The translations under genes and the position numbers were made by a program. From Dermatophagoides farinae (lineage: Eukaryota; Arthropoda; Arachnida; Sarcoptiformes; Pyroglyphidae): a DNA stretch of 64,000 nt. The first letter of the stretch is position 1; each line of letters opens with the position of its first letter. The stretch covers positions 3,620,001 to 3,684,000 of the forward strand of contig NC_134680.1 of assembly GCF_024713945.1 (NCBI RefSeq), written 5' to 3'. The notes beneath the pieces were generated by a model. It was not told the DNA's origin and searched no databases. It saw only the letters and a program-made list of their open reading frames with translations. Below are positions 1 to 64,000 of this stretch, in pieces.

Positions 1-3000
1 ACAAAGACTAAAGATGATGATCTTCTTCTTTTTTGAATTTTACAAAGGAAAGGTGACCTAACTATAGACTTCCAACGTGTTCATCATCATTGCACACACA
101 CACACACAGTTATCATATATGTGTGCCAGAATTTCTCCAATGTTCTCTCTCCCTTTTTCACTAGCATTTACTTTAGTTCATTCAAATTTTCTAGGTGAAA
201 AACACAAGCGCATTGAACGCTCGTATAAATATTTTGAAAATGAATGAGAGAATGTGGTGTGTATGTATGCAGGATCTAGGAATTGGGTTAAAATCCTCTA
301 TTCGACCAGAAAAAATTGAACGAACGAATGAATGAACAAACTTGCTCGGAATGAATGGCTCTCAATGAAATATAACGGTTTTCTTGTTGTTGTGTTTTCC
401 ATCTTCTTTTTCCTTTTCTTTTTCTTCTTTGGGTGGCCTATTTTTTTTTATTTGCTCTCTATAACTCATATGAACAGTGTTGACGAGAATCTCATCGTTT
501 TTCGTTTTTGTTCGTTGTCATCATAATTTGGTTGTAGTGGTCGGATTTTAGTAAATATTATTTTTATATTATTTAATTGCATAACAAGCTATATTTTCAT
601 TGAAGAGATAGATATTTTTGTATATGACTAACCAACCATCCAACCGAATAGGATGATGATGGCATAAATGATGGCCAACGACCGACAACCAAAAAAAGAA
701 AAGAAAGTCCGTCCTTGATCGATATTCGTTCATTCATCAATCAATTCATTTTAATCGAATTCATTATGAAAATCAAAAAGTTTCCATCCCCTTTCGCCTT
801 TTATTCGCTCGCGATATGAAGGCTGAGCTTTTGAATGAATGAATGATGATGATTATTATTATTATTATCATCATCACAATGCCTTCCACACCCTTTTCCT
901 CCAATCATTTTATCTACTGTTAATCTGACAAAAAAAAATCCAATGACATTCTTTTGAAAAAAAATTGTTTTGGATTATAATTAAATTCTAATTCTAATCA
1001 TAATTATTGCAATAAATATTTGGTGTTCATTCCTGTAACAAAAAAAGAATCAAGAATAGTTCTCTACAATTCCAGAATTGATCTAGTTTTTTTCCTATAT
1101 ATATATACATAGATTATGCGTATGCATCTTTGAGCTTTATAAGTATTTCAGCCGTTTCTGGAACAATCATTGTCATGAGAAATCGTAATGATTTTGACAA
1201 TAATTCAATAAGACTCCACAGAAACACAAAAGGCATTCATAATGTTTTTTTTTGCTGTTGAATTTCAATCAAATAAATTAATGAAATTTAGTTTTACACA
1301 CACATTTTAATTTTAGGCATCTTTAATTTATTCATTTAGTTGTTGGATTCTTATGTATCACACACACACGCATACACAAAATATTCCACACATACACTTT
1401 TGTTCTTTATTTTTGTTTACTTCATAACGACCATTTTGCTTCGCGCGATGCCCTGTATTCAGAAATTCACAAAAGATTCGTATTTTTTTCCTAGTCGTAG
1501 TGTCATTATGGCCAGCCAACAGTATTGTATGCCAATACCACACATATACACACTTTACCAACTTTCCAATTTTATATACCGATTTTTACAAAACGGGGTC
1601 ATTTGATGATGTCTCCGAAACGGATGGACATACGAAAATGAAAATTTCAGTAAATCTTAATCGTATTCTTAACTAGCTAAATCCAATCTTCATGACAAGA
1701 TGATAATGAAAATTGTTTCTATGATGATGATGACAATGTATAGATGATGAACAGAATAATTATTATGATGAAACCGAAATTGATGACGACGATGATACAC
1801 GCACTTCTATGGGAAATTAGCATAGGCAAATTTAGCACTGACTATGATGCCTAAAAACTGTTCGTGTGACCGGATGGGTCGTGTCAGAAAGTTGTCCGCT
1901 TGCTTATTTTATAATGATGAAAATGAAAATGATAATACTTTTAGATAAATTTCAATGTTAAAATCAAAATGGGTCATTTTATCCACAACCGTAGAAATAG
2001 TGTTAATATTCGTACAGATTCTGGATGTCTCTATTTGAGATGTAATATTTCTCTATGTTTGTTTGTTTGTAAACCAAAATGATGATGATGATGATGATAC
2101 GGTTCGCGCCGATGCAGCATCACTTATGACTTTTTTTGTTGTTGTTTTTGTTGCATTAAATTTCAATTTCATATGAATTCGACTTTTTGGCATGACCTAG
2201 TTTTTTCTGGGAATCTCGTCTCTTTTCTTTAGTTCTTGTGTGGCTCCCGTTTCATTTTTCTCGTCTTCTCTTGTAAAACACAATCGACAATGCCAGAGTC
2301 CAGAACGAATCACACACACACAAAATAACAAAACGAAAAACTAAACTGAACTGAACAACGACGAAATAAATAGAAAAATAGTAGCAGCCACTGTAGCTGC
2401 CATAATATTTGCGCCGGGCTATGAAAAGATGGTTATACTGCTGTTTATCATGAGTTGATTAGCCTTAACCATATCATGAATATATACAATTCGATCGTTT
2501 TCAGAATTTTTTTCTTACTATTCTATTTCATTGTATGGAAGTTTTAGTTCTACTCTTGAGATCCTTTCATAGATGTACAAAATGTATTTTATTAATCCAT
2601 GAACGTACAAACAAATTTGAGTAAACGAAACTTATATATGCGTGTGTGTTTGTGGATAAGGAACAAACAAAAAAAAACAAGACCATTATCAAAAAAAACA
2701 CAACAATCAACATCAAAATTTGATACACTAGAATCATCTAGAATTTCATTTTCAAGAATAAATGTCCAGAAAATTTATCTCTTCCCCTTATTATTTTTTT
2801 TTTTTTTGAAATTCCCATTTGTACTTGTACATTTTCTGTACGTATTTTTTTTCAGTCTAATCCACAAGTTTTATTATTTTATTTTATAAAGTTTCTTCTT
2901 TAAATGAAAACAAAAACTGGTTATGGATAACCTTGGATCGGTGATACAAAAAAAAGTGAACTGTACATTGAAAAAAAACAAACAAACAAAAACTACAAGA

Positions 3001-3131
3001 TGTGAAAGAGAAAGGAATAATTCTGGAATCATAGAATTATATAAACAAACAAACCAGAATGAAGATGAAATTCATCAAATTAACCGAAGATCGATTCGAC
3101 TTTTAAACAAAAAGAGAATATAAAATGGACA
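1..3131. other. AT-rich gene-free stretch
   Basis: I see no credible coding exon here. The open frames are short, low-complexity and match no family I know. The sequence is simple-repeat-rich: (AC)n near 91-108, (ATT/ATC)n near 845-885, (GAT)n near 2080-2098, and many A- and T-runs. It could be the distal 3' flank of the DYRK2 gene (minus strand, ending at 13656) or an intron of a gene outside the window. Confidence 0.6.
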
Positions 3132-3139
3132 GTTTAAAT
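3132..3139. repeat. hAT target-site duplication, left copy
   Basis: GTTTAAAT directly precedes the CAGGGG terminus and is repeated exactly at 5815-5822 after the CCCCTG terminus. The perfect match suggests a fairly recent insertion. Confidence 0.93.
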
Positions 3140-3283
3140 CAGGGGTCGGCAACCTGCGGCCCGCGGGCCGCATGCGGCCCATTACAACTTTTTGTGCGGC
3201 CCACCAAAGCACCAACATAATTTTAGGAAAAATATTAAATTAAAAAAATATTGTGTCGACAAATTTGCAACAATCAACATCAC

Positions 3284-4388
3284 AAATGACAAATCCAACC
3301 TAACACGATCAGTTCAGAGTTCAGAATCGAGAAAATGGCAAATCCCAACTAACACGACCAGTTCAGAATTCAAAATTCAAAATCATGAAAATGACAAGTC
3401 CAAACTAACACGATCAGTTCAGAATTCAAAATTCAAAATCGAGAAAATGGCAAATCCAAACTAACACGATCAGTTCAGAATCGAGAAAATGGCAAATCCA
3501 AACTAACACGACCAGTTCAGAATCGAGAAAATGGCAAATCCAAACTAACACGATCAGTTCAGAATCGAGAAAATGGCAAATCCAAACTAACACGACCAGT
3601 TCAGAATTCAAAATCAAGAAAATGACAAGACCAAACTAACACGACCAGTTTAGAATTCAAAATTCAAAATCGAGAAAATAACAAGTCCAGCCTAACACGA
3701 CCAGTTCAGAATCGTGAAAATGACAAGTCCAAACTAACACGATCAGTTCAGAATTCAAAATTCAAAATCGAGAAAATGGCAAATCCAAACTAACACGACC
3801 AGTTCAGAATCGAGAAAATGGCAAATCCATACTAACACGATCAGTTCAGAATCGAGAAAATGGCAAATCCATACTAACACGATCAGTTCAGAATCGAGAA
3901 AATGGCAAATCCAAACTAACACGACCAGTTCAGAATCGATAAAATCGCAAATCCAAACTAACACGATCAGTTCAGAATCGAGAAAATGGCAAATCCAAAC
4001 TAACACGATCAGTTCAGAATCGATAAAATGGCAAATCCAAACTAACACGATCAGTTCAGAATCGAGAAAATGGCAAATCCAAACTAACACGACCAGTTCA
4101 GAATTCAAAATTGAGAAAATAACAAGTCCAAACTAACACAACCAGTTCAGAATCGAGAAAATAACAAATCCAAACTAACACGACCAGTTCAGAATTCAAA
4201 ATTCAAAATCAAAAAAATGGCAAGTCCAAACTAACACGACCAGTTCAGAATCGAGAAAATGGCAAATCCATACTAACATGATCAGTTCAGAATCGAGAAA
4301 ATAACAAGTCCAAACTAACACGGCCAGTTCAGAATTCAAAATTGAAAATCGAGAAAATAACAAGTCCAGCCTAACACGACCAGTTCAG
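3284..4388 (+). repeat. Left minisatellite arm, mostly 42-bp units
   Basis: About 25 tandem units run through this arm, each recognisable by CTAACACGACCAGTTCAGAA followed by a GAGAAAATGGCAA-type segment. The basic unit is 42 bp; longer units arise by adding one or two 7-bp ATTCAAA-type blocks after GAATTC. Because 42 is a multiple of three and the units lack stops on the minus strand, they create spurious open frames with a 14-residue period. The arm is the inverted counterpart of 4691-5617. Confidence 0.93.
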
Positions 4389-4690
4389 ATGGTTAGTTAT
4401 TCTAGTTACCAGAATTGGTTGGTTTCGATACCGTTTTTTAGATTTATTAAAAATTATTTTCAATGATGAATTCTGTTTTCCAGGATTCAGAGTTAAATAA
4501 TGTTTGTTACATTTAATTAATTCGATATGTATCCAATGTTCTGCCATTGAAGATGGAAATATTTATTTTCAGAATATGTTGTTGTAATTTTCCACACAAT
4601 GAATAACATTAACAAATGATCATCAAAAAAAATTTTATCTGATTCGAAAAAATGTTGTAAAAGTCGATAATAATTCAAATTCAGTTTGGT
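4389..4690. other. Unique loop between the inverted arms
   Basis: About 300 bp of non-repetitive AT-rich sequence separates the two opposed minisatellite arms. No open frame or transposase remnant is recognisable. It would form the loop of a hairpin if the element were transcribed or became single-stranded. Confidence 0.8.
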
Positions 4691-5617
4691 TCAGTTTGGA
4701 CTTTTGAATTTTGAATTTTGAACTGGTCATGTTAGTTTGGACTTGTTATTTTCTCGATTCTGAACTGGCCGTGTTAATTTGGACTTGTTATTTTCTCGAT
4801 TCTGAACTGGTCATTTTAGTTGGAACTTGTTATTTTCTCGATTCTGAACTGGCCGTGTTAGTTTGGATTTGTCATTTTCTCGATTCTGAACTGGTCGTGT
4901 TAGGTTGGATTTGTTGTTTTCTCGATTCTGAACTGGTCGTGTTAGTTTGGACTTGTTATTTTCTCAATTTTGAATTCTGAATTGGTCGTGTTAGGTTGGA
5001 TTTGTTGTTTTCTCGATTCTGAACTGGTCGTGTTAGTTTGGACTTGTTATTTTCTCAATTTTGAATTCTGAATTGGTCGTGTTAGGTTGGATTTGTTGTT
5101 TTCTCGATTCTGAACTGGTCGTGTTAGTTTGGACTTGTTATTTTCTCAATTTTGAATTCTGAATTGGTCGTGTTAGGTTGGATTTGTCATTTTCTCGATT
5201 CTGAACTGGTCGTGTTAGTTTGGACTTGTTATTTTCTCAATTTTGAATTCTGAATTGGTCGTGTTAGGTTGGATTTGTTGTTTTCTCGATTCTGAACTGG
5301 TCGTGTTAGTATGGATTTGTTATTTTCTGGATTTTGAATTTTGAATTCTGAATTGGTCGTGTTAGGTTGGATTTGTTGTTTTCTCGATTCTGAACTGGTC
5401 GTGTTAGTTTGGACTTGTTATTTTCTCGATTTTGAATTTTGAATTCTGAACTGGTCGTGTTAGGTTGGATTTGTTGTTTTCTCGATTCTGAACTGGTCGT
5501 GTTAGTTTGGACTTGTTATTTTCTCAATTTTGAATTCTGAATTGGTCGTGTTAGGTTGGATTTGTCATTTTCTCGATTCTGAACTGGTCGTGTTAGTTTG
5601 GACATTTGCCATTTTCG
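4691..5617 (-). repeat. Right minisatellite arm, inverted, 91/98-bp higher-order units
   Basis: These are the same units as the left arm in reverse orientation (GAACTGGTCGTGTTAGTTTG blocks). A 49-bp unit and a 42-bp unit alternate, so unit starts recur at 4979, 5070, 5161, 5252, 5350, 5448 and 5539. The period is 91 bp, or 98 bp when an extra 7-bp TTTTGAA block is present. This higher-order pattern is absent from the left arm, which suggests separate expansion after the inverted arrangement arose. Confidence 0.92.
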
Positions 5618-5814
5618 AATGAAATTTTATTGTGACACGTTACATATTTAAATAGGAATTTTTATGAATTTGTGGCACGGACATCAAAAAAAGTTTGCCA
5701 TCCCTGTCGTATATGATATAAAAGCACTATTTAAGTTATATTTGAATGTGCGGCCCACATAAAAAATTTTATTTTGAAAATGGCCCGCTGTCCGAAAAAG
5801 GTTGCCGACCCCTG

Positions 5815-5822
5815 GTTTAAAT
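5815..5822. repeat. hAT target-site duplication, right copy
   Basis: GTTTAAAT directly follows the CCCCTG terminus and is identical to 3132-3139. Confidence 0.93.
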
Positions 5823-8800
5823 AATTATCCGACACACTTGAACAAACAAAATAATTTCTTTTTCTTCAAAACTTTTTTGCCGTTTTTACTGGCCATAAGC
5901 CTCAAATGAGAAGAAAAAAACAACAAATCGACACAATATCCACAAAAAAAACAATTAAATTGCAAATTTCCCATTATTCCCAACACAATTTTTTTTTGAT
6001 TTCATCAAATGAAATCAGTAGCACCATAACATAATATGAAAAATAGGAAAAAGGAAAAAAACTAAATCAAATGAGCAAAGAGAAAAATAACGGCTTTCAA
6101 GGACAATTAGATACATATTATATATGTAATATGTAAACTAGAACTAACTTATAATAATAAAATTGAAATTCCTGTATTTGTTTGTTTTGATGGTGAATGT
6201 AGTAGTCAAACAGAGAAAAAATAAAGAAAATTTCATCCCCAATGATGATGATTTCGATATTTATATCTACGAATTAAATTATGAATTTATATTATCATCA
6301 CAAAAATGAATCAATGGATGATTTTATTTTTATTTTAGTTTATGTATTCAATCGACGATATATGTTCATAATTCGATCTATAGCAAAGAAAAAAAAACGA
6401 AAATCCGATCAATTCATTCTATTATTAGATTATATCTCATTACATTATTTTTAATTGGATGATGAAATTCATTCATTCCAATGATGAGTTTGCCACGCCC
6501 TTGTTCGCTTGCTTTATAATTTTTATTTGATTTTTTTTTTATTTGGTTTGGTTTGATTTTCTTGTTCATAACATCAATATCATATAATAATCATTTTTGT
6601 TTTGAAGTTTACATTATCATCATCATCATCATGATCACAAGAATATCATGTTAAATAACAAATTCTTTCATTTAAATTAAATCTGCAAAAAATTTTGCAC
6701 AATTAACTAAATTTTAATAAGAATTTGTTGTTGTATTTTTATAAAATTTTTTTCCATTCATTCATTCATTCATATGAATAGTTTGCATGATGAGGTTTTG
6801 TGGTTATAAGAATGATGATAGTGTTTGTATCATATCAATTCATATTAACAAATTTGATATTATCCATATGGTTTTTTTTGTTTCTTCTTTTCTGGTTGTT
6901 ATATATTTGGATACACACACACAGAGAGAGAGAGAGACCTTCTATGAATATTGGAAAAGAAAATTTGAAAAATATTCGACCCGAATCCACACAGAAAAAC
7001 ACAAGAGATCATTTCGAATTGTAAACAAAAAAAAAACCCAAAAAAAAGACAAGACATATAATTGACAGTTGAATATTTTTCTATGCTTTGATCATTTGTT
7101 TCTTCATTTTCTTGATGAAAAAGAAAACCAGATCAACAATTATATGTTCATAATCAAACTACTGCTACTACTATATAACGTCATAATAAACCATCAAATA
7201 TTCATCAAAAAAAAGAGAATAAGAATAAGTCCTAGATTGATGTTAAGCAACATCGACAAGTATAGACAATAACAGCAACATAGATTTAATATTTAAATTG
7301 AATTTTAATCAAACAGAATTCTGTTCTGTATAACGTTGAAAGACGTACAGAAAAAAAAATTAACAATACAAATTCATTTTATTAATCATCAATTATGATG
7401 AACCATTATGTGTGACAATAGTAATACTATACTCGAAATAATGACAATAAAGTAATTCATTGATGATAATTCTTTTGTTGAAACAAGCAAAACAAAACAA
7501 AACAAAAAAAAAAGAATTTGATACTAAAATTTTGTGTGAAAAACGATTCTACTGACAAAAATGTAACAATGTAATTTGCATGTAGTGTGTAATTAATTTT
7601 CCTTGAAGATTTCCATCAATAAACACAGACAACAACAGTGAAAAAAAAGATGAAACCTGAATCAACATGAACAAGAACAAAGGTTATTTCATTATCATCA
7701 ACAACGACATCATAAAAGGATTCTTGCTTTTCGAAAGAATCATAAATGCTGAAAAAGCAAAAAAAAATACTAAAGTATAAAACTTTGGCAAAATTTAGCC
7801 AAAAATAATTTCAAATGTACTCAACAGACGAAGATTGAGCCAGAGAAAAAATTGTTTCCAATTAAATTAATCCAACAAAAAAAATTAGCTAAATTCAATC
7901 CATTCACATGATTTTTGTGTTTAATTTTTGATGATCTTGATATTGCTGCAAACACACACACACACACACATAGATTCGAATCTTGCTTATCAACACTGGC
8001 AAGTTTTCTGTATATACAGAAATCCAGAAATTCACAAATATTAACCCGACAGATTTATATATTTTTTTCCCGACAATTTATTTAATGAATTTACATTCAA
8101 TTAAACTACAATTTTACTTTCATTGTTAATTTTTTTAGGTTATAATTTTTTACATGTCAAAAATCAAGATCTGGTGTAATTCTATTTTGTTTCACATTAG
8201 CTGACAATGATTATTTTTTTTCTGGTAGATGAATAAATAAGAAATGATGAAAACCGTTTTTTCTTTCCTTATTTCTCATTTTTTTGAGCTAAAATTAGAT
8301 CAATTTTGTTGAAAAACTATTTATGCCTGTTGAACATATATATTATAACAAATAAATGCATAATACTTGCTAAAATCAAAATCAAACCAATCAAAAAATC
8401 ATTGAAATTTCAATGATAATGGTGAGGCCTTGAATTTCAATTCTGGTACTATATCATATACAGAATGCAGAACCACAAAACAAATAGAAACAAACAAACA
8501 AAAAAAAAACAAAAACAGAAAAAAATGAAAACGAAAACCAAAAACACTGCCAAATGTAAAAAACAACGCCCCCATATTTGAAAATCAAACGGAAAATGAT
8601 GATCCATTATAAATAAATAAATACAAATAAATTTGTTGGCAATGGAAATTTTAAATTTTTTTTTGCCAAAAAAATAATAATAATCTTTTTCTCTTTTTCA
8701 TTGCCATACAAACGAAATGAATGCTCGTGCGTGCCTACATGATGATCATTCGATTGATCAATTGATCGATTGTTTATGGATTCGATTCAAATCAAATTGA

Positions 8801-10422
8801 TTTTATCAATCAATGATGAATTGATCAAAACATCAAAAATGCTAATCATTAGGTGGTTGCTGATTATGACAAATCATCACGGCCAATAAATCATCATCGC
8901 CAGTCTATGGATCATGATCATAAAATTGATATCAGGAATCAATCAAAATCAAAAGTCATCATCATTCTCATTATCATCAAATTAGAGAGAGAGAGAGAGA
9001 GAGAGAAAGAGCGGAAAAAAAATTCATGATCGATGATTGTCATTTATCCATGGTCACCATAATATTCATTGTCATCATCATTATCACCAGTATATTGAAA
9101 TTTAAATATGCAAAATTAAATGAAAATGATGAAATCAGGCAAACATTAAAATAACAAACAATGATTATGTCCATGTAATGATAACGAAAAAAGGCCATGA
9201 TCATTGCTCATTATTGGTTCTAATCTCTTGGTTTTTTCCTCAAACAAAGTGATTGGATTTCGAAACCTAAATACATTTATAATAAGTTCTATCGAAATTC
9301 AATGTTTCATGAGTTTCACGACCTTTATTTTTAATCACAAGATTCTTGGATAGAAAGAATTTTCTCATGAAAATACTTGATATTTCGGCATTTTAATCAG
9401 ATTGTTTTTAAGAATCTTTTTCGGTTTACGATTCGCGGTTACAATTGGTCTATATTTAAAAAAAATTGATTCACAGGAAAATTTCTCAAACCAAAATATT
9501 TGATTGAAAGCAAAAAAAAAAATCACGAATCGATTGTCAAAAAGCTCTTAAATTAATCCGGCCGTAGGCGGTACATAGAACACACAGAAACAAAAACAAA
9601 CATACACCCACACACACGCACACACTAAAAAACCAGTGATCCATTAATATGGTAAGGACATCGATGATCCAATAATGACGATGATGATAAAAATTTCAAG
9701 AATAACGAATACAATTGAATTGAATAATTTCTCAAGAATTATGGCCCAGAAAAAAAAATTGTACAACTACCCCAGTAAAAAAAAACATATAACAAAAAAA
9801 ATTGGGTCATCAAATTCACCACAATACACAGAAAACAAATAACGAAAGCAAACTGTTCGTTCCAGAAACAATGACAGAATGAAAGAATAATTGAGAATAA
9901 TCGATGATTGATCCAAAATGAATAAACTGATGATGATGAATTTGAAAAAAAAACGAAATACTTTATTACATTTTTTTTATTATTGTTGTAATAAATATTC
10001 CCATTACAACCATACCTTATGACGACAATAAACAATGAAACACTACATTTAATTCAATTCAATCCAATCGATCGACATTGATTTCCTCATTCCTTATCAT
10101 CATTATTATCGAATTTATATGCATTATAAATATTTGGTAAATAATCGATTATTATTATTTATTATTATTATTTGGTGAAAATCGAAAAAAATTACATGAG
10201 ATTAATGATGATAAAATTTAAAATCACAATTTTTTTTTGTTTAGAAAAAAAAACGACGACAAACAAACGAAATCGACAGAGTTGGTAGTGATCATGCTTG
10301 TGAATGAATAAATGATTTGTTGTTTCCGTCGTTATTGTTGTTGTTGTTGTATAATTGTTGTTCTATGAATCTATAATGATATAATAATTAGAATAATTTT
10401 TTGTGTAAATGTTCATCATCAG

Positions 10423-10459
<37 letters not shown>

Positions 10460-13400
10460 TAAATTCAAATGAAAATGAATGATGGTCTGGTTGTGATGAT
10501 AGTAGTGGGCATTTTATCGATTCTAGATCCAATATATTGTTCATTGTAATCATCATCTTCGTTATCGTTGTTGCTTTGTTGCTATATTGTCAATCTTTGT
10601 TTGATTTTAGGTTCTTTTTGATCAATTTTTCAGAATATCCGGTGTATTCAAGAAAAACGAAAAAAAAACAAATATTGAAAACTTTTGACAAAAAAATAAT
10701 CTATGTATTCTATATAATAGTCTATTCTGGTTGTCCACAGTGTTCACATACATTAATTTGATTATATAAAATTGACAAAATAAAAATTGAAACAATGATA
10801 AAATAAGAGAAAAGAGAATTGAAAAAAAATTCACTAGCTATATCATTACACACACACACATAAAATGTAGTCCCAACAGAAATTTTAAAAAACACTAGAA
10901 TTGCTCAATTCATTTCAAATTATCATGAATAAAAAAAATAAGACAAATGATGGTAACTAAATTCTAGGTGTATGTGTTTGTGTATCAGAAATTCGGTTAT
11001 TATTGTGGTAATCGTTTATTCATTCGTATTGGTGGTATACTGGCCACTCATCATAATTTTTGGCAATTTGATCATTGAACCTGTTGTGGTTGTTGTTATG
11101 AATCGTATATTTATTATTCTTCATTGTCACATTATTTTTTATCATCATAATTAGATAATAAATCTATTCCAAAAATAGCAAATAACAATAATGTATGTTT
11201 GTGTTTGTTCCTCAGATTGACATATGTTATACATTTTTTTTTATTTTCAGTTTCTTGTTTCAAGAACAACAATAATTATGATGACAATCAGAAAACAAAA
11301 AGAAAATTACTACCATAGTGAAAATGGTGATGATGATAGTGAAAGTGGAAAAGTAGGAGAGAGAGAGAGAGAGAGAATGGGAGAAAATATCCCGAGAAAA
11401 AAATCAAAGTTATATTTGAAATAATTGAATGAATAAATCCGTGTATTCATGAGTGTTGTTGATTTATGCCATTTCGATTTGATTCCATTCGTTCTGGAAG
11501 AGAAATTTTCGTCTAGTTCATCAAACCAGAATATATTAGATGCTATTTGCCATGTTTATGTTTGTTCCATCCAATCATTATGTACAAATCTTATTTCGAG
11601 GAATCAAACCGAGAAAAAACCGATGAACAAACGGTGTATAACTGAAAACAATCAATAATAACGGTAAAGAATGAGAAAAAAAATTCTGAAAGATCGATGC
11701 AAATGATAATGATGATGATGTTCCACGTATGGGAAGATTTTGAAAGAAAGAAAAAAATATCACATATATGATTACCATATGATCATCAATAGTTTCGCCA
11801 TTCAATCTAAATTCTTATAAATTTGCTGAAAAACATTTTTCTCCTCTTTTTTTTGCAGGTAGGAATGAAAATTTCGAAAAAAAGAAAAATAATTCCAAAA
11901 TAAGATGAACAAACAAAATGAAAGAGAAAGGTTGTCGTCTATATTTTTTTTTGTTTTGTTTTTGTCATGTTGATATTTTACAATTTTCTTTGTTAATGGA
12001 TGATAACTATAGAACAATTTCAACGTAAATATTCTCTTAAATTCATTTCTGGCGTAGGTGTGTTTGTGTGTTCGATGGTCGAAGAAAAATTTGTCAATAT
12101 TTATTATAATTCATATCTGTACTGAATGTTTGAACTTTTTTCCATGGAAATGAAATATGTCAAACATACACACATTGAGAGAAAACGAGAGTATTCATTG
12201 TCATATTCGTTAGAATCGATGATAATGGCAGAATAAATGAGAAAAAATATATAGGCAGAGGCGAATCAAGATGTTTCAGAAGCGATGATGCAATGATGAT
12301 GATGATGATAATGATAATGATGACAATATAATTACGCCAAGATAATCAGATCAACAATTAAGATGATTCTTAATTTTTTCTGTCGTTTTTTTTATAAACA
12401 AAGCAAGAATTTTAAATGGAATTGTTTTATTTGAGATGCTGAGAATATTTTCATATCGATGATTGATTAAAAATATTAAAATTGAGATGCTTGGATCATG
12501 ATGCTGATGATGACAATATGACAATGATGAGACAAGAATCTTGGTTTAATTTTTTGTGGGCGTTTATGTTGTATGTGTGTTTGAAATATAATATCACTAT
12601 TAGATTGTAGAGTAGTATTAAATATGTTTTTTACATTAGTATTTTGTTTTGTTTTTTCGATGTGATAGATTGATAAATGAAACAGAAAGAAAAAATTAAA
12701 TAAATTTCAAAAAAAAAATTTTGTCGTTACAATAATCAGTCAGAATATTTTTAATTAAATATTTTCTCGAAATAGCCATCCATTGGGTATGTCGTTGAAT
12801 TGAACCAGAAAATAATATTAATTATTATATCAAAATGATGCTGTATAATTGATTTAAATCCGATTGATAATGGCCACAATTCTATCATCTTTGTCATTGT
12901 TGTTGTTCTCAGTCAATTAAACACTGTGTATATACGCACATACAGAATTATTTAAAATTAATTAATCGAAAAGACAAAAAGCTATCACAAATGTGTGTTT
13001 GATGATGATGATGATTAGCATTACGAAGATTAATTTTTGAATTCATTGGTAATTGATCAAATCAGAAACAAAGAGGCTTGAATGGCAGTTTTACGTTTCG
13101 GTAATCGGTGTGTGTGTGTTTGTGTGTCGGATGTATTTTGACAAAAGAGAAAATTTTGATGCAGAAAAAAAGAATTTCATTTTTTTCTCAATGAAATAAT
13201 ACATGTGTTGTTTACATAAAATTAATACGACTAGTGGATATACGATTCAAACTCGAATTTATCATTCAGGTAAGAACCAATCATTTTGAATTGCGTGATA
13301 TAATTTCGATATATGGATGTTTGATGGCCATGTTGTAAGTGTGATAATGTTTTGTTTGTTTTTCAATTCTGTGTCATGCATGAAATGTGTGTGTGTGTGT

Positions 13401-13655
13401 GTGTGTGCGAATGAAAAAGATGAATAAATGAAACTTGTCCTTCGTATATCGCCATCATCATCATTCATTTTTCTTCAACTTTTATATCAATGGTCCAATT
13501 TCATTTCATTTCTATTGTAATCTTCGTTTGAATCAGACAAACACACACCCAATCACAATTATGATGATGGTAGATGATGATGAGAAGTGGAGAATAGGAA
13601 ATGATCCATTTTCATGTGATAGGGAGAAATTATCCAATTTGTTTTCATTTCTTTT
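5823..13655. other. Gene-free AT-rich stretch downstream of DYRK2
   Basis: There are no exons I can support. Microsatellites are prominent: (AG)n near 8985-9006 and 10426-10456, (AC)n near 7953-7970, (GT)n near 13388-13407 and many (GAT)n tracts. The part nearest 13656 is likely DYRK2 3' untranslated region. The small open frames here are compositionally biased and unsupported. Confidence 0.6.
10426..10456. repeat. (AG)n microsatellite
   Basis: An uninterrupted dinucleotide tract of about 31 bp, typical of the many purine-rich tracts in this window. Confidence 0.9.
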
Positions 13656-16106
13656 TCAACGATTATATGAACGACCAATGAGTGATAAATAAAGGTCATT
13701 TGATAGGGCTCGTACATCCGAACTACTATTATTGACAACGGATAATCCATCTTTATCTTTTCCATTTATCATTTTTCCATTGACAACAACACCTGAATTT
13801 GTTGTTATAGCTTCTTTATGTGTCGTTGACCATATTGATGTCTCTTTTGTTACTGTTTGTGCTACACCACCACCAGTAATGCCATTCGTTTGACCACCAC
13901 CACCAACAAGACTATTTGTTGTTGATTTGTAATATTTACTAAATGCATTTGAATTATCCGATTTTTGATCCGGACTACTTGGATCCCAGATTCTTGCCAA
14001 AAATGTACCATTATTTGTACAACCACCACCACTAGTTGTATGATTACCGTTTTCATTGGTAACTGTTGTAGTTGTTGCTGTCACATTGTTTGTATCATTT
14101 GTATTATAACGTTGACTATAGGAATTGACGGCTGCGGCAGCCGCTGCTGTTGGCGGATGAAGAACATTGCCATTCAGTTGTGCCGCCGATGTGGCCGTTG
14201 TTGAGGATACGGCTGATGTACCATTTACTTGATTAATCTGTAACGATGAATGATGATGCACAGGTGATGTTTCGCTTACACTGTTGGCAGCATTTTCACC
14301 ACCATTTTGTGGAAGACGAGGTAAACGTCGCCTAGTAAGCCATGAATGACGTAATGCTGCATATGGTGTCATACGTGTATGAGGATCCCAATCAAGACAT
14401 TTTTTAATGAAATCAACAAAACATTCATCTTCACAGCCTTTCAATGCAACTGACCAGCTTTTTGTGCCTGGTGGACCACGCATTTTACCACGTGGTGTAC
14501 GGCTACCTTCGATCAATACGGAACCATCTGAAAGAACTTTGGTATAACAATAACGTGGATAGCCTTTTGAATTGAAAAATATTTTGGCTCTTTTCGAAAC
14601 ATCGATTAATTTCTGTGGTGGCATGCCCAATAATTCAATAATACATGATAATTGATCATTTTCATTTTCACCAGGTAATAATGGATAACCGGTAGCTAAT
14701 TCGGCCAATATACATCCTAAACTCCACATGTCGATTGGCATACCATATGATGCACCTAAAATAACTTCTGGTGCACGATAAAATCTTGATTGAATATATG
14801 TATAGATACGCTGATGTTCAAAACATGATGAACCAAAATCAATGACTTTAATACCACTGCGTCCTTGTTGTTTGAGTAGAACATTTTCGGGTTTGAGATC
14901 GCAATGGATGATTTTATTATTATATAAAGCTTCTAAACATCGTAGTATGGAATAAGCAAATCGTCGTATTAATTGTATGCTGAAACCTTGAAAATGATTC
15001 TTTTTGATAAGCTCATAAAGATTGACACTGAGCAGTTCAAACGTAATGCACATATGATTACGGAATATAAAATGTTCATACATATGTATTATATTCATTG
15101 TATTATCTTTATCTTGCTTCTTCAGATGTTGTAATATTCTAATCTCTTCCTGTGCTTGTCGATGGAATCGTTTTTCATTTCGTACAATTTTCAATGCAAC
15201 ATGTTGCTGTGTTTTATGATCATAAACTTTGATCACTTGGCCAAAGCTACCTTTGCCAATCACTTTGAGCATTTCATAACGATAAGCAATATGATCATGT
15301 GGAACGAATATATATGAGCCTTGTTCATCATCATAATCATTATTGTTTGCACCACCAATAATACCCATACGTTTGATGGCATTGGCACCAATGAAATATA
15401 ATTCAGAATAATTAAATATTTCACGATGTTCATATGGTGTTAGCTTATATGAATATAATTTCATCACTTGTTCAGGCGTAACGACCAATGGTTTCGTTTT
15501 GTTTGATGGTAATTTACAAACACTGCTTGTATTACTTGCAGCTGATGATCCATTCTGTGATCCATTAGCTGAACCACCACCACCATTGATCATGGTTTTT
15601 GAATCATTTGGTGTTTCTTCATTCGATGTTGAACCTGATGATGGACTAGCTTCGGATGTGGCTGCACCACTACCGCTTCCAACTGAAGCTCTTGGTAAGC
15701 TAACAATATCACTACCATTCTGTTGATCAATATGTTGTTGATATGACCATTTTGTCGTAGATGATGTTGGCGGTGGTTGTTGTTGTTGTTCATTACAAGA
15801 TTGTTGATGATGAGAATGATGTGAATGATGATGATGATGATCACCACCACCACCACCATTATTATTTGTTGCTGCCGTCATTGTTTGTGGTGGTGGTGGT
15901 TGACCAAAACCATTTGTTGATGATAATTTGAAACCCGAAAATGTTGTTGTCTTTGTTATTGGTGGTAATAACATATTGTTACCGGTTGTTAATGTGCCAT
16001 TTAAATTATTACAACTTTTTTCACAACCTATCTGTGGTAGAAATGATTCATTTGGCGTACTGCCATTTATATTTGCAATCAATGAACGTGTACGAGATAG
16101 TGGCAT
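13656..16106 (-). CDS. DYRK2: DYRK2-type dual-specificity tyrosine-regulated kinase
   Basis: This intronless frame of 816 residues encodes a class II DYRK kinase, a family that autophosphorylates its activation-loop tyrosine and then phosphorylates Ser/Thr substrates in cell-cycle and proteostasis control. The DYRK-homology box precedes the kinase (about residues 205-270, including the YDDEQGSY stretch). The catalytic domain spans about 277-590: GKGSFG at 284-289, Lys306 in [11 protein letters not shown] at 401-408, DFG at 423-425, and the YTY activation-loop motif at 435-437, followed by [12 protein letters not shown]. The N-terminus is low-complexity (His, Gln and Gly runs at 80-115), and a Ser/Thr/Asn/Gly-rich tail of about 215 residues follows the kinase, much longer than in human DYRK2 (601 aa in total). 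The MPLSRTRS start is the first Met of the frame. Drosophila smi35A is the likely counterpart. Confidence 0.95.
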
Positions 16107-19100
16107 TATTTCTATTTGATTATTTTTGTTATATTTTCATGAATAAAATCAATATATATTCAGATTTCTTCTTGGTTTCTATATATGTTGTCTTTTTCTA
16201 GATGATTTTTAATATATCGGAATAATCGAAATAAGTTTCTTTTTGTAGTTGTCGTCTTTGTTTCGTTAATGAATCGTCGATATCGATTTCAACAACAATC
16301 GTGACACACTAACATATATTATAGACAAACACAAGTACACACTAACACACAATGAAAATATTGATGAAAAATGAAATTGTTACAATATATCAATATATTC
16401 GACGAACAATAAAAAACAATGACTTGATGACGAAAATTTGCCAAAAAAATATTCTTATTATTTGGAATTGAATGTCGCGTTGCTGTTGTTGTTGTTGTTG
16501 TCGTCGTCGTTGTCTTCATTACATTAGTATTGTTTTCGTTTTAACAGAAAATTCGTAGAGACCTAATCAAAAGAGAAAAAAAGAAAAAAATTAATCAATC
16601 TAAATAGATGGAAATTGATGAGAAAAAGATAATAAAAATAAATGTAAAAAAAAATAAAATTACCACCACTACAACCTGAAGGCTAGGACATGATCAACAT
16701 TTGAGAATCGAAAATTATTGTTTTTTGCCCTGAACCTGTAATTCATTTCGTTTTATTCATTCGTTCATTTGAAACCAAAACAAAAAGTACTTTGACTATT
16801 ATTTCCTAAACTCATAAAATTCATTTGTGTGTTTTTCTTTTATTCAAAATGAAAAAAATTCAATGTTTTTACCATTATCAAAAAGTTGAATAAAATAAAA
16901 TTCAATCTATGTGTGTGTGTGTGTGTGTGTGTGTTTCAAAGTGATATGAAGTCATTATGATGAATCGATTCAGAACAACAGAAATAATAACAAAATAACA
17001 ATAACAAAAATTCAACGATCGAATTGGAAAAAAAATTTTCTATTTTCAATAGTTTCTTTCCATTTTTATTCAATTCATCCATTCAATTAACTCATTCCTA
17101 ACAGGAGTGTGTATGCGTGTACATCATAAATATCAGATGATAATCTCGTCTTGAATCTTGTTTTTTATAAAAAAAAATATTGAAAATTCAAGATTATGAT
17201 CTTATAATACAAATGCAAACCGATTTTTAGGGTCATTTTTATATAACGATGCACACACACACACACATCATTATCATTATCATCAATTTGTTCGATTGAA
17301 GCCATGTGACGACCAAGAATTAATATTAATAGTAATTCTTAAAATGTACCTTTTGCATCAGATCATTTTGATCGATCCGAAACATTGAAAAGAGAGGGAG
17401 AGAGAGAGACAAAAATAACATAGTGTCAAATTTTTTTTTATTGGAACAAAAATATAAATATAATTTGCTATTATACATATCATTTGCTCATTTTATACAC
17501 CCATTCGTTAAATAAATGCACAGAAAACAAAAATATCCGGACACAATATTTTTTTTCGAATGGTTAAAGCTGCCAGTATGTGCCATTCATTATATATTAC
17601 CTTGTCATATCTGATCAAGATGTTCAAAACGGGATGTTTCTGTTGCTCAAAATGACATCTTGTTTTTTTCTCTCTTACTGACGTTCTTTAAGTCTCTCGT
17701 TTTATGGTAAATTAACTTTTGTATAAAAAAAGAAAAAAATCTCTTGAGAATATAAAGAATGTTTCGGACATTATAAAATTGGGGTAATATGAGCTAACTT
17801 TGTCGTCATATTATTTTGCTACTGTATATTATCATACTGAAAGAATCCATGTTATTGGTCAACAACGAACTACAAACAAGTTTTTTCTTCTATTTCGTTG
17901 GTATGTCGTAATATAATATAATATGATATGATGATTTTTTTCTGTTCAATGAATAATTATGGTTAAGAGACAAATATTGTGGTTACAAAACACAAACAAA
18001 TGAATGGAATATAATGGAGTATCATGTGTATGATACAAATACAGACAAAATTCCATGATATTGGATTTACCATCACATCTTTTATAATAAATGTAGATTA
18101 CATCATCATTATCATTATTATTAATATTGTTGTTATGCAAACGATTGATAAATAATGATGATGATGATGATGAAAACCAATGAATAAATTAAAACAACAA
18201 AGAATAAAGCTGTAAAATTGTTATTCACGAGAATGGGACAAGAAAAATCCATAAATTTTTCAGAAATTCCAATATTTAAACCAAATGGGAAATCTCTCTG
18301 TCTCTCACACACACCAACATATAACCACCATCATCGGAAAAAATAACGGATAATTATTTTCGATAGAAAATATAGACAGTTTTTCACACACATACATAAA
18401 TACATACATTTACATTTGAAAACTGTCAGAATTGATTTAATTTATTCGGGCGAAACGAAATGTAAAACAACCAACAACTTGATTCGAGATCAAATGAAAT
18501 ACATGACACCATACACATTGATACAATTAAGATCGATATAGAAATAGAGGAGAAAAAATAGTCAAAAAAATATATAGAACAGAAACCAAAAAAAAAACAG
18601 GATTCATTCATGGCCTATGGTCCAATATCGGAGATTTGTTAATATCATCATCATAAACCATCAAACTAAGAAATTTGTTGTCCATTTTACCGAAATTTTG
18701 CTCTCTTTTTTGTTTGATCTCTTACATCTTAACTCTCTCTCTCTCTATCTCTTATGGAAAAATATTTATTTTTTTCAACTCTCTCATCATAAGGCTGACC
18801 TCAATATCAATCAAAAGAGAGAAAGAAAAATGATCATTATTATTATCAAACAAATGCCACATGGCAACAGGCCAATCTAGCCTCCATATTCCAATTTTTC
18901 TCCCAATAAATAAAAGTTTAGATTGAAAGAAAAAAATGAATGTTCATGACATATCCCAAGTATAAACCTGCATGGATAATATCACTATAGAGAGGGAGAG
19001 AGCAAGCAATATATAAATATAATAAAAAAAACAACCCCAAAAAGGCAAAGAAAAGATGATAAAAAACGAAAAAGAGAACATTCTACGGACATCACATCTC

Positions 19101-19542
19101 GCTGAATGTAAATCGTTTAAATCTCTCTATTAAATAAATATAGCATACAGCATAGGAGGATTCTAATGAGAATGACTAATACGAACAAACAAAACAAAAA
19201 AAACAAAAAAAAACATGACATGACAAAAAAAAAACAATCAAAATGATACGTTAGCAAAACGTTTAGATGATGTATAATCACTTAGATTCAGGTAAATGTG
19301 ATATGGTTAATAACCCTCCTTCAACACACATACAACCATTTCATTTTATCAATGCCATTGACCTATTAGTGATTATTTAGTTGTATAATAATAGGGATTG
19401 TCATTGTATTATAATGATATCGAATGAGGTGGGAAATTTGTTTTGATTTTTTCTTCCACTCTAAAATAAATCAAATAGATAATAATAATAATGATGATGA
19501 TAATCGAACTATAGTAAAAAAAAGACAAACATTTAACATGTA

Positions 19543-19741
19543 CAGTAATACCCCGCTTAACGCGGGGGTTACGTTCCAAAAATTCTGAGCGTTAAGCGAA
19601 ACAGCGCTAAGCGGGGCTATCTTTACATAATGCATTTTTACCCTTCATATACAATGTAACAATGTAATGCAATGTAGGGTAATTGTACAGCGTTATATCG
19701 AATCAGCGCTAAACGGGGCAGCGTTAAGCGGGGTATTACTG
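19543..19741. mobile_element. 199-bp TA-flanked MITE, Tc1/mariner-pogo type
   Basis: The ends are perfect inverted repeats of 21 bp that begin CAGTAATACCCCGCTTAACG. TA dinucleotides flank both sides (19541-19542 and 19742-19743), as expected of the IS630-Tc1-mariner group. Subterminal copies of CAGCGCTAA-[A/G]CGGGG occur on both arms, so the arms repeat related GC-rich modules. At 199 bp without coding capacity it is a miniature element mobilised in trans. The GC-rich ends stand out in the AT-rich background. Confidence 0.88.
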
Positions 19742-20027
19742 TATATGCCTCACCTCCCATAATACTATCCATTCATTCATTCATCATATAAAATCTTAAT
19801 ACTAATTAATAACAACAAGTATGAATTCACCTGTCCATATAAGATGGTCAAAATAAACAACAACATATTTTTCACGCTAAAATGAAAAGCTTAACTTAAA
19901 TGACCTTAAAAACAGATTCGAAGAAAAAAATATGACTAAAAAATTAATTTTTTTTGAAACAATCATTTCCGATGAATTTTAAAATGACTAAAAAAAAGAA
20001 AAATGGGGGTAAGTCAAAAAACAAATA

Positions 20028-20153
20028 CCCTAAAATCACGACTATGAGACGTTTTTTATAAAAAAAGTTGAAAAATAGCCTTATGCATAATAGTTACTTT
20101 ATTTATGAGAAAAAAAATATCTGATAATTGCGTCTTATAGTCGCATTTTAGAG
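20028..20153. mobile_element. Degenerate 126-bp TA-flanked MITE
   Basis: The left arm (CCCTAAAATCACGACTATGA then GACG) and the right arm (CGTCTTATAGTCGCATTTTA then GAG) are imperfect inverted repeats of about 25 bp, flanked by TA at 20026-20027 and 20154-20155. The CGACTAT-AGACG core resembles ends of pogo-like elements. Length and mismatches suggest an old or non-autonomous copy. I am less sure of this than of the neighbouring 199-bp element. Confidence 0.6.
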
Positions 20154-22018
20154 TATTATTAATTACAAGTACAATAATAATACGCCAAGAAAATCATTAA
20201 AAAAATTGAAATGTTCATTCATTCACTCAATCAATTTCAATACCTCTGGTGGTACGGACAATATAGATTAGTGACATTATAATTATGTCAATTTTTTCTT
20301 CTCTTTCTTTGTGTTCGTTTTATTTGTATCATATATGAAGAATATTCGTCATATGACGTCTACGTAACTGTGTCTTAAGATAGAAAAAAAAAGAATTTTA
20401 TTCGTTGAGATTCCTGTCTCCAGCAATCGAAAAAATTCAGGCCTTTCAAAGGCAAAAAAATGAGGAAAGACACGATTAGAATTGACACATACACATACAC
20501 GATGTGAAAAAAAACATGTGGGAAGAAAACGATAATGCCGAATAAAATCGTATAGATCTTTTAAAAAATATAGATCATGAGAGTAAAAAAAAGTAATTAT
20601 GCAATCCAAAATGGAAAACATTGATGATGATGAACGATGAAATTAGATTGATTTGTGAATAGTGATTAGAGAAAAAAAATACGACGACGATGATAATGAT
20701 GAGAATTTGTTTTGGATTCAATTTTAGAAATAAAGGAGTATGGTAATAAAATACTTAGGATACTTTTTATTGGCACACAAACATACTCCCAGACTTGATC
20801 GTTAATCTTGATCATCAAACTACCAATCAGTCACCTATATAGAGAGAAAGAAAAAACAGGCTTAAACTAAAGTCAAATTAAATCTTAAAACCCAAGAGTT
20901 TGTTTATGTGATCGAAATTGAACAATTGACTGCTAAAAACACCTTATTTCCCCTCAGTTTTTCTTGACTCCGATTTTCATCATCATCATCATTGGAGATC
21001 CTGTATTTTATTTTGAGAAAAGGGGAAAAATAAAAATAGAAACTAGACTTCGACATCCACCAACACCACCATCATCATCATTATCATTCTGATTTCGTCG
21101 TCGTCGTCGTCTTCGTCGTAAGAAGCTTTGACGTCTTTTTTTTGATGAAACTTTGAAATCGAATGATGATGATAATGATGACTTGGAAAACATTGAACGA
21201 AACATTACTATTATTATTATGATGAATATAAACTTTTCTGTCGTTCTCTCACTCATTCATTCATTCAATTCATTATTCATTTCATTCTTTTCATATTTTA
21301 ATTCGAATGTTTCATCACATTTCAAAAGAAAAATGGTATATGATATTGAAAGATTGCGGAAAATTACTATGAATACATGCATGCATATACATACATAAAA
21401 GCGAATCATACATCAATTGAATTTGAATCCAATTTTATTTGAGGGTATTATTTTGATGGCTGAATGAATTGGAGAAGAAAACAAAAAACAAGAAATAAAA
21501 TGGTCGATTTAAATCAAAATCAATTCAATTCGTTTATGTTTATTTATATATATGTGTGTGTGTGTTTAGTTTGTGTTTCGTGTAGATGATTTTTTTCCAG
21601 TTGTTATATGATGATGGCATATTAAATGAATTCTAAAGAAACCACCCACCACCACCACCACCAACACCATAAGTCATCATCAGATTTCAATTCTCATCAT
21701 TCAGATAGATGATTGTTGAATGCTATGATATTCTCAATAAAGAAAAAAAACAACAAATAATCAAACCAACCCCTAACCAGAACAAGCAAAGATAAACATC
21801 CAATACATGAATGAATGATTGAAAGATGTGAAGAAATAAAAAGAATTGAATTGATGATGATGATTCATACAATAAAGCAGATACTGAAAAATTTTATTCA
21901 CATGAAAACAAAAAATCAACAGATGCAATAATTGTTTAATTGCTAGAAAATATATTATATTAATTATTATAAAAACAAAGTTGAGCAATAATTCACTGTA
22001 TGATGCTAAATCGAAACC

Positions 22019-22042
22019 AAAAAAAAAAAAAAAAAAAAAAAA
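22019..22042. repeat. 24-bp poly-A tract
   Basis: An uninterrupted run of 24 A. No retroposon body can be recognised next to it, so it is annotated as a homopolymer only. Confidence 0.85.
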
Positions 22043-25000
22043 TAAAAGAAACTTATTTACTTTTAGGTCCATATGGTCAAATCAAGCATATAACAACAAA
22101 GAAATGAATAATAAGAATTTTTAGATTTATATTTCTTCGCAGATGTTGATGAACAATCGAACAAATAAAAAAAAATAGTCGATCACCAGTCACTCTCAGC
22201 AAAAAAGGTTTGTTTCATTTTCAGCGGTCATCTGTTTTGCCTACTCACTTGTTGTCTTGGACCTTTTTCTTTCTTTCTCTCTCTCTCTATCGGGTCTTGT
22301 TGTGAGGGTATGTAAAATCTTTTTTCAACATTTAAAAAGACCACTCATCAATATTGGCTACACACAAAAAAAAACTAGCCAAAATCTTGCAAGACCACTG
22401 AACTACATGATCAGATGGCATATCCTCTCGTCGTATATACAACCACAACCTATCAAGCAACAACCATAATAAGAGAATGAGACCGGATAACCTCTACCCA
22501 TGGTGTGTATAACATGTGAACTTTTGCATTGAACTAAACATATACACACTCTTTTGTCCTTGTAGCCACGATTATCATCATTTTTGATCGTAAACAATAT
22601 TCAATGGACAATAATACAAACAAGACAAGAAAAAACGAAAGAATTGGGGCCATATGTTGAGGTCAACGGAAAAAAGGATGGTATATCCTTGTATCGGTAA
22701 TGTTCATTGCAATAACAACAACTAAAATATTTTTCCAAATAAACCATCATCCAATATAGATGATGATCATGATCATGGATGATTATCATGATGATGTAGT
22801 TCCGAAGGACAATCATCATCAATATGGTCACAATAACAGAAAAAGAGAGAGAGAAAAATGATAATATTAATTGAATAAATCAAACATAGACAACTAAATA
22901 AAAAACCAAGGTTTCGACCTTTACCGATATTTGATGTTACACATGAACATAATATCAAAATAATGTTGTTGGCTTTATATTAATTGAAATTCATTATAAA
23001 CAATTCATTTTTGTTTCCTTATTGTGGATATCAATTATTTGATTTTTTTTGAGGGAAAAATCAACAACACACACGCACATACACATGCACAAACGCCCCA
23101 TATGTACATTTATATATTTTTGATTGAAGGAAATTCAGAAATGTATTTTCATTATAAACACATAGATGCAACAGACGATTAAATCATACATGATGATGAT
23201 ACAAGACTAAATCAAGCTACTGGAACATCACAAGTGTGTGTGTGTGTGTGATTGTTCCGTGTCTGTTCCATTAGCTCGGAGGCCGAAGATTATTATTATT
23301 CATTACTCCATTCATTGTTTTGTCATGATGTATTGATAATGGAAACAACGGATACATACACACACACAATATCCGATATAAATAAAAATTAAAGAAAAAG
23401 CAAAATGGATATAACATCCACGTATTTTCAATGTATTATTATTATTACTCACCATCAATTTGTTCCGGTTAAATTATCGTGTATATCAAACAAATGATGA
23501 TGAGATCGGAAACAAATAGATATATCAACAGAATAGTAAATATGTTATGTATTTCCGGTCAATTATATATATTTTTTTTTAAATCACAATATAGATGAAC
23601 TTTGGCCGGTTATAAAATTATTATTCAGGATACGGCCAATACAGTTGGATGTTGATGTCGTTCTTGTTTTTGTTGTTGTCGTTGACAATAATGTTTATGA
23701 TCCAACATTATCATCATTAATAATAATAATGATGAATGAGACATACAATTATCAATGCTAATTTCCATCATCATCATCATCATCATGACAATGATCTATT
23801 CATCAGAAAATTTTTATGCTAGATTGTTCAATTCAATTTTTAAAAAATTTTTCTTGTTGTTGTTGTAACACATTGACACATCAGATTAACATCAAAAAAA
23901 TAAAAAATATTTTGTCAATTGTTCGATGCTAAAATATATAATATTGATGTCAATGATGATGATAATATTTTGTTGTTAACTATATAATATAATGGAACAA
24001 ATGATGAAATTTTTATGTATCATTTCAAATATGCAAATCGAAAATACTGGAGACAAACATCATATCGTGCACAAAAAAAAAAAATGAATTGATCCAGATT
24101 TTTTCTTCATATATGAATGGACAATATTCAAACGTTTCGAAAAAAGTATGACCGATTTGTAAAAATCGTAAATCGATTATTACTTAAATCTAATGATGAT
24201 GATGATCTCAATTTGCTCTCGAGTATAAAAAAAACAGAGATGAAAAGCTCAAATTTTTTAAGATAGATGAAAATAATCAGGTAGAGATTTGTTGTTGTTG
24301 TTGTCTAATGAATTGAAAGATGAAAATTAATCCGGATATTATAATTGTTACGAGCGATGATATTCGAATTGTCGTTACAATGACTAGGAATCAATATTGA
24401 TGATGAATTGTTACACAATTGACGATCGACAAAAAAAAACTAAAAATAGCTTGAAGAAAAAACAACAAATTAAATTGTTTATTTCACAAAGAGAGATAAA
24501 ATCAATCAATTTTTAAAAATAAATCATTGAAAGTCGATTTTATGGTTTTTTGTTGGTTGATGATGGATCATTTTGTTGTTGTTGTTGTTGTTTACAGTGA
24601 ATAAATCCAAAGATGAAAAAGAGATGATGGATTATTTGATTATCATCATCCGATTTATATACCAACCCTAGTACACACAAACACAGCGAGTGGATAACTA
24701 CGAATGATTTTTTTGTTTGTTTGTTTAACACAACACTACAATTTGGATTTAGATTCACAACATTTAAATTACGACATAATAATAATCGTCGTCGTAGTTG
24801 TTGAATAAAGAATGAATGAACCTGATGACTACTACTGATACACACTATTGTTGTCAAAGGATTTTGATCTCAACAACAACGATATAAACCGAATGAATGA
24901 TGAATATATCACGTAAACATACACATACACTCAGATTTCATTGAATAAAATGAATCAAAAATTCAAAAAGAAAAAAATTCGGTAGCAGGGTGAATATACA

Positions 25001-27413
25001 TGTGTGGATGGTGAATAAATTTAATTTTGGATTAAGGAACTAAAAATTTTTTTTTTCACTGCATCATACATATACACCAAGATACACCCAACACACATGG
25101 ACGTTTAGAAGATAACTACACACAATTCACAAACTGAATGATCAGAATCGAAATGGATTTTTTTCTGGTTTCGCTTTTTTCTTTCTTCCTATTTTCATAC
25201 AACAGTAATGAAATGATTTATATATTGGATCATATAATCAGAACAAACACACGAAATCAAAGGGGTAATCGATGGGGCTGTATTATTTTTTTTTTTCTGT
25301 TGTTGTTGAAAATCACAATACACACACATGAGACAGAGAGATCAATGGTTTAGAATCAGGTTCATAAAACAAAAATAGAAAAACGATGAACGTCGACGCC
25401 AAAACAGTGGAAATGAAGCTTTTTTTTTTGTTGAAGACGACGACGACCGACGACGTTGCCGATCATGCAGATGTAGTTGGATTTTTTTTCTTTATTTTTT
25501 TTTGGTTATCATCAATATCTAGGTAGTGGTATAAAACTTCGTGTTTGTTTTTTTTTTGGTGCAGCATAAAAACCAAATTTTATTCAATAAGTTTTTGTTG
25601 GAAACCACGAAGACAACAACAACAACAAACAATGATGATGATGATGATGATGAAATGGAAACGACCAAAAACGAACAAAACTAACAAACGACCACCATTC
25701 GAATATTGACAAAAACATTCGAATCGTAGAAGCATAAAAATAAATGAACACTAGGCCACATACGTCGTCCTTCTCACAGTATATCATCAACATCCTTGCT
25801 TGTTTAACATTTTATTCATTTACTTTTGCTGCTATCATTTTTTAAATCTTTGTTTTCTCACTCTGTCTCTATTCTATTCTCTTTTTAAATCGTCTGTTTT
25901 GTTTTTTGTTTCTGTTACACAAATTATTATATTATATATATACCTGCTACAGAAGAAGAATAAAGAGGAGGAGAAGGACACAAAAACAAAATTTGCACAT
26001 GCTCCGTTTCAAAAAAAACTTGTCAATTTATACTCTCAATTTACTGGTCTTCGACCTGGTTCTTCATTTAATTCATTCAATTGTTAATCACATCATATAA
26101 CAAAACGTTATATCCGTTTTCAATACATTGAATACATACCACTATCTTTCTCTTGCATAATCATTGTCGGGTTTTTTTTCCTGGAGGTTGCCCGGTTGTT
26201 CAATCGATGATGATGATGATGATGATGATATCCTTTACACACACACACACACACATTATTAGTTTCCAACCAGTTTTTTCCTTCCTTTTTTTTTACCATC
26301 CCAAATCCCATCCCTCATCATCATCATCATCACCCACAATCGTTGTCATGGTGTGTCATTATTGATAATCATTCCATTCCATATGGTTATTTCATTTAAT
26401 CATCATCGTTGATGATGAAGTTAGTTGTCTCATTAACTTGATGATGATAATGGTGAAAATCAAAGTTCTGGTAAATTTACTTCCGCTTTTAGTTTTCACA
26501 CACATTCAAAGAACAACGAACCCAATCGCCGAACCAACCGGATGTGAACGAACTCTTTCTCTCTCTCTGTTTATGTCTATCATATTCGATTACGGCTGTC
26601 ATTCTTGTCACCCCTTTATTCACTCTCATTCAATTAACATTATCCATACATAAAGACAATTACAGCCAATAGGACGACAGGTGCATGAACGGACGATCAC
26701 CTCAAAAAATAATAATAAAAAAGCCACAAGACCAATCAACTCTATCATCATTTGATAACACATAGCTAAAATTTCATTACATCATTTACTAACATCAATG
26801 ATATGTGTGTGTGGTTTGTGTTTGATCCATTCTTTTTTTTTGCCAGAAAAGGTTTTAATATCATTGTCATCATCATTTGGATCATATTGATAATTGTGGG
26901 TATCAATATGACATCAATAGTTGTATCATGGATACATTATATCATTTTTTTTTGATACAAGTCATAAATTTGATAGGATTTATAGTAAAAACCTGTAACC
27001 AGGAAGAATCTCATCTACCAGTACATCCAAGCATTATTTTCCCAAGTAAAAAGCATCAACCATAGACGCTTGCTATCCAGATTATACAATTATGATGATT
27101 TTTCTTTGAATCACAATCGAGACACACCCATGATGAATCAAAAAAGGAATTACACTGCTATACAAGCACACACACACACACACACAATAGATCACTGAGA
27201 CCCAGAATTTTGTTGTTGCTATTGATCCAAAAAAAAAAAAAAATTCTCTTCCGTATTTCGCATCCACACACACACACACACACAATGACCTCTATACAAG
27301 AATCGGAAATTTATAAATGAAAAAAAATGAACAACTGCTGCAACCGTCCAAATTCTATATACAATAAATGGATTTTTTATAGTTGGAAATCCGATAGTTT
27401 TCTTTCACTCTTT

Positions 27414-27423
27414 CGATGGCGGG
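27414..27423 (+). promoter_or_regulatory. GATGGCG-type motif upstream of VPS29
   Basis: CGATGGCGGG lies about 283 bp upstream of the VPS29 start on the coding strand. It resembles the YY1/Pho core (GCCAT on the other strand) and the motif found before FTSJ3, MAD2 and PSMC4 in this window. This is a sequence match only. Confidence 0.3.
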
Positions 27424-27705
27424 TAAAATTTTTTTATTTATTATTCAACTTGAGCACTAGTTCTGTCATCTGATGTTTGGAATTTCAATTATAACGAACT
27501 GGTTTTTTCATGGTACGTCCTTTTTGACGGTGACCATGAAATTCGTGATTTTGTGTCAAAATAATTTTTTTTTTTGCAAATGGTATTATTTTTAATTTGA
27601 TGATTGATGAATATTGGAATAATTTGGAAAACACCTCTTTTTTGGTTTTTGATAATTCTTTAAAATCAATAGTGAAAAGATAATAATATAATAATCTCAT
27701 TCAGA

Positions 27706-28395
27706 ATGGTATGTTCGATTTGATTATTTGTTTTATATTCATGTTTATTTTATAAATAATTTTTTTGTTGTTATTGAAAAAACAAACATTTAGCTCGTAC
27801 TTGTAATCGGTGATTTTCATATTCCATTTCGTAAACATAGTTTACCAAGTAAATTTAAAAAACTTCTCATTCCTGGCCGTATCCAACATATTCTTTGTAC
27901 GGGTAATCTTTGTACAAAAGAATGTTATGATTATCTAAAAACATTGGCAACCGATATTCATATTGTCAAAGGAGAATTAGATGATGTATGTCAAATTAAG
28001 TGTTCGTTTTAAGCTTAATTTTTTTTATTAAATTTAAACAGACAAATTATCCGGATAAAAAAGTGGTAACAATCGGTCAATTTAGTATCGGTCTTTGTCA
28101 TGGTCATCAGATTGTACCATGGGGTGATGATGAAAGTTTAGCCATGATTCAACGTGAACTTGAAGTTGATATATTGATCACCGGTCATACACATAAATTC
28201 AATGCATTCGAAAAGGATGGAAAATTTTTCATTAATCCTGGATCAGCGACCGGTGCCTATTCGGCATTGGAAAATAATATCATTCCATCTTTTGTATTGA
28301 TGGATATACAATCCACTACCGTTGTCAATTATGTTTATCAATTGATCGGTAATGAAGTTAAAGTGGAACGTACAGAATTTAAAAAAATTAACTAA
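27706..28395 (+). CDS. VPS29: VPS29, retromer subunit
   Basis: VPS29 is a core subunit of retromer, the endosome-to-Golgi/plasma-membrane cargo recycling coat. Three exons are inferred: 27706-27708 (the ATG alone), 27794-27985 and 28042-28395, all joined in phase 0 at GT-AG introns. The product is 182 residues, the length of human VPS29. It starts [12 protein letters not shown] and keeps the calcineurin-like phosphoesterase fold motifs GNLC, GHTHKF and NPGSATGAY, with TYVYQLIG-like C-terminal strands ([15 protein letters not shown]). The exon holding only the start codon matches the human gene structure, where the first codon is also split from LVLVLGD. An AATAAA lies at 28448-28453. The gene is convergent with SUCLG1, with 287 bp between stop codons. 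Confidence 0.95.
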
Positions 28396-28447
28396 CAAAA
28401 AAAATCATGAATTATAAAATTTGAAATTCTGACTCATTATTATTACA

Positions 28448-28453
28448 AATAAA
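28448..28453 (+). terminator. Poly-A signal of VPS29
   Basis: AATAAA begins 53 bp after the VPS29 stop codon, in a short convergent 3' region shared with SUCLG1. Confidence 0.6.
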
Positions 28454-28682
28454 TTTTATCCAAAAAAAAAAACAGGAAAATGTTATCAATAAATTTCACT
28501 TGGATTTTGATTCTGATAAAATCATGTTTATTAATCAATCAAATAATTTCAAGTGATAACAAGCGAAAAAAAGATTCGTGAAACTGTGTGGGTTTCACAC
28601 AAAAAGTTTGATGGCGAATTCACAAATTTGTTTTTTAAATTGTTTCCAGTGTAATCATTAGTTTTCAGGTAAAATTCTGATT

Positions 28683-29896
28683 CTAAGCTAATCCACGTTT
28701 TTTCATCTCTTCCAATAATGATGAACCCATCTGTGCCGGTGATCTTGTCACACGTACACCGGCACTTTCTAATGCATCAATCTTATCCTGTGCACCACCT
28801 TTACCACCGGCGATAATTGCTCCAGCATGACCCATACGTCGTCCAGGCGGTGCTGTTAAACCGGCAATAAATGATACAACGGGTTTACCATTAGGTCCGG
28901 AATTATTATTTTTCAGATATTCTGCTGCTAATTCTTCAGCGTTACCACCAATTTCACCGATCAAAATGATTCCTAAAAAAAAATTTTATTGTCGATTGTC
29001 TCTAAAAATTAATAACAACGAACCTTTGGTTTCTGGATCGTTTAAGAAAATTTCCAGACAATCAATAAAATCTGTCCCATTGAATGGATCACCACCGATA
29101 CCAACACAAAGTGATTGACCAAGACCAACTTCGGTTGTTTGATGTACAGCCTCATAGGTTAATGTACCAGATCTTGATACAATACCAATCTTCCCCGGTG
29201 TATGAATATGACCAGGCATTATACCGATTTTACATTCACCCGGTTTAATAATACCCGGACAATTTGGACCAATTAAACGAGATTTATCTTGTCTAACTAA
29301 ACGATGTTTAACTTTAACCATATCCAATTGAGGAATGCCTTCGGTAATGCATACGATTAAAGGTATTTCAGCATCTAATGCTTCCATTATAGCGGATGCA
29401 GCTCCAGGTGCAGGAACATAGATGACTGTTGCATCGGCACCTGTTTTATCACGTGCCTAATTTATTATCAAAAATAAAAATTCAATTAAAAATTTTAAAA
29501 TCCAAAAAGTCAATACATACTTCTTTAACCGTTTTGAATACGGGTAAATCTAGATGAATTTGACCAGCTTTACTTGGCGATACACCACCAACCATTTTAG
29601 TTCCATATTCAATAGCTTGTTTTGAATGAAATGTGCCTTGTTTACCGGTAAAACCTTGACATATAACTTTTGTATGTGAACCAATTTTCAATGCATTACG
29701 TGTGGATGTATAATCATTACGTATAATCTGATGATTAATATATGAATTTGTTTTGATTGATGTTAATCTTGACACTGAATAAATAAATTAATAAATAAAA
29801 ATCAATCGTCAATCGATCAATATTAAGAATGTACCCGTTATATAGATCAAATTTACCTGACAATTGTCGAAGAATATTATTCACTTGTATGACCAT
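28683..29896 (-). CDS. SUCLG1: Succinyl-CoA ligase alpha subunit, mitochondrial
   Basis: This is the alpha subunit of succinyl-CoA synthetase in the TCA cycle, which converts succinyl-CoA to succinate with ATP or GTP formation in the mitochondrial matrix. Four exons are inferred: 29857-29896, 29521-29774, 29024-29456 and 28683-28972, giving 338 residues (human 346). Residues 1 to about 25 form a basic/hydroxylated presequence fitting a mitochondrial targeting peptide. The CoA-binding fold carries [12 protein letters not shown]. The phosphohistidine lies in GHAGAI (about His291), preceded by [13 protein letters not shown], and SRSGTLTYE is intact. Splice phases are consistent throughout, and the GNAEE and GGKGGA segments align with the animal enzyme. 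No disruption is seen. The 1.3 kb to CDC25 is a divergent promoter region. Confidence 0.96.
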
Positions 29897-31199
29897 TTTT
29901 TCGATTTAATTCAATTATTATCAGCGTGTGTGCGTGTAATAAACAAAAACAAATCAAACTCAAAATAGGGCAGTATTTTATCAGATTATTATAGCAAACA
30001 CATATATATTTTGCCCGTGAATTATCAATTATCAATGATGATTGTAAATGAATGTCTCATAGAAACAGAAAAAATTCAACACCAAATTCGCAAACAAATA
30101 GCAGTATAGTATAATATATAAGGAGGAGGTCGAACTTCTAAGTCGTTTTGATTATTATTTTACCACCAACCACCACCATCACATAAACAAATGGCAAAAA
30201 TTATCTTCGTTTATAATAATCAAAATATCACTTGGATGCATTTGTACTTGCATATAAAAAAATGGATAAAAAAATTATCTTTTTCTCACATTGATCAATG
30301 ATGATTCTTCACTCTGATGAATACAGCTGTATTATATTTTATTGCGATTGCGTGATTTGATCACATTATCGCTCAAATATCACGTTGATTTTTCTTGTAT
30401 ACAGCGATGATGCCATAAATCCTACCGAATAATCTCGATAATTTGATCCAATTTCCAAAACGGTAGGTGGTTTTAAAAACAATGTTCCACAAAAAAAATG
30501 AATCTAATTCGGATGATTTCGAAACATTTGATTTCCTAGTCCCGTATATAAACAATACATTCGATTTGAATATGATTTCTACCACAATGGCAACAATCGA
30601 TGAAATTTTTTAATCAATTAATTTATTTCATTTATTCTGTGAATTTTAATTAAAATTTAAAATTTTCATCAATATTGAAAATCAATCAATCATCATCAAT
30701 CAAATCATCATCAAACATATTAATCCGGTAAAAATCTCACCAAGTAACGTAGTGTTTGAATGATTTTCAAAAAAGGTGGATCCAGATTAATGTTAAAATT
30801 TAAAGTTAAAACTTGTCTCTTCTTTAAGCCAAACTACTACCAAACAACATACACGCATTATATTTTGTTGGTTTGATAGCCGTTGAAGCAGCGCCAAAAT
30901 TTTCTGGTTTTTTTTCGTAATGTTCACTTTTTTACCGCGATTAAATGAACACACTGGGTCCACAATCATTCATTTCACGTATGCCAGACATTGAATTGTT
31001 GGATGATCGATTTGATCAAAATTTAATTTTTTTTTGTCATCATCGTCGTCGTCATTGATTGTTGATTGTTGTTGTTGTTGTTGATTATATGGTGGTGTGA
31101 TCATCGACAATCACCATTTTCGAATATAAATTTTCTACGGCCACATTTTCATTTTGAAATCCTTATTGTTTCTGAATCAAAAGCGATTCAAACAACAAA
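29897..31199. promoter_or_regulatory. Divergent intergenic region SUCLG1/CDC25
   Basis: This 1.3-kb region lies between two genes transcribed away from each other and must hold both promoters and 5' untranslated regions. A consensus E2F-like site is at 30891-30898. A short minus-strand frame at 30373-30585 has no family resemblance and is not annotated as a gene. Confidence 0.6.
30891..30898 (-). promoter_or_regulatory. E2F-like site upstream of CDC25
   Basis: GCGCCAAA, which on the other strand is TTTGGCGC, fits the E2F/DP consensus TTTSSCGC. It lies 302 bp before the CDC25 start codon. CDC25-family genes such as Drosophila string are known E2F-responsive genes, so the placement makes sense, but one 8-bp match is weak evidence. 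Confidence 0.4.
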
Positions 31200-32716
31200 A
31201 TGGATGAATCACTGATGAGTATCGAATTGAATCAAAGTAATGATGATCATTTTGATGACGATGAATTCATACAAGAAACATTGAATTTTTCAATGAATCA
31301 AAATTCATCAATTTCGGAATTTAAAATTCCATCACCTGTATCCGAATTGATCAATAATGAAATCACAACGACGGCGACCACCACCACCGTAACATTACCA
31401 AAATGTCGTCTAGATTTTAATGTATCCGATACGGAAACACCTAGAAATAGTTTGAATGTTGTACGTAATCGAAAACGTACAAATTTTTCTCGTCGTTGTC
31501 TTTCCACAGATTTAAATAGCGGCGATCATTATGAGGTTTGTTTATTGATTTCAATGATGATGTCACTATTTATGATTATCATTTTTTTCCACAGACAGAT
31601 CAAATGTCTTTTCAGGAATTTCGTTTCTCCAACCAAACTTCAAATGATTTTAAAAGTCCATTAATATTATCATCGATTGAGAATAAAATATCACCACGTA
31701 CAACGCCTAAACATTTTTCTCATCAGCAACATATGACATTGGAATTGACACCAGAATTTAATAATACGAAACAATTATCATCGTCTTTGAAACCATTTGA
31801 TGAGAATGATATAATACCGAAAGCTAAATGTATGAAATCTTCATTAACAAATGCAGTAAAGTGCGATGGTGGTGGTCCATCAAATGTACCGTTACAAAAA
31901 TATTTTAGCGAAAATCATGCATCAATTATGCGTGCCGTACAAAGATCATCAGATGATTCATCATTAATCGGTGATTTTAGCCGTACATATGCGCTACCAT
32001 TGATGACCAATTCAAAACATCAAGATCTTCGTTCAATTACATGTCATGTATTAGCAGAACTAATGCAGAATCAACGATATTCACATCAAATACGTTCATT
32101 TACAATAATTGATTGCCGTTATCCATATGAATATGATGGTGGTCATATACAAATGGCGATTAATCTTTATACACAGGAACAAATATTAAATCGTTTTATT
32201 AAAACAAAACCAAAAGAAGCTGGTAGCAAAGATAGTAGCAATGATGAGGATGATGATGATGATAAAACTGCCAATGATAAACGTGATATATTAATATTTC
32301 ATTGTGAATTCTCATCGGAACGTGGTCCAAGCTTGTAAGTTTGTCTGTCTGTTCACTTTACCTGAATGAAATTTTTAATCAATTTGTAGATGCCGTTTTC
32401 TTCGTAACAATGATCGTGTAAAAAATAGCCGTGTATATCCTAAACTACATTATCCAGAAATCTATCTACTTGATGGTGGTTATAAGGAATTTTTTCAACA
32501 TTATTCGGTTTGTATTTTTGTTTTCGTTTTGAATAATAATAATAATAATAACTTTGATTCTGTTACAAATTAATCCTATTGTAGCATCTATGTGAACCAT
32601 GTGCCTATAAGCCTATGCATTCAAAAAACCACGAAGAAGATTTGAAAAAATTTCGTACAATTTGTAAAAGTTTAGATTATAAATATTCAACACGAAAACG
32701 AAATCTACGTCTTTAA
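31200..32716 (+). CDS. CDC25: CDC25-family M-phase inducer phosphatase
   Basis: CDC25 removes inhibitory phosphates from Thr/Tyr in the CDK ATP-loop and drives G2/M entry. Four exons are inferred: 31200-31535, 31595-32334, 32390-32507 and 32585-32716, giving 441 residues. The N-terminal half is Ser/Thr/Asn-rich and divergent, with SP/TP sites, as usual for the regulatory region. The rhodanese-like catalytic domain covers about residues 275-425 and includes [15 protein letters not shown]. The active-site loop is HCEFSSER, with Cys349 and Arg355 (the HCX5R signature), followed by [18 protein letters not shown] and CEPCAY. Where vertebrate CDC25 has GPRM after the loop, this protein has GPSL; the codons span an exon junction (AGC-TT|A). 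Start context is CAAAATGG. A likely poly-A signal is at 33194-33199. Confidence 0.95.
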
Positions 32717-33360
32717 GTGGATTATTATATTTTTTTTTTCACTTGCATTGATCTTATCCATCCAAATTCAACTTTACCAATACGCTACTTATTTAATAAC
32801 AAGCGACAGTGGAGAAAAAAAACTAAAACTTTCACAAAACCCACCGCCATATATACAAACTAGCAGTACAAGAAAAAATATTCTTATATTGAATTCAATG
32901 ATTCATTCATCCACTTCTTCATCATCTTAATTTATAAATTTGATTATGTTCATTTCTTTTTTTTTTGATTCTCATTCATTCATTTTTACATATCATTTTT
33001 TAAATTTTTTTTGTGATTCTTCAACCAATCGATGATTGATTGGAAGAAATTTTTTCAACATTTTGTTTTTTGGCTATAATTTTCTAAAATATTTCAACAT
33101 TTTTTTTTTGACCATTGACTTAATCATTCTTTACAAAAAAAAAGTTTTCAAAGTATTTATTTTTTTTGATTGATTTGTGAAGCAATATATCTTAATAAAG
33201 ATGATAAGTGGAAAAAAATTCAACCATTATTTACAACAAAAAAAAATTGAGTTTCAATCATATTGAATTGGAAAAAAATTTCGAGTGAAAAAAAAAATAT
33301 TCAACAAAAACAAAATGAAAAATATTTCAATATTTGATCGATTGTCGATGATGATGATGA
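32717..33360. other. Convergent 3' region of CDC25 and clarin-like gene
   Basis: This is T- and A-rich non-coding sequence with AATAAA for CDC25 at 33194-33199 (plus) and AATAAA on the minus strand at 33156-33161 for the clarin-like gene. The predicted 3' ends therefore overlap by a few tens of bases. No exon is seen. Confidence 0.55.
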
Positions 33361-34827
33361 TCAATAAAGCATGATTAAACCTTCTGGATGTTTATCATTT
33401 CGATTTGATCGTCGATCTTTACTACAACGACGGCGACTACGGCCACAATTCGATCGCTGTGTAACGTTGTCGATCATTGTCGTACCATAATAAATGATGA
33501 ATATGTTGAATAAATGAAGTGCAAGAGCGATGATAACGACATAATAGCTAAAACTTAACGATGTACGATTCAATGATGTCCAACCATCCTGTTGTTCATC
33601 ATCGGTCATAACATTTTTGATTAATCTGGTTTGATATTGTATTAGCCACGTGATTGCTGCACATGTACAGAATAAACCTGTGTATGAAAAAAAACCGGTC
33701 AAATATATAGGTAAAATGGATATAAAAAAAAGAATATCAAAACAATGATTAATCTTTAGAATTCGTGTGAAAGGTTTGATTTATGATGATCTATGATCTA
33801 CCGTTGATTTTATAGATCGATTGATATGTCAAACAAGGAGATTTTTCATCATCATTAAACATCCCCACACATACGAACTTACTTGCTAATGCATTCCATA
33901 GATATAAACCTTGTACGCCCGTAATGGCTTCGATAGGAGTCATCACTGTATTTATAATGGAAAATATGGCAGCAACCAGACCGAATATCATGGCAATCGA
34001 AACGGATAGTATGGTCAATAGCCATAGAGCAAATGACATTAGATTTGGATTACGTAACATTTCTTGTTTTACTGTGCAAACGAAAAAAAAAATGAAAAAA
34101 ATAATTAGCAAGAACAACAACAATACCGTTTTCACTTAATCTAATCGATTCATCTTCAAAATGAAAATTATAATAATGAGATATATTTTATATTTGAACA
34201 AAACGTCATTGTTCTCTATTTAGAGTGAAAAAAAATCCCAACACATATTGTAATGATTCATTTGTTCTGCAGTAATCATCATTATAAAATTTGAATTTTG
34301 ATAAAAAAAGTTTTCATTCAATGAGGATGATGATATACAAATGTTCGTGATCATTGAAACCATATTCGATGATTATGGCAATTATTATAATCGATCGATA
34401 ATGATACGCAATGAGATGAACCAAACGAATGACTTTATCAGAATGATGAAACATCATGATCAAGACATGATTGTTATTATTATCTGTAGTCATGACTTTG
34501 GCCACCACACTCTGGACTCTGATTGATATACAAATGATCATACTTACACCAAATAATTGTTGTACGATCACCTAGGCCATAGTTGAGTACCTTTGTGCCT
34601 TGAAATAGACCAAAATAAACAAAACCACGAAATTTTTTCGGTAATTCAATCTCAGTATGTTCATCATAATCATTTAGTTGAAATATTGTTGATGAATTAA
34701 GTGAAATTAAACGTATTGGACGAGCTATAATCCAACGATGTGTAGCCAATGATAATGTTAATAAAGCAAGACATGATGTGCATATGAAAAATGTTATAAA
34801 TATGTAAATACGTTTACGTTGTTCCAT
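33361..34827 (-). CDS. Clarin-like four-pass membrane protein
   Basis: Three exons are inferred: 34548-34827, 33883-34071 and 33361-33677, all joined in phase 1, giving 261 residues (human clarin-1 has 232). Four hydrophobic segments are visible at about residues 7-27, 106-130, 150-172 and 198-222, with both ends predicted inside, as in clarins and other tetraspan proteins. The clarin signature appears in the first loop as YFGLFQGTKVLNYGLGDRTT, matching the vertebrate YGLFHG...CGLG segment. The second and third segments include ITGVQGLYLWNALAS, like GPLGLYL in clarin-1, and the C-terminus ends in LIMLY where clarin-1 ends in DLMY. Human clarin-1 acts in hair-cell and photoreceptor synapses. 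An in-frame upstream Met at 34857 would add ten residues; the MEQRKR start fits the family better. Confidence 0.8.
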
Positions 34828-36971
34828 TCTGGAAATAATAATAATATATTCGATCATTCGATGGTTTGATGGTGACGATGATCATCAGAATCATCATCAT
34901 CATACCAGAGATCAACACCATCTCATCATCATTTTCATTGATTGATAATGTTCATTTTCTGTTTTGATTGAATTATTAAATTTGAATTTTTTTTTTTAAT
35001 TAGAAATTATAAACAATCACAATTCACAAACACAGAATCAAAAAAAATTTCACATATAACGTTCGAATTGATTCATTCGAATTTTTGAAATGATTTCATC
35101 GAATAATTTTGTTCCATCACCATCATTATATTAACATCAAAGTCATCATTGTATTTTGGCCATCTTGATGTTTATCATTGTCTTTGTCTTTGCATTTGTC
35201 GTAGTTTTTATTACATACACACGAACACACACACACACATTATATACAATCAACTTGGCCAGGTGTTTGTGTGCAACAAGTATATCAATTATATTATATT
35301 ATATACGAAATAAAACAACAACAACAACAAAAATATTTTGTCAGTAGCAGATGTGATATGTTTTTTTTCAACAGGAAAAAAAAATAAAATAAAATTATAC
35401 GGCCCAAAACATATACGTATGTGAATAAGTTGGATATATATCTATGATGATCATTGGACAACAACAACCTGGTCAACACCAACCATCAACTTCAATTCAA
35501 TGCACAAACACCGACAAACGTTTCATTTCATTTAATAATGCTAAAAAAATTCAATTGAAATTGCACCCACCACCACCACCACCACCATAATCGTCATCAC
35601 CATAGAAAACAAACTTTAAAAATAAATGAATGAATGATCAAATAGAAAAAGAATGAATTCCATTCTCTCAAGTTGGATCTCAGGTTAGTTGGTTGGTTGG
35701 TATTTTTTTTTCCTCTTCTCTTCACACTCATCATCATCAAACTAGATATTCAGCTTGTTTCTTTTGTTGTTGTTGTTCGGGCCACGGATTTTCATACATT
35801 CATTCACTTCGATATGAATTTTTTTTTCTACTCATCATCATCATCATCATCATCATTGTTTGAAAGAGTAAGATCTTTGTATATGAATAAGAGTAGTATG
35901 ATCTGCCCTTTTTTTCCACACTGTATGAACCATGATGATGATCACGAAAAAAAAATTATAACAAATATATAATGAATGAATGAATAATAAAGGTAAAAAT
36001 TGTAGAAGAAAAAAGAATTGTAGACTTTCACATTGAATATGAATAGATGGTTGGTTGGTTGGTTAGTTGGTTGGATGGTCGTACTCAATTGCTGCCATAC
36101 AAACATTTTGTATTTCCATTGATATCTAATTCAATGTCCTGTGACCAAAAAAAAAAAAAAAAAATGTCAATTGTATATAACACCAATTCTTTTCTGTTGT
36201 TGTCATTGGTAGATTTTTTTTTTTTGTTGCAAAAGAGGTAATACTTTTCAAAGAAGAAAAAACTTTTTGAATATAGATAATTATGATGATTAAGGGTAAG
36301 GCGTGATCATAATGATAATTATATTATCTAATAATCATAATGATTATTATTACTCTAGCTCTACTGTTTATTGTTGTCAACATAAATATATTTTTAAATT
36401 TGATAAATGAAATAGTTTACCTTTTTGAAATTATCGAATTTTTATTCTTGAATTATTTTTTCTATTGAAATAATTAACACTTTAAAAAAACATAATTATA
36501 ATTATAATTCAATCGCGTTGTTTATCGATTGATTTATTTGAATGAATTGACAGAAAAATTTCAGTTCATTGTATTTTTTTTTCATCAATTGTTTTGAACT
36601 ATTGACCAAAAATTATGGACATTTATCATCATCATTATCATCACCAACATCATCGTGATCATCATCAACAATAAAGACAGCTGACCATGATCATCATGAT
36701 CATTTTTTATATTTATTTTCGATTTCGATTCATTTTTGATGAGAATCATCATTTTGAAAAAAAAAAATTTATCAATATAAAGTATCATGGCCACTAGATG
36801 GCATTCTATGAGAATTGGATTTTATTTTTAAAATTCATAACGTTTAATTTTTCATTGTAAAAAAAAGTGGATTCATATGAAATGGTTTTTTAATTAATAA
36901 TTATCTAATTAATGAATAACGGTGTGAAATGTGAGAAATTTTTTCCTTTAAAAATATATGAATGGAATCTA
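34828..36971. other. Gene-free interval
   Basis: No exon is supportable. The interval holds the clarin-like promoter region and the 3' flank of the next minus-strand gene, with (AC)n near 35220-35240, (CAT)n near 35833-35856, GGTTGGTTGG repeats near 36046-36075 and an 18-bp A-run near 36147. Confidence 0.55.
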
Positions 36972-37822
36972 TTAATTAATTGGAAAATGGGTTGTATCGA
37001 AACCATTCATAGATGGTAATTGTGATTGTGTAATAAAAGGTTTTTGATAAGGTCGAACCTTTTCCCATCCGAATGACGATAATGATGATGTTGCTGATTG
37101 TCGTCCTCGTCGAATTGGCGGTAATTGGCCAAGATATTCATACAATCTGGATGAATCATGTGTCCATTTATAATCCAATCGTCCTTCATCGAGTACACTA
37201 TTCGTACTCATAAAATAATCATCATAATAATCACTACTATATTTTGCATTAGGTGTATCCGATGTTAACACTGCAATCAAACAACAAATTAACAATGACA
37301 AAGCAATGGCAAAGCTAATAACTATAGAACTTTCTGTACGTGATGACCACCAACATTGGATGCTTTCATGACTATAACCTCGTGGATTACAAATCGGATC
37401 AAACATTTGTTTCGTTCGTTGTGAGAGTAATATAGCGTATTTTTGATGACATTTACTAGCCACTATAATTTCACACGATAATTGTAACCATGCAAAACAA
37501 CAAAATTTTCGTGATGGATAAAACTGTTTTATGAAACAAAAAAAAAAAATATTAATTGACCATCGAAAGTGCAATAGCGATATAATCTTACATATTCATC
37601 AATGGAAATTGACCATTCATCACGAGCATAAAGTTCACATCCATTGAATTCTTTTCGTACATGATCAGGACAATTTAAACGAACAGGTAGGCCATATAAT
37701 GGTTTATATGGAAATCTTATCATAGTATCACTGGTCACGTTGTTACCATTATGTATAATAATTGGCCTTTTAGTAAATGCAAAACAAACGAATGTTAACA
37801 AAAATGATAACAGTATTAACAT
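36972..37822 (-). CDS. Unrecognised single-pass membrane protein, Cys-rich ectodomain
   Basis: Two exons are inferred, 37592-37822 and 36972-37523, joined in phase 0 at GT-AG sites; the product is 260 residues. I do not recognise the family. The N-terminus MLILLSFLLTFVCFAF is a clear signal peptide. The ectodomain of about 140 residues has eight cysteines after the signal, in the contexts NCP, GCE, FCC, SCE, KCH, ICN and QCW, consistent with four disulfides, plus one NVT sequon. A transmembrane helix follows (about 156-178, VISFAIALSLLICCLIAVLT). The cytoplasmic tail of about 80 residues is Tyr/Ser/Asp-rich and includes YSSDYYDDYF and RRGRQSATSS. Topology is therefore type I. The clean splice junction and coherent topology argue for a real gene. 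It may be a lineage-restricted receptor or cofactor. Confidence 0.78.
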
Positions 37823-40800
37823 TCTGGCATTGGATATATGGAATAAGAATTTACAGAAATTTATATATCTGTTGATTGGAAAAAATTAATTTTCACTAAA
37901 CTGCTACGATCAAACAATCAATAATGGAAAACAATCGAAATACATTAATAACCTATAGTTATAGAAAAATTGAAAATTAATTTTATTCTCAACAAATTTT
38001 ATTGTTGTTGTTGTGGATTAAACATCTATTTATTTTCATTGAAATTTATTTTCACTTATAGAGACAAAAAGATCCAGAAGAATAATTCAACGCCCACATT
38101 TTGTTTTTCCCATTTTTTCCACTTTTTTTCGTGTTGTTGCTATGGTGTATTTGGATTATATTCACTGTGCGTGTGTGTGTGTGTGGAATTCAGAATTTCA
38201 ATTTTTTTTTATTTCCATCATTCTTAATCTTTTATTATCGTTAAAAATTTTCTATGTTTGTTCTATGTTTGTTATCTTCGTCATCATCATTAGTCGTGTT
38301 TTTAGATTTATAACAGCAAAAAAAAAGTTTATAATAGAATTTGCTTGTTTTACATACACACAATCAACATAATGATGATCTTATTTAATCAAAAAAAAAA
38401 AAAAAAAAAAAATTTTTGTTTTGTTTTGTTTCTTGATCATCCGAATCAATATGATTCATCAAATAAACTTCTCACAAACAAATCTCAAAGATAAACTCAT
38501 CATATATGATTTTTTCCAATTTAAAAGAATAAAATAGTTTTAAACAACAAATTGGTCCTGGTATGGCAAAAAATAATTGGAGAATATATCAACAAACAAA
38601 CAAACAAACAAACGTTTATAATAACTAGAATCATATTATCAAAAAAAATAAGAAAAGTTTTTCGTTTCAAATTTCAAGTTTTATTTTTCATTTTTATCAG
38701 AAATATATAAAACATTATCGAAATAACGGCAATCTATCCAAAAATAAAATAAAATAGTAGTGTTGTATGAATGTTATCAGTGTCTTATGATAAATCCTGT
38801 GAAGAATTTTTTTTTTATAATTTTTGAATGAAATTGATTTTCCACTTTTGCATCTGTATGCGTCAATTCTTCTCACGGTTGTTGTTGTCTCTCTCTTAGG
38901 TTCGACAAATGCACACCATACAGATTTACAGCCATAAAGAAACTAAAGAAAAAAATTCTGGAATTTTTTTTTCTTTTTGTTATCATCACCGATTCTGGTT
39001 GTTACTTGTTTTTGTTGTTTACATACGCATATACATCTATTGTCATTGTTATGTAAAATTTTGATGATGGTGATGGAAATGAAGGGGATGTAAATTTTGA
39101 ATTTCAAAGAAAATTCTTGAATGCAATCAGAAAATTACTGTTGTTGTTGTTGTTGTTAAAGAGTAGTGTGTGTGTGTGTGTGTGTGTGTTTATGAATAGA
39201 AATTCAAGAATTTAACTCAACAACAAGGAAATTTTATTTTTTTTATTTTTTTGAAACTTGTGAATTTCTGGTAAATATTTTTTTCGGGAATTTTATATTT
39301 TTAGAAATTTGGAAAAAAAACTCGGAATCTATATCGACCATATGTCTATGTGTGTGTGAATACAATGGTAATCAGGGAAAAAAAATTTCAAATTATAAAA
39401 TTTGAAACTTTTTTCCCTTTTTTCATCACCATCGTTACTATTATCATGTCGTTTTTCCTTCCACAGTTACGCACATCCTTTGCCCTTTTCTGGTTTTTCT
39501 TTTTATCCAATTTTCATTTCCAAATCATTTTTTTCGGTTCGATTTTTTTTCATTAATAATAATAATGATAATATATATGAATATAATGATTTTTCGAAGA
39601 AAAAACGAAGAGTTGAAATCAACCAAGTGGAAAAATGAACAAAATGAATTAGAATACTCAACAAACAAAACTGACATGACGGCAGCCGTAGCTGGTTGGT
39701 CCGGTTATTTGGTCTATTCAATAACCACCATCAAAACAAAAAAGAGAAACCAGAATTACAAAATAGCTGCCAGAAAAAAGGGCCTAAAGGTTTTTTTTCG
39801 CAATTAAATTCATTCAATGAATTGTTCCAACCAATGATGACTATGACAATCACGACGAGTAAATGAAATTGAGAAAAAAAAGAAACCTTGAGATCATCAT
39901 AATAATAGAACAAAGGAAACAAAAACAACAACAATATTGACACCGTTTTTATTTGTTTCTGGTTTTTTTTGGGTCCATTTTCATTTTACCATCAACCCAA
40001 TATATGATATGGCCCATTATTATTAATTTCGTGTTTTCACTAGAATTCATCAACAGAATCTATCATCATCTATTCAATCATTTATTATGGTGATCCATCA
40101 CACACACACATATATATACGGCCGGACAATTACTACGGTTAACATATAAAGATCTAATGACCAACCAACCGTATACAACTCTCTATCCTGTTCTGTTGGA
40201 TTCTCTGTGCTCGAGTGTTATATGAAAACAGAACACAGAATCCATTGTATTTTTCTTTTCCTCTCGATTTTAGTTTAACATGAAGTTCCGGTATTTTTTT
40301 TCCTATTTCTCGGTTCATCGATTTTTGTTTCAATTCATTCATTCATTCCGTTCATTTTTATCGAAGGTAATTTTTTCAGGTTTTTTTCAGTATTTTTCTT
40401 CGGTCATTTTTTTCCAAAACATTCATAAATTACTCATTTATCGAAAAAGAGAATACAAAGTCAAAATCCAACAAAAAAAAAATGGGCGTTCCATTGGGAA
40501 AATTCCGTTTCTCACTCTCTCTATCTCTCGAGTGGATTCTTTCTCATAGGACCATTTTTTGATATTCTATTCCACTTCGGCTACTCCATGTTTTGGACTT
40601 TTTTTTTCTCGCTGGTTTCATACACAGAAAGATATATATACCGTAAACGCAATGAAAACCATATCGATTACGAATGTTTTTATTTTTGATATATTCCAAT
40701 GGATCCTTTCGAACTATGCGCGCTTTTTATTGAAATTTTTCACACGCATGTGCAATACTTCTTCTCAAAAAAAAACTAAAAATTAAGAAAGAGGAGGAGG

Positions 40801-41369
40801 ATACTGATCAAACATAGAACCGGAGTACCGTTTTTTACATCAAAAAAAAAAAAAAAAAAAAAAAATGAAGAGTGAGTAGCAGCATGACGACGTTGATAAT
40901 AAACGGATTTTTATTTCTCCAAATAGAATACCTCTCAATATTGAGAAAGAGAATCATCATCATTTGAGAGAAAAAGATATGGAGAGAGCTGCTCAACAAA
41001 CAAGCAAGATATTATATAGCTTTTCCAAGAAAAAAAAGAAGCAAAAAAACTGAAACCATCTTTGACATGATCATTGAAAACTAACAAACAAACAAACAAA
41101 CCAACCAACCAACCAACCGCCACCACGACCATCGTCGTCATCAAACGAATATTTTGGAATGTGTTTGATAGCGGTGTGTAGCGATATAGCAAGCACCAAA
41201 TGTGTGGCCAAAGTTTTATTTCATATGTTTGTGTGTGTATATCTTTCTGCTAGGGACTTACTAAGTTCAACTTTGGTCAACAAATGATCTTGGGTTACGC
41301 ACCAGATATGCTCTACCAGATCTATATATCTAATATCTATAGATTTCAGAAATTTTAATCAATGCTACT

Positions 41370-41400
<31 letters not shown>

Positions 41401-42069
41401 TGGATTGTATATTGATGACAACACCGACACCCACTTAAAAAAGTGTGTGTTTGCAGCTAGCACTCTCGAAAAATTCTGATTAATTTTTCGTATTGAGCTC
41501 TATGGATCCATAGTGATCATCACCATCATCATCATTACACCAATGATCATCAAATTCAGTTTATTATCATAACCAATGATGATCATTATTGATCATTAAT
41601 TGAATGAATATTAATAATCAAAAATGAATTGATCAAGTTTCGGTTTTTCTTTCTTTTTTGGATTGTTTCATCGAACAACAATTATTAACGAAAACATTAT
41701 TCTGGTGTGTGTATTGCTCATATTTGATTCCAAACAGAAACAAAAACAAAAGATCCAATCATCATCATCATCAAAATCATCTATTTCATCAATCACATAC
41801 ACACCTTTTTGTGTTGACGTTAATCTGGATTGATATCTAAAACACATACACACACCTAATCTTTTGATTATTATCATCATCAACAATAATCCCCACGATA
41901 TCATCATCATCATCATTATTATCATCGAAAAGTGATAAGATACAAATTTCCAAAAAAATAAAAAAAATTGTTCTTGTTTTTATTTTCAATCCAAAAAAAA
42001 CGATACGAGATCCAGTATTATTATTTAATTTAATTTGAAAACGAATCCAACGATAACTAAATAATAACA
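37823..42069. other. Intergenic region upstream of APPL
   Basis: There are 4.2 kb between a minus-strand and a plus-strand gene, so this is divergent promoter space for both. The content is simple repeats: A-runs at 38392-38411 and 40842-40864, (GT)n near 39163-39189 and GATCAT-rich tracts. No coding exon is convincing. A tRNA-like patch at 41248-41320 is discussed under rejected items. Confidence 0.55.
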
Positions 42070-44825
42070 ATGAGATTCATAATAATCAATATGAAAATCA
42101 TAATGATCATCAACATTATCATTGGCTGTTGGTTAGCCGGTCGAGCTTTTGCCTATGTTGAGGTATGTTTCTGTAATATTTATCATTGACCAATTTTATT
42201 TTTTTTTTAGTTTCCAAATTTGGAAACATAGAATTCGATTTAGTATGATTGGCTATAAGCTCTTTTATAGGTGTTTAATCATAAAAATCATCATTATTAT
42301 AAATCATACCGGAATCATATATCAATTTATTCCACCGATTATTATTATAAAACAAGTAATTACTTTATGGTGTGGGTGTGAAAACTCGTCCTTGTCCGAA
42401 ATCCATTCATTCAATGGTCATTCGTTTATCTGGAATATTGGTAACCAGTTATTCATTGACTGTGTATGTGTTTATATATCGTTGTAGCGTAACCAGAAAT
42501 TTCCTATTAATTCAGATTGTCTAACTTTTTTTCATTCATTTTCAAATATAAAATTGGCTTACTGACTGACTGATTGACTGACCATCATCATTGTGTAACA
42601 TTCATTCATGCATTCAACATTGATTCGAATCGAATGATTGTGTCTGGTTTTTGTTTTGTTTTTCTTTTTGTTCGGTTGTTTGATGATTGAATCCGAATTT
42701 TTGCTATAATATATTCTTTGCTATAGATTTATATAAAAGTTCATTTGATATCTTGTCTGTTTGTTTATTTCATTTCCATTTCAATTGGCGTTTTATGTAC
42801 AAAGTTTTAGTTTTTAACAATTCTCTTTCTCTCTCTCTCTCTCTATCTGCATGTATATGTTTGTGTTTGCCTGATATTCATTCAAGTGTGTGTGTGTGTA
42901 TTTAGTTTAAATTAAAATATTACATATACAAATGAATATTTGATCCAAAATGAAGATATATGCAATGATAGGCACAATTTTACTTTTGTTTGTTTGTTTA
43001 TTTATTCATTTTTTAAATACACACATATATGTACAAAGTCATGTATGGTAATAATAATATCTAGGATCAATGTTGAATTTAATGAAAAAATGCATAAAAA
43101 AAACCATGGACATGATGATGATGATGATGATGGTGGAACATTTTAGTAAGAAGGTTAGCAAGCAGCAATACGAAAAATGAATCTAATGTTTTTATCAATC
43201 TACTTTTCCTTATTTGTACAATTCATAATTCGTTATTGTTGTCGTTGTAGTTTTTTGTTTGTTGTTGTTGTTGTTTTAAGTGAAGAAAAACAACTTTTTT
43301 AATTTTGTATGCAATGTTGCCATTTCTGTATATATATATGATATAAGTGTGTTGTACGGCATTTTTCCATTTTCATCATTATATCGCCCACGTTTTTTAA
43401 CTGATGATGATATGTATTTTCCACCACCACATGATTATCATCAGCTCTGTTTTCTTTTTTTTGTGTATGTGTGTGTGTGGTTATCATCATCGTCGTTGTT
43501 GTTGGTTGTTGAATATTAATTTGTGTCCACAGTTGGAAACAAAACATGTTTTTGTGCCGATGTCAATGATGACCAAAAATAGTATGAATATCATCATTGT
43601 CGTTCGTTCGTGCATGCCTTCATTCTTTAGTTTTTTTTTGTCTGTTCTTACGGAATTCAAATTTGTTTGTTTGCTGGAAACATTTAAATAACCTTGTTTT
43701 TTTAAATGTTTGACCCTTTAGTTGTATTTTATGGTGTTAAATCATGTTGTCTAGTTCGTTGATCTATGCTCCTGATAAAAAATATCCTAGCCTAGTAATT
43801 TCAATGTTTGACCAGATAAAATGAAATAAATAGTAAAAAAGAAACACCTGGTGTTCATTTGTGTGTGTGTGTGTGTGTATGTGTTCCAAACCTGAATTTC
43901 TTTATACCGTTTATTCATTTAGTTATGAAAAAAATATCAAATTCAAAGAACCAAAAAAAAATGGCAGCTGACAATCGAGAAAAGACCATCATGGTTATTT
44001 TTTAAATTGTATTTATAATAGTAGCCTCAAGGGTTATCTGATCTTCGTTGTTCATCTGTACATGTGTTGTGAATGGCACTCTGAATTTTAATCGATTTTT
44101 GTTTCTGGTTTTAGTTTTGTTTGGTTCAATGGATTTCGTCATTGTTTCAATTTAGTTGATGGTTTCCTTGGAAGTTTGTTTGTTTGAAATGATTTTGTAT
44201 TGCACGTATTGTATGTTCTCGATTGTTTTTCTGTTTGATGAACATGTTGGAAATGAAACATAAGAATCGAATCAAATGAATGAATTGCATGTCCCAAATG
44301 AAATTTATTGTATTTTTTTTCTTTTCATTCCTGAAAACAATTCTTCTTACTCTACATTAGAAACATATTAAGAATATATATCAACAATAATAAAAACCAG
44401 TTGAGAATTAGAAAAGAAAATTTGGAAATTGAAATGAACCAATTTTAATGATGATGATGATGATGATGACGTCTTTTTCACCCAAAAGGAATTTTTTCTT
44501 TGAGTGAAAGAGAAAATAATAAAATTTTATTCCAATAAATTTTTGTTGTTGTTTTTGTATCCGGGACATTTCGACAATCGACGGCAACACGAAATTCAAT
44601 GGAACTCAATTTGCGAAATGGATTTCTAGTTTTATTTATTATTGTTTTTTTTTTGATAAGCTCTGTGATAAAGTTGTTGTATAAAAAAAATAAGTGAATA
44701 TAGCCGATAGGCAGAAAATTGAAAACTCAAAATAAAATAAAAAATGATGATGACAATATGTTAAATAGTTCTGTCTCTTTCTCTGGAATTCCAAGGATGA
44801 TAAAGTCCAGACTTTGATATTACTT

Positions 44826-44856
<31 letters not shown>

Positions 44857-47800
44857 ATTTTTGATTTTGTTGCTATTGTTGAACGAATAAAAATAGAATC
44901 ACAAATATTAACGAGAAAATTCTGGAACAATATCAGAAAAAAACACTAACAAGAGATAATAAATAATGATTATGATGATGATCAAAGTGAGTATGCAAAC
45001 GAATCATAATAAATGAAACATAAAGAATATATATATGTAAAATCAATCGAGAGAAAAAAGTTTTCTTTTTTTTTTTTGAACACACACACGACAAACAAAT
45101 AAACGATATAAATCAATCGAATAAAGCTAAACACATCATCAACAACGGCTACTGTGAAAGAAGAAAAGAATAGAAGGAAAAAAAACAATTCTATGAAAAG
45201 AAAAAAAATCACACACACACACACACATATCCTTTTATCATCATCATTATCATAAGTGGTGGTGGTTTGTTTTTTTTTTTTTTTTTTTGGTGTTTTTTTC
45301 CGAAATATAAAAAACTTGTCATCATGTGTGTATTATTACATTTAGTTTGGCCAAACATACACAATTATAATAATGATCTTGCGGCTTGAATCATGAATGA
45401 TAAATGATGTTTAAACATTATTCTGTAGTATATTATATTCACTAAAATGTTTTATATAACGCTCCACTCTATTCATAATTATAATAATTTTTTTTGGATT
45501 AAAAACGATTATCATCATCTTGAATCAAACCATCCTGAAATTAAAATTGGATTCGTTTTTATTCATCATATTATATTGATTTAAATGAGAATATATATTT
45601 TCAGCTTAATTAGATGTACGTTTTCATTCACCATTCATTATGTCTTGGTTATATTTCTTTATTTAGCATTTTTGTTTGTCTTTGTCCATATTTTTTTTTC
45701 ATCATCAATTTTTTTTTCTTGACCGAAAACAAATCCAAAACGAATGTATATGAATGACGTATTTTTGTATTCTGGATTCATATTCTGGAGACGACGTCGT
45801 TCTACGCGATGAAATGATGAATAGATTCATTCCATACGTTTCTTGTTTCATTTCAGATGGGAGCGGTGGTGGTGGATCACAGAAAAAACCAATTTTTCCG
45901 CTCGGAATCAAAAAAAAAAAAAAAAAAACAGAATCCCACCCCCAATTCGAACTTGCCGAAATCAGTCAGAATGATTCTTTGACAACAAACTTTGGTGTGA
46001 GATAAAGTAATAGAAAAAAAAACTTTAGTGGTGGTAGTGTTTTCTCTCTCTTTCTGAACCAGAACAAGGTTTTTTTCATACATTTATTCCATTGCTTGAT
46101 GAACATATAATCAGAAATATGGAACACAAATTTATAAAGGCAAATACTTTATATGCTATATATCACATTTTTTTCGTCTACTTTATTCGGTGAATCCAAT
46201 ATATATAGCCATTCTGATATTTATATATTGGAGGACCTGATTTATTTATATGAACTTTTCTCATACACATATAAATGACAATGACGATGGCTGCTGTTTC
46301 CATTATGATGATCTTCGAAACATTTGGAACAAATACATATACATAGACAGTGAATGGAAAGAGAGGATAGTCTCTGGTCATGTGTTTTTTTTTTTGTTTG
46401 AATCGAATAGATTTTTTGTGCATTCATCGCACACACACACACTGATTGTACTTTCAAAGCTTTTTAACCAAGGAGATGTTTTTCACTTATCGAACTTATT
46501 GTATAACTCTCTCTCATTCTAATACTCTTTTGTCTGTCCAACACTAAGAAATTCTTTGGAGAATTCATTTTGGTTTTCATACACATATACATTGGGCCCA
46601 TCGAACTATCCATTGTGTGTATGTGTATGTTCGTTTGAATGTCATAAATTGTTATTGAAATCTTGGCCACGAAAAAAAAAAATTCTCGGTGACATTAATG
46701 AGAAAATGGCAAAAAAAAGACTTTTTTTACTTGAAACTAACTAAGAATGATGAAAATATAATATAGTGTGGTCGCAGTAGTAGTAGTAGTAGTATTAACA
46801 ATATTGGAATTCTAACACATCCCACAGAGTGGGGGAAAATAAAAAAAAAATTCCCATACTTTTTTCATCAAAAAATTGGCTGATTTTCTTTTTCCAAAGA
46901 ATTTCTTTTCACACATTTTATTTCAAGGATGATGACAAGTTTTATTAGCAATTTATTACAAATTATTATTATATTACCGGTCATCCGCAATGATGATGAC
47001 GATTATGATTAAAGTTGTCAAAAAAAAGAGAATTTTTTCTCTCCCTTTTATTTGAAATGAATTCATTCATATGTCAAATTTTCATTTTTTTCATTTGTTT
47101 TGGTTTATTTGCTTTCTTTTCATTTCACTGGACTTTGATATTATTTTAGGCATTAGCAGCTAATCTTGATACGGCCCAATTAGGACATTTTCAACCAATG
47201 GTTGCCATATTATGTGGCCATGGTAAATACCATAATCAATTTCTGAATGAAGATAATAAATGGATATCCGATATGGATTCAAGAGCTGTTTGTACGAAAA
47301 ATACATTGGAAATATTGGAATATTGTCGAAAGGTAATTATTGATTGATTGAATGTTCATTTCAATCTTTTTTCTTTTTTTTCATGACAACGATGCAACCA
47401 AACAATGTTGTCATCGTTGTCGTGACAATTGTGATAACATTCGGATTTTCTCATAATCATTTTTTGTTTATCTATTTGTTTGTTTTTTATTTTATTGTCA
47501 TTCGTGTTTGTCATATGGATATATAAATGTCATTTCAACATTCATATATACTTATACTATAGGTATATCCGAAAAAAGATATTCGTAATATTGTCGAATC
47601 GAACAAATATTATCGTATTGAATGGTGTAAGATTGGCCAAACGAAATGTAAAACGAAACACTATGTAAAGCCTTATCGATGTTTGGAGGGAAGCTTTCAA
47701 AGTGATGCATTATTGGTACCAGAACATTGTGTCTTCGATCATATACATAATAAAAGTTTATGCCAGAATTCACAATATTGGAATCATACAGCAATAATTA

Positions 47801-49822
47801 GTTGCTCGATAAGAAATATGAAATTACAAAGCTATGCAATGCTTTTACCATGTGGTGTTGGCATATTTTCCGGTGTAGAATTTGTTTGTTGCCCACATTC
47901 ATCATCATCATTATCGTCCATGAATCATGCAACCGCCGCTGCTGCAGCATCCAATATTCATGTATCTGGATCCAACACAGATTATTGGTCAAAGAAACAT
48001 AATAATGTAGCTCAAAATCAAATGGATGAAATGAGCGATGATACTGTTAGCAATAATAATAATAATAGAAAATCTGATGATCTATATAATGATGAATCAG
48101 ATTCATCGGATGAAGATCAAAATGGCGGCGATAATATTAATAATGATGATAATAATAATAATAATAATGGTGATGCTGGCCAAGATGATGATTATTATGA
48201 TGATGATTTCGATGATGATAGTGATGTTGAAGATATGCCAGCATCACCAAGCACAACAACAACGACAACTACCACCACTACTACGACAACAACAACCGAA
48301 ACACCGATAAAATATTATCTAAGTCATTTTAATTCGCAAAAAGAACATCAAGCATTCAAAGATGCTCAAAAGGCATTAGATGATGATCATAAATCAAAGG
48401 TTACAAAGGTAAGTTACCATCACTTTTACATGAAAACAATAAATTTTAATTTCATGATTATAATAAATTGTCATGTCATGGCCATTCTAGGTAATGAAAG
48501 AATGGAGCGAATTAGAGGAACGATATCAAGAGATGCATAACAAAGATACGAAAAAAGCTGATGAATTCAAAAAACGAATGACGAATCGTTTCCAGAAAAC
48601 GGTCGAAGCTCTTGAAGAAGAAAGCTCGGCTGAAAAACGACAAATCATTTCGATGCATCAACAACGAGTGATGTCGATCATTAATATGCGTAAAAAATCT
48701 GCAATGGATTGTTATACACAATCATTGGATGAAATCATACCGAAATCGAAAAGGATCGAAAAATGTTTGAAAAAATTGCTGCGTGCATTAGAGAAGGATC
48801 GAATGCATACATTACATCATTATAAACATTTATTAAATTCATTCACTAAACAAGCATTGAAAGATAAGAAAGCTATTTTAGATCATCTAACTGATCTGAT
48901 TAAAATGGCCAATCAAAGTATTCAGATGTTGGATCGTGTAGCAACTGTTGCCGATAAAATTAAATTCCGTATGATTGCTTATTGGCATAATTTACGTGGC
49001 GTTCCAATAGAGCAAACAATTTCACATGAAACCGAACTTAACATCATGAATCGTTATGAAGAAGAAGTTGCACAAAAACAAATTGAACGTGAACGACAAA
49101 AAAGCTTAGAAGAATTGAATCGTGAACAGAAAGAATTGGATGAACAAGAACAACGTCAGAATAGTGAAGCATTAAAAAGCTCACAACAGCAGCAAAGTAA
49201 ATCAAATTCCGATCAATATGATCCTGAATCGATGGAAGATGAGAAAACATCCGCTCAAACATCGGATGATGAAAATGTTAATGATTCAATATCATCATCA
49301 TCATCATCAAGTTCTTCGACAACTAAATCAACATTGATTACAACATCAACATCAACATTGTCACCAAATGTCGATGATTTTTGGAGCCAAGAAGATCCTG
49401 AATCAAATGAAATAAATCGGGTTGCCCATTCAAATCAACCTCTTTATATACAAAGCCAATCATTCCATCACAATGAACCGGTAAATTGAATAATAATTTG
49501 CATTAAATTTCTGTTAAATTGTTTTTTTAAATAATTTCTATTCATATTATAGAGTTTTTCATTGAAACGTGAACATTATCATTCAAAAATGAAATGGAAT
49601 GGAAGTGTATATCTAACATTGGCATTTGCCGGCATCGCTTTGTTAACGGCAACAATCGTTGGTGTCGTATTATTACGTAAACACACACAAACATCGCCAC
49701 ACAGTCAAGGTTTTATTGAAGTAAATCAGGCGGCAACGCCCGAAGAAAAACATGTTATTAATATGCAAATCAATGGCTATGAAAATCCAACATTTAGATA
49801 TTTTGAAACACAAGAAGATTAA
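42070..49822 (+). CDS. APPL: Amyloid precursor protein homologue (APPL)
   Basis: Type I membrane protein of the APP family, acting in neuronal adhesion, axonal transport and signalling. Five exons are inferred, all phase 0: 42070-42162, 47150-47332, 47563-48408, 48491-49480 and 49553-49822, for 793 residues. Exon 1 encodes only the signal peptide (to AYVE); human APP exon 1 also ends at the signal peptide. The E1 growth-factor-like and copper-binding domains cover about 32-205 (ILCGHG, VYPKKDI, PYRCLEGSFQSDALLVPEHC, MLLPCG, GVEFVCCP). A D/N-rich acidic region and a Thr-run follow. E2 begins VMKEWSELEERYQ (about 375-560). The transmembrane helix is VYLTLAFAGIALLTATIVGVV, and the tail is TPEEKHVINMQINGYENPTF. 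No Kunitz domain or recognisable A-beta sequence is seen. The tail has NPTF where others have NPTY. Confidence 0.95.
42163..47149 (+). other. First intron of APPL, 5.0 kb
   Basis: The intron is bounded by GAG|GTATGT and TTATTTTAG|GCA and is 30 or more times longer than the other introns in the window. It holds simple repeats ((CT)n near 42824-42844, (GT)n near 43860-43880, (GAT)n near 44448-44470, T-runs near 45270-45289) and no supported exon. Long first introns also mark vertebrate APP and are plausible enhancer space. Confidence 0.8.
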
Positions 49823-52800
49823 TTCTTCTATATACTTATAAAATCATCATCATATAATTATTAATATTATCGATCCGATCTATATTATAATAGAATACAC
49901 CAAACACATTTATATCACCAACACATAACAACACATATATACAGAATAATACCAGTGTTTAATTTTGAATGATATTCCGGATTCATTCTTGATCACTATC
50001 ATCTCATTATCATAGTCATCATCATCATCATCATAATTATTATCATTGAACCAAATTATTATTATTTCTCCATCTTCTTCATCCGGTTTCTATTCTTTTT
50101 TTTTTTTTTTGCTCTCCAAATCACAATATTAAAATTATCATCTATTCAAAATTACACAGAATCACACATCCCCATATATTAGTAGTAAAATCTAGACCAT
50201 CGATCTTATTCCGATCAGCTTCTCTCTAAATCATTTCTTCTTCTATAAACCATCTTCAAACTATGTTTCCCAATGATTTTCTTTCAGTTTTTTTTTTGAT
50301 TTATTCGTTTGTATGTTTGTGTGTGTGTGTGTTTTTCTTGTACATTTTTTTGCGGTTGTTTGTTTTTCCTCTTCGAGTGTGCATCCATGGGTGTGTGTGT
50401 GTTGATTGAAAGAACAGCGAAAACAAAACGAAATTCATGTATCATATCTTCAATTATTATTCTGTTTTCTGTTGTTCAATTTCCACTTACCTATCTCCTT
50501 TTTATTTTTTTTCCTATTCCTCCCGATTGTTCATTCGTATGAAAACTGAGACAAACTGACACACATTTACTGAATATTCTTACATTACCTTAAAATGAAG
50601 AAATTAATACATCTGATATGATATGATAAATCGATGAACAACCCAAAAAAAATGGCAGCAAATTTCCATTAACATCATCATCAATACCATGTTATATCCA
50701 ATATAGAAACATTCGTTTCGTTTCATTTCAAAATGAACACTTGAAATCGTAACTTACAATATGTGAATACAACAACCACCATATAGTATCGAAATATGAG
50801 AATTCAATATTTTCCATCATACAAAAAACATCCGAGACATCATACAGTATTATTCGTCATTTCAGCTCCCATCATCATTATTATTGTTATTTGGATCGAT
50901 AAGATGTCCGGATGAATTTTTGTTTTGTTTTCTGTCTTTCCATGAAATTGACACTTACCGATTATAACCAACATAAACATCAATGTAGAATGAAGGAATA
51001 TTGAAGAAAATCGGATCAAAAAAATGTTCATCTCATAACACTCGATGATATCGATCAATTATTATTGGTTTTAAAAGATTAATTTCCTTATTTCATTCAA
51101 TTGGTGATTGTAAACATATGTGTGTGTTTGTGTCAATTATTCACCTTATTATCATTTTTCTATTATCTTTCTTCTGCTGCTTATATATTTGTTTCTTATC
51201 GATTTACCGAATTCGAATCAGAAATTCTTTACATCCAATATATTACAGTATTATAATATGGTGAAACCCTAATTCAATCAAAACATCTTATGATGATAAA
51301 CGATATTATTTTAGCCCGAAATTCTCTTCCGTCTATCATAATCATCATCATCAACGATAGCAACAACAACAGTAACATCATAGGAAATAGACATATCGAT
51401 TCAAAAGATGGCCATCATCATCACGAAAATAAATTTTATATAGCTTCCTACCTACACACGCAAGGCAGACATTCGAATCCATAGAAAAACATCATCATCA
51501 TCAACAACAAAAAAGCCCGTCAAAGGAGAAACAAAAAATAAATAACTAAAACTATGGACCAAATAATTATGAACCAATCATTTCATACAGATAAAACCAG
51601 ACAGACGATTCATCAGAATTCTTTAGAATCAATCATCAATGATTATGATGATGAACACACAAATAAGAATGAAGCGTATTTTTTCAACAAAAAAAAATTC
51701 TTATTTCATTGAATTTTCGGATTCTCTCTCATAGCAGAAACACACACACTGTTATAATCAGAAAACTTTCTTTTTTCTTTATATTTAATGTATTTCATTT
51801 GAAAAACTAATGCTGCTGAATTGGAAAAAAATTATCTTGTTATCATCATCAAAATGTGAAGAAATGTGGAAACAAAAAAAAAAAAAAAAAATTCAAAATT
51901 AATGTTGTTGAATGAATGAATTTTTCTTTCTTCGTTCTATCATTTCACATTCTAAGTTTTGCTGATTTTTTTTCACTTAATTTTTGTTACTGTTAGTTCA
52001 ATTTTATTTGGTCACTTATTATTTGAATTCTTTTCAATTCACTTCAATAATTATTTGATTTATAAATTCTGTGCCATAGGCTTTTCTGCTGCTATACATG
52101 TGTTTTTGCTTATTTTTTTTCATTCAATTTATTTTTGATTTACCATTTTTCATTTCTTTTGGTTCAATTAAATTCTGTACGTCAATGTGGGGGGACCACC
52201 AACAATCGACAAAATCGATTTGACTAAACCCTATGGATCGATTCCATGTTATAAATTGATTGATTCGATTTTTTTCTCTCTCTCACTCTCTCGCTCTCCC
52301 TGTCGGCTATATGATAAAAAAAACTATTATGATAAAGTAATAATACATACTTATATTGTAACAATGACAACAACAAACAAACGTAATTATGATTAAAAGG
52401 ATCGATTTTTTTCTGTCCAACAACGACAACAAAAATTTTTTTTTACATAAAAACATAACAAACACACACACACATAAACGGAATTCCATTTCGGAACAAA
52501 AACGATAGAAATTCTGATTAATTAAATTTGAATTTGTTCTCTTCCTCCTTCTTCTTTATCATTATTACTATTATTATTCCATAACGAAACAAATGAAAAC
52601 TAATCTTTGGCCAACAATTGATGAATCTAATAAATAAAATTCATAACAACGTTACACATGGTTATATAACACGAAACCAATCTCTCCCTTTCCTGTTTTT
52701 TTTTGGAAATAAACAAAAAATGCCTATCTAAAACAACAACAGCAAATGATAAGCAGTAGAATTTGCATGTGTGTGTGTGTGTGTGTTTGTACGTTTTCCC

Positions 52801-54183
52801 TTACCATTCATTCAATTTTTTGTTTCTTTTTCATTCATTTATTCATTTTTTTTTTTTTTTGACAAACTATAACAACAAAATCTACCTGAGAAAAAAAATG
52901 ATGTAAAAGAGAGAATAACTTTATTACCACTTGATGATATAATTATTAATTATAAATAATTTGAAAAAAACCAACCAACCAGCCAGTCAACAGTAGATTT
53001 CGGGACCAAAAAAAAAATATAACACATCAAAACTCTGAAAACAACAACATCGACCATAACCAATAACAATAATATACCAGAATTTTAATGAATCAATAAA
53101 TCAATTCTTCTACCCTGAAAAAATGAAATAAAAAAAAAATTTAATAAAAAATACCTCGCTTGTTATTTTGATTGAAAATAATCAATAAAATGTTGTGAAA
53201 AAAAAGAAAAGAGAAAATCTCGAATTTTTTATTTTCACATAATCAAAATATTCAAATCATTCAATGTGTGTGGAAAGAAAGAAAAATAAAAATGACAAAA
53301 ATTGCAAGTTTGTTCCGTTTTGTTCACATATCAGATACGATTGATTGATTTGTGATTTTTAAATTCAATGTTTTACCAAAAATTCTTTCCCATTTTGCCA
53401 TTAGTTTATGTTTGTTTTTGTTTTATTTTCAAATGTGTCCAAACGATAATGATTTGAATGTTTATTACAATTTGACAATATCATTGTTCTTTCAAATAGA
53501 TTCAATTTAAATTGAAAAAAATTTCAGTTTACTGTTGTTGTTTATGTTGAACTATCATCATTTGAACGATGAATGAGATTTTTTTTTTATTGAATTTGGA
53601 CCATTTATTGACAAAATTATGATGAATATTTTGAGTTGATGGCTTGGACAAAAACAAAAAAAAATTTTAAATTTGTCCTCAATAAGTTCATTGTTGGGGT
53701 CCATATTAACGATTCATTAGTTTTTTATTCATTCAAAAATCTTATTTTCTCTCGCTCTGTAGAGTTCATTACTATGGCCTATGTAGATGGATGGAACAAA
53801 CCAACGGCGGAATTTAATGTAATTTGATGAATGATGAACATGTAAGAATGGAAGAAGATGGAGCAAAAGAAAAAATTGTCTGTAGGATTTTTTCATTTAA
53901 ACAAAAATTTTTCGAAACAATGCCATTCAGATTGAAAATTCTACAAATTTCACTTTAGAAATTTCTTTACATATCATCATCAGCAAAATCATCTGAAATT
54001 CGATGGTGGATGATATATGATGACGATGATAATGATGGCAACACATTAGTACATAGAATATATGATGAGATTTATAAAATTTAGAAAAAAATTTTTTGTT
54101 TGACAAATGACAGGAATACGAATCGAATGAAACTAAATTAATGGGCGGCGTAGCCATTTTTCAAAAAAAAAAAAAAAAAAAAT
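49823..54183. other. APPL 3' flank and convergent interval to PDCD4
   Basis: There are 4.4 kb without a supported exon between the APPL stop (plus) and the last PDCD4 exon (minus). Much of the first part is probably APPL 3' untranslated region, since fly Appl also has a long one. AATAAA-like signals occur near 52627 and 53186. Simple repeats include (GT)n near 52769-52785 and T/A homopolymers. Confidence 0.5.
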
Positions 54184-56211
54184 TCAGGCTTTGATAACAC
54201 CACCATCACCTTCAGACACGAAACGTTTTCGTCCCCTGTGTGTGTGTGTGCGTGGGTAGATATTTTGTGTGTAAGAAAAAAATTTTCATTAATTTTTCAT
54301 CTTTGCTTCAATCTAATTACCTTTGTGGCATTTCTTTTTCCAATTCATTTGGAAATGATTCCAATTTTTCCGCTTTGGTTTTGATCGTTTCAAGTATTTC
54401 ATATGCAAACGGTACATCAATGACAATATCTGGCATCTCTTCAAAAACACGTAGATAGCCCTATATGTATCAACAATTAGACAAATGTTATTACTATAGA
54501 CAGGAAAAAACATCTGAAGAAAAAACATTACATTTTTCAATTGATCAATAGTGATGACGCCGGAATCGAATAAATATTTGAGCAATGCACAAATCTTATC
54601 GATTGTTGTCTCTTTACTATCTTCAATAGCTTTTACAATAGCTTCATAGACAAATTCATGATGGAAATGTGGTACTTCCAAATCATTGAGATTTGATCCA
54701 GCATCTGTTGCCAGATTCGATACGAGATATTCTTCTAAAATCAAATGCATCTGTTTGATCAGATATTTTACTGGTCGCATACCACCAGTAAAACCCCAAA
54801 TTCGATCCACATTAATGAGACCATGTTTACTGGTCAATAAATCGTGTGCCACTTCAATGGAAAACTTTTGCGGCTTTTCCGTATATTTTTCTTTGTTACG
54901 TTTAACATAAATCGGTGGGATACAATCATCGGCAACAGCACGGGCAATAAAATTACCCAACAATTCATCCGCATTCGGTGTGTCAAGCATTAGATCAGGA
55001 AGCATTTCAAGCAAAACATCGAATGCATGTTCAATATCTTTCTGTTGAAAAACATGACCATACAAATCGGATATCAATACCGATGTCATTTCTCGATTAG
55101 CATTTTTACGTTCCATTGCCAATGAAATGGCAATGACAGCAATCATATAAAGTTCATCGCCAAAATTAAATTCTTGCAATGAATCGATAACCTCTTCAGT
55201 GTTACCATGTTCATAATATTCAGTGACAATCGGTTTAACATATTGTTCAATTTGATCTTCATCCAAAACCGGTGTTATGGCTTCGATTTTACAATTTTCC
55301 ATATTATCTGAATCATAATTAGGATCATTTGGATCCAAATAATCACCATCACCATCCGGATATACTTCACAGATTTTTCCCCATGTTCCTTTACCACCTG
55401 CACCACCTGTCAACGGAAAAAGATAAAAGTAAATTTTTTAGCATATAGTTGTATAGAAGTTCGTAATTGAATCAACTTTCCAAGTTGTATTTACTAATAA
55501 ACTATTTCTAACATACAACTACATGAAAAAACGAAAGAAATTAAAAACGCGCGCAATCGATCATCATGTTATGTTATTGATGATGATCATGATAATAATA
55601 ATGATTATCGAATGCAATGACATGATCCAAGTTAAACTATACTAAATAATATTGAAGAACATCTTATCAATTATCCTTATCATCACAATAACAATAATAA
55701 AAATAAAAGTATGAATTTGTTTTGAAGCCAAAACAAGGAACTAACATATTACAGGCACAGACAGACATTGAATAAAAATGAGCGTGACTATCATCATTCG
55801 ATTGTATTTCTTTCCTCATTTCATTCATATGACAACATCAATATTGTTGATTTTTGATACTTTTTTTCTGGAAAACAAAGAAATGACATCACAGGTCGAA
55901 CAGGTAGATGATAGACATATGGATGGATGTATTGTCATTGTATTCAAAACATTACCTTTTTTAGCTAATCCACGACCAAATCGGCTACGTGATCGGCGAC
56001 TATTTTTCATAAATTTCTTCATATTAGCTTCAGTTGTTGGTGAATGTTGATGAAGATCAGCATTCGATGCGGATGATGTGGATCCATGATTAGGAATCGG
56101 TTTAGCCATACCTTTACCAATCATCTCATGTTTGCCGTTATTATTATTATGATCACCGGTATCATCATGGCCATTGATTTGACCATCCGAACTATTTTTA
56201 GTCGTTGACAT
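54184..56211 (-). CDS. PDCD4: Programmed cell death protein 4 (PDCD4)
   Basis: PDCD4 binds the helicase eIF4A through two MA3 domains and represses translation of structured mRNAs. Four exons are inferred: 55956-56211, 54532-55406, 54321-54460 and 54184-54235, giving 440 residues (human 469). The N-terminus has a basic RRSRSRFGRGLAKK stretch joining to GGAGGKGTWG as in vertebrates. The first MA3 domain is at about 138-260 (EYYEHGNTEEV, NREMTSVLISDLYG, FIARAVADD) and the second at about 295-420 (EVPHFHHEFVYEAI). Exon 3 appears to end at AGG-TAA, but the AG|GTAATT donor joins in phase to a 52-nt last exon encoding RGRKRFVSEGDGG, the family's conserved C-terminal tail. That match is what fixes the 3' end. 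Confidence 0.95.
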
Positions 56212-57499
56212 TGTTGGCAGATTTTTTTTTACTGTTGTTCAAATAAATTCGGAAAAACAATTGAATTTATTTTCGAAGAAAGAAAGAAAGAAGAAAGTTA
56301 TATAAGCTAATGAAAACAAAAAATGACAAATAACGTAAAAGTGATGATGGCAGAATTTTTTCTTTTCGAATAATTGAAAAAAAAATTCGAAAAATAGCAG
56401 TAAAGTTATATTTCTTTCTTTGTTTTTTGGTGGCAGCAACAACAACGACAACAGACAAAAAATCTTCAAGATATAACATACACTTTCAATCAATCAATCA
56501 TTTAATCCAATCAAATATGGAAATAATAAATGTTTGGCTTGGTTTCTTATGCCTGATGATGATTTTTTTTTTTGTATTTGATTCACATGACAATGTCCAC
56601 ACACAATCGGTGATGGCCAATGTTTGATTTTTGGTTGTCGATAGTTGTTTTTTTTTTTGGTAATGATGATGATGATGATGATGTTAACATGCCAGACATA
56701 CACAAACACACATACCAGTTTTACTTTTAATATATTGGATTAGCTTCACTTGGTTTGGCTTTATGTTTTTTTTTTCTGTTGTTGGCTTGCTCTTCTTTCC
56801 TTGCTTGAAATCAATGATGTTGTTGTTGTTTTTTTTTGTAGTTGTTATATCGTCATTGCTTTTGCTGTTGGTTGTTATTTTGGAGATACATCGATCCACA
56901 CACAAACACCACATATTTACATTCATAGCCTTCAATTATGAAAAAAATCAACAACAACAAAAAAAATTTACCAAGTGTTTATGGTAGTGGCATGAAAATA
57001 TCAAATTCAGCCAAATTTTGTTAACAACAGAAAAAACAAAGAATAAATTGCGCTTGCTCAATGATCACCAATGTTGAATGTGATATGAGAGAGACCAAAT
57101 CACGTATACCACCACCATATATACAATGATTTACATTCTGGAATATTCGAGAATTCAAATGTATATAGTATATACCGATAAATGAATTGGGATTCTCGGT
57201 GGTAGAATTCAAATAAATAGATGCTGTATTCATTAGAATTCTAGTTAGATTTTAAAGTAGTATTCATTATTTGACTATTTAAATGAAGGAGAAAAGAAAA
57301 ATTAAAGAATTTGTAATTTTTTTTTCATTTAATTGTATATACTCGAAAAAGGTGGTGCTTTTTGTCCGGGCAAACAATATTCTCATGTCTCATAATAATG
57401 AAAAAAAAGTTTTAAACTTTATTTATTCTTTAATCATAGGAAAAAAATGAAATGAATTTAGTTTTCAGCTTAAAAGACGAGAGGAATCATTTTTTGCTC
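56212..57499. other. PDCD4 upstream / PSMC4 downstream interval
   Basis: No exon is seen. The interval contains the PDCD4 promoter side and the PSMC4 3' end, with a minus-strand AATAAA at 57422-57427, 73 bp after the PSMC4 stop codon. (GAT)n at 56665-56682 and T-runs are the main repeats. Confidence 0.55.
57422..57427 (-). terminator. Poly-A signal of PSMC4
   Basis: AATAAA on the minus strand, 73 bp past the PSMC4 stop codon. Confidence 0.55.
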
Positions 57500-58863
<1,364 letters not shown>

Positions 58864-59027
58864 GTTTTTTTGGAAAAATTTAAAATTTAAAAAAAATGAA
58901 ATCCAATAAACTTTAAGGCAAAAACAATGAAATTCTGATTCGATATACACTGGAATTGGATGACAATCTGTTCAGTGAGCATGAAATGAATGAGATTGCT
59001 ATTTTGTAGTGCAAATAAGAGTATCAT

Positions 59028-59036
59028 AGATGGCGC
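59028..59036 (+). promoter_or_regulatory. AGATGGCGC motif before PSMC4
   Basis: AGATGGCGC lies 165 bp upstream of the PSMC4 start and 25 bp past the presumed MAD2 poly-A signal. The core matches the YY1/Pho-type ATGGC element. Orientation is opposite to the gene. Related copies precede MAD2 and FTSJ3. Confidence 0.4.
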
Positions 59037-59060
59037 TCTTTAATCATTGATTAAAAATTA

Positions 59061-59070
59061 TTTATTTATT
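59061..59070 (-). terminator. Tandem poly-A signal of MAD2
   Basis: AATAAATAAA on the minus strand, starting 98 bp past the MAD2 stop codon. It contains two overlapping hexamers. Confidence 0.6.
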
Positions 59071-59168
59071 GATTTTTAATTCCTGATTTTTCGGTTAAGA
59101 ATGACAATTTTTATTATGAAAAAAAATGTTTTACATCATTGATGAGATATATATCAGCATCAGATCAT

Positions 59169-59932
59169 TTATAAACCATTTTGTTTATAGGCAACCGATG
59201 CTTTGATATTATGAATTTTAGTATTAAAACTCCGAAGCTGTACTTCTTCGGCGTTAGGAATGATATATGATGTTGAATCATACCAATCTGCTGATGGTAA
59301 TTGTGTGTCTTTGTCCGTGAAAAAGAGAATATCAAATGAAACACGATCATCAATCAATGGTAAAAAGGTGACACTAGCCGTAATTTGTCGAATCAGGTCA
59401 CGAATCTGAGTCTGTATTGCTTTCAAATCAACTTTGATCTGTTTATCCTCACTAACACTATTATCACAATCGATTTTGAATTCCCATCGTTCAATCGTTT
59501 CTTTTGTATCGATTCGAATTAATGCCATGACAACCCGATGAAGTTTTCGTTGTGCCAAAAATACTTGCATCTGATCGAAAATAGTTTGCAAATATTTTTT
59601 CAATCGTTCATCCGTTGACATAAATATGGTTAGGCCATAATGTTGTACGGCTGTAAACTATATATATCAGAATATTATCAAATGTTTTTCTTTTGTTGTC
59701 TTTGCAACTTTATCGTCTACCGATACTTACCGAATCTGGGGGATAAATGCTACGCTGGAATAGGATATTATTAATACAATAATCTTAATAAACAAAGACA
59801 GACAAATGAAAATAAATTCATAAAAATCATCATATTGAATCATATCAAATTATTTTACTTACTGAAAAATTCCTTAATAATTGACACTGATCCTTTCAGA
59901 TTGATTGAATTACAAACACCAACCGATGACAT
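59169..59932 (-). CDS. MAD2L1: Spindle checkpoint protein MAD2
   Basis: MAD2 is the HORMA-domain checkpoint protein that converts to a closed form on MAD1/CDC20 and holds back the anaphase-promoting complex at unattached kinetochores. Three exons are inferred: 59863-59932, 59731-59783 and 59169-59657, giving 203 residues (human 205). The joined N-terminus SIIKEFFNYCINNILFQRSI then YPPDSFTAVQHYGLT aligns with the human IVAEFF...YPSETF...YGLT region; the 53-nt middle exon was placed from this match and from splice phase. ERWEFKIDCDN, IRQITASVTFLPL and the C-terminal seat-belt region RSFNTKIHNIKASVAYK are intact. The promoter must fit in the 188 bp between its start and the FTSJ3 stop codon. Confidence 0.95.
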
Positions 59933-60056
59933 TTTGAATTAATAAAAATTTTGATTAAAAACAAAATAGCGCAAAATTCTTTCATCACTTTTACAACGGT
60001 TATAATTTTGCCACTATTGTGACATAGATGGACATACAGTGGCAGAAAGATTGATA

Positions 60057-60066
60057 CGCCATCTTG
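60057..60066 (-). promoter_or_regulatory. CAAGATGGCG motif before MAD2
   Basis: CAAGATGGCG on the coding strand, 125 bp upstream of the MAD2 start and 27 bp past the FTSJ3 poly-A signal. It matches the core of the YY1-type element known from housekeeping promoters. Function is inferred from position and recurrence only. Confidence 0.45.
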
Positions 60067-60093
60067 TAATTTAATTCAAAAATGGAAATGAAC

Positions 60094-60099
60094 TTTATT
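60094..60099 (-). terminator. Poly-A signal of FTSJ3
   Basis: AATAAA on the minus strand, starting 21 bp after the FTSJ3 stop codon. This would give a very short 3' untranslated region. Confidence 0.6.
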
Positions 60100-60120
60100 T
60101 CAAACAATAAAAAAAAAATT

Positions 60121-62666
60121 TTATCGTGATTTTTGTGGTTTACGGAATTTTTTTTTACCTTTAGCAGCACCCGGTTTTCGTTCATTCTGTTGTTGTTTTC
60201 GTTTATCTTTTTTCATTCGAGAATCAACAATTTTATAACGACCTTTCACGCCGGGTGGTCGTCGATTTCCGTATTGTTTTTTTGCCACCACCAATGTTGG
60301 TCGTTTTTCATTTTTAATCGATGCTCTTTTATATATTCTACGTATAGTATCGGCTTTTTCTTTATTCGACATACTTGGATCTTCTGTCAGATTTTCCGCT
60401 TTGATTCGAGCCTTTTCCAAACGTCTCATCGTACGTTTCTTTTTTCTTGCTTTAGCTTCTAATTCTTTTTTAATTGGTCGAGAATTAATATCGGTTGTGG
60501 ATTTTTTTGAATATTCTTGCGAGACAGGCATCGGTTTACGACAATAGGTTTCTTCTTCACGCTTAAACCAAGATGGTGCACCATCTAAATCATTGTTCAT
60601 ATAACGATTCCAGCCATCGTCAAGTAAATCTCGTTTACATTTTTTCGAATGAATCATTGCCGCTGCCATTGTTAATTCTTCGGGACTAAGCATTCGTTTG
60701 GCTTTTTCTTTACGGCTCATTTTTTTACTTAATCCATTCACCATTGATTGATCGTCTTTTTTCACAACCTCATCATCATCATCATCGTCATCATCATCAT
60801 CATCGTCATCATCATCCACGTCGGATTCAATTTCTTTATCGTCTGATTTTTTCGAATTTTGTTGTTTGCCATCTTTTTCAATGTTTGATTTTTTAAAGAA
60901 AGAATTTTCAATCTCTTCCAATTCGATTGCTTCATCATCATCATCAGCAAATTCTTTGAATATAGGATTATCGAAAAATCGTTCACTTTTGACATCAGTT
61001 GGCTGATTATCGAGATCGACGATTAATTCATTTCCATCATCATCGTCATCTAGATCAAAATGAATTACTCCATTTTCTTTTTCATTTGTTTCATTGTCAT
61101 CATAATCACTATTTTGATTTTGGCCATCATCATTATCATCATCTTCAGATGATTCATCTTCAGAATCTAGATATTTATCATCTTTATCATAATAAATTTT
61201 TTTCTTTTTATCTCGATTTTCTTCATCATCATCATCATCATCTAATACAACATCGGGATCAACATCTTTAATTTTGTCCAAATCTTTACGTATCTTATTT
61301 AAGCTGAATAAATCCTGTTCTTCCTGTACAAGTTGATCATTTTCCAACACCATTTTCAGATTCATTCGTTCGGCTAATTTACGTTTCTCTTTGGCCATTT
61401 TCTTTTTCATTCGTTTCAATTTGATTGTTTCTTCATTTTCAAATGAATCAATTTCTTCCACTTCATCATCATTATCATCAATATTTTCATTGATATCACT
61501 AATATCTTCTTGATCATTTTTCAATTCTTCAAATTCCGTTTTAGATTCTTTAGCCATCTTTTTCATTTCACTTCGTAGTGTACGACGCCAATTTATTAAA
61601 AGTCTATAGAAAAAATTTTGATAATTATTTCGGTTAAATTTTATGAAAGAAAATCAAAAAAAAACTTACGTCAATTCTTTTCTACCAAGTACTTTAATAT
61701 CTTTGAAACATTCAATAATTTCATTCGTGGTTGATGGATGATTTCGGATAAATTCGTCATCGATAACAATTTCACTTGCTTTATTCAACAATTCAGCATA
61801 ATTAGCACTTTCAATAAGATCGATAGCATTCAATTTTTTATATAAAAGTATTTGTCCATCATCATAACCTTCTGCTTTAGCTTTTTTCTGTTTCATACTT
61901 GCTTTCAGCAAATCATTTGTTGTTATTTTTTGCTCTGCATCCGGTAACTCAGCGAACACGTGTGCTGGATCAAAAAATTTAGGATCAATTCGATCTGGAG
62001 CTATAAAATTTTGACAAACAACAAAAATTTCGGCCGATTCATTACGTGATGCTTGTGGTTTAGTAGCTAGTACTTTTTTGAAGAATTTATTCATAACCCA
62101 AATCAATGCATTATAATCTTTGGAACGAAAAACTTTTGTTATGAACCAACCACCTTTGACAAGAAAATCACAGGCCAAATGTAATGCCGATAATGTAAGA
62201 CGATTCTGTTCGAATGCATCATGTATCCAACTTTTACCAACATTTGGTGCACCATCATTGAGTACAACATCAGCTTTCCATGTTTTTAGATTTTTCTTCA
62301 ATGAACTTCGACATTTTTGTGTAGTTATATCCTCTTGTAATGTGATAACATTATGAATTGGTTTGATTGGCACTAAATCCACACCGATTATAACGCTTGA
62401 AACGGGCATATATTTTTGTGCCACCTGTAGCCAGCCTCCTGGTGCTGCACATAAATCAATTAATACTTTGGACTTTTGTAGAAATTCAAATTTTCGATTC
62501 AATTGTATCAATTTGAATGAGGCACGTGAACGATATCCTAGTTTAACAAAAAATATTAAAATCAAATAATATTATCTCCATTTCAAATATATCTCTTACC
62601 AGTCTCTTTGGCTAATTGATAATATTTATCTTTACGTTGTTTACCCACTTTTCCTTTTTTACCCAT
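60121..62666 (-). CDS. FTSJ3: FTSJ3/Spb1 nucleolar rRNA 2'-O-methyltransferase
   Basis: Homologue of yeast Spb1 and human FTSJ3, the nucleolar pre-rRNA processing factor with SAM-dependent 2'-O-methyltransferase activity. Three exons are inferred: 62600-62666, 61670-62537 and 60121-61603, giving 805 residues (human 847). The start [20 protein letters not shown] is the family N-terminus. The FtsJ domain (about 1-235) has the SAM loop [13 protein letters not shown] and the K-D-K-E tetrad positions in [23 protein letters not shown] and ESAEIF. A middle region ends in [17 protein letters not shown] long acidic linker follows, with a run of 15 Asp, then the Spb1 C-terminal domain ([46 protein letters not shown]). 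The Asp run is encoded by (GAT)n-type repeat DNA. No break is seen. Confidence 0.96.
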
Positions 62667-63512
62667 TTTATTCGTTTGTTTTCGTAAGAAACAAAATAAA
62701 TTTAAATTTAAAAATATGAAATTCTAAACACACAATAATCGTCGTGTGTTTATGTGACCACATGGCTATCCATCAATCATGAACGCCATCTTTCAGTCAA
62801 ATCGTGTAATATAATTTTTTTTCAAATAATTCTTGTGCGGATTTGATTTAATTTTGATCCAATTCCCACATTGGCAGCCGATCACTAATCAAAAGTTTTT
62901 ATCAAATGTCAACAAGACGTTTCCTGATGATTATGGTAAATTTTGAAAGGTGTCAAAGCCTTGTCACTGATAACAAGGAAATAATTGATTCGATAATTTT
63001 CTTCGCCTATATTAGGTTTATGAAATCATGCCTTCATGAAAAAAACTTTTGATTTTTTCCCTACTTTTTCAACTTTGAAAGCAGGATCAATCAAAAGATT
63101 TTCAGCCATGTTATTTGCGGTTCACGGTAATTTTTTAAAAATTTAATAAGCCTTTTCAAATGTGAATTGGCAGTGGAAAACGCAAATTATCATTTTTATT
63201 ATCAAATGCATTTACGAAATTTAGCTGCGAGCATTTCAGCCTCATTCAACAGCTGAAGCAATATAATAAACGGCATTGTTCTCAATCGATAGCTATTTCG
63301 ATATATCGTTTAGCCGCTCTATCAAAATCAAGATTTCAATTTTGGAAAGTGTTCTTCGACATGTATTTTCTGTTATATTTATTCACATTCATAAAAGTTT
63401 GATTTAGTTTTTGAAAAATAAATCAACAAGTTGGAAACTTCTTTTTAAATTTCAAATTTTTTTGCTTCTTCATTCATATCATTTGTGTTGAATATATTTG
63501 TTTGTGAAAAAA
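62667..63512. promoter_or_regulatory. Divergent region FTSJ3/PUDP-like
   Basis: This 846-bp interval separates two genes transcribed apart and should hold both promoters. A GATGGCG motif lies at 62783-62793, 118 bp from the FTSJ3 start. No coding exon is seen. Confidence 0.6.
62783..62793 (-). promoter_or_regulatory. AAAGATGGCGT motif before FTSJ3
   Basis: AAAGATGGCGT on the coding strand, 118 bp upstream of the FTSJ3 start codon. It resembles the motifs before MAD2 and PSMC4 and the YY1/Pho core. Confidence 0.45.
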
Positions 63513-64000
63513 ATGGACCAACAAAAATCACATGGAATAACCCATGTAATTTTCGATATGGATGGACTTATATTTGATACGGAAACTTTGTATGAAAAAG
63601 CTTATAAAAATGTACTTGGCCGTTATGGAAGTGAATATACATTAGATTTAAAAATTAAAATTATGGGTCGTCCTGGTTTAGATGGTGCCCGAATTCTGAT
63701 TGATGAATGTAAATTACCATTGACCATTGATGAATATCTAGCCGAAATGACTATTGAACATGATAAAGTTTTTAGTGGTCATGTACCATTGATGCCCGGT
63801 GCTGAACGTTTAATTCGACATCTTTATGATCATCAAATTCCAATTGCCGTTGCAACCAGTAGTAAACGTTATACATTCAAATTGAAAACCAAAGAACACG
63901 GTGAATTATTTAAATTATTTGATCATATTGTTATTGCAAGTGAAGATCCTGAAATAACGGCTGGTAAACCGGATCCACAAACATTTTTAGTTTGTGCTAG
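63513..64000 (+). CDS. PUDP: Pseudouridine-5'-phosphatase-like HAD hydrolase (partial, 3' cut)
   Basis: The frame starts at MDQQKSHGITHVIFDMDGLI and runs off the window edge after 162 codons with no stop. It belongs to the HAD phosphatase superfamily, with the nucleophile motif DMDG (Asp15 and acid/base Asp17) and a helical cap that follows (YEKAYKNVLGRYG). The segments LMPGAERLIRHLYDHQIPIAVATSS (motif II Thr/Ser) and GKPDPQTFL (motif III Lys region) are present. The cap and the segment KRYTFKLKTKEHGELFKLFDHIV match human PUDP (HDHD1) and fly Gs1l best, enzymes that dephosphorylate pseudouridine 5'-phosphate. Substrate is inferred from family only. The C-terminal Asp motif IV lies outside the window. 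Confidence 0.92.
   Translation, partial: MDQQKSHGITHVIFDMDGLIFDTETLYEKAYKNVLGRYGSEYTLDLKIKIMGRPGLDGARILIDECKLPLTIDEYLAEMTIEHDKVFSGHVPLMPGAERLIRHLYDHQIPIAVATSSKRYTFKLKTKEHGELFKLFDHIVIASEDPEITAGKPDPQTFLVCA

Follow-up and report, generated by a model that had tools for sequence, protein, structure and literature searches.

A minisatellite foldback module in a recently mobile hAT family and in other transposons of Dermatophagoides farinae

The foldback elements FB of Drosophila and TU of the sea urchin have a loop flanked by inverted arms that are made up of short tandem repeats. Their arms reach the element ends or nearly so, and the extension of the arrays to the ends as long TIRs is a foldback trait. 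Foldbacks are usually placed in one transposon lineage, and their repeats are thought to serve the transposase of that lineage. The hAT MITEs and the elements with Charlie/Buster-type hAT ends have short TIRs starting with CAG and 8-bp target-site duplications (TSDs); a central TA in the TSD is the rule of the Buster-type subtype. The TSDs of the Mutator superfamily are 9-11 bp long, and the P superfamily, which includes Galileo, has a THAP-domain transposase. Foldbacks of D. melanogaster and of the sea urchin are mentioned in the covered parts of the report on Tetris, an element of Drosophila virilis (PMC4079207). For the structural variants of Galileo, gap repair with template switching has been invoked in the covered parts of PMC4168063.

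The genome of D. farinae searched here comprises 62,435,336 bases on 22 contigs. The window, which is the whole stretch of 64,000 nucleotides analysed, corresponds to C4:3620001-3684000. Positions 3140-5814 of the window form a complete non-autonomous hAT element of 2675 bp (Table 1), the family of which is called hAT-1. The 16-bp TIR and the perfect 8-bp TSD that a sequence-only reading had claimed were found on both sides. At the window composition, two 8-mers would match by chance with a probability of about 5e-5. Beyond the 16 bp the two ends are dissimilar (17/24 and 49/100 positions alike, ungapped), and about 140-145 bp of non-array sequence on the left and about 200 bp on the right precede the arrays. 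A scan of 2900-6100 against Rfam gave no match inside 3140-5814; two matches (E 0.25 and 0.63) lay outside the element, far under the gathering scores, and were attributed to chance. The arrays contain two open frames (132 and 125 aa), which were rejected as genes, since they are translations of the repeats. A second, nested hAT-like end (minus strand, outer base 5706; given as CAGGGATGGCAAACTT and as CAGGGATGGCRAACYT) lies inside the right subterminal region, about 108 bp inward of the hAT-1 right end, in the window and at the corresponding place in other hAT-1 copies. A similar end occurs near C2:3929990; the arrangement looks like the addition of one element end to a second.

Table 1. Parts of the hAT-1 element in the window (positions are those of the window).
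Feature	Position	Strand	Remark
Left target-site duplication GTTTAAAT	3132..3139	.	Identical to 5815-5822
Left 16-bp TIR CAGGGGTCGGCAACCT	3140..3155	+	21 exact and 8 one-mismatch genome matches
Left subterminal region: GCGGCCCGCGGGCC palindrome, AT-rich after	3156..3283	+	
Left array, 24 core-motif units, mainly 42/49/56 bp	3284..4389	+	
Loop A, ~0.3 kb, internal repeat none seen	4390..4692	+	
Right array, 20 core-motif units, partly 91-bp (42+49) higher-order repeat	4693..5622	-	
Right subterminal region	5623..5798	+	
Right 16-bp TIR, reverse complement of CAGGGGTCGGCAACCT	5799..5814	-	
Right target-site duplication GTTTAAAT	5815..5822	.	

Most of the element consists of two opposed arrays of the same unit. 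By the core motif, plus-strand units span 3300-4390 in the left arm and minus-strand units 4716-5596 in the right arm; the limits read from the sequence itself are approximate (Table 1). The periods found by TRF in these arrays include 42, 56, 84, and 91, and the longest inverted pairs reach 285 nt at 89% identity. Unit counts, TRF, and inverted pairs agree with the earlier description of opposed 42/49/56-bp arrays around a 0.3-kb loop. The long imperfect hairpin of that description was also recovered as a predicted fold. The folding energy of the element was -1500 kcal/mol, whereas 8 dinucleotide shuffles averaged -614 (sd 11). It was -587 kcal/mol with the right arm reversed and -348 kcal/mol with the right arm in direct orientation. 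In the minimum-energy fold, 835 of the 1108 left-arm bases paired with the right arm. The opposed-array foldback is not due to chance.

The 16-bp TIR gave 29 genome matches at no more than one mismatch, and its reversed control gave none. The accounting of copies covers the 21 exact matches. Twelve matches are the ends of six hAT-1 copies in which both TIRs are exact. All six are flanked by perfect 8-bp TSDs, each different. A seventh two-ended copy, C10:382216-383913, has a diverged right end (2 mismatches) and flanks that agree at 6/8 positions. Ends with no second exact TIR nearby were found at C10:382216, C4:1247286, C4:1358271, C7:1407863, and C3:7167740. The same 16 bp is joined to different subterminal sequence at C5:4429517, at C6:1128605, and twice at C8. 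The C8 pair bounds an array-free stretch of 408 bp (C8:4424094-4424501), with the TSD GGCTAGTT read by eye. This stretch and C6:1128605, also array-free, both have a GAGCCGC subterminal region; perhaps the transposase of hAT-1 moved both.

Empty sites were searched with the joined flanks of nine insertions (six hAT-1 and three hAT-2), and filled-versus-empty pairs were clear for two of them. The joined flanks of C5:5345046-5347244 matched 132/132 at C4:6147907-6148038, which has a single target copy, and at two further places at 98-99%. For C4:3735748-3738103, three places matched the joined flanks at 91%, and the target is present once in each. One hAT-2 insertion gave a weak match of 73% across the joined flanks, and for six of the nine this genome search found no empty site. 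Between copies, the hAT-1 ends share 97-100% identity at aligned bases. C4:3735748 and C4:6572514 are the same at 1611/1611 aligned bases, with three gaps of 301, 297, and 147. Identity is 96.9% between the window copy and C5:5345046, the nine gaps of which are all multiples of 7 and reach 273. The remaining copy pairs share only 81-95% identity over the whole element, because the arrays and loops differ. hAT-1 is a small, recently mobile family that inserts precisely with 8-bp duplications, and the ends, TSDs, and empty sites identify hAT-type cut-and-paste insertion. The sequence-only reading had asked whether the element was a family or a single oddity. It is a family, with six exact copies and a seventh diverged one. 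Dispersed copies with opposed arrays and different TSDs, which had been proposed as a check, were present in all six exact-TIR cases and were joined by two empty sites. The opposite expectation, that the ends would occur only here and never with 8-bp duplications elsewhere, is contradicted by the same dispersed copies.

In the proposed mechanism, a hAT transposase encoded elsewhere would recognise the short ends of hAT-1 and move the element in trans. A genome search with PF05699 identified five hAT dimerisation matches. In 3.2 kb around each match (7.5 kb for C3), only the surroundings of the C2 match contained an end that differs from the hAT-1 TIR at no more than 5 positions, and this end reads CAGGGGTGGCCAAGCT. 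The frame at C2:3118373 has hAT and BED-type matches, but its end is CAGGGGTGGCCAAGC; it is therefore counted as a relative and not as a shown mobiliser. The C2 frame ending at 3120193, with the downstream end CAGGGGTGGCCAAGC, is uninterrupted over 623 aa, has Dimer_Tnp_hAT, zf-C2H2_12, and zf-BED matches in a 590-aa part, and is possibly an active autonomous hAT of another family. A PDB search with the 590-aa part gave no relative at E 0.001. The transposase beside an array at C3:6740117-6742143 was also rejected, as no hAT-1-like end was found in C3:6737400-6744914, which is a patchwork region. A 977-aa open frame at C9:2534842-2537994, which matches the hAT dimerisation domain and has long runs rich in Asn and Asp, may represent a domesticated hAT gene.

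The sole mobiliser lead found is C3:7167740 (minus strand), where the hAT-1 left TIR occurs with a fragmentary transposase. The match covers positions 1-23 (23/23) and 34-94 (93% over 61 bp) of the hAT-1 element. Two ORFs of 130 and 105 aa are present, the first with a zf-C2H2_12 match (8.1e-9). A dimerisation domain and a second end were not found at this locus, and the array is absent within the stretch compared. A genome search with its 129-aa fragment returned the locus itself, C2:3118373 (41%), C4:35192 (88%, short), and C3:6740219 (weak), and no intact transposase with hAT-1 ends. Of the hAT transposase with the same ends that had been proposed as the identifying hit, only this fragment with a left end was found.

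The arrays are not confined to hAT-1. The exact 21-base unit core gave 350 genome matches (181 forward and 169 reverse), whereas controls gave 0, and further array carriers were traced from those of the matches listed. The ends of hAT-2 (CAGTSATTCTCAACC) have 107 genome matches at no more than one mismatch. Among the matches listed, at least 12 hAT-2 TIR pairs enclose arrays, and perfect, different TSDs flank 11 of 12 array-bearing copies, the exception being C7:934430-937410. Short hAT-2 end pairs, 65-160 bp apart, are also present. A third family, hAT-5, has the ends CAGGGCCGGCCC and a 48-base loop with 12 exact genome matches. Both ends were read in two of the 12, C1:1098251-1100567 and C1:4870232-4872412, with the perfect TSDs GTGTTTGT and GTCGGTGG; between these two copies, the aligned bases of the ends are identical (1199/1199) apart from 2 gap positions. 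At C1:1098963-1099172 in hAT-5, a 69-aa open frame runs into the array and is possibly a captured gene piece. A Tc1-like family on C2 and C5 has TA flanks in all three two-ended copies. Its ends are inverted over 440 bp (439-440 of 440) and continue into the arrays; a seventh end match, C3:6726814, is solitary. A pogo-like element occurs as a single copy at C5:1632707-1634212, with TA flanks and ends alike at 22/24 positions. The labels Tc1-like and pogo-like refer to ends and TA flanks only. The minisatellite interior is common to the hAT-1, hAT-2, hAT-5, Tc1-like, and pogo-like elements, the ends of which are quite different. The remodelling described earlier is not peculiar to hAT-1, as the same module occurs in other hAT families and in elements of Tc1/mariner type. 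Two further stretches, C4:5759148-5760248 and C4:3743300-3744400, are oppositely oriented and share 99.9% identity along 1101 bp; they contain a small foldback in which the loop is a third one, and the repeat runs to the edge of the stretches examined.

The loops are also shared between families. Loop A gave 24 genome matches, some of which are two pieces of one locus, and 21 candidates were scored. Ten of the 24 are 166-bp versions within hAT-2 copies; the others belong to hAT-1, Tc1-like, and pogo-like elements and to chimeric loci. A second loop, B, is present in other hAT-1 copies. Sequence of loop B was seen by eye near C2:3928204 and C3:6742430, which are chimeric loci, and there it does not lie between arrays. 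In a tree of 15 aligned loops with few variable sites, two Tc1-type loops of C5 and the hAT-1 loops form one group with a support of 0.995; the node at which the window loop joins the C5 loops has a support of 0.105. The loop of the Tc1-like copy C2:4712390 falls outside the hAT-1 loop group. This copy and C5:4504974 have Tc1-like ends identical at 437/440 positions on each side, and their loops are in different groups. The region C2:3927200-3930000 combines loop A, loop B sequence, a loop-C array, and at least two hAT end pieces in 2.8 kb, and is a candidate hub for exchange between families.

In 22 array-bearing stretches (of the six from hAT-5, four were partial), 421 units were compared and 171 proved distinct; 7 of these occur in two or more families, and 164 are private to one. 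Since the sharing of the module, the units have become homogenised within each family, and with 164 of 171 private, transfers are few or old relative to local homogenisation. Only 0-2 identical units are common to the two arms of one element; therefore, the arms evolve apart. At the module edges of the 10 loci tabulated, the sequence and the unit phase differ, and no duplication was found there by eye.

These results probably reflect separately mobilised non-autonomous elements with a common foldback module, which has been passed between families, with template switching during repair as the probable route. A break or gap in one element would be repaired from another array-bearing element, with template switching within the repeats, and the array length might then be altered by unit slippage and unequal exchange. 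Edges at varied unit phases, mixed loops, and nested ends would fit template switching better than a module with fixed ends. It is unlikely that the array-loop-array module is a mobile foldback element in its own right, which entered every carrier by a separate insertion and now travels with it. One module and the same loop are found in several carriers, and the Tc1-like arrays continue the long inverted ends symmetrically, as such insertion might produce; however, the varied edges at the 10 loci, where no duplication was seen by eye, and the variation of loops among copies of one family argue against it. Each carrier is probably mobilised by its own transposase, as suggested by ends and TSDs, and the arrays would then be cargo rather than family-specific transposase-binding sites. 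The proposal that the arrays are such binding sites, expanded for better mobility, seems quite improbable. It draws on Galileo, for which the tandem repeats of the TIRs are stated, in the covered parts of PMC4079207, to carry extra transposase-binding sites, and on the recent mobility of the array-bearing elements. Against it, the same units occur with unrelated ends of hAT (8 bp) and Tc1/mariner (TA) type, the hAT-1 left end with transposase remnants at C3:7167740 is array-free in the stretch compared, and array length varies widely among copies with near-identical ends. Tandem inverted arrays are also hard to assemble, and collapsed or mis-joined repeats could mimic such a structure. The six copies have nearly the same ends but differ in TSD and in array length, which makes array collapse unlikely, and two empty sites exist. 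Arrays of about 1 kb in an assembly built from PacBio and Hi-C data, as stated in the covered part of PMC11074847, also speak against an artefact, which is hardly credible.

The hairpin itself might have a role. According to the covered parts of PMC5805368, D. farinae lacks Piwi proteins and piRNAs, and its transposons are controlled by Dicer-made siRNAs from dsRNA master loci. An element that is read through would give a kilobase hairpin, which is predicted to be a natural Dicer substrate. On this basis, the foldback could be a hairpin-RNA locus that is selected or tolerated as its siRNAs influence transposon control, and the long hairpin predicted for the window element would agree with this. 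This model is rather unlikely: the hAT-1 transposase fragment is array-free in the stretch compared, so that siRNAs from the array would not obviously hit it, and the words "hairpin" and "foldback" are absent from the main text of PMC5805368. A broader and speculative possibility is that the inverted minisatellite is a selfish cassette, which parasitises transposons across superfamilies and spreads by break repair independently of any one transposase, and the hairpin transcripts of which, in an animal without piRNAs, feed or load the Dicer pathway by which its carriers are policed.

One inverted minisatellite occupies three hAT families and two Tc1/mariner-type kinds of element (one represented by a single copy), among which near-identical copies have moved recently. 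Both the passage of sequence between unrelated transposons and the role of the arrays in mobility become testable in one small genome. This genome also has many potential long hairpins, and the mite is reported to depend on Dicer-made siRNAs for transposon control. For the assembly GCA_024713945.1, the published annotation lists, in the covered part of PMC11074847, 736 DNA transposons with a total of 55,004 bp. The 18 hAT-1 and hAT-2 copies sum to 39,029 bp; set against that total, this group may be largely unannotated.

In a literature search, mostly of open-access papers by titles and abstract openings, neither a hAT foldback nor a minisatellite common to several transposon superfamilies was reported; house dust mite hAT papers were not found in the open-access literature. 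By structure, hAT-1 behaves as a foldback, and its ends and TSDs place it in the hAT superfamily. Short TIRs starting with CAG are exact over 16 bp at both ends of six hAT-1 copies, and 8-bp TSDs are perfect in 6/7 two-ended hAT-1 and 11/12 hAT-2 copies. TA occupies TSD positions 4-5 in 6/6 hAT-1, 11/11 perfect hAT-2, and 0/2 hAT-5 copies, so that hAT-1 and hAT-2 resemble the Charlie/Buster type in all 17 perfect TSDs. The 8-bp TSDs of the six exact-TIR hAT-1 copies fall outside the Mutator range. The interior differs from that of hAT MITEs, as it is an opposed minisatellite and not a deletion derivative or unique filler. Inverted tandem-repeat arms around a loop are shared with foldbacks. The arrays of hAT-1 stop about 140 bp (left) and about 200 bp (right) short of the ends, in contrast to FB and TU, and hAT-1 therefore misses one foldback trait; the Tc1-like carriers have long TIRs that run into the arrays.

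Tetris is similar in several respects in the covered parts of PMC4079207: it is a non-autonomous foldback without coding capacity, with a variable middle, inverted arms of tandem repeats in variable number, and TSDs of 8-9 bp in three complete copies, like the 8 bp of hAT-1. It differs in its unit of about 220 bp, its TIRs of up to 1,735 bp, its three complete copies, and the Mutator superfamily suggested by its authors (TSDs 8-10 bp); the occurrence of its repeat in unrelated transposon families is undescribed in those parts. In the covered parts of PMC4168063, Galileo is likewise foldback-like, with shifts of TIR length by direct tandem repeats and TSDs of 7-8 bp. It differs in its P-superfamily transposase, and in D. 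willistoni one copy only has direct tandem repeats, of about 140 bp. The interior of hAT-1, by comparison, consists almost entirely of array, and its ends are of hAT type.
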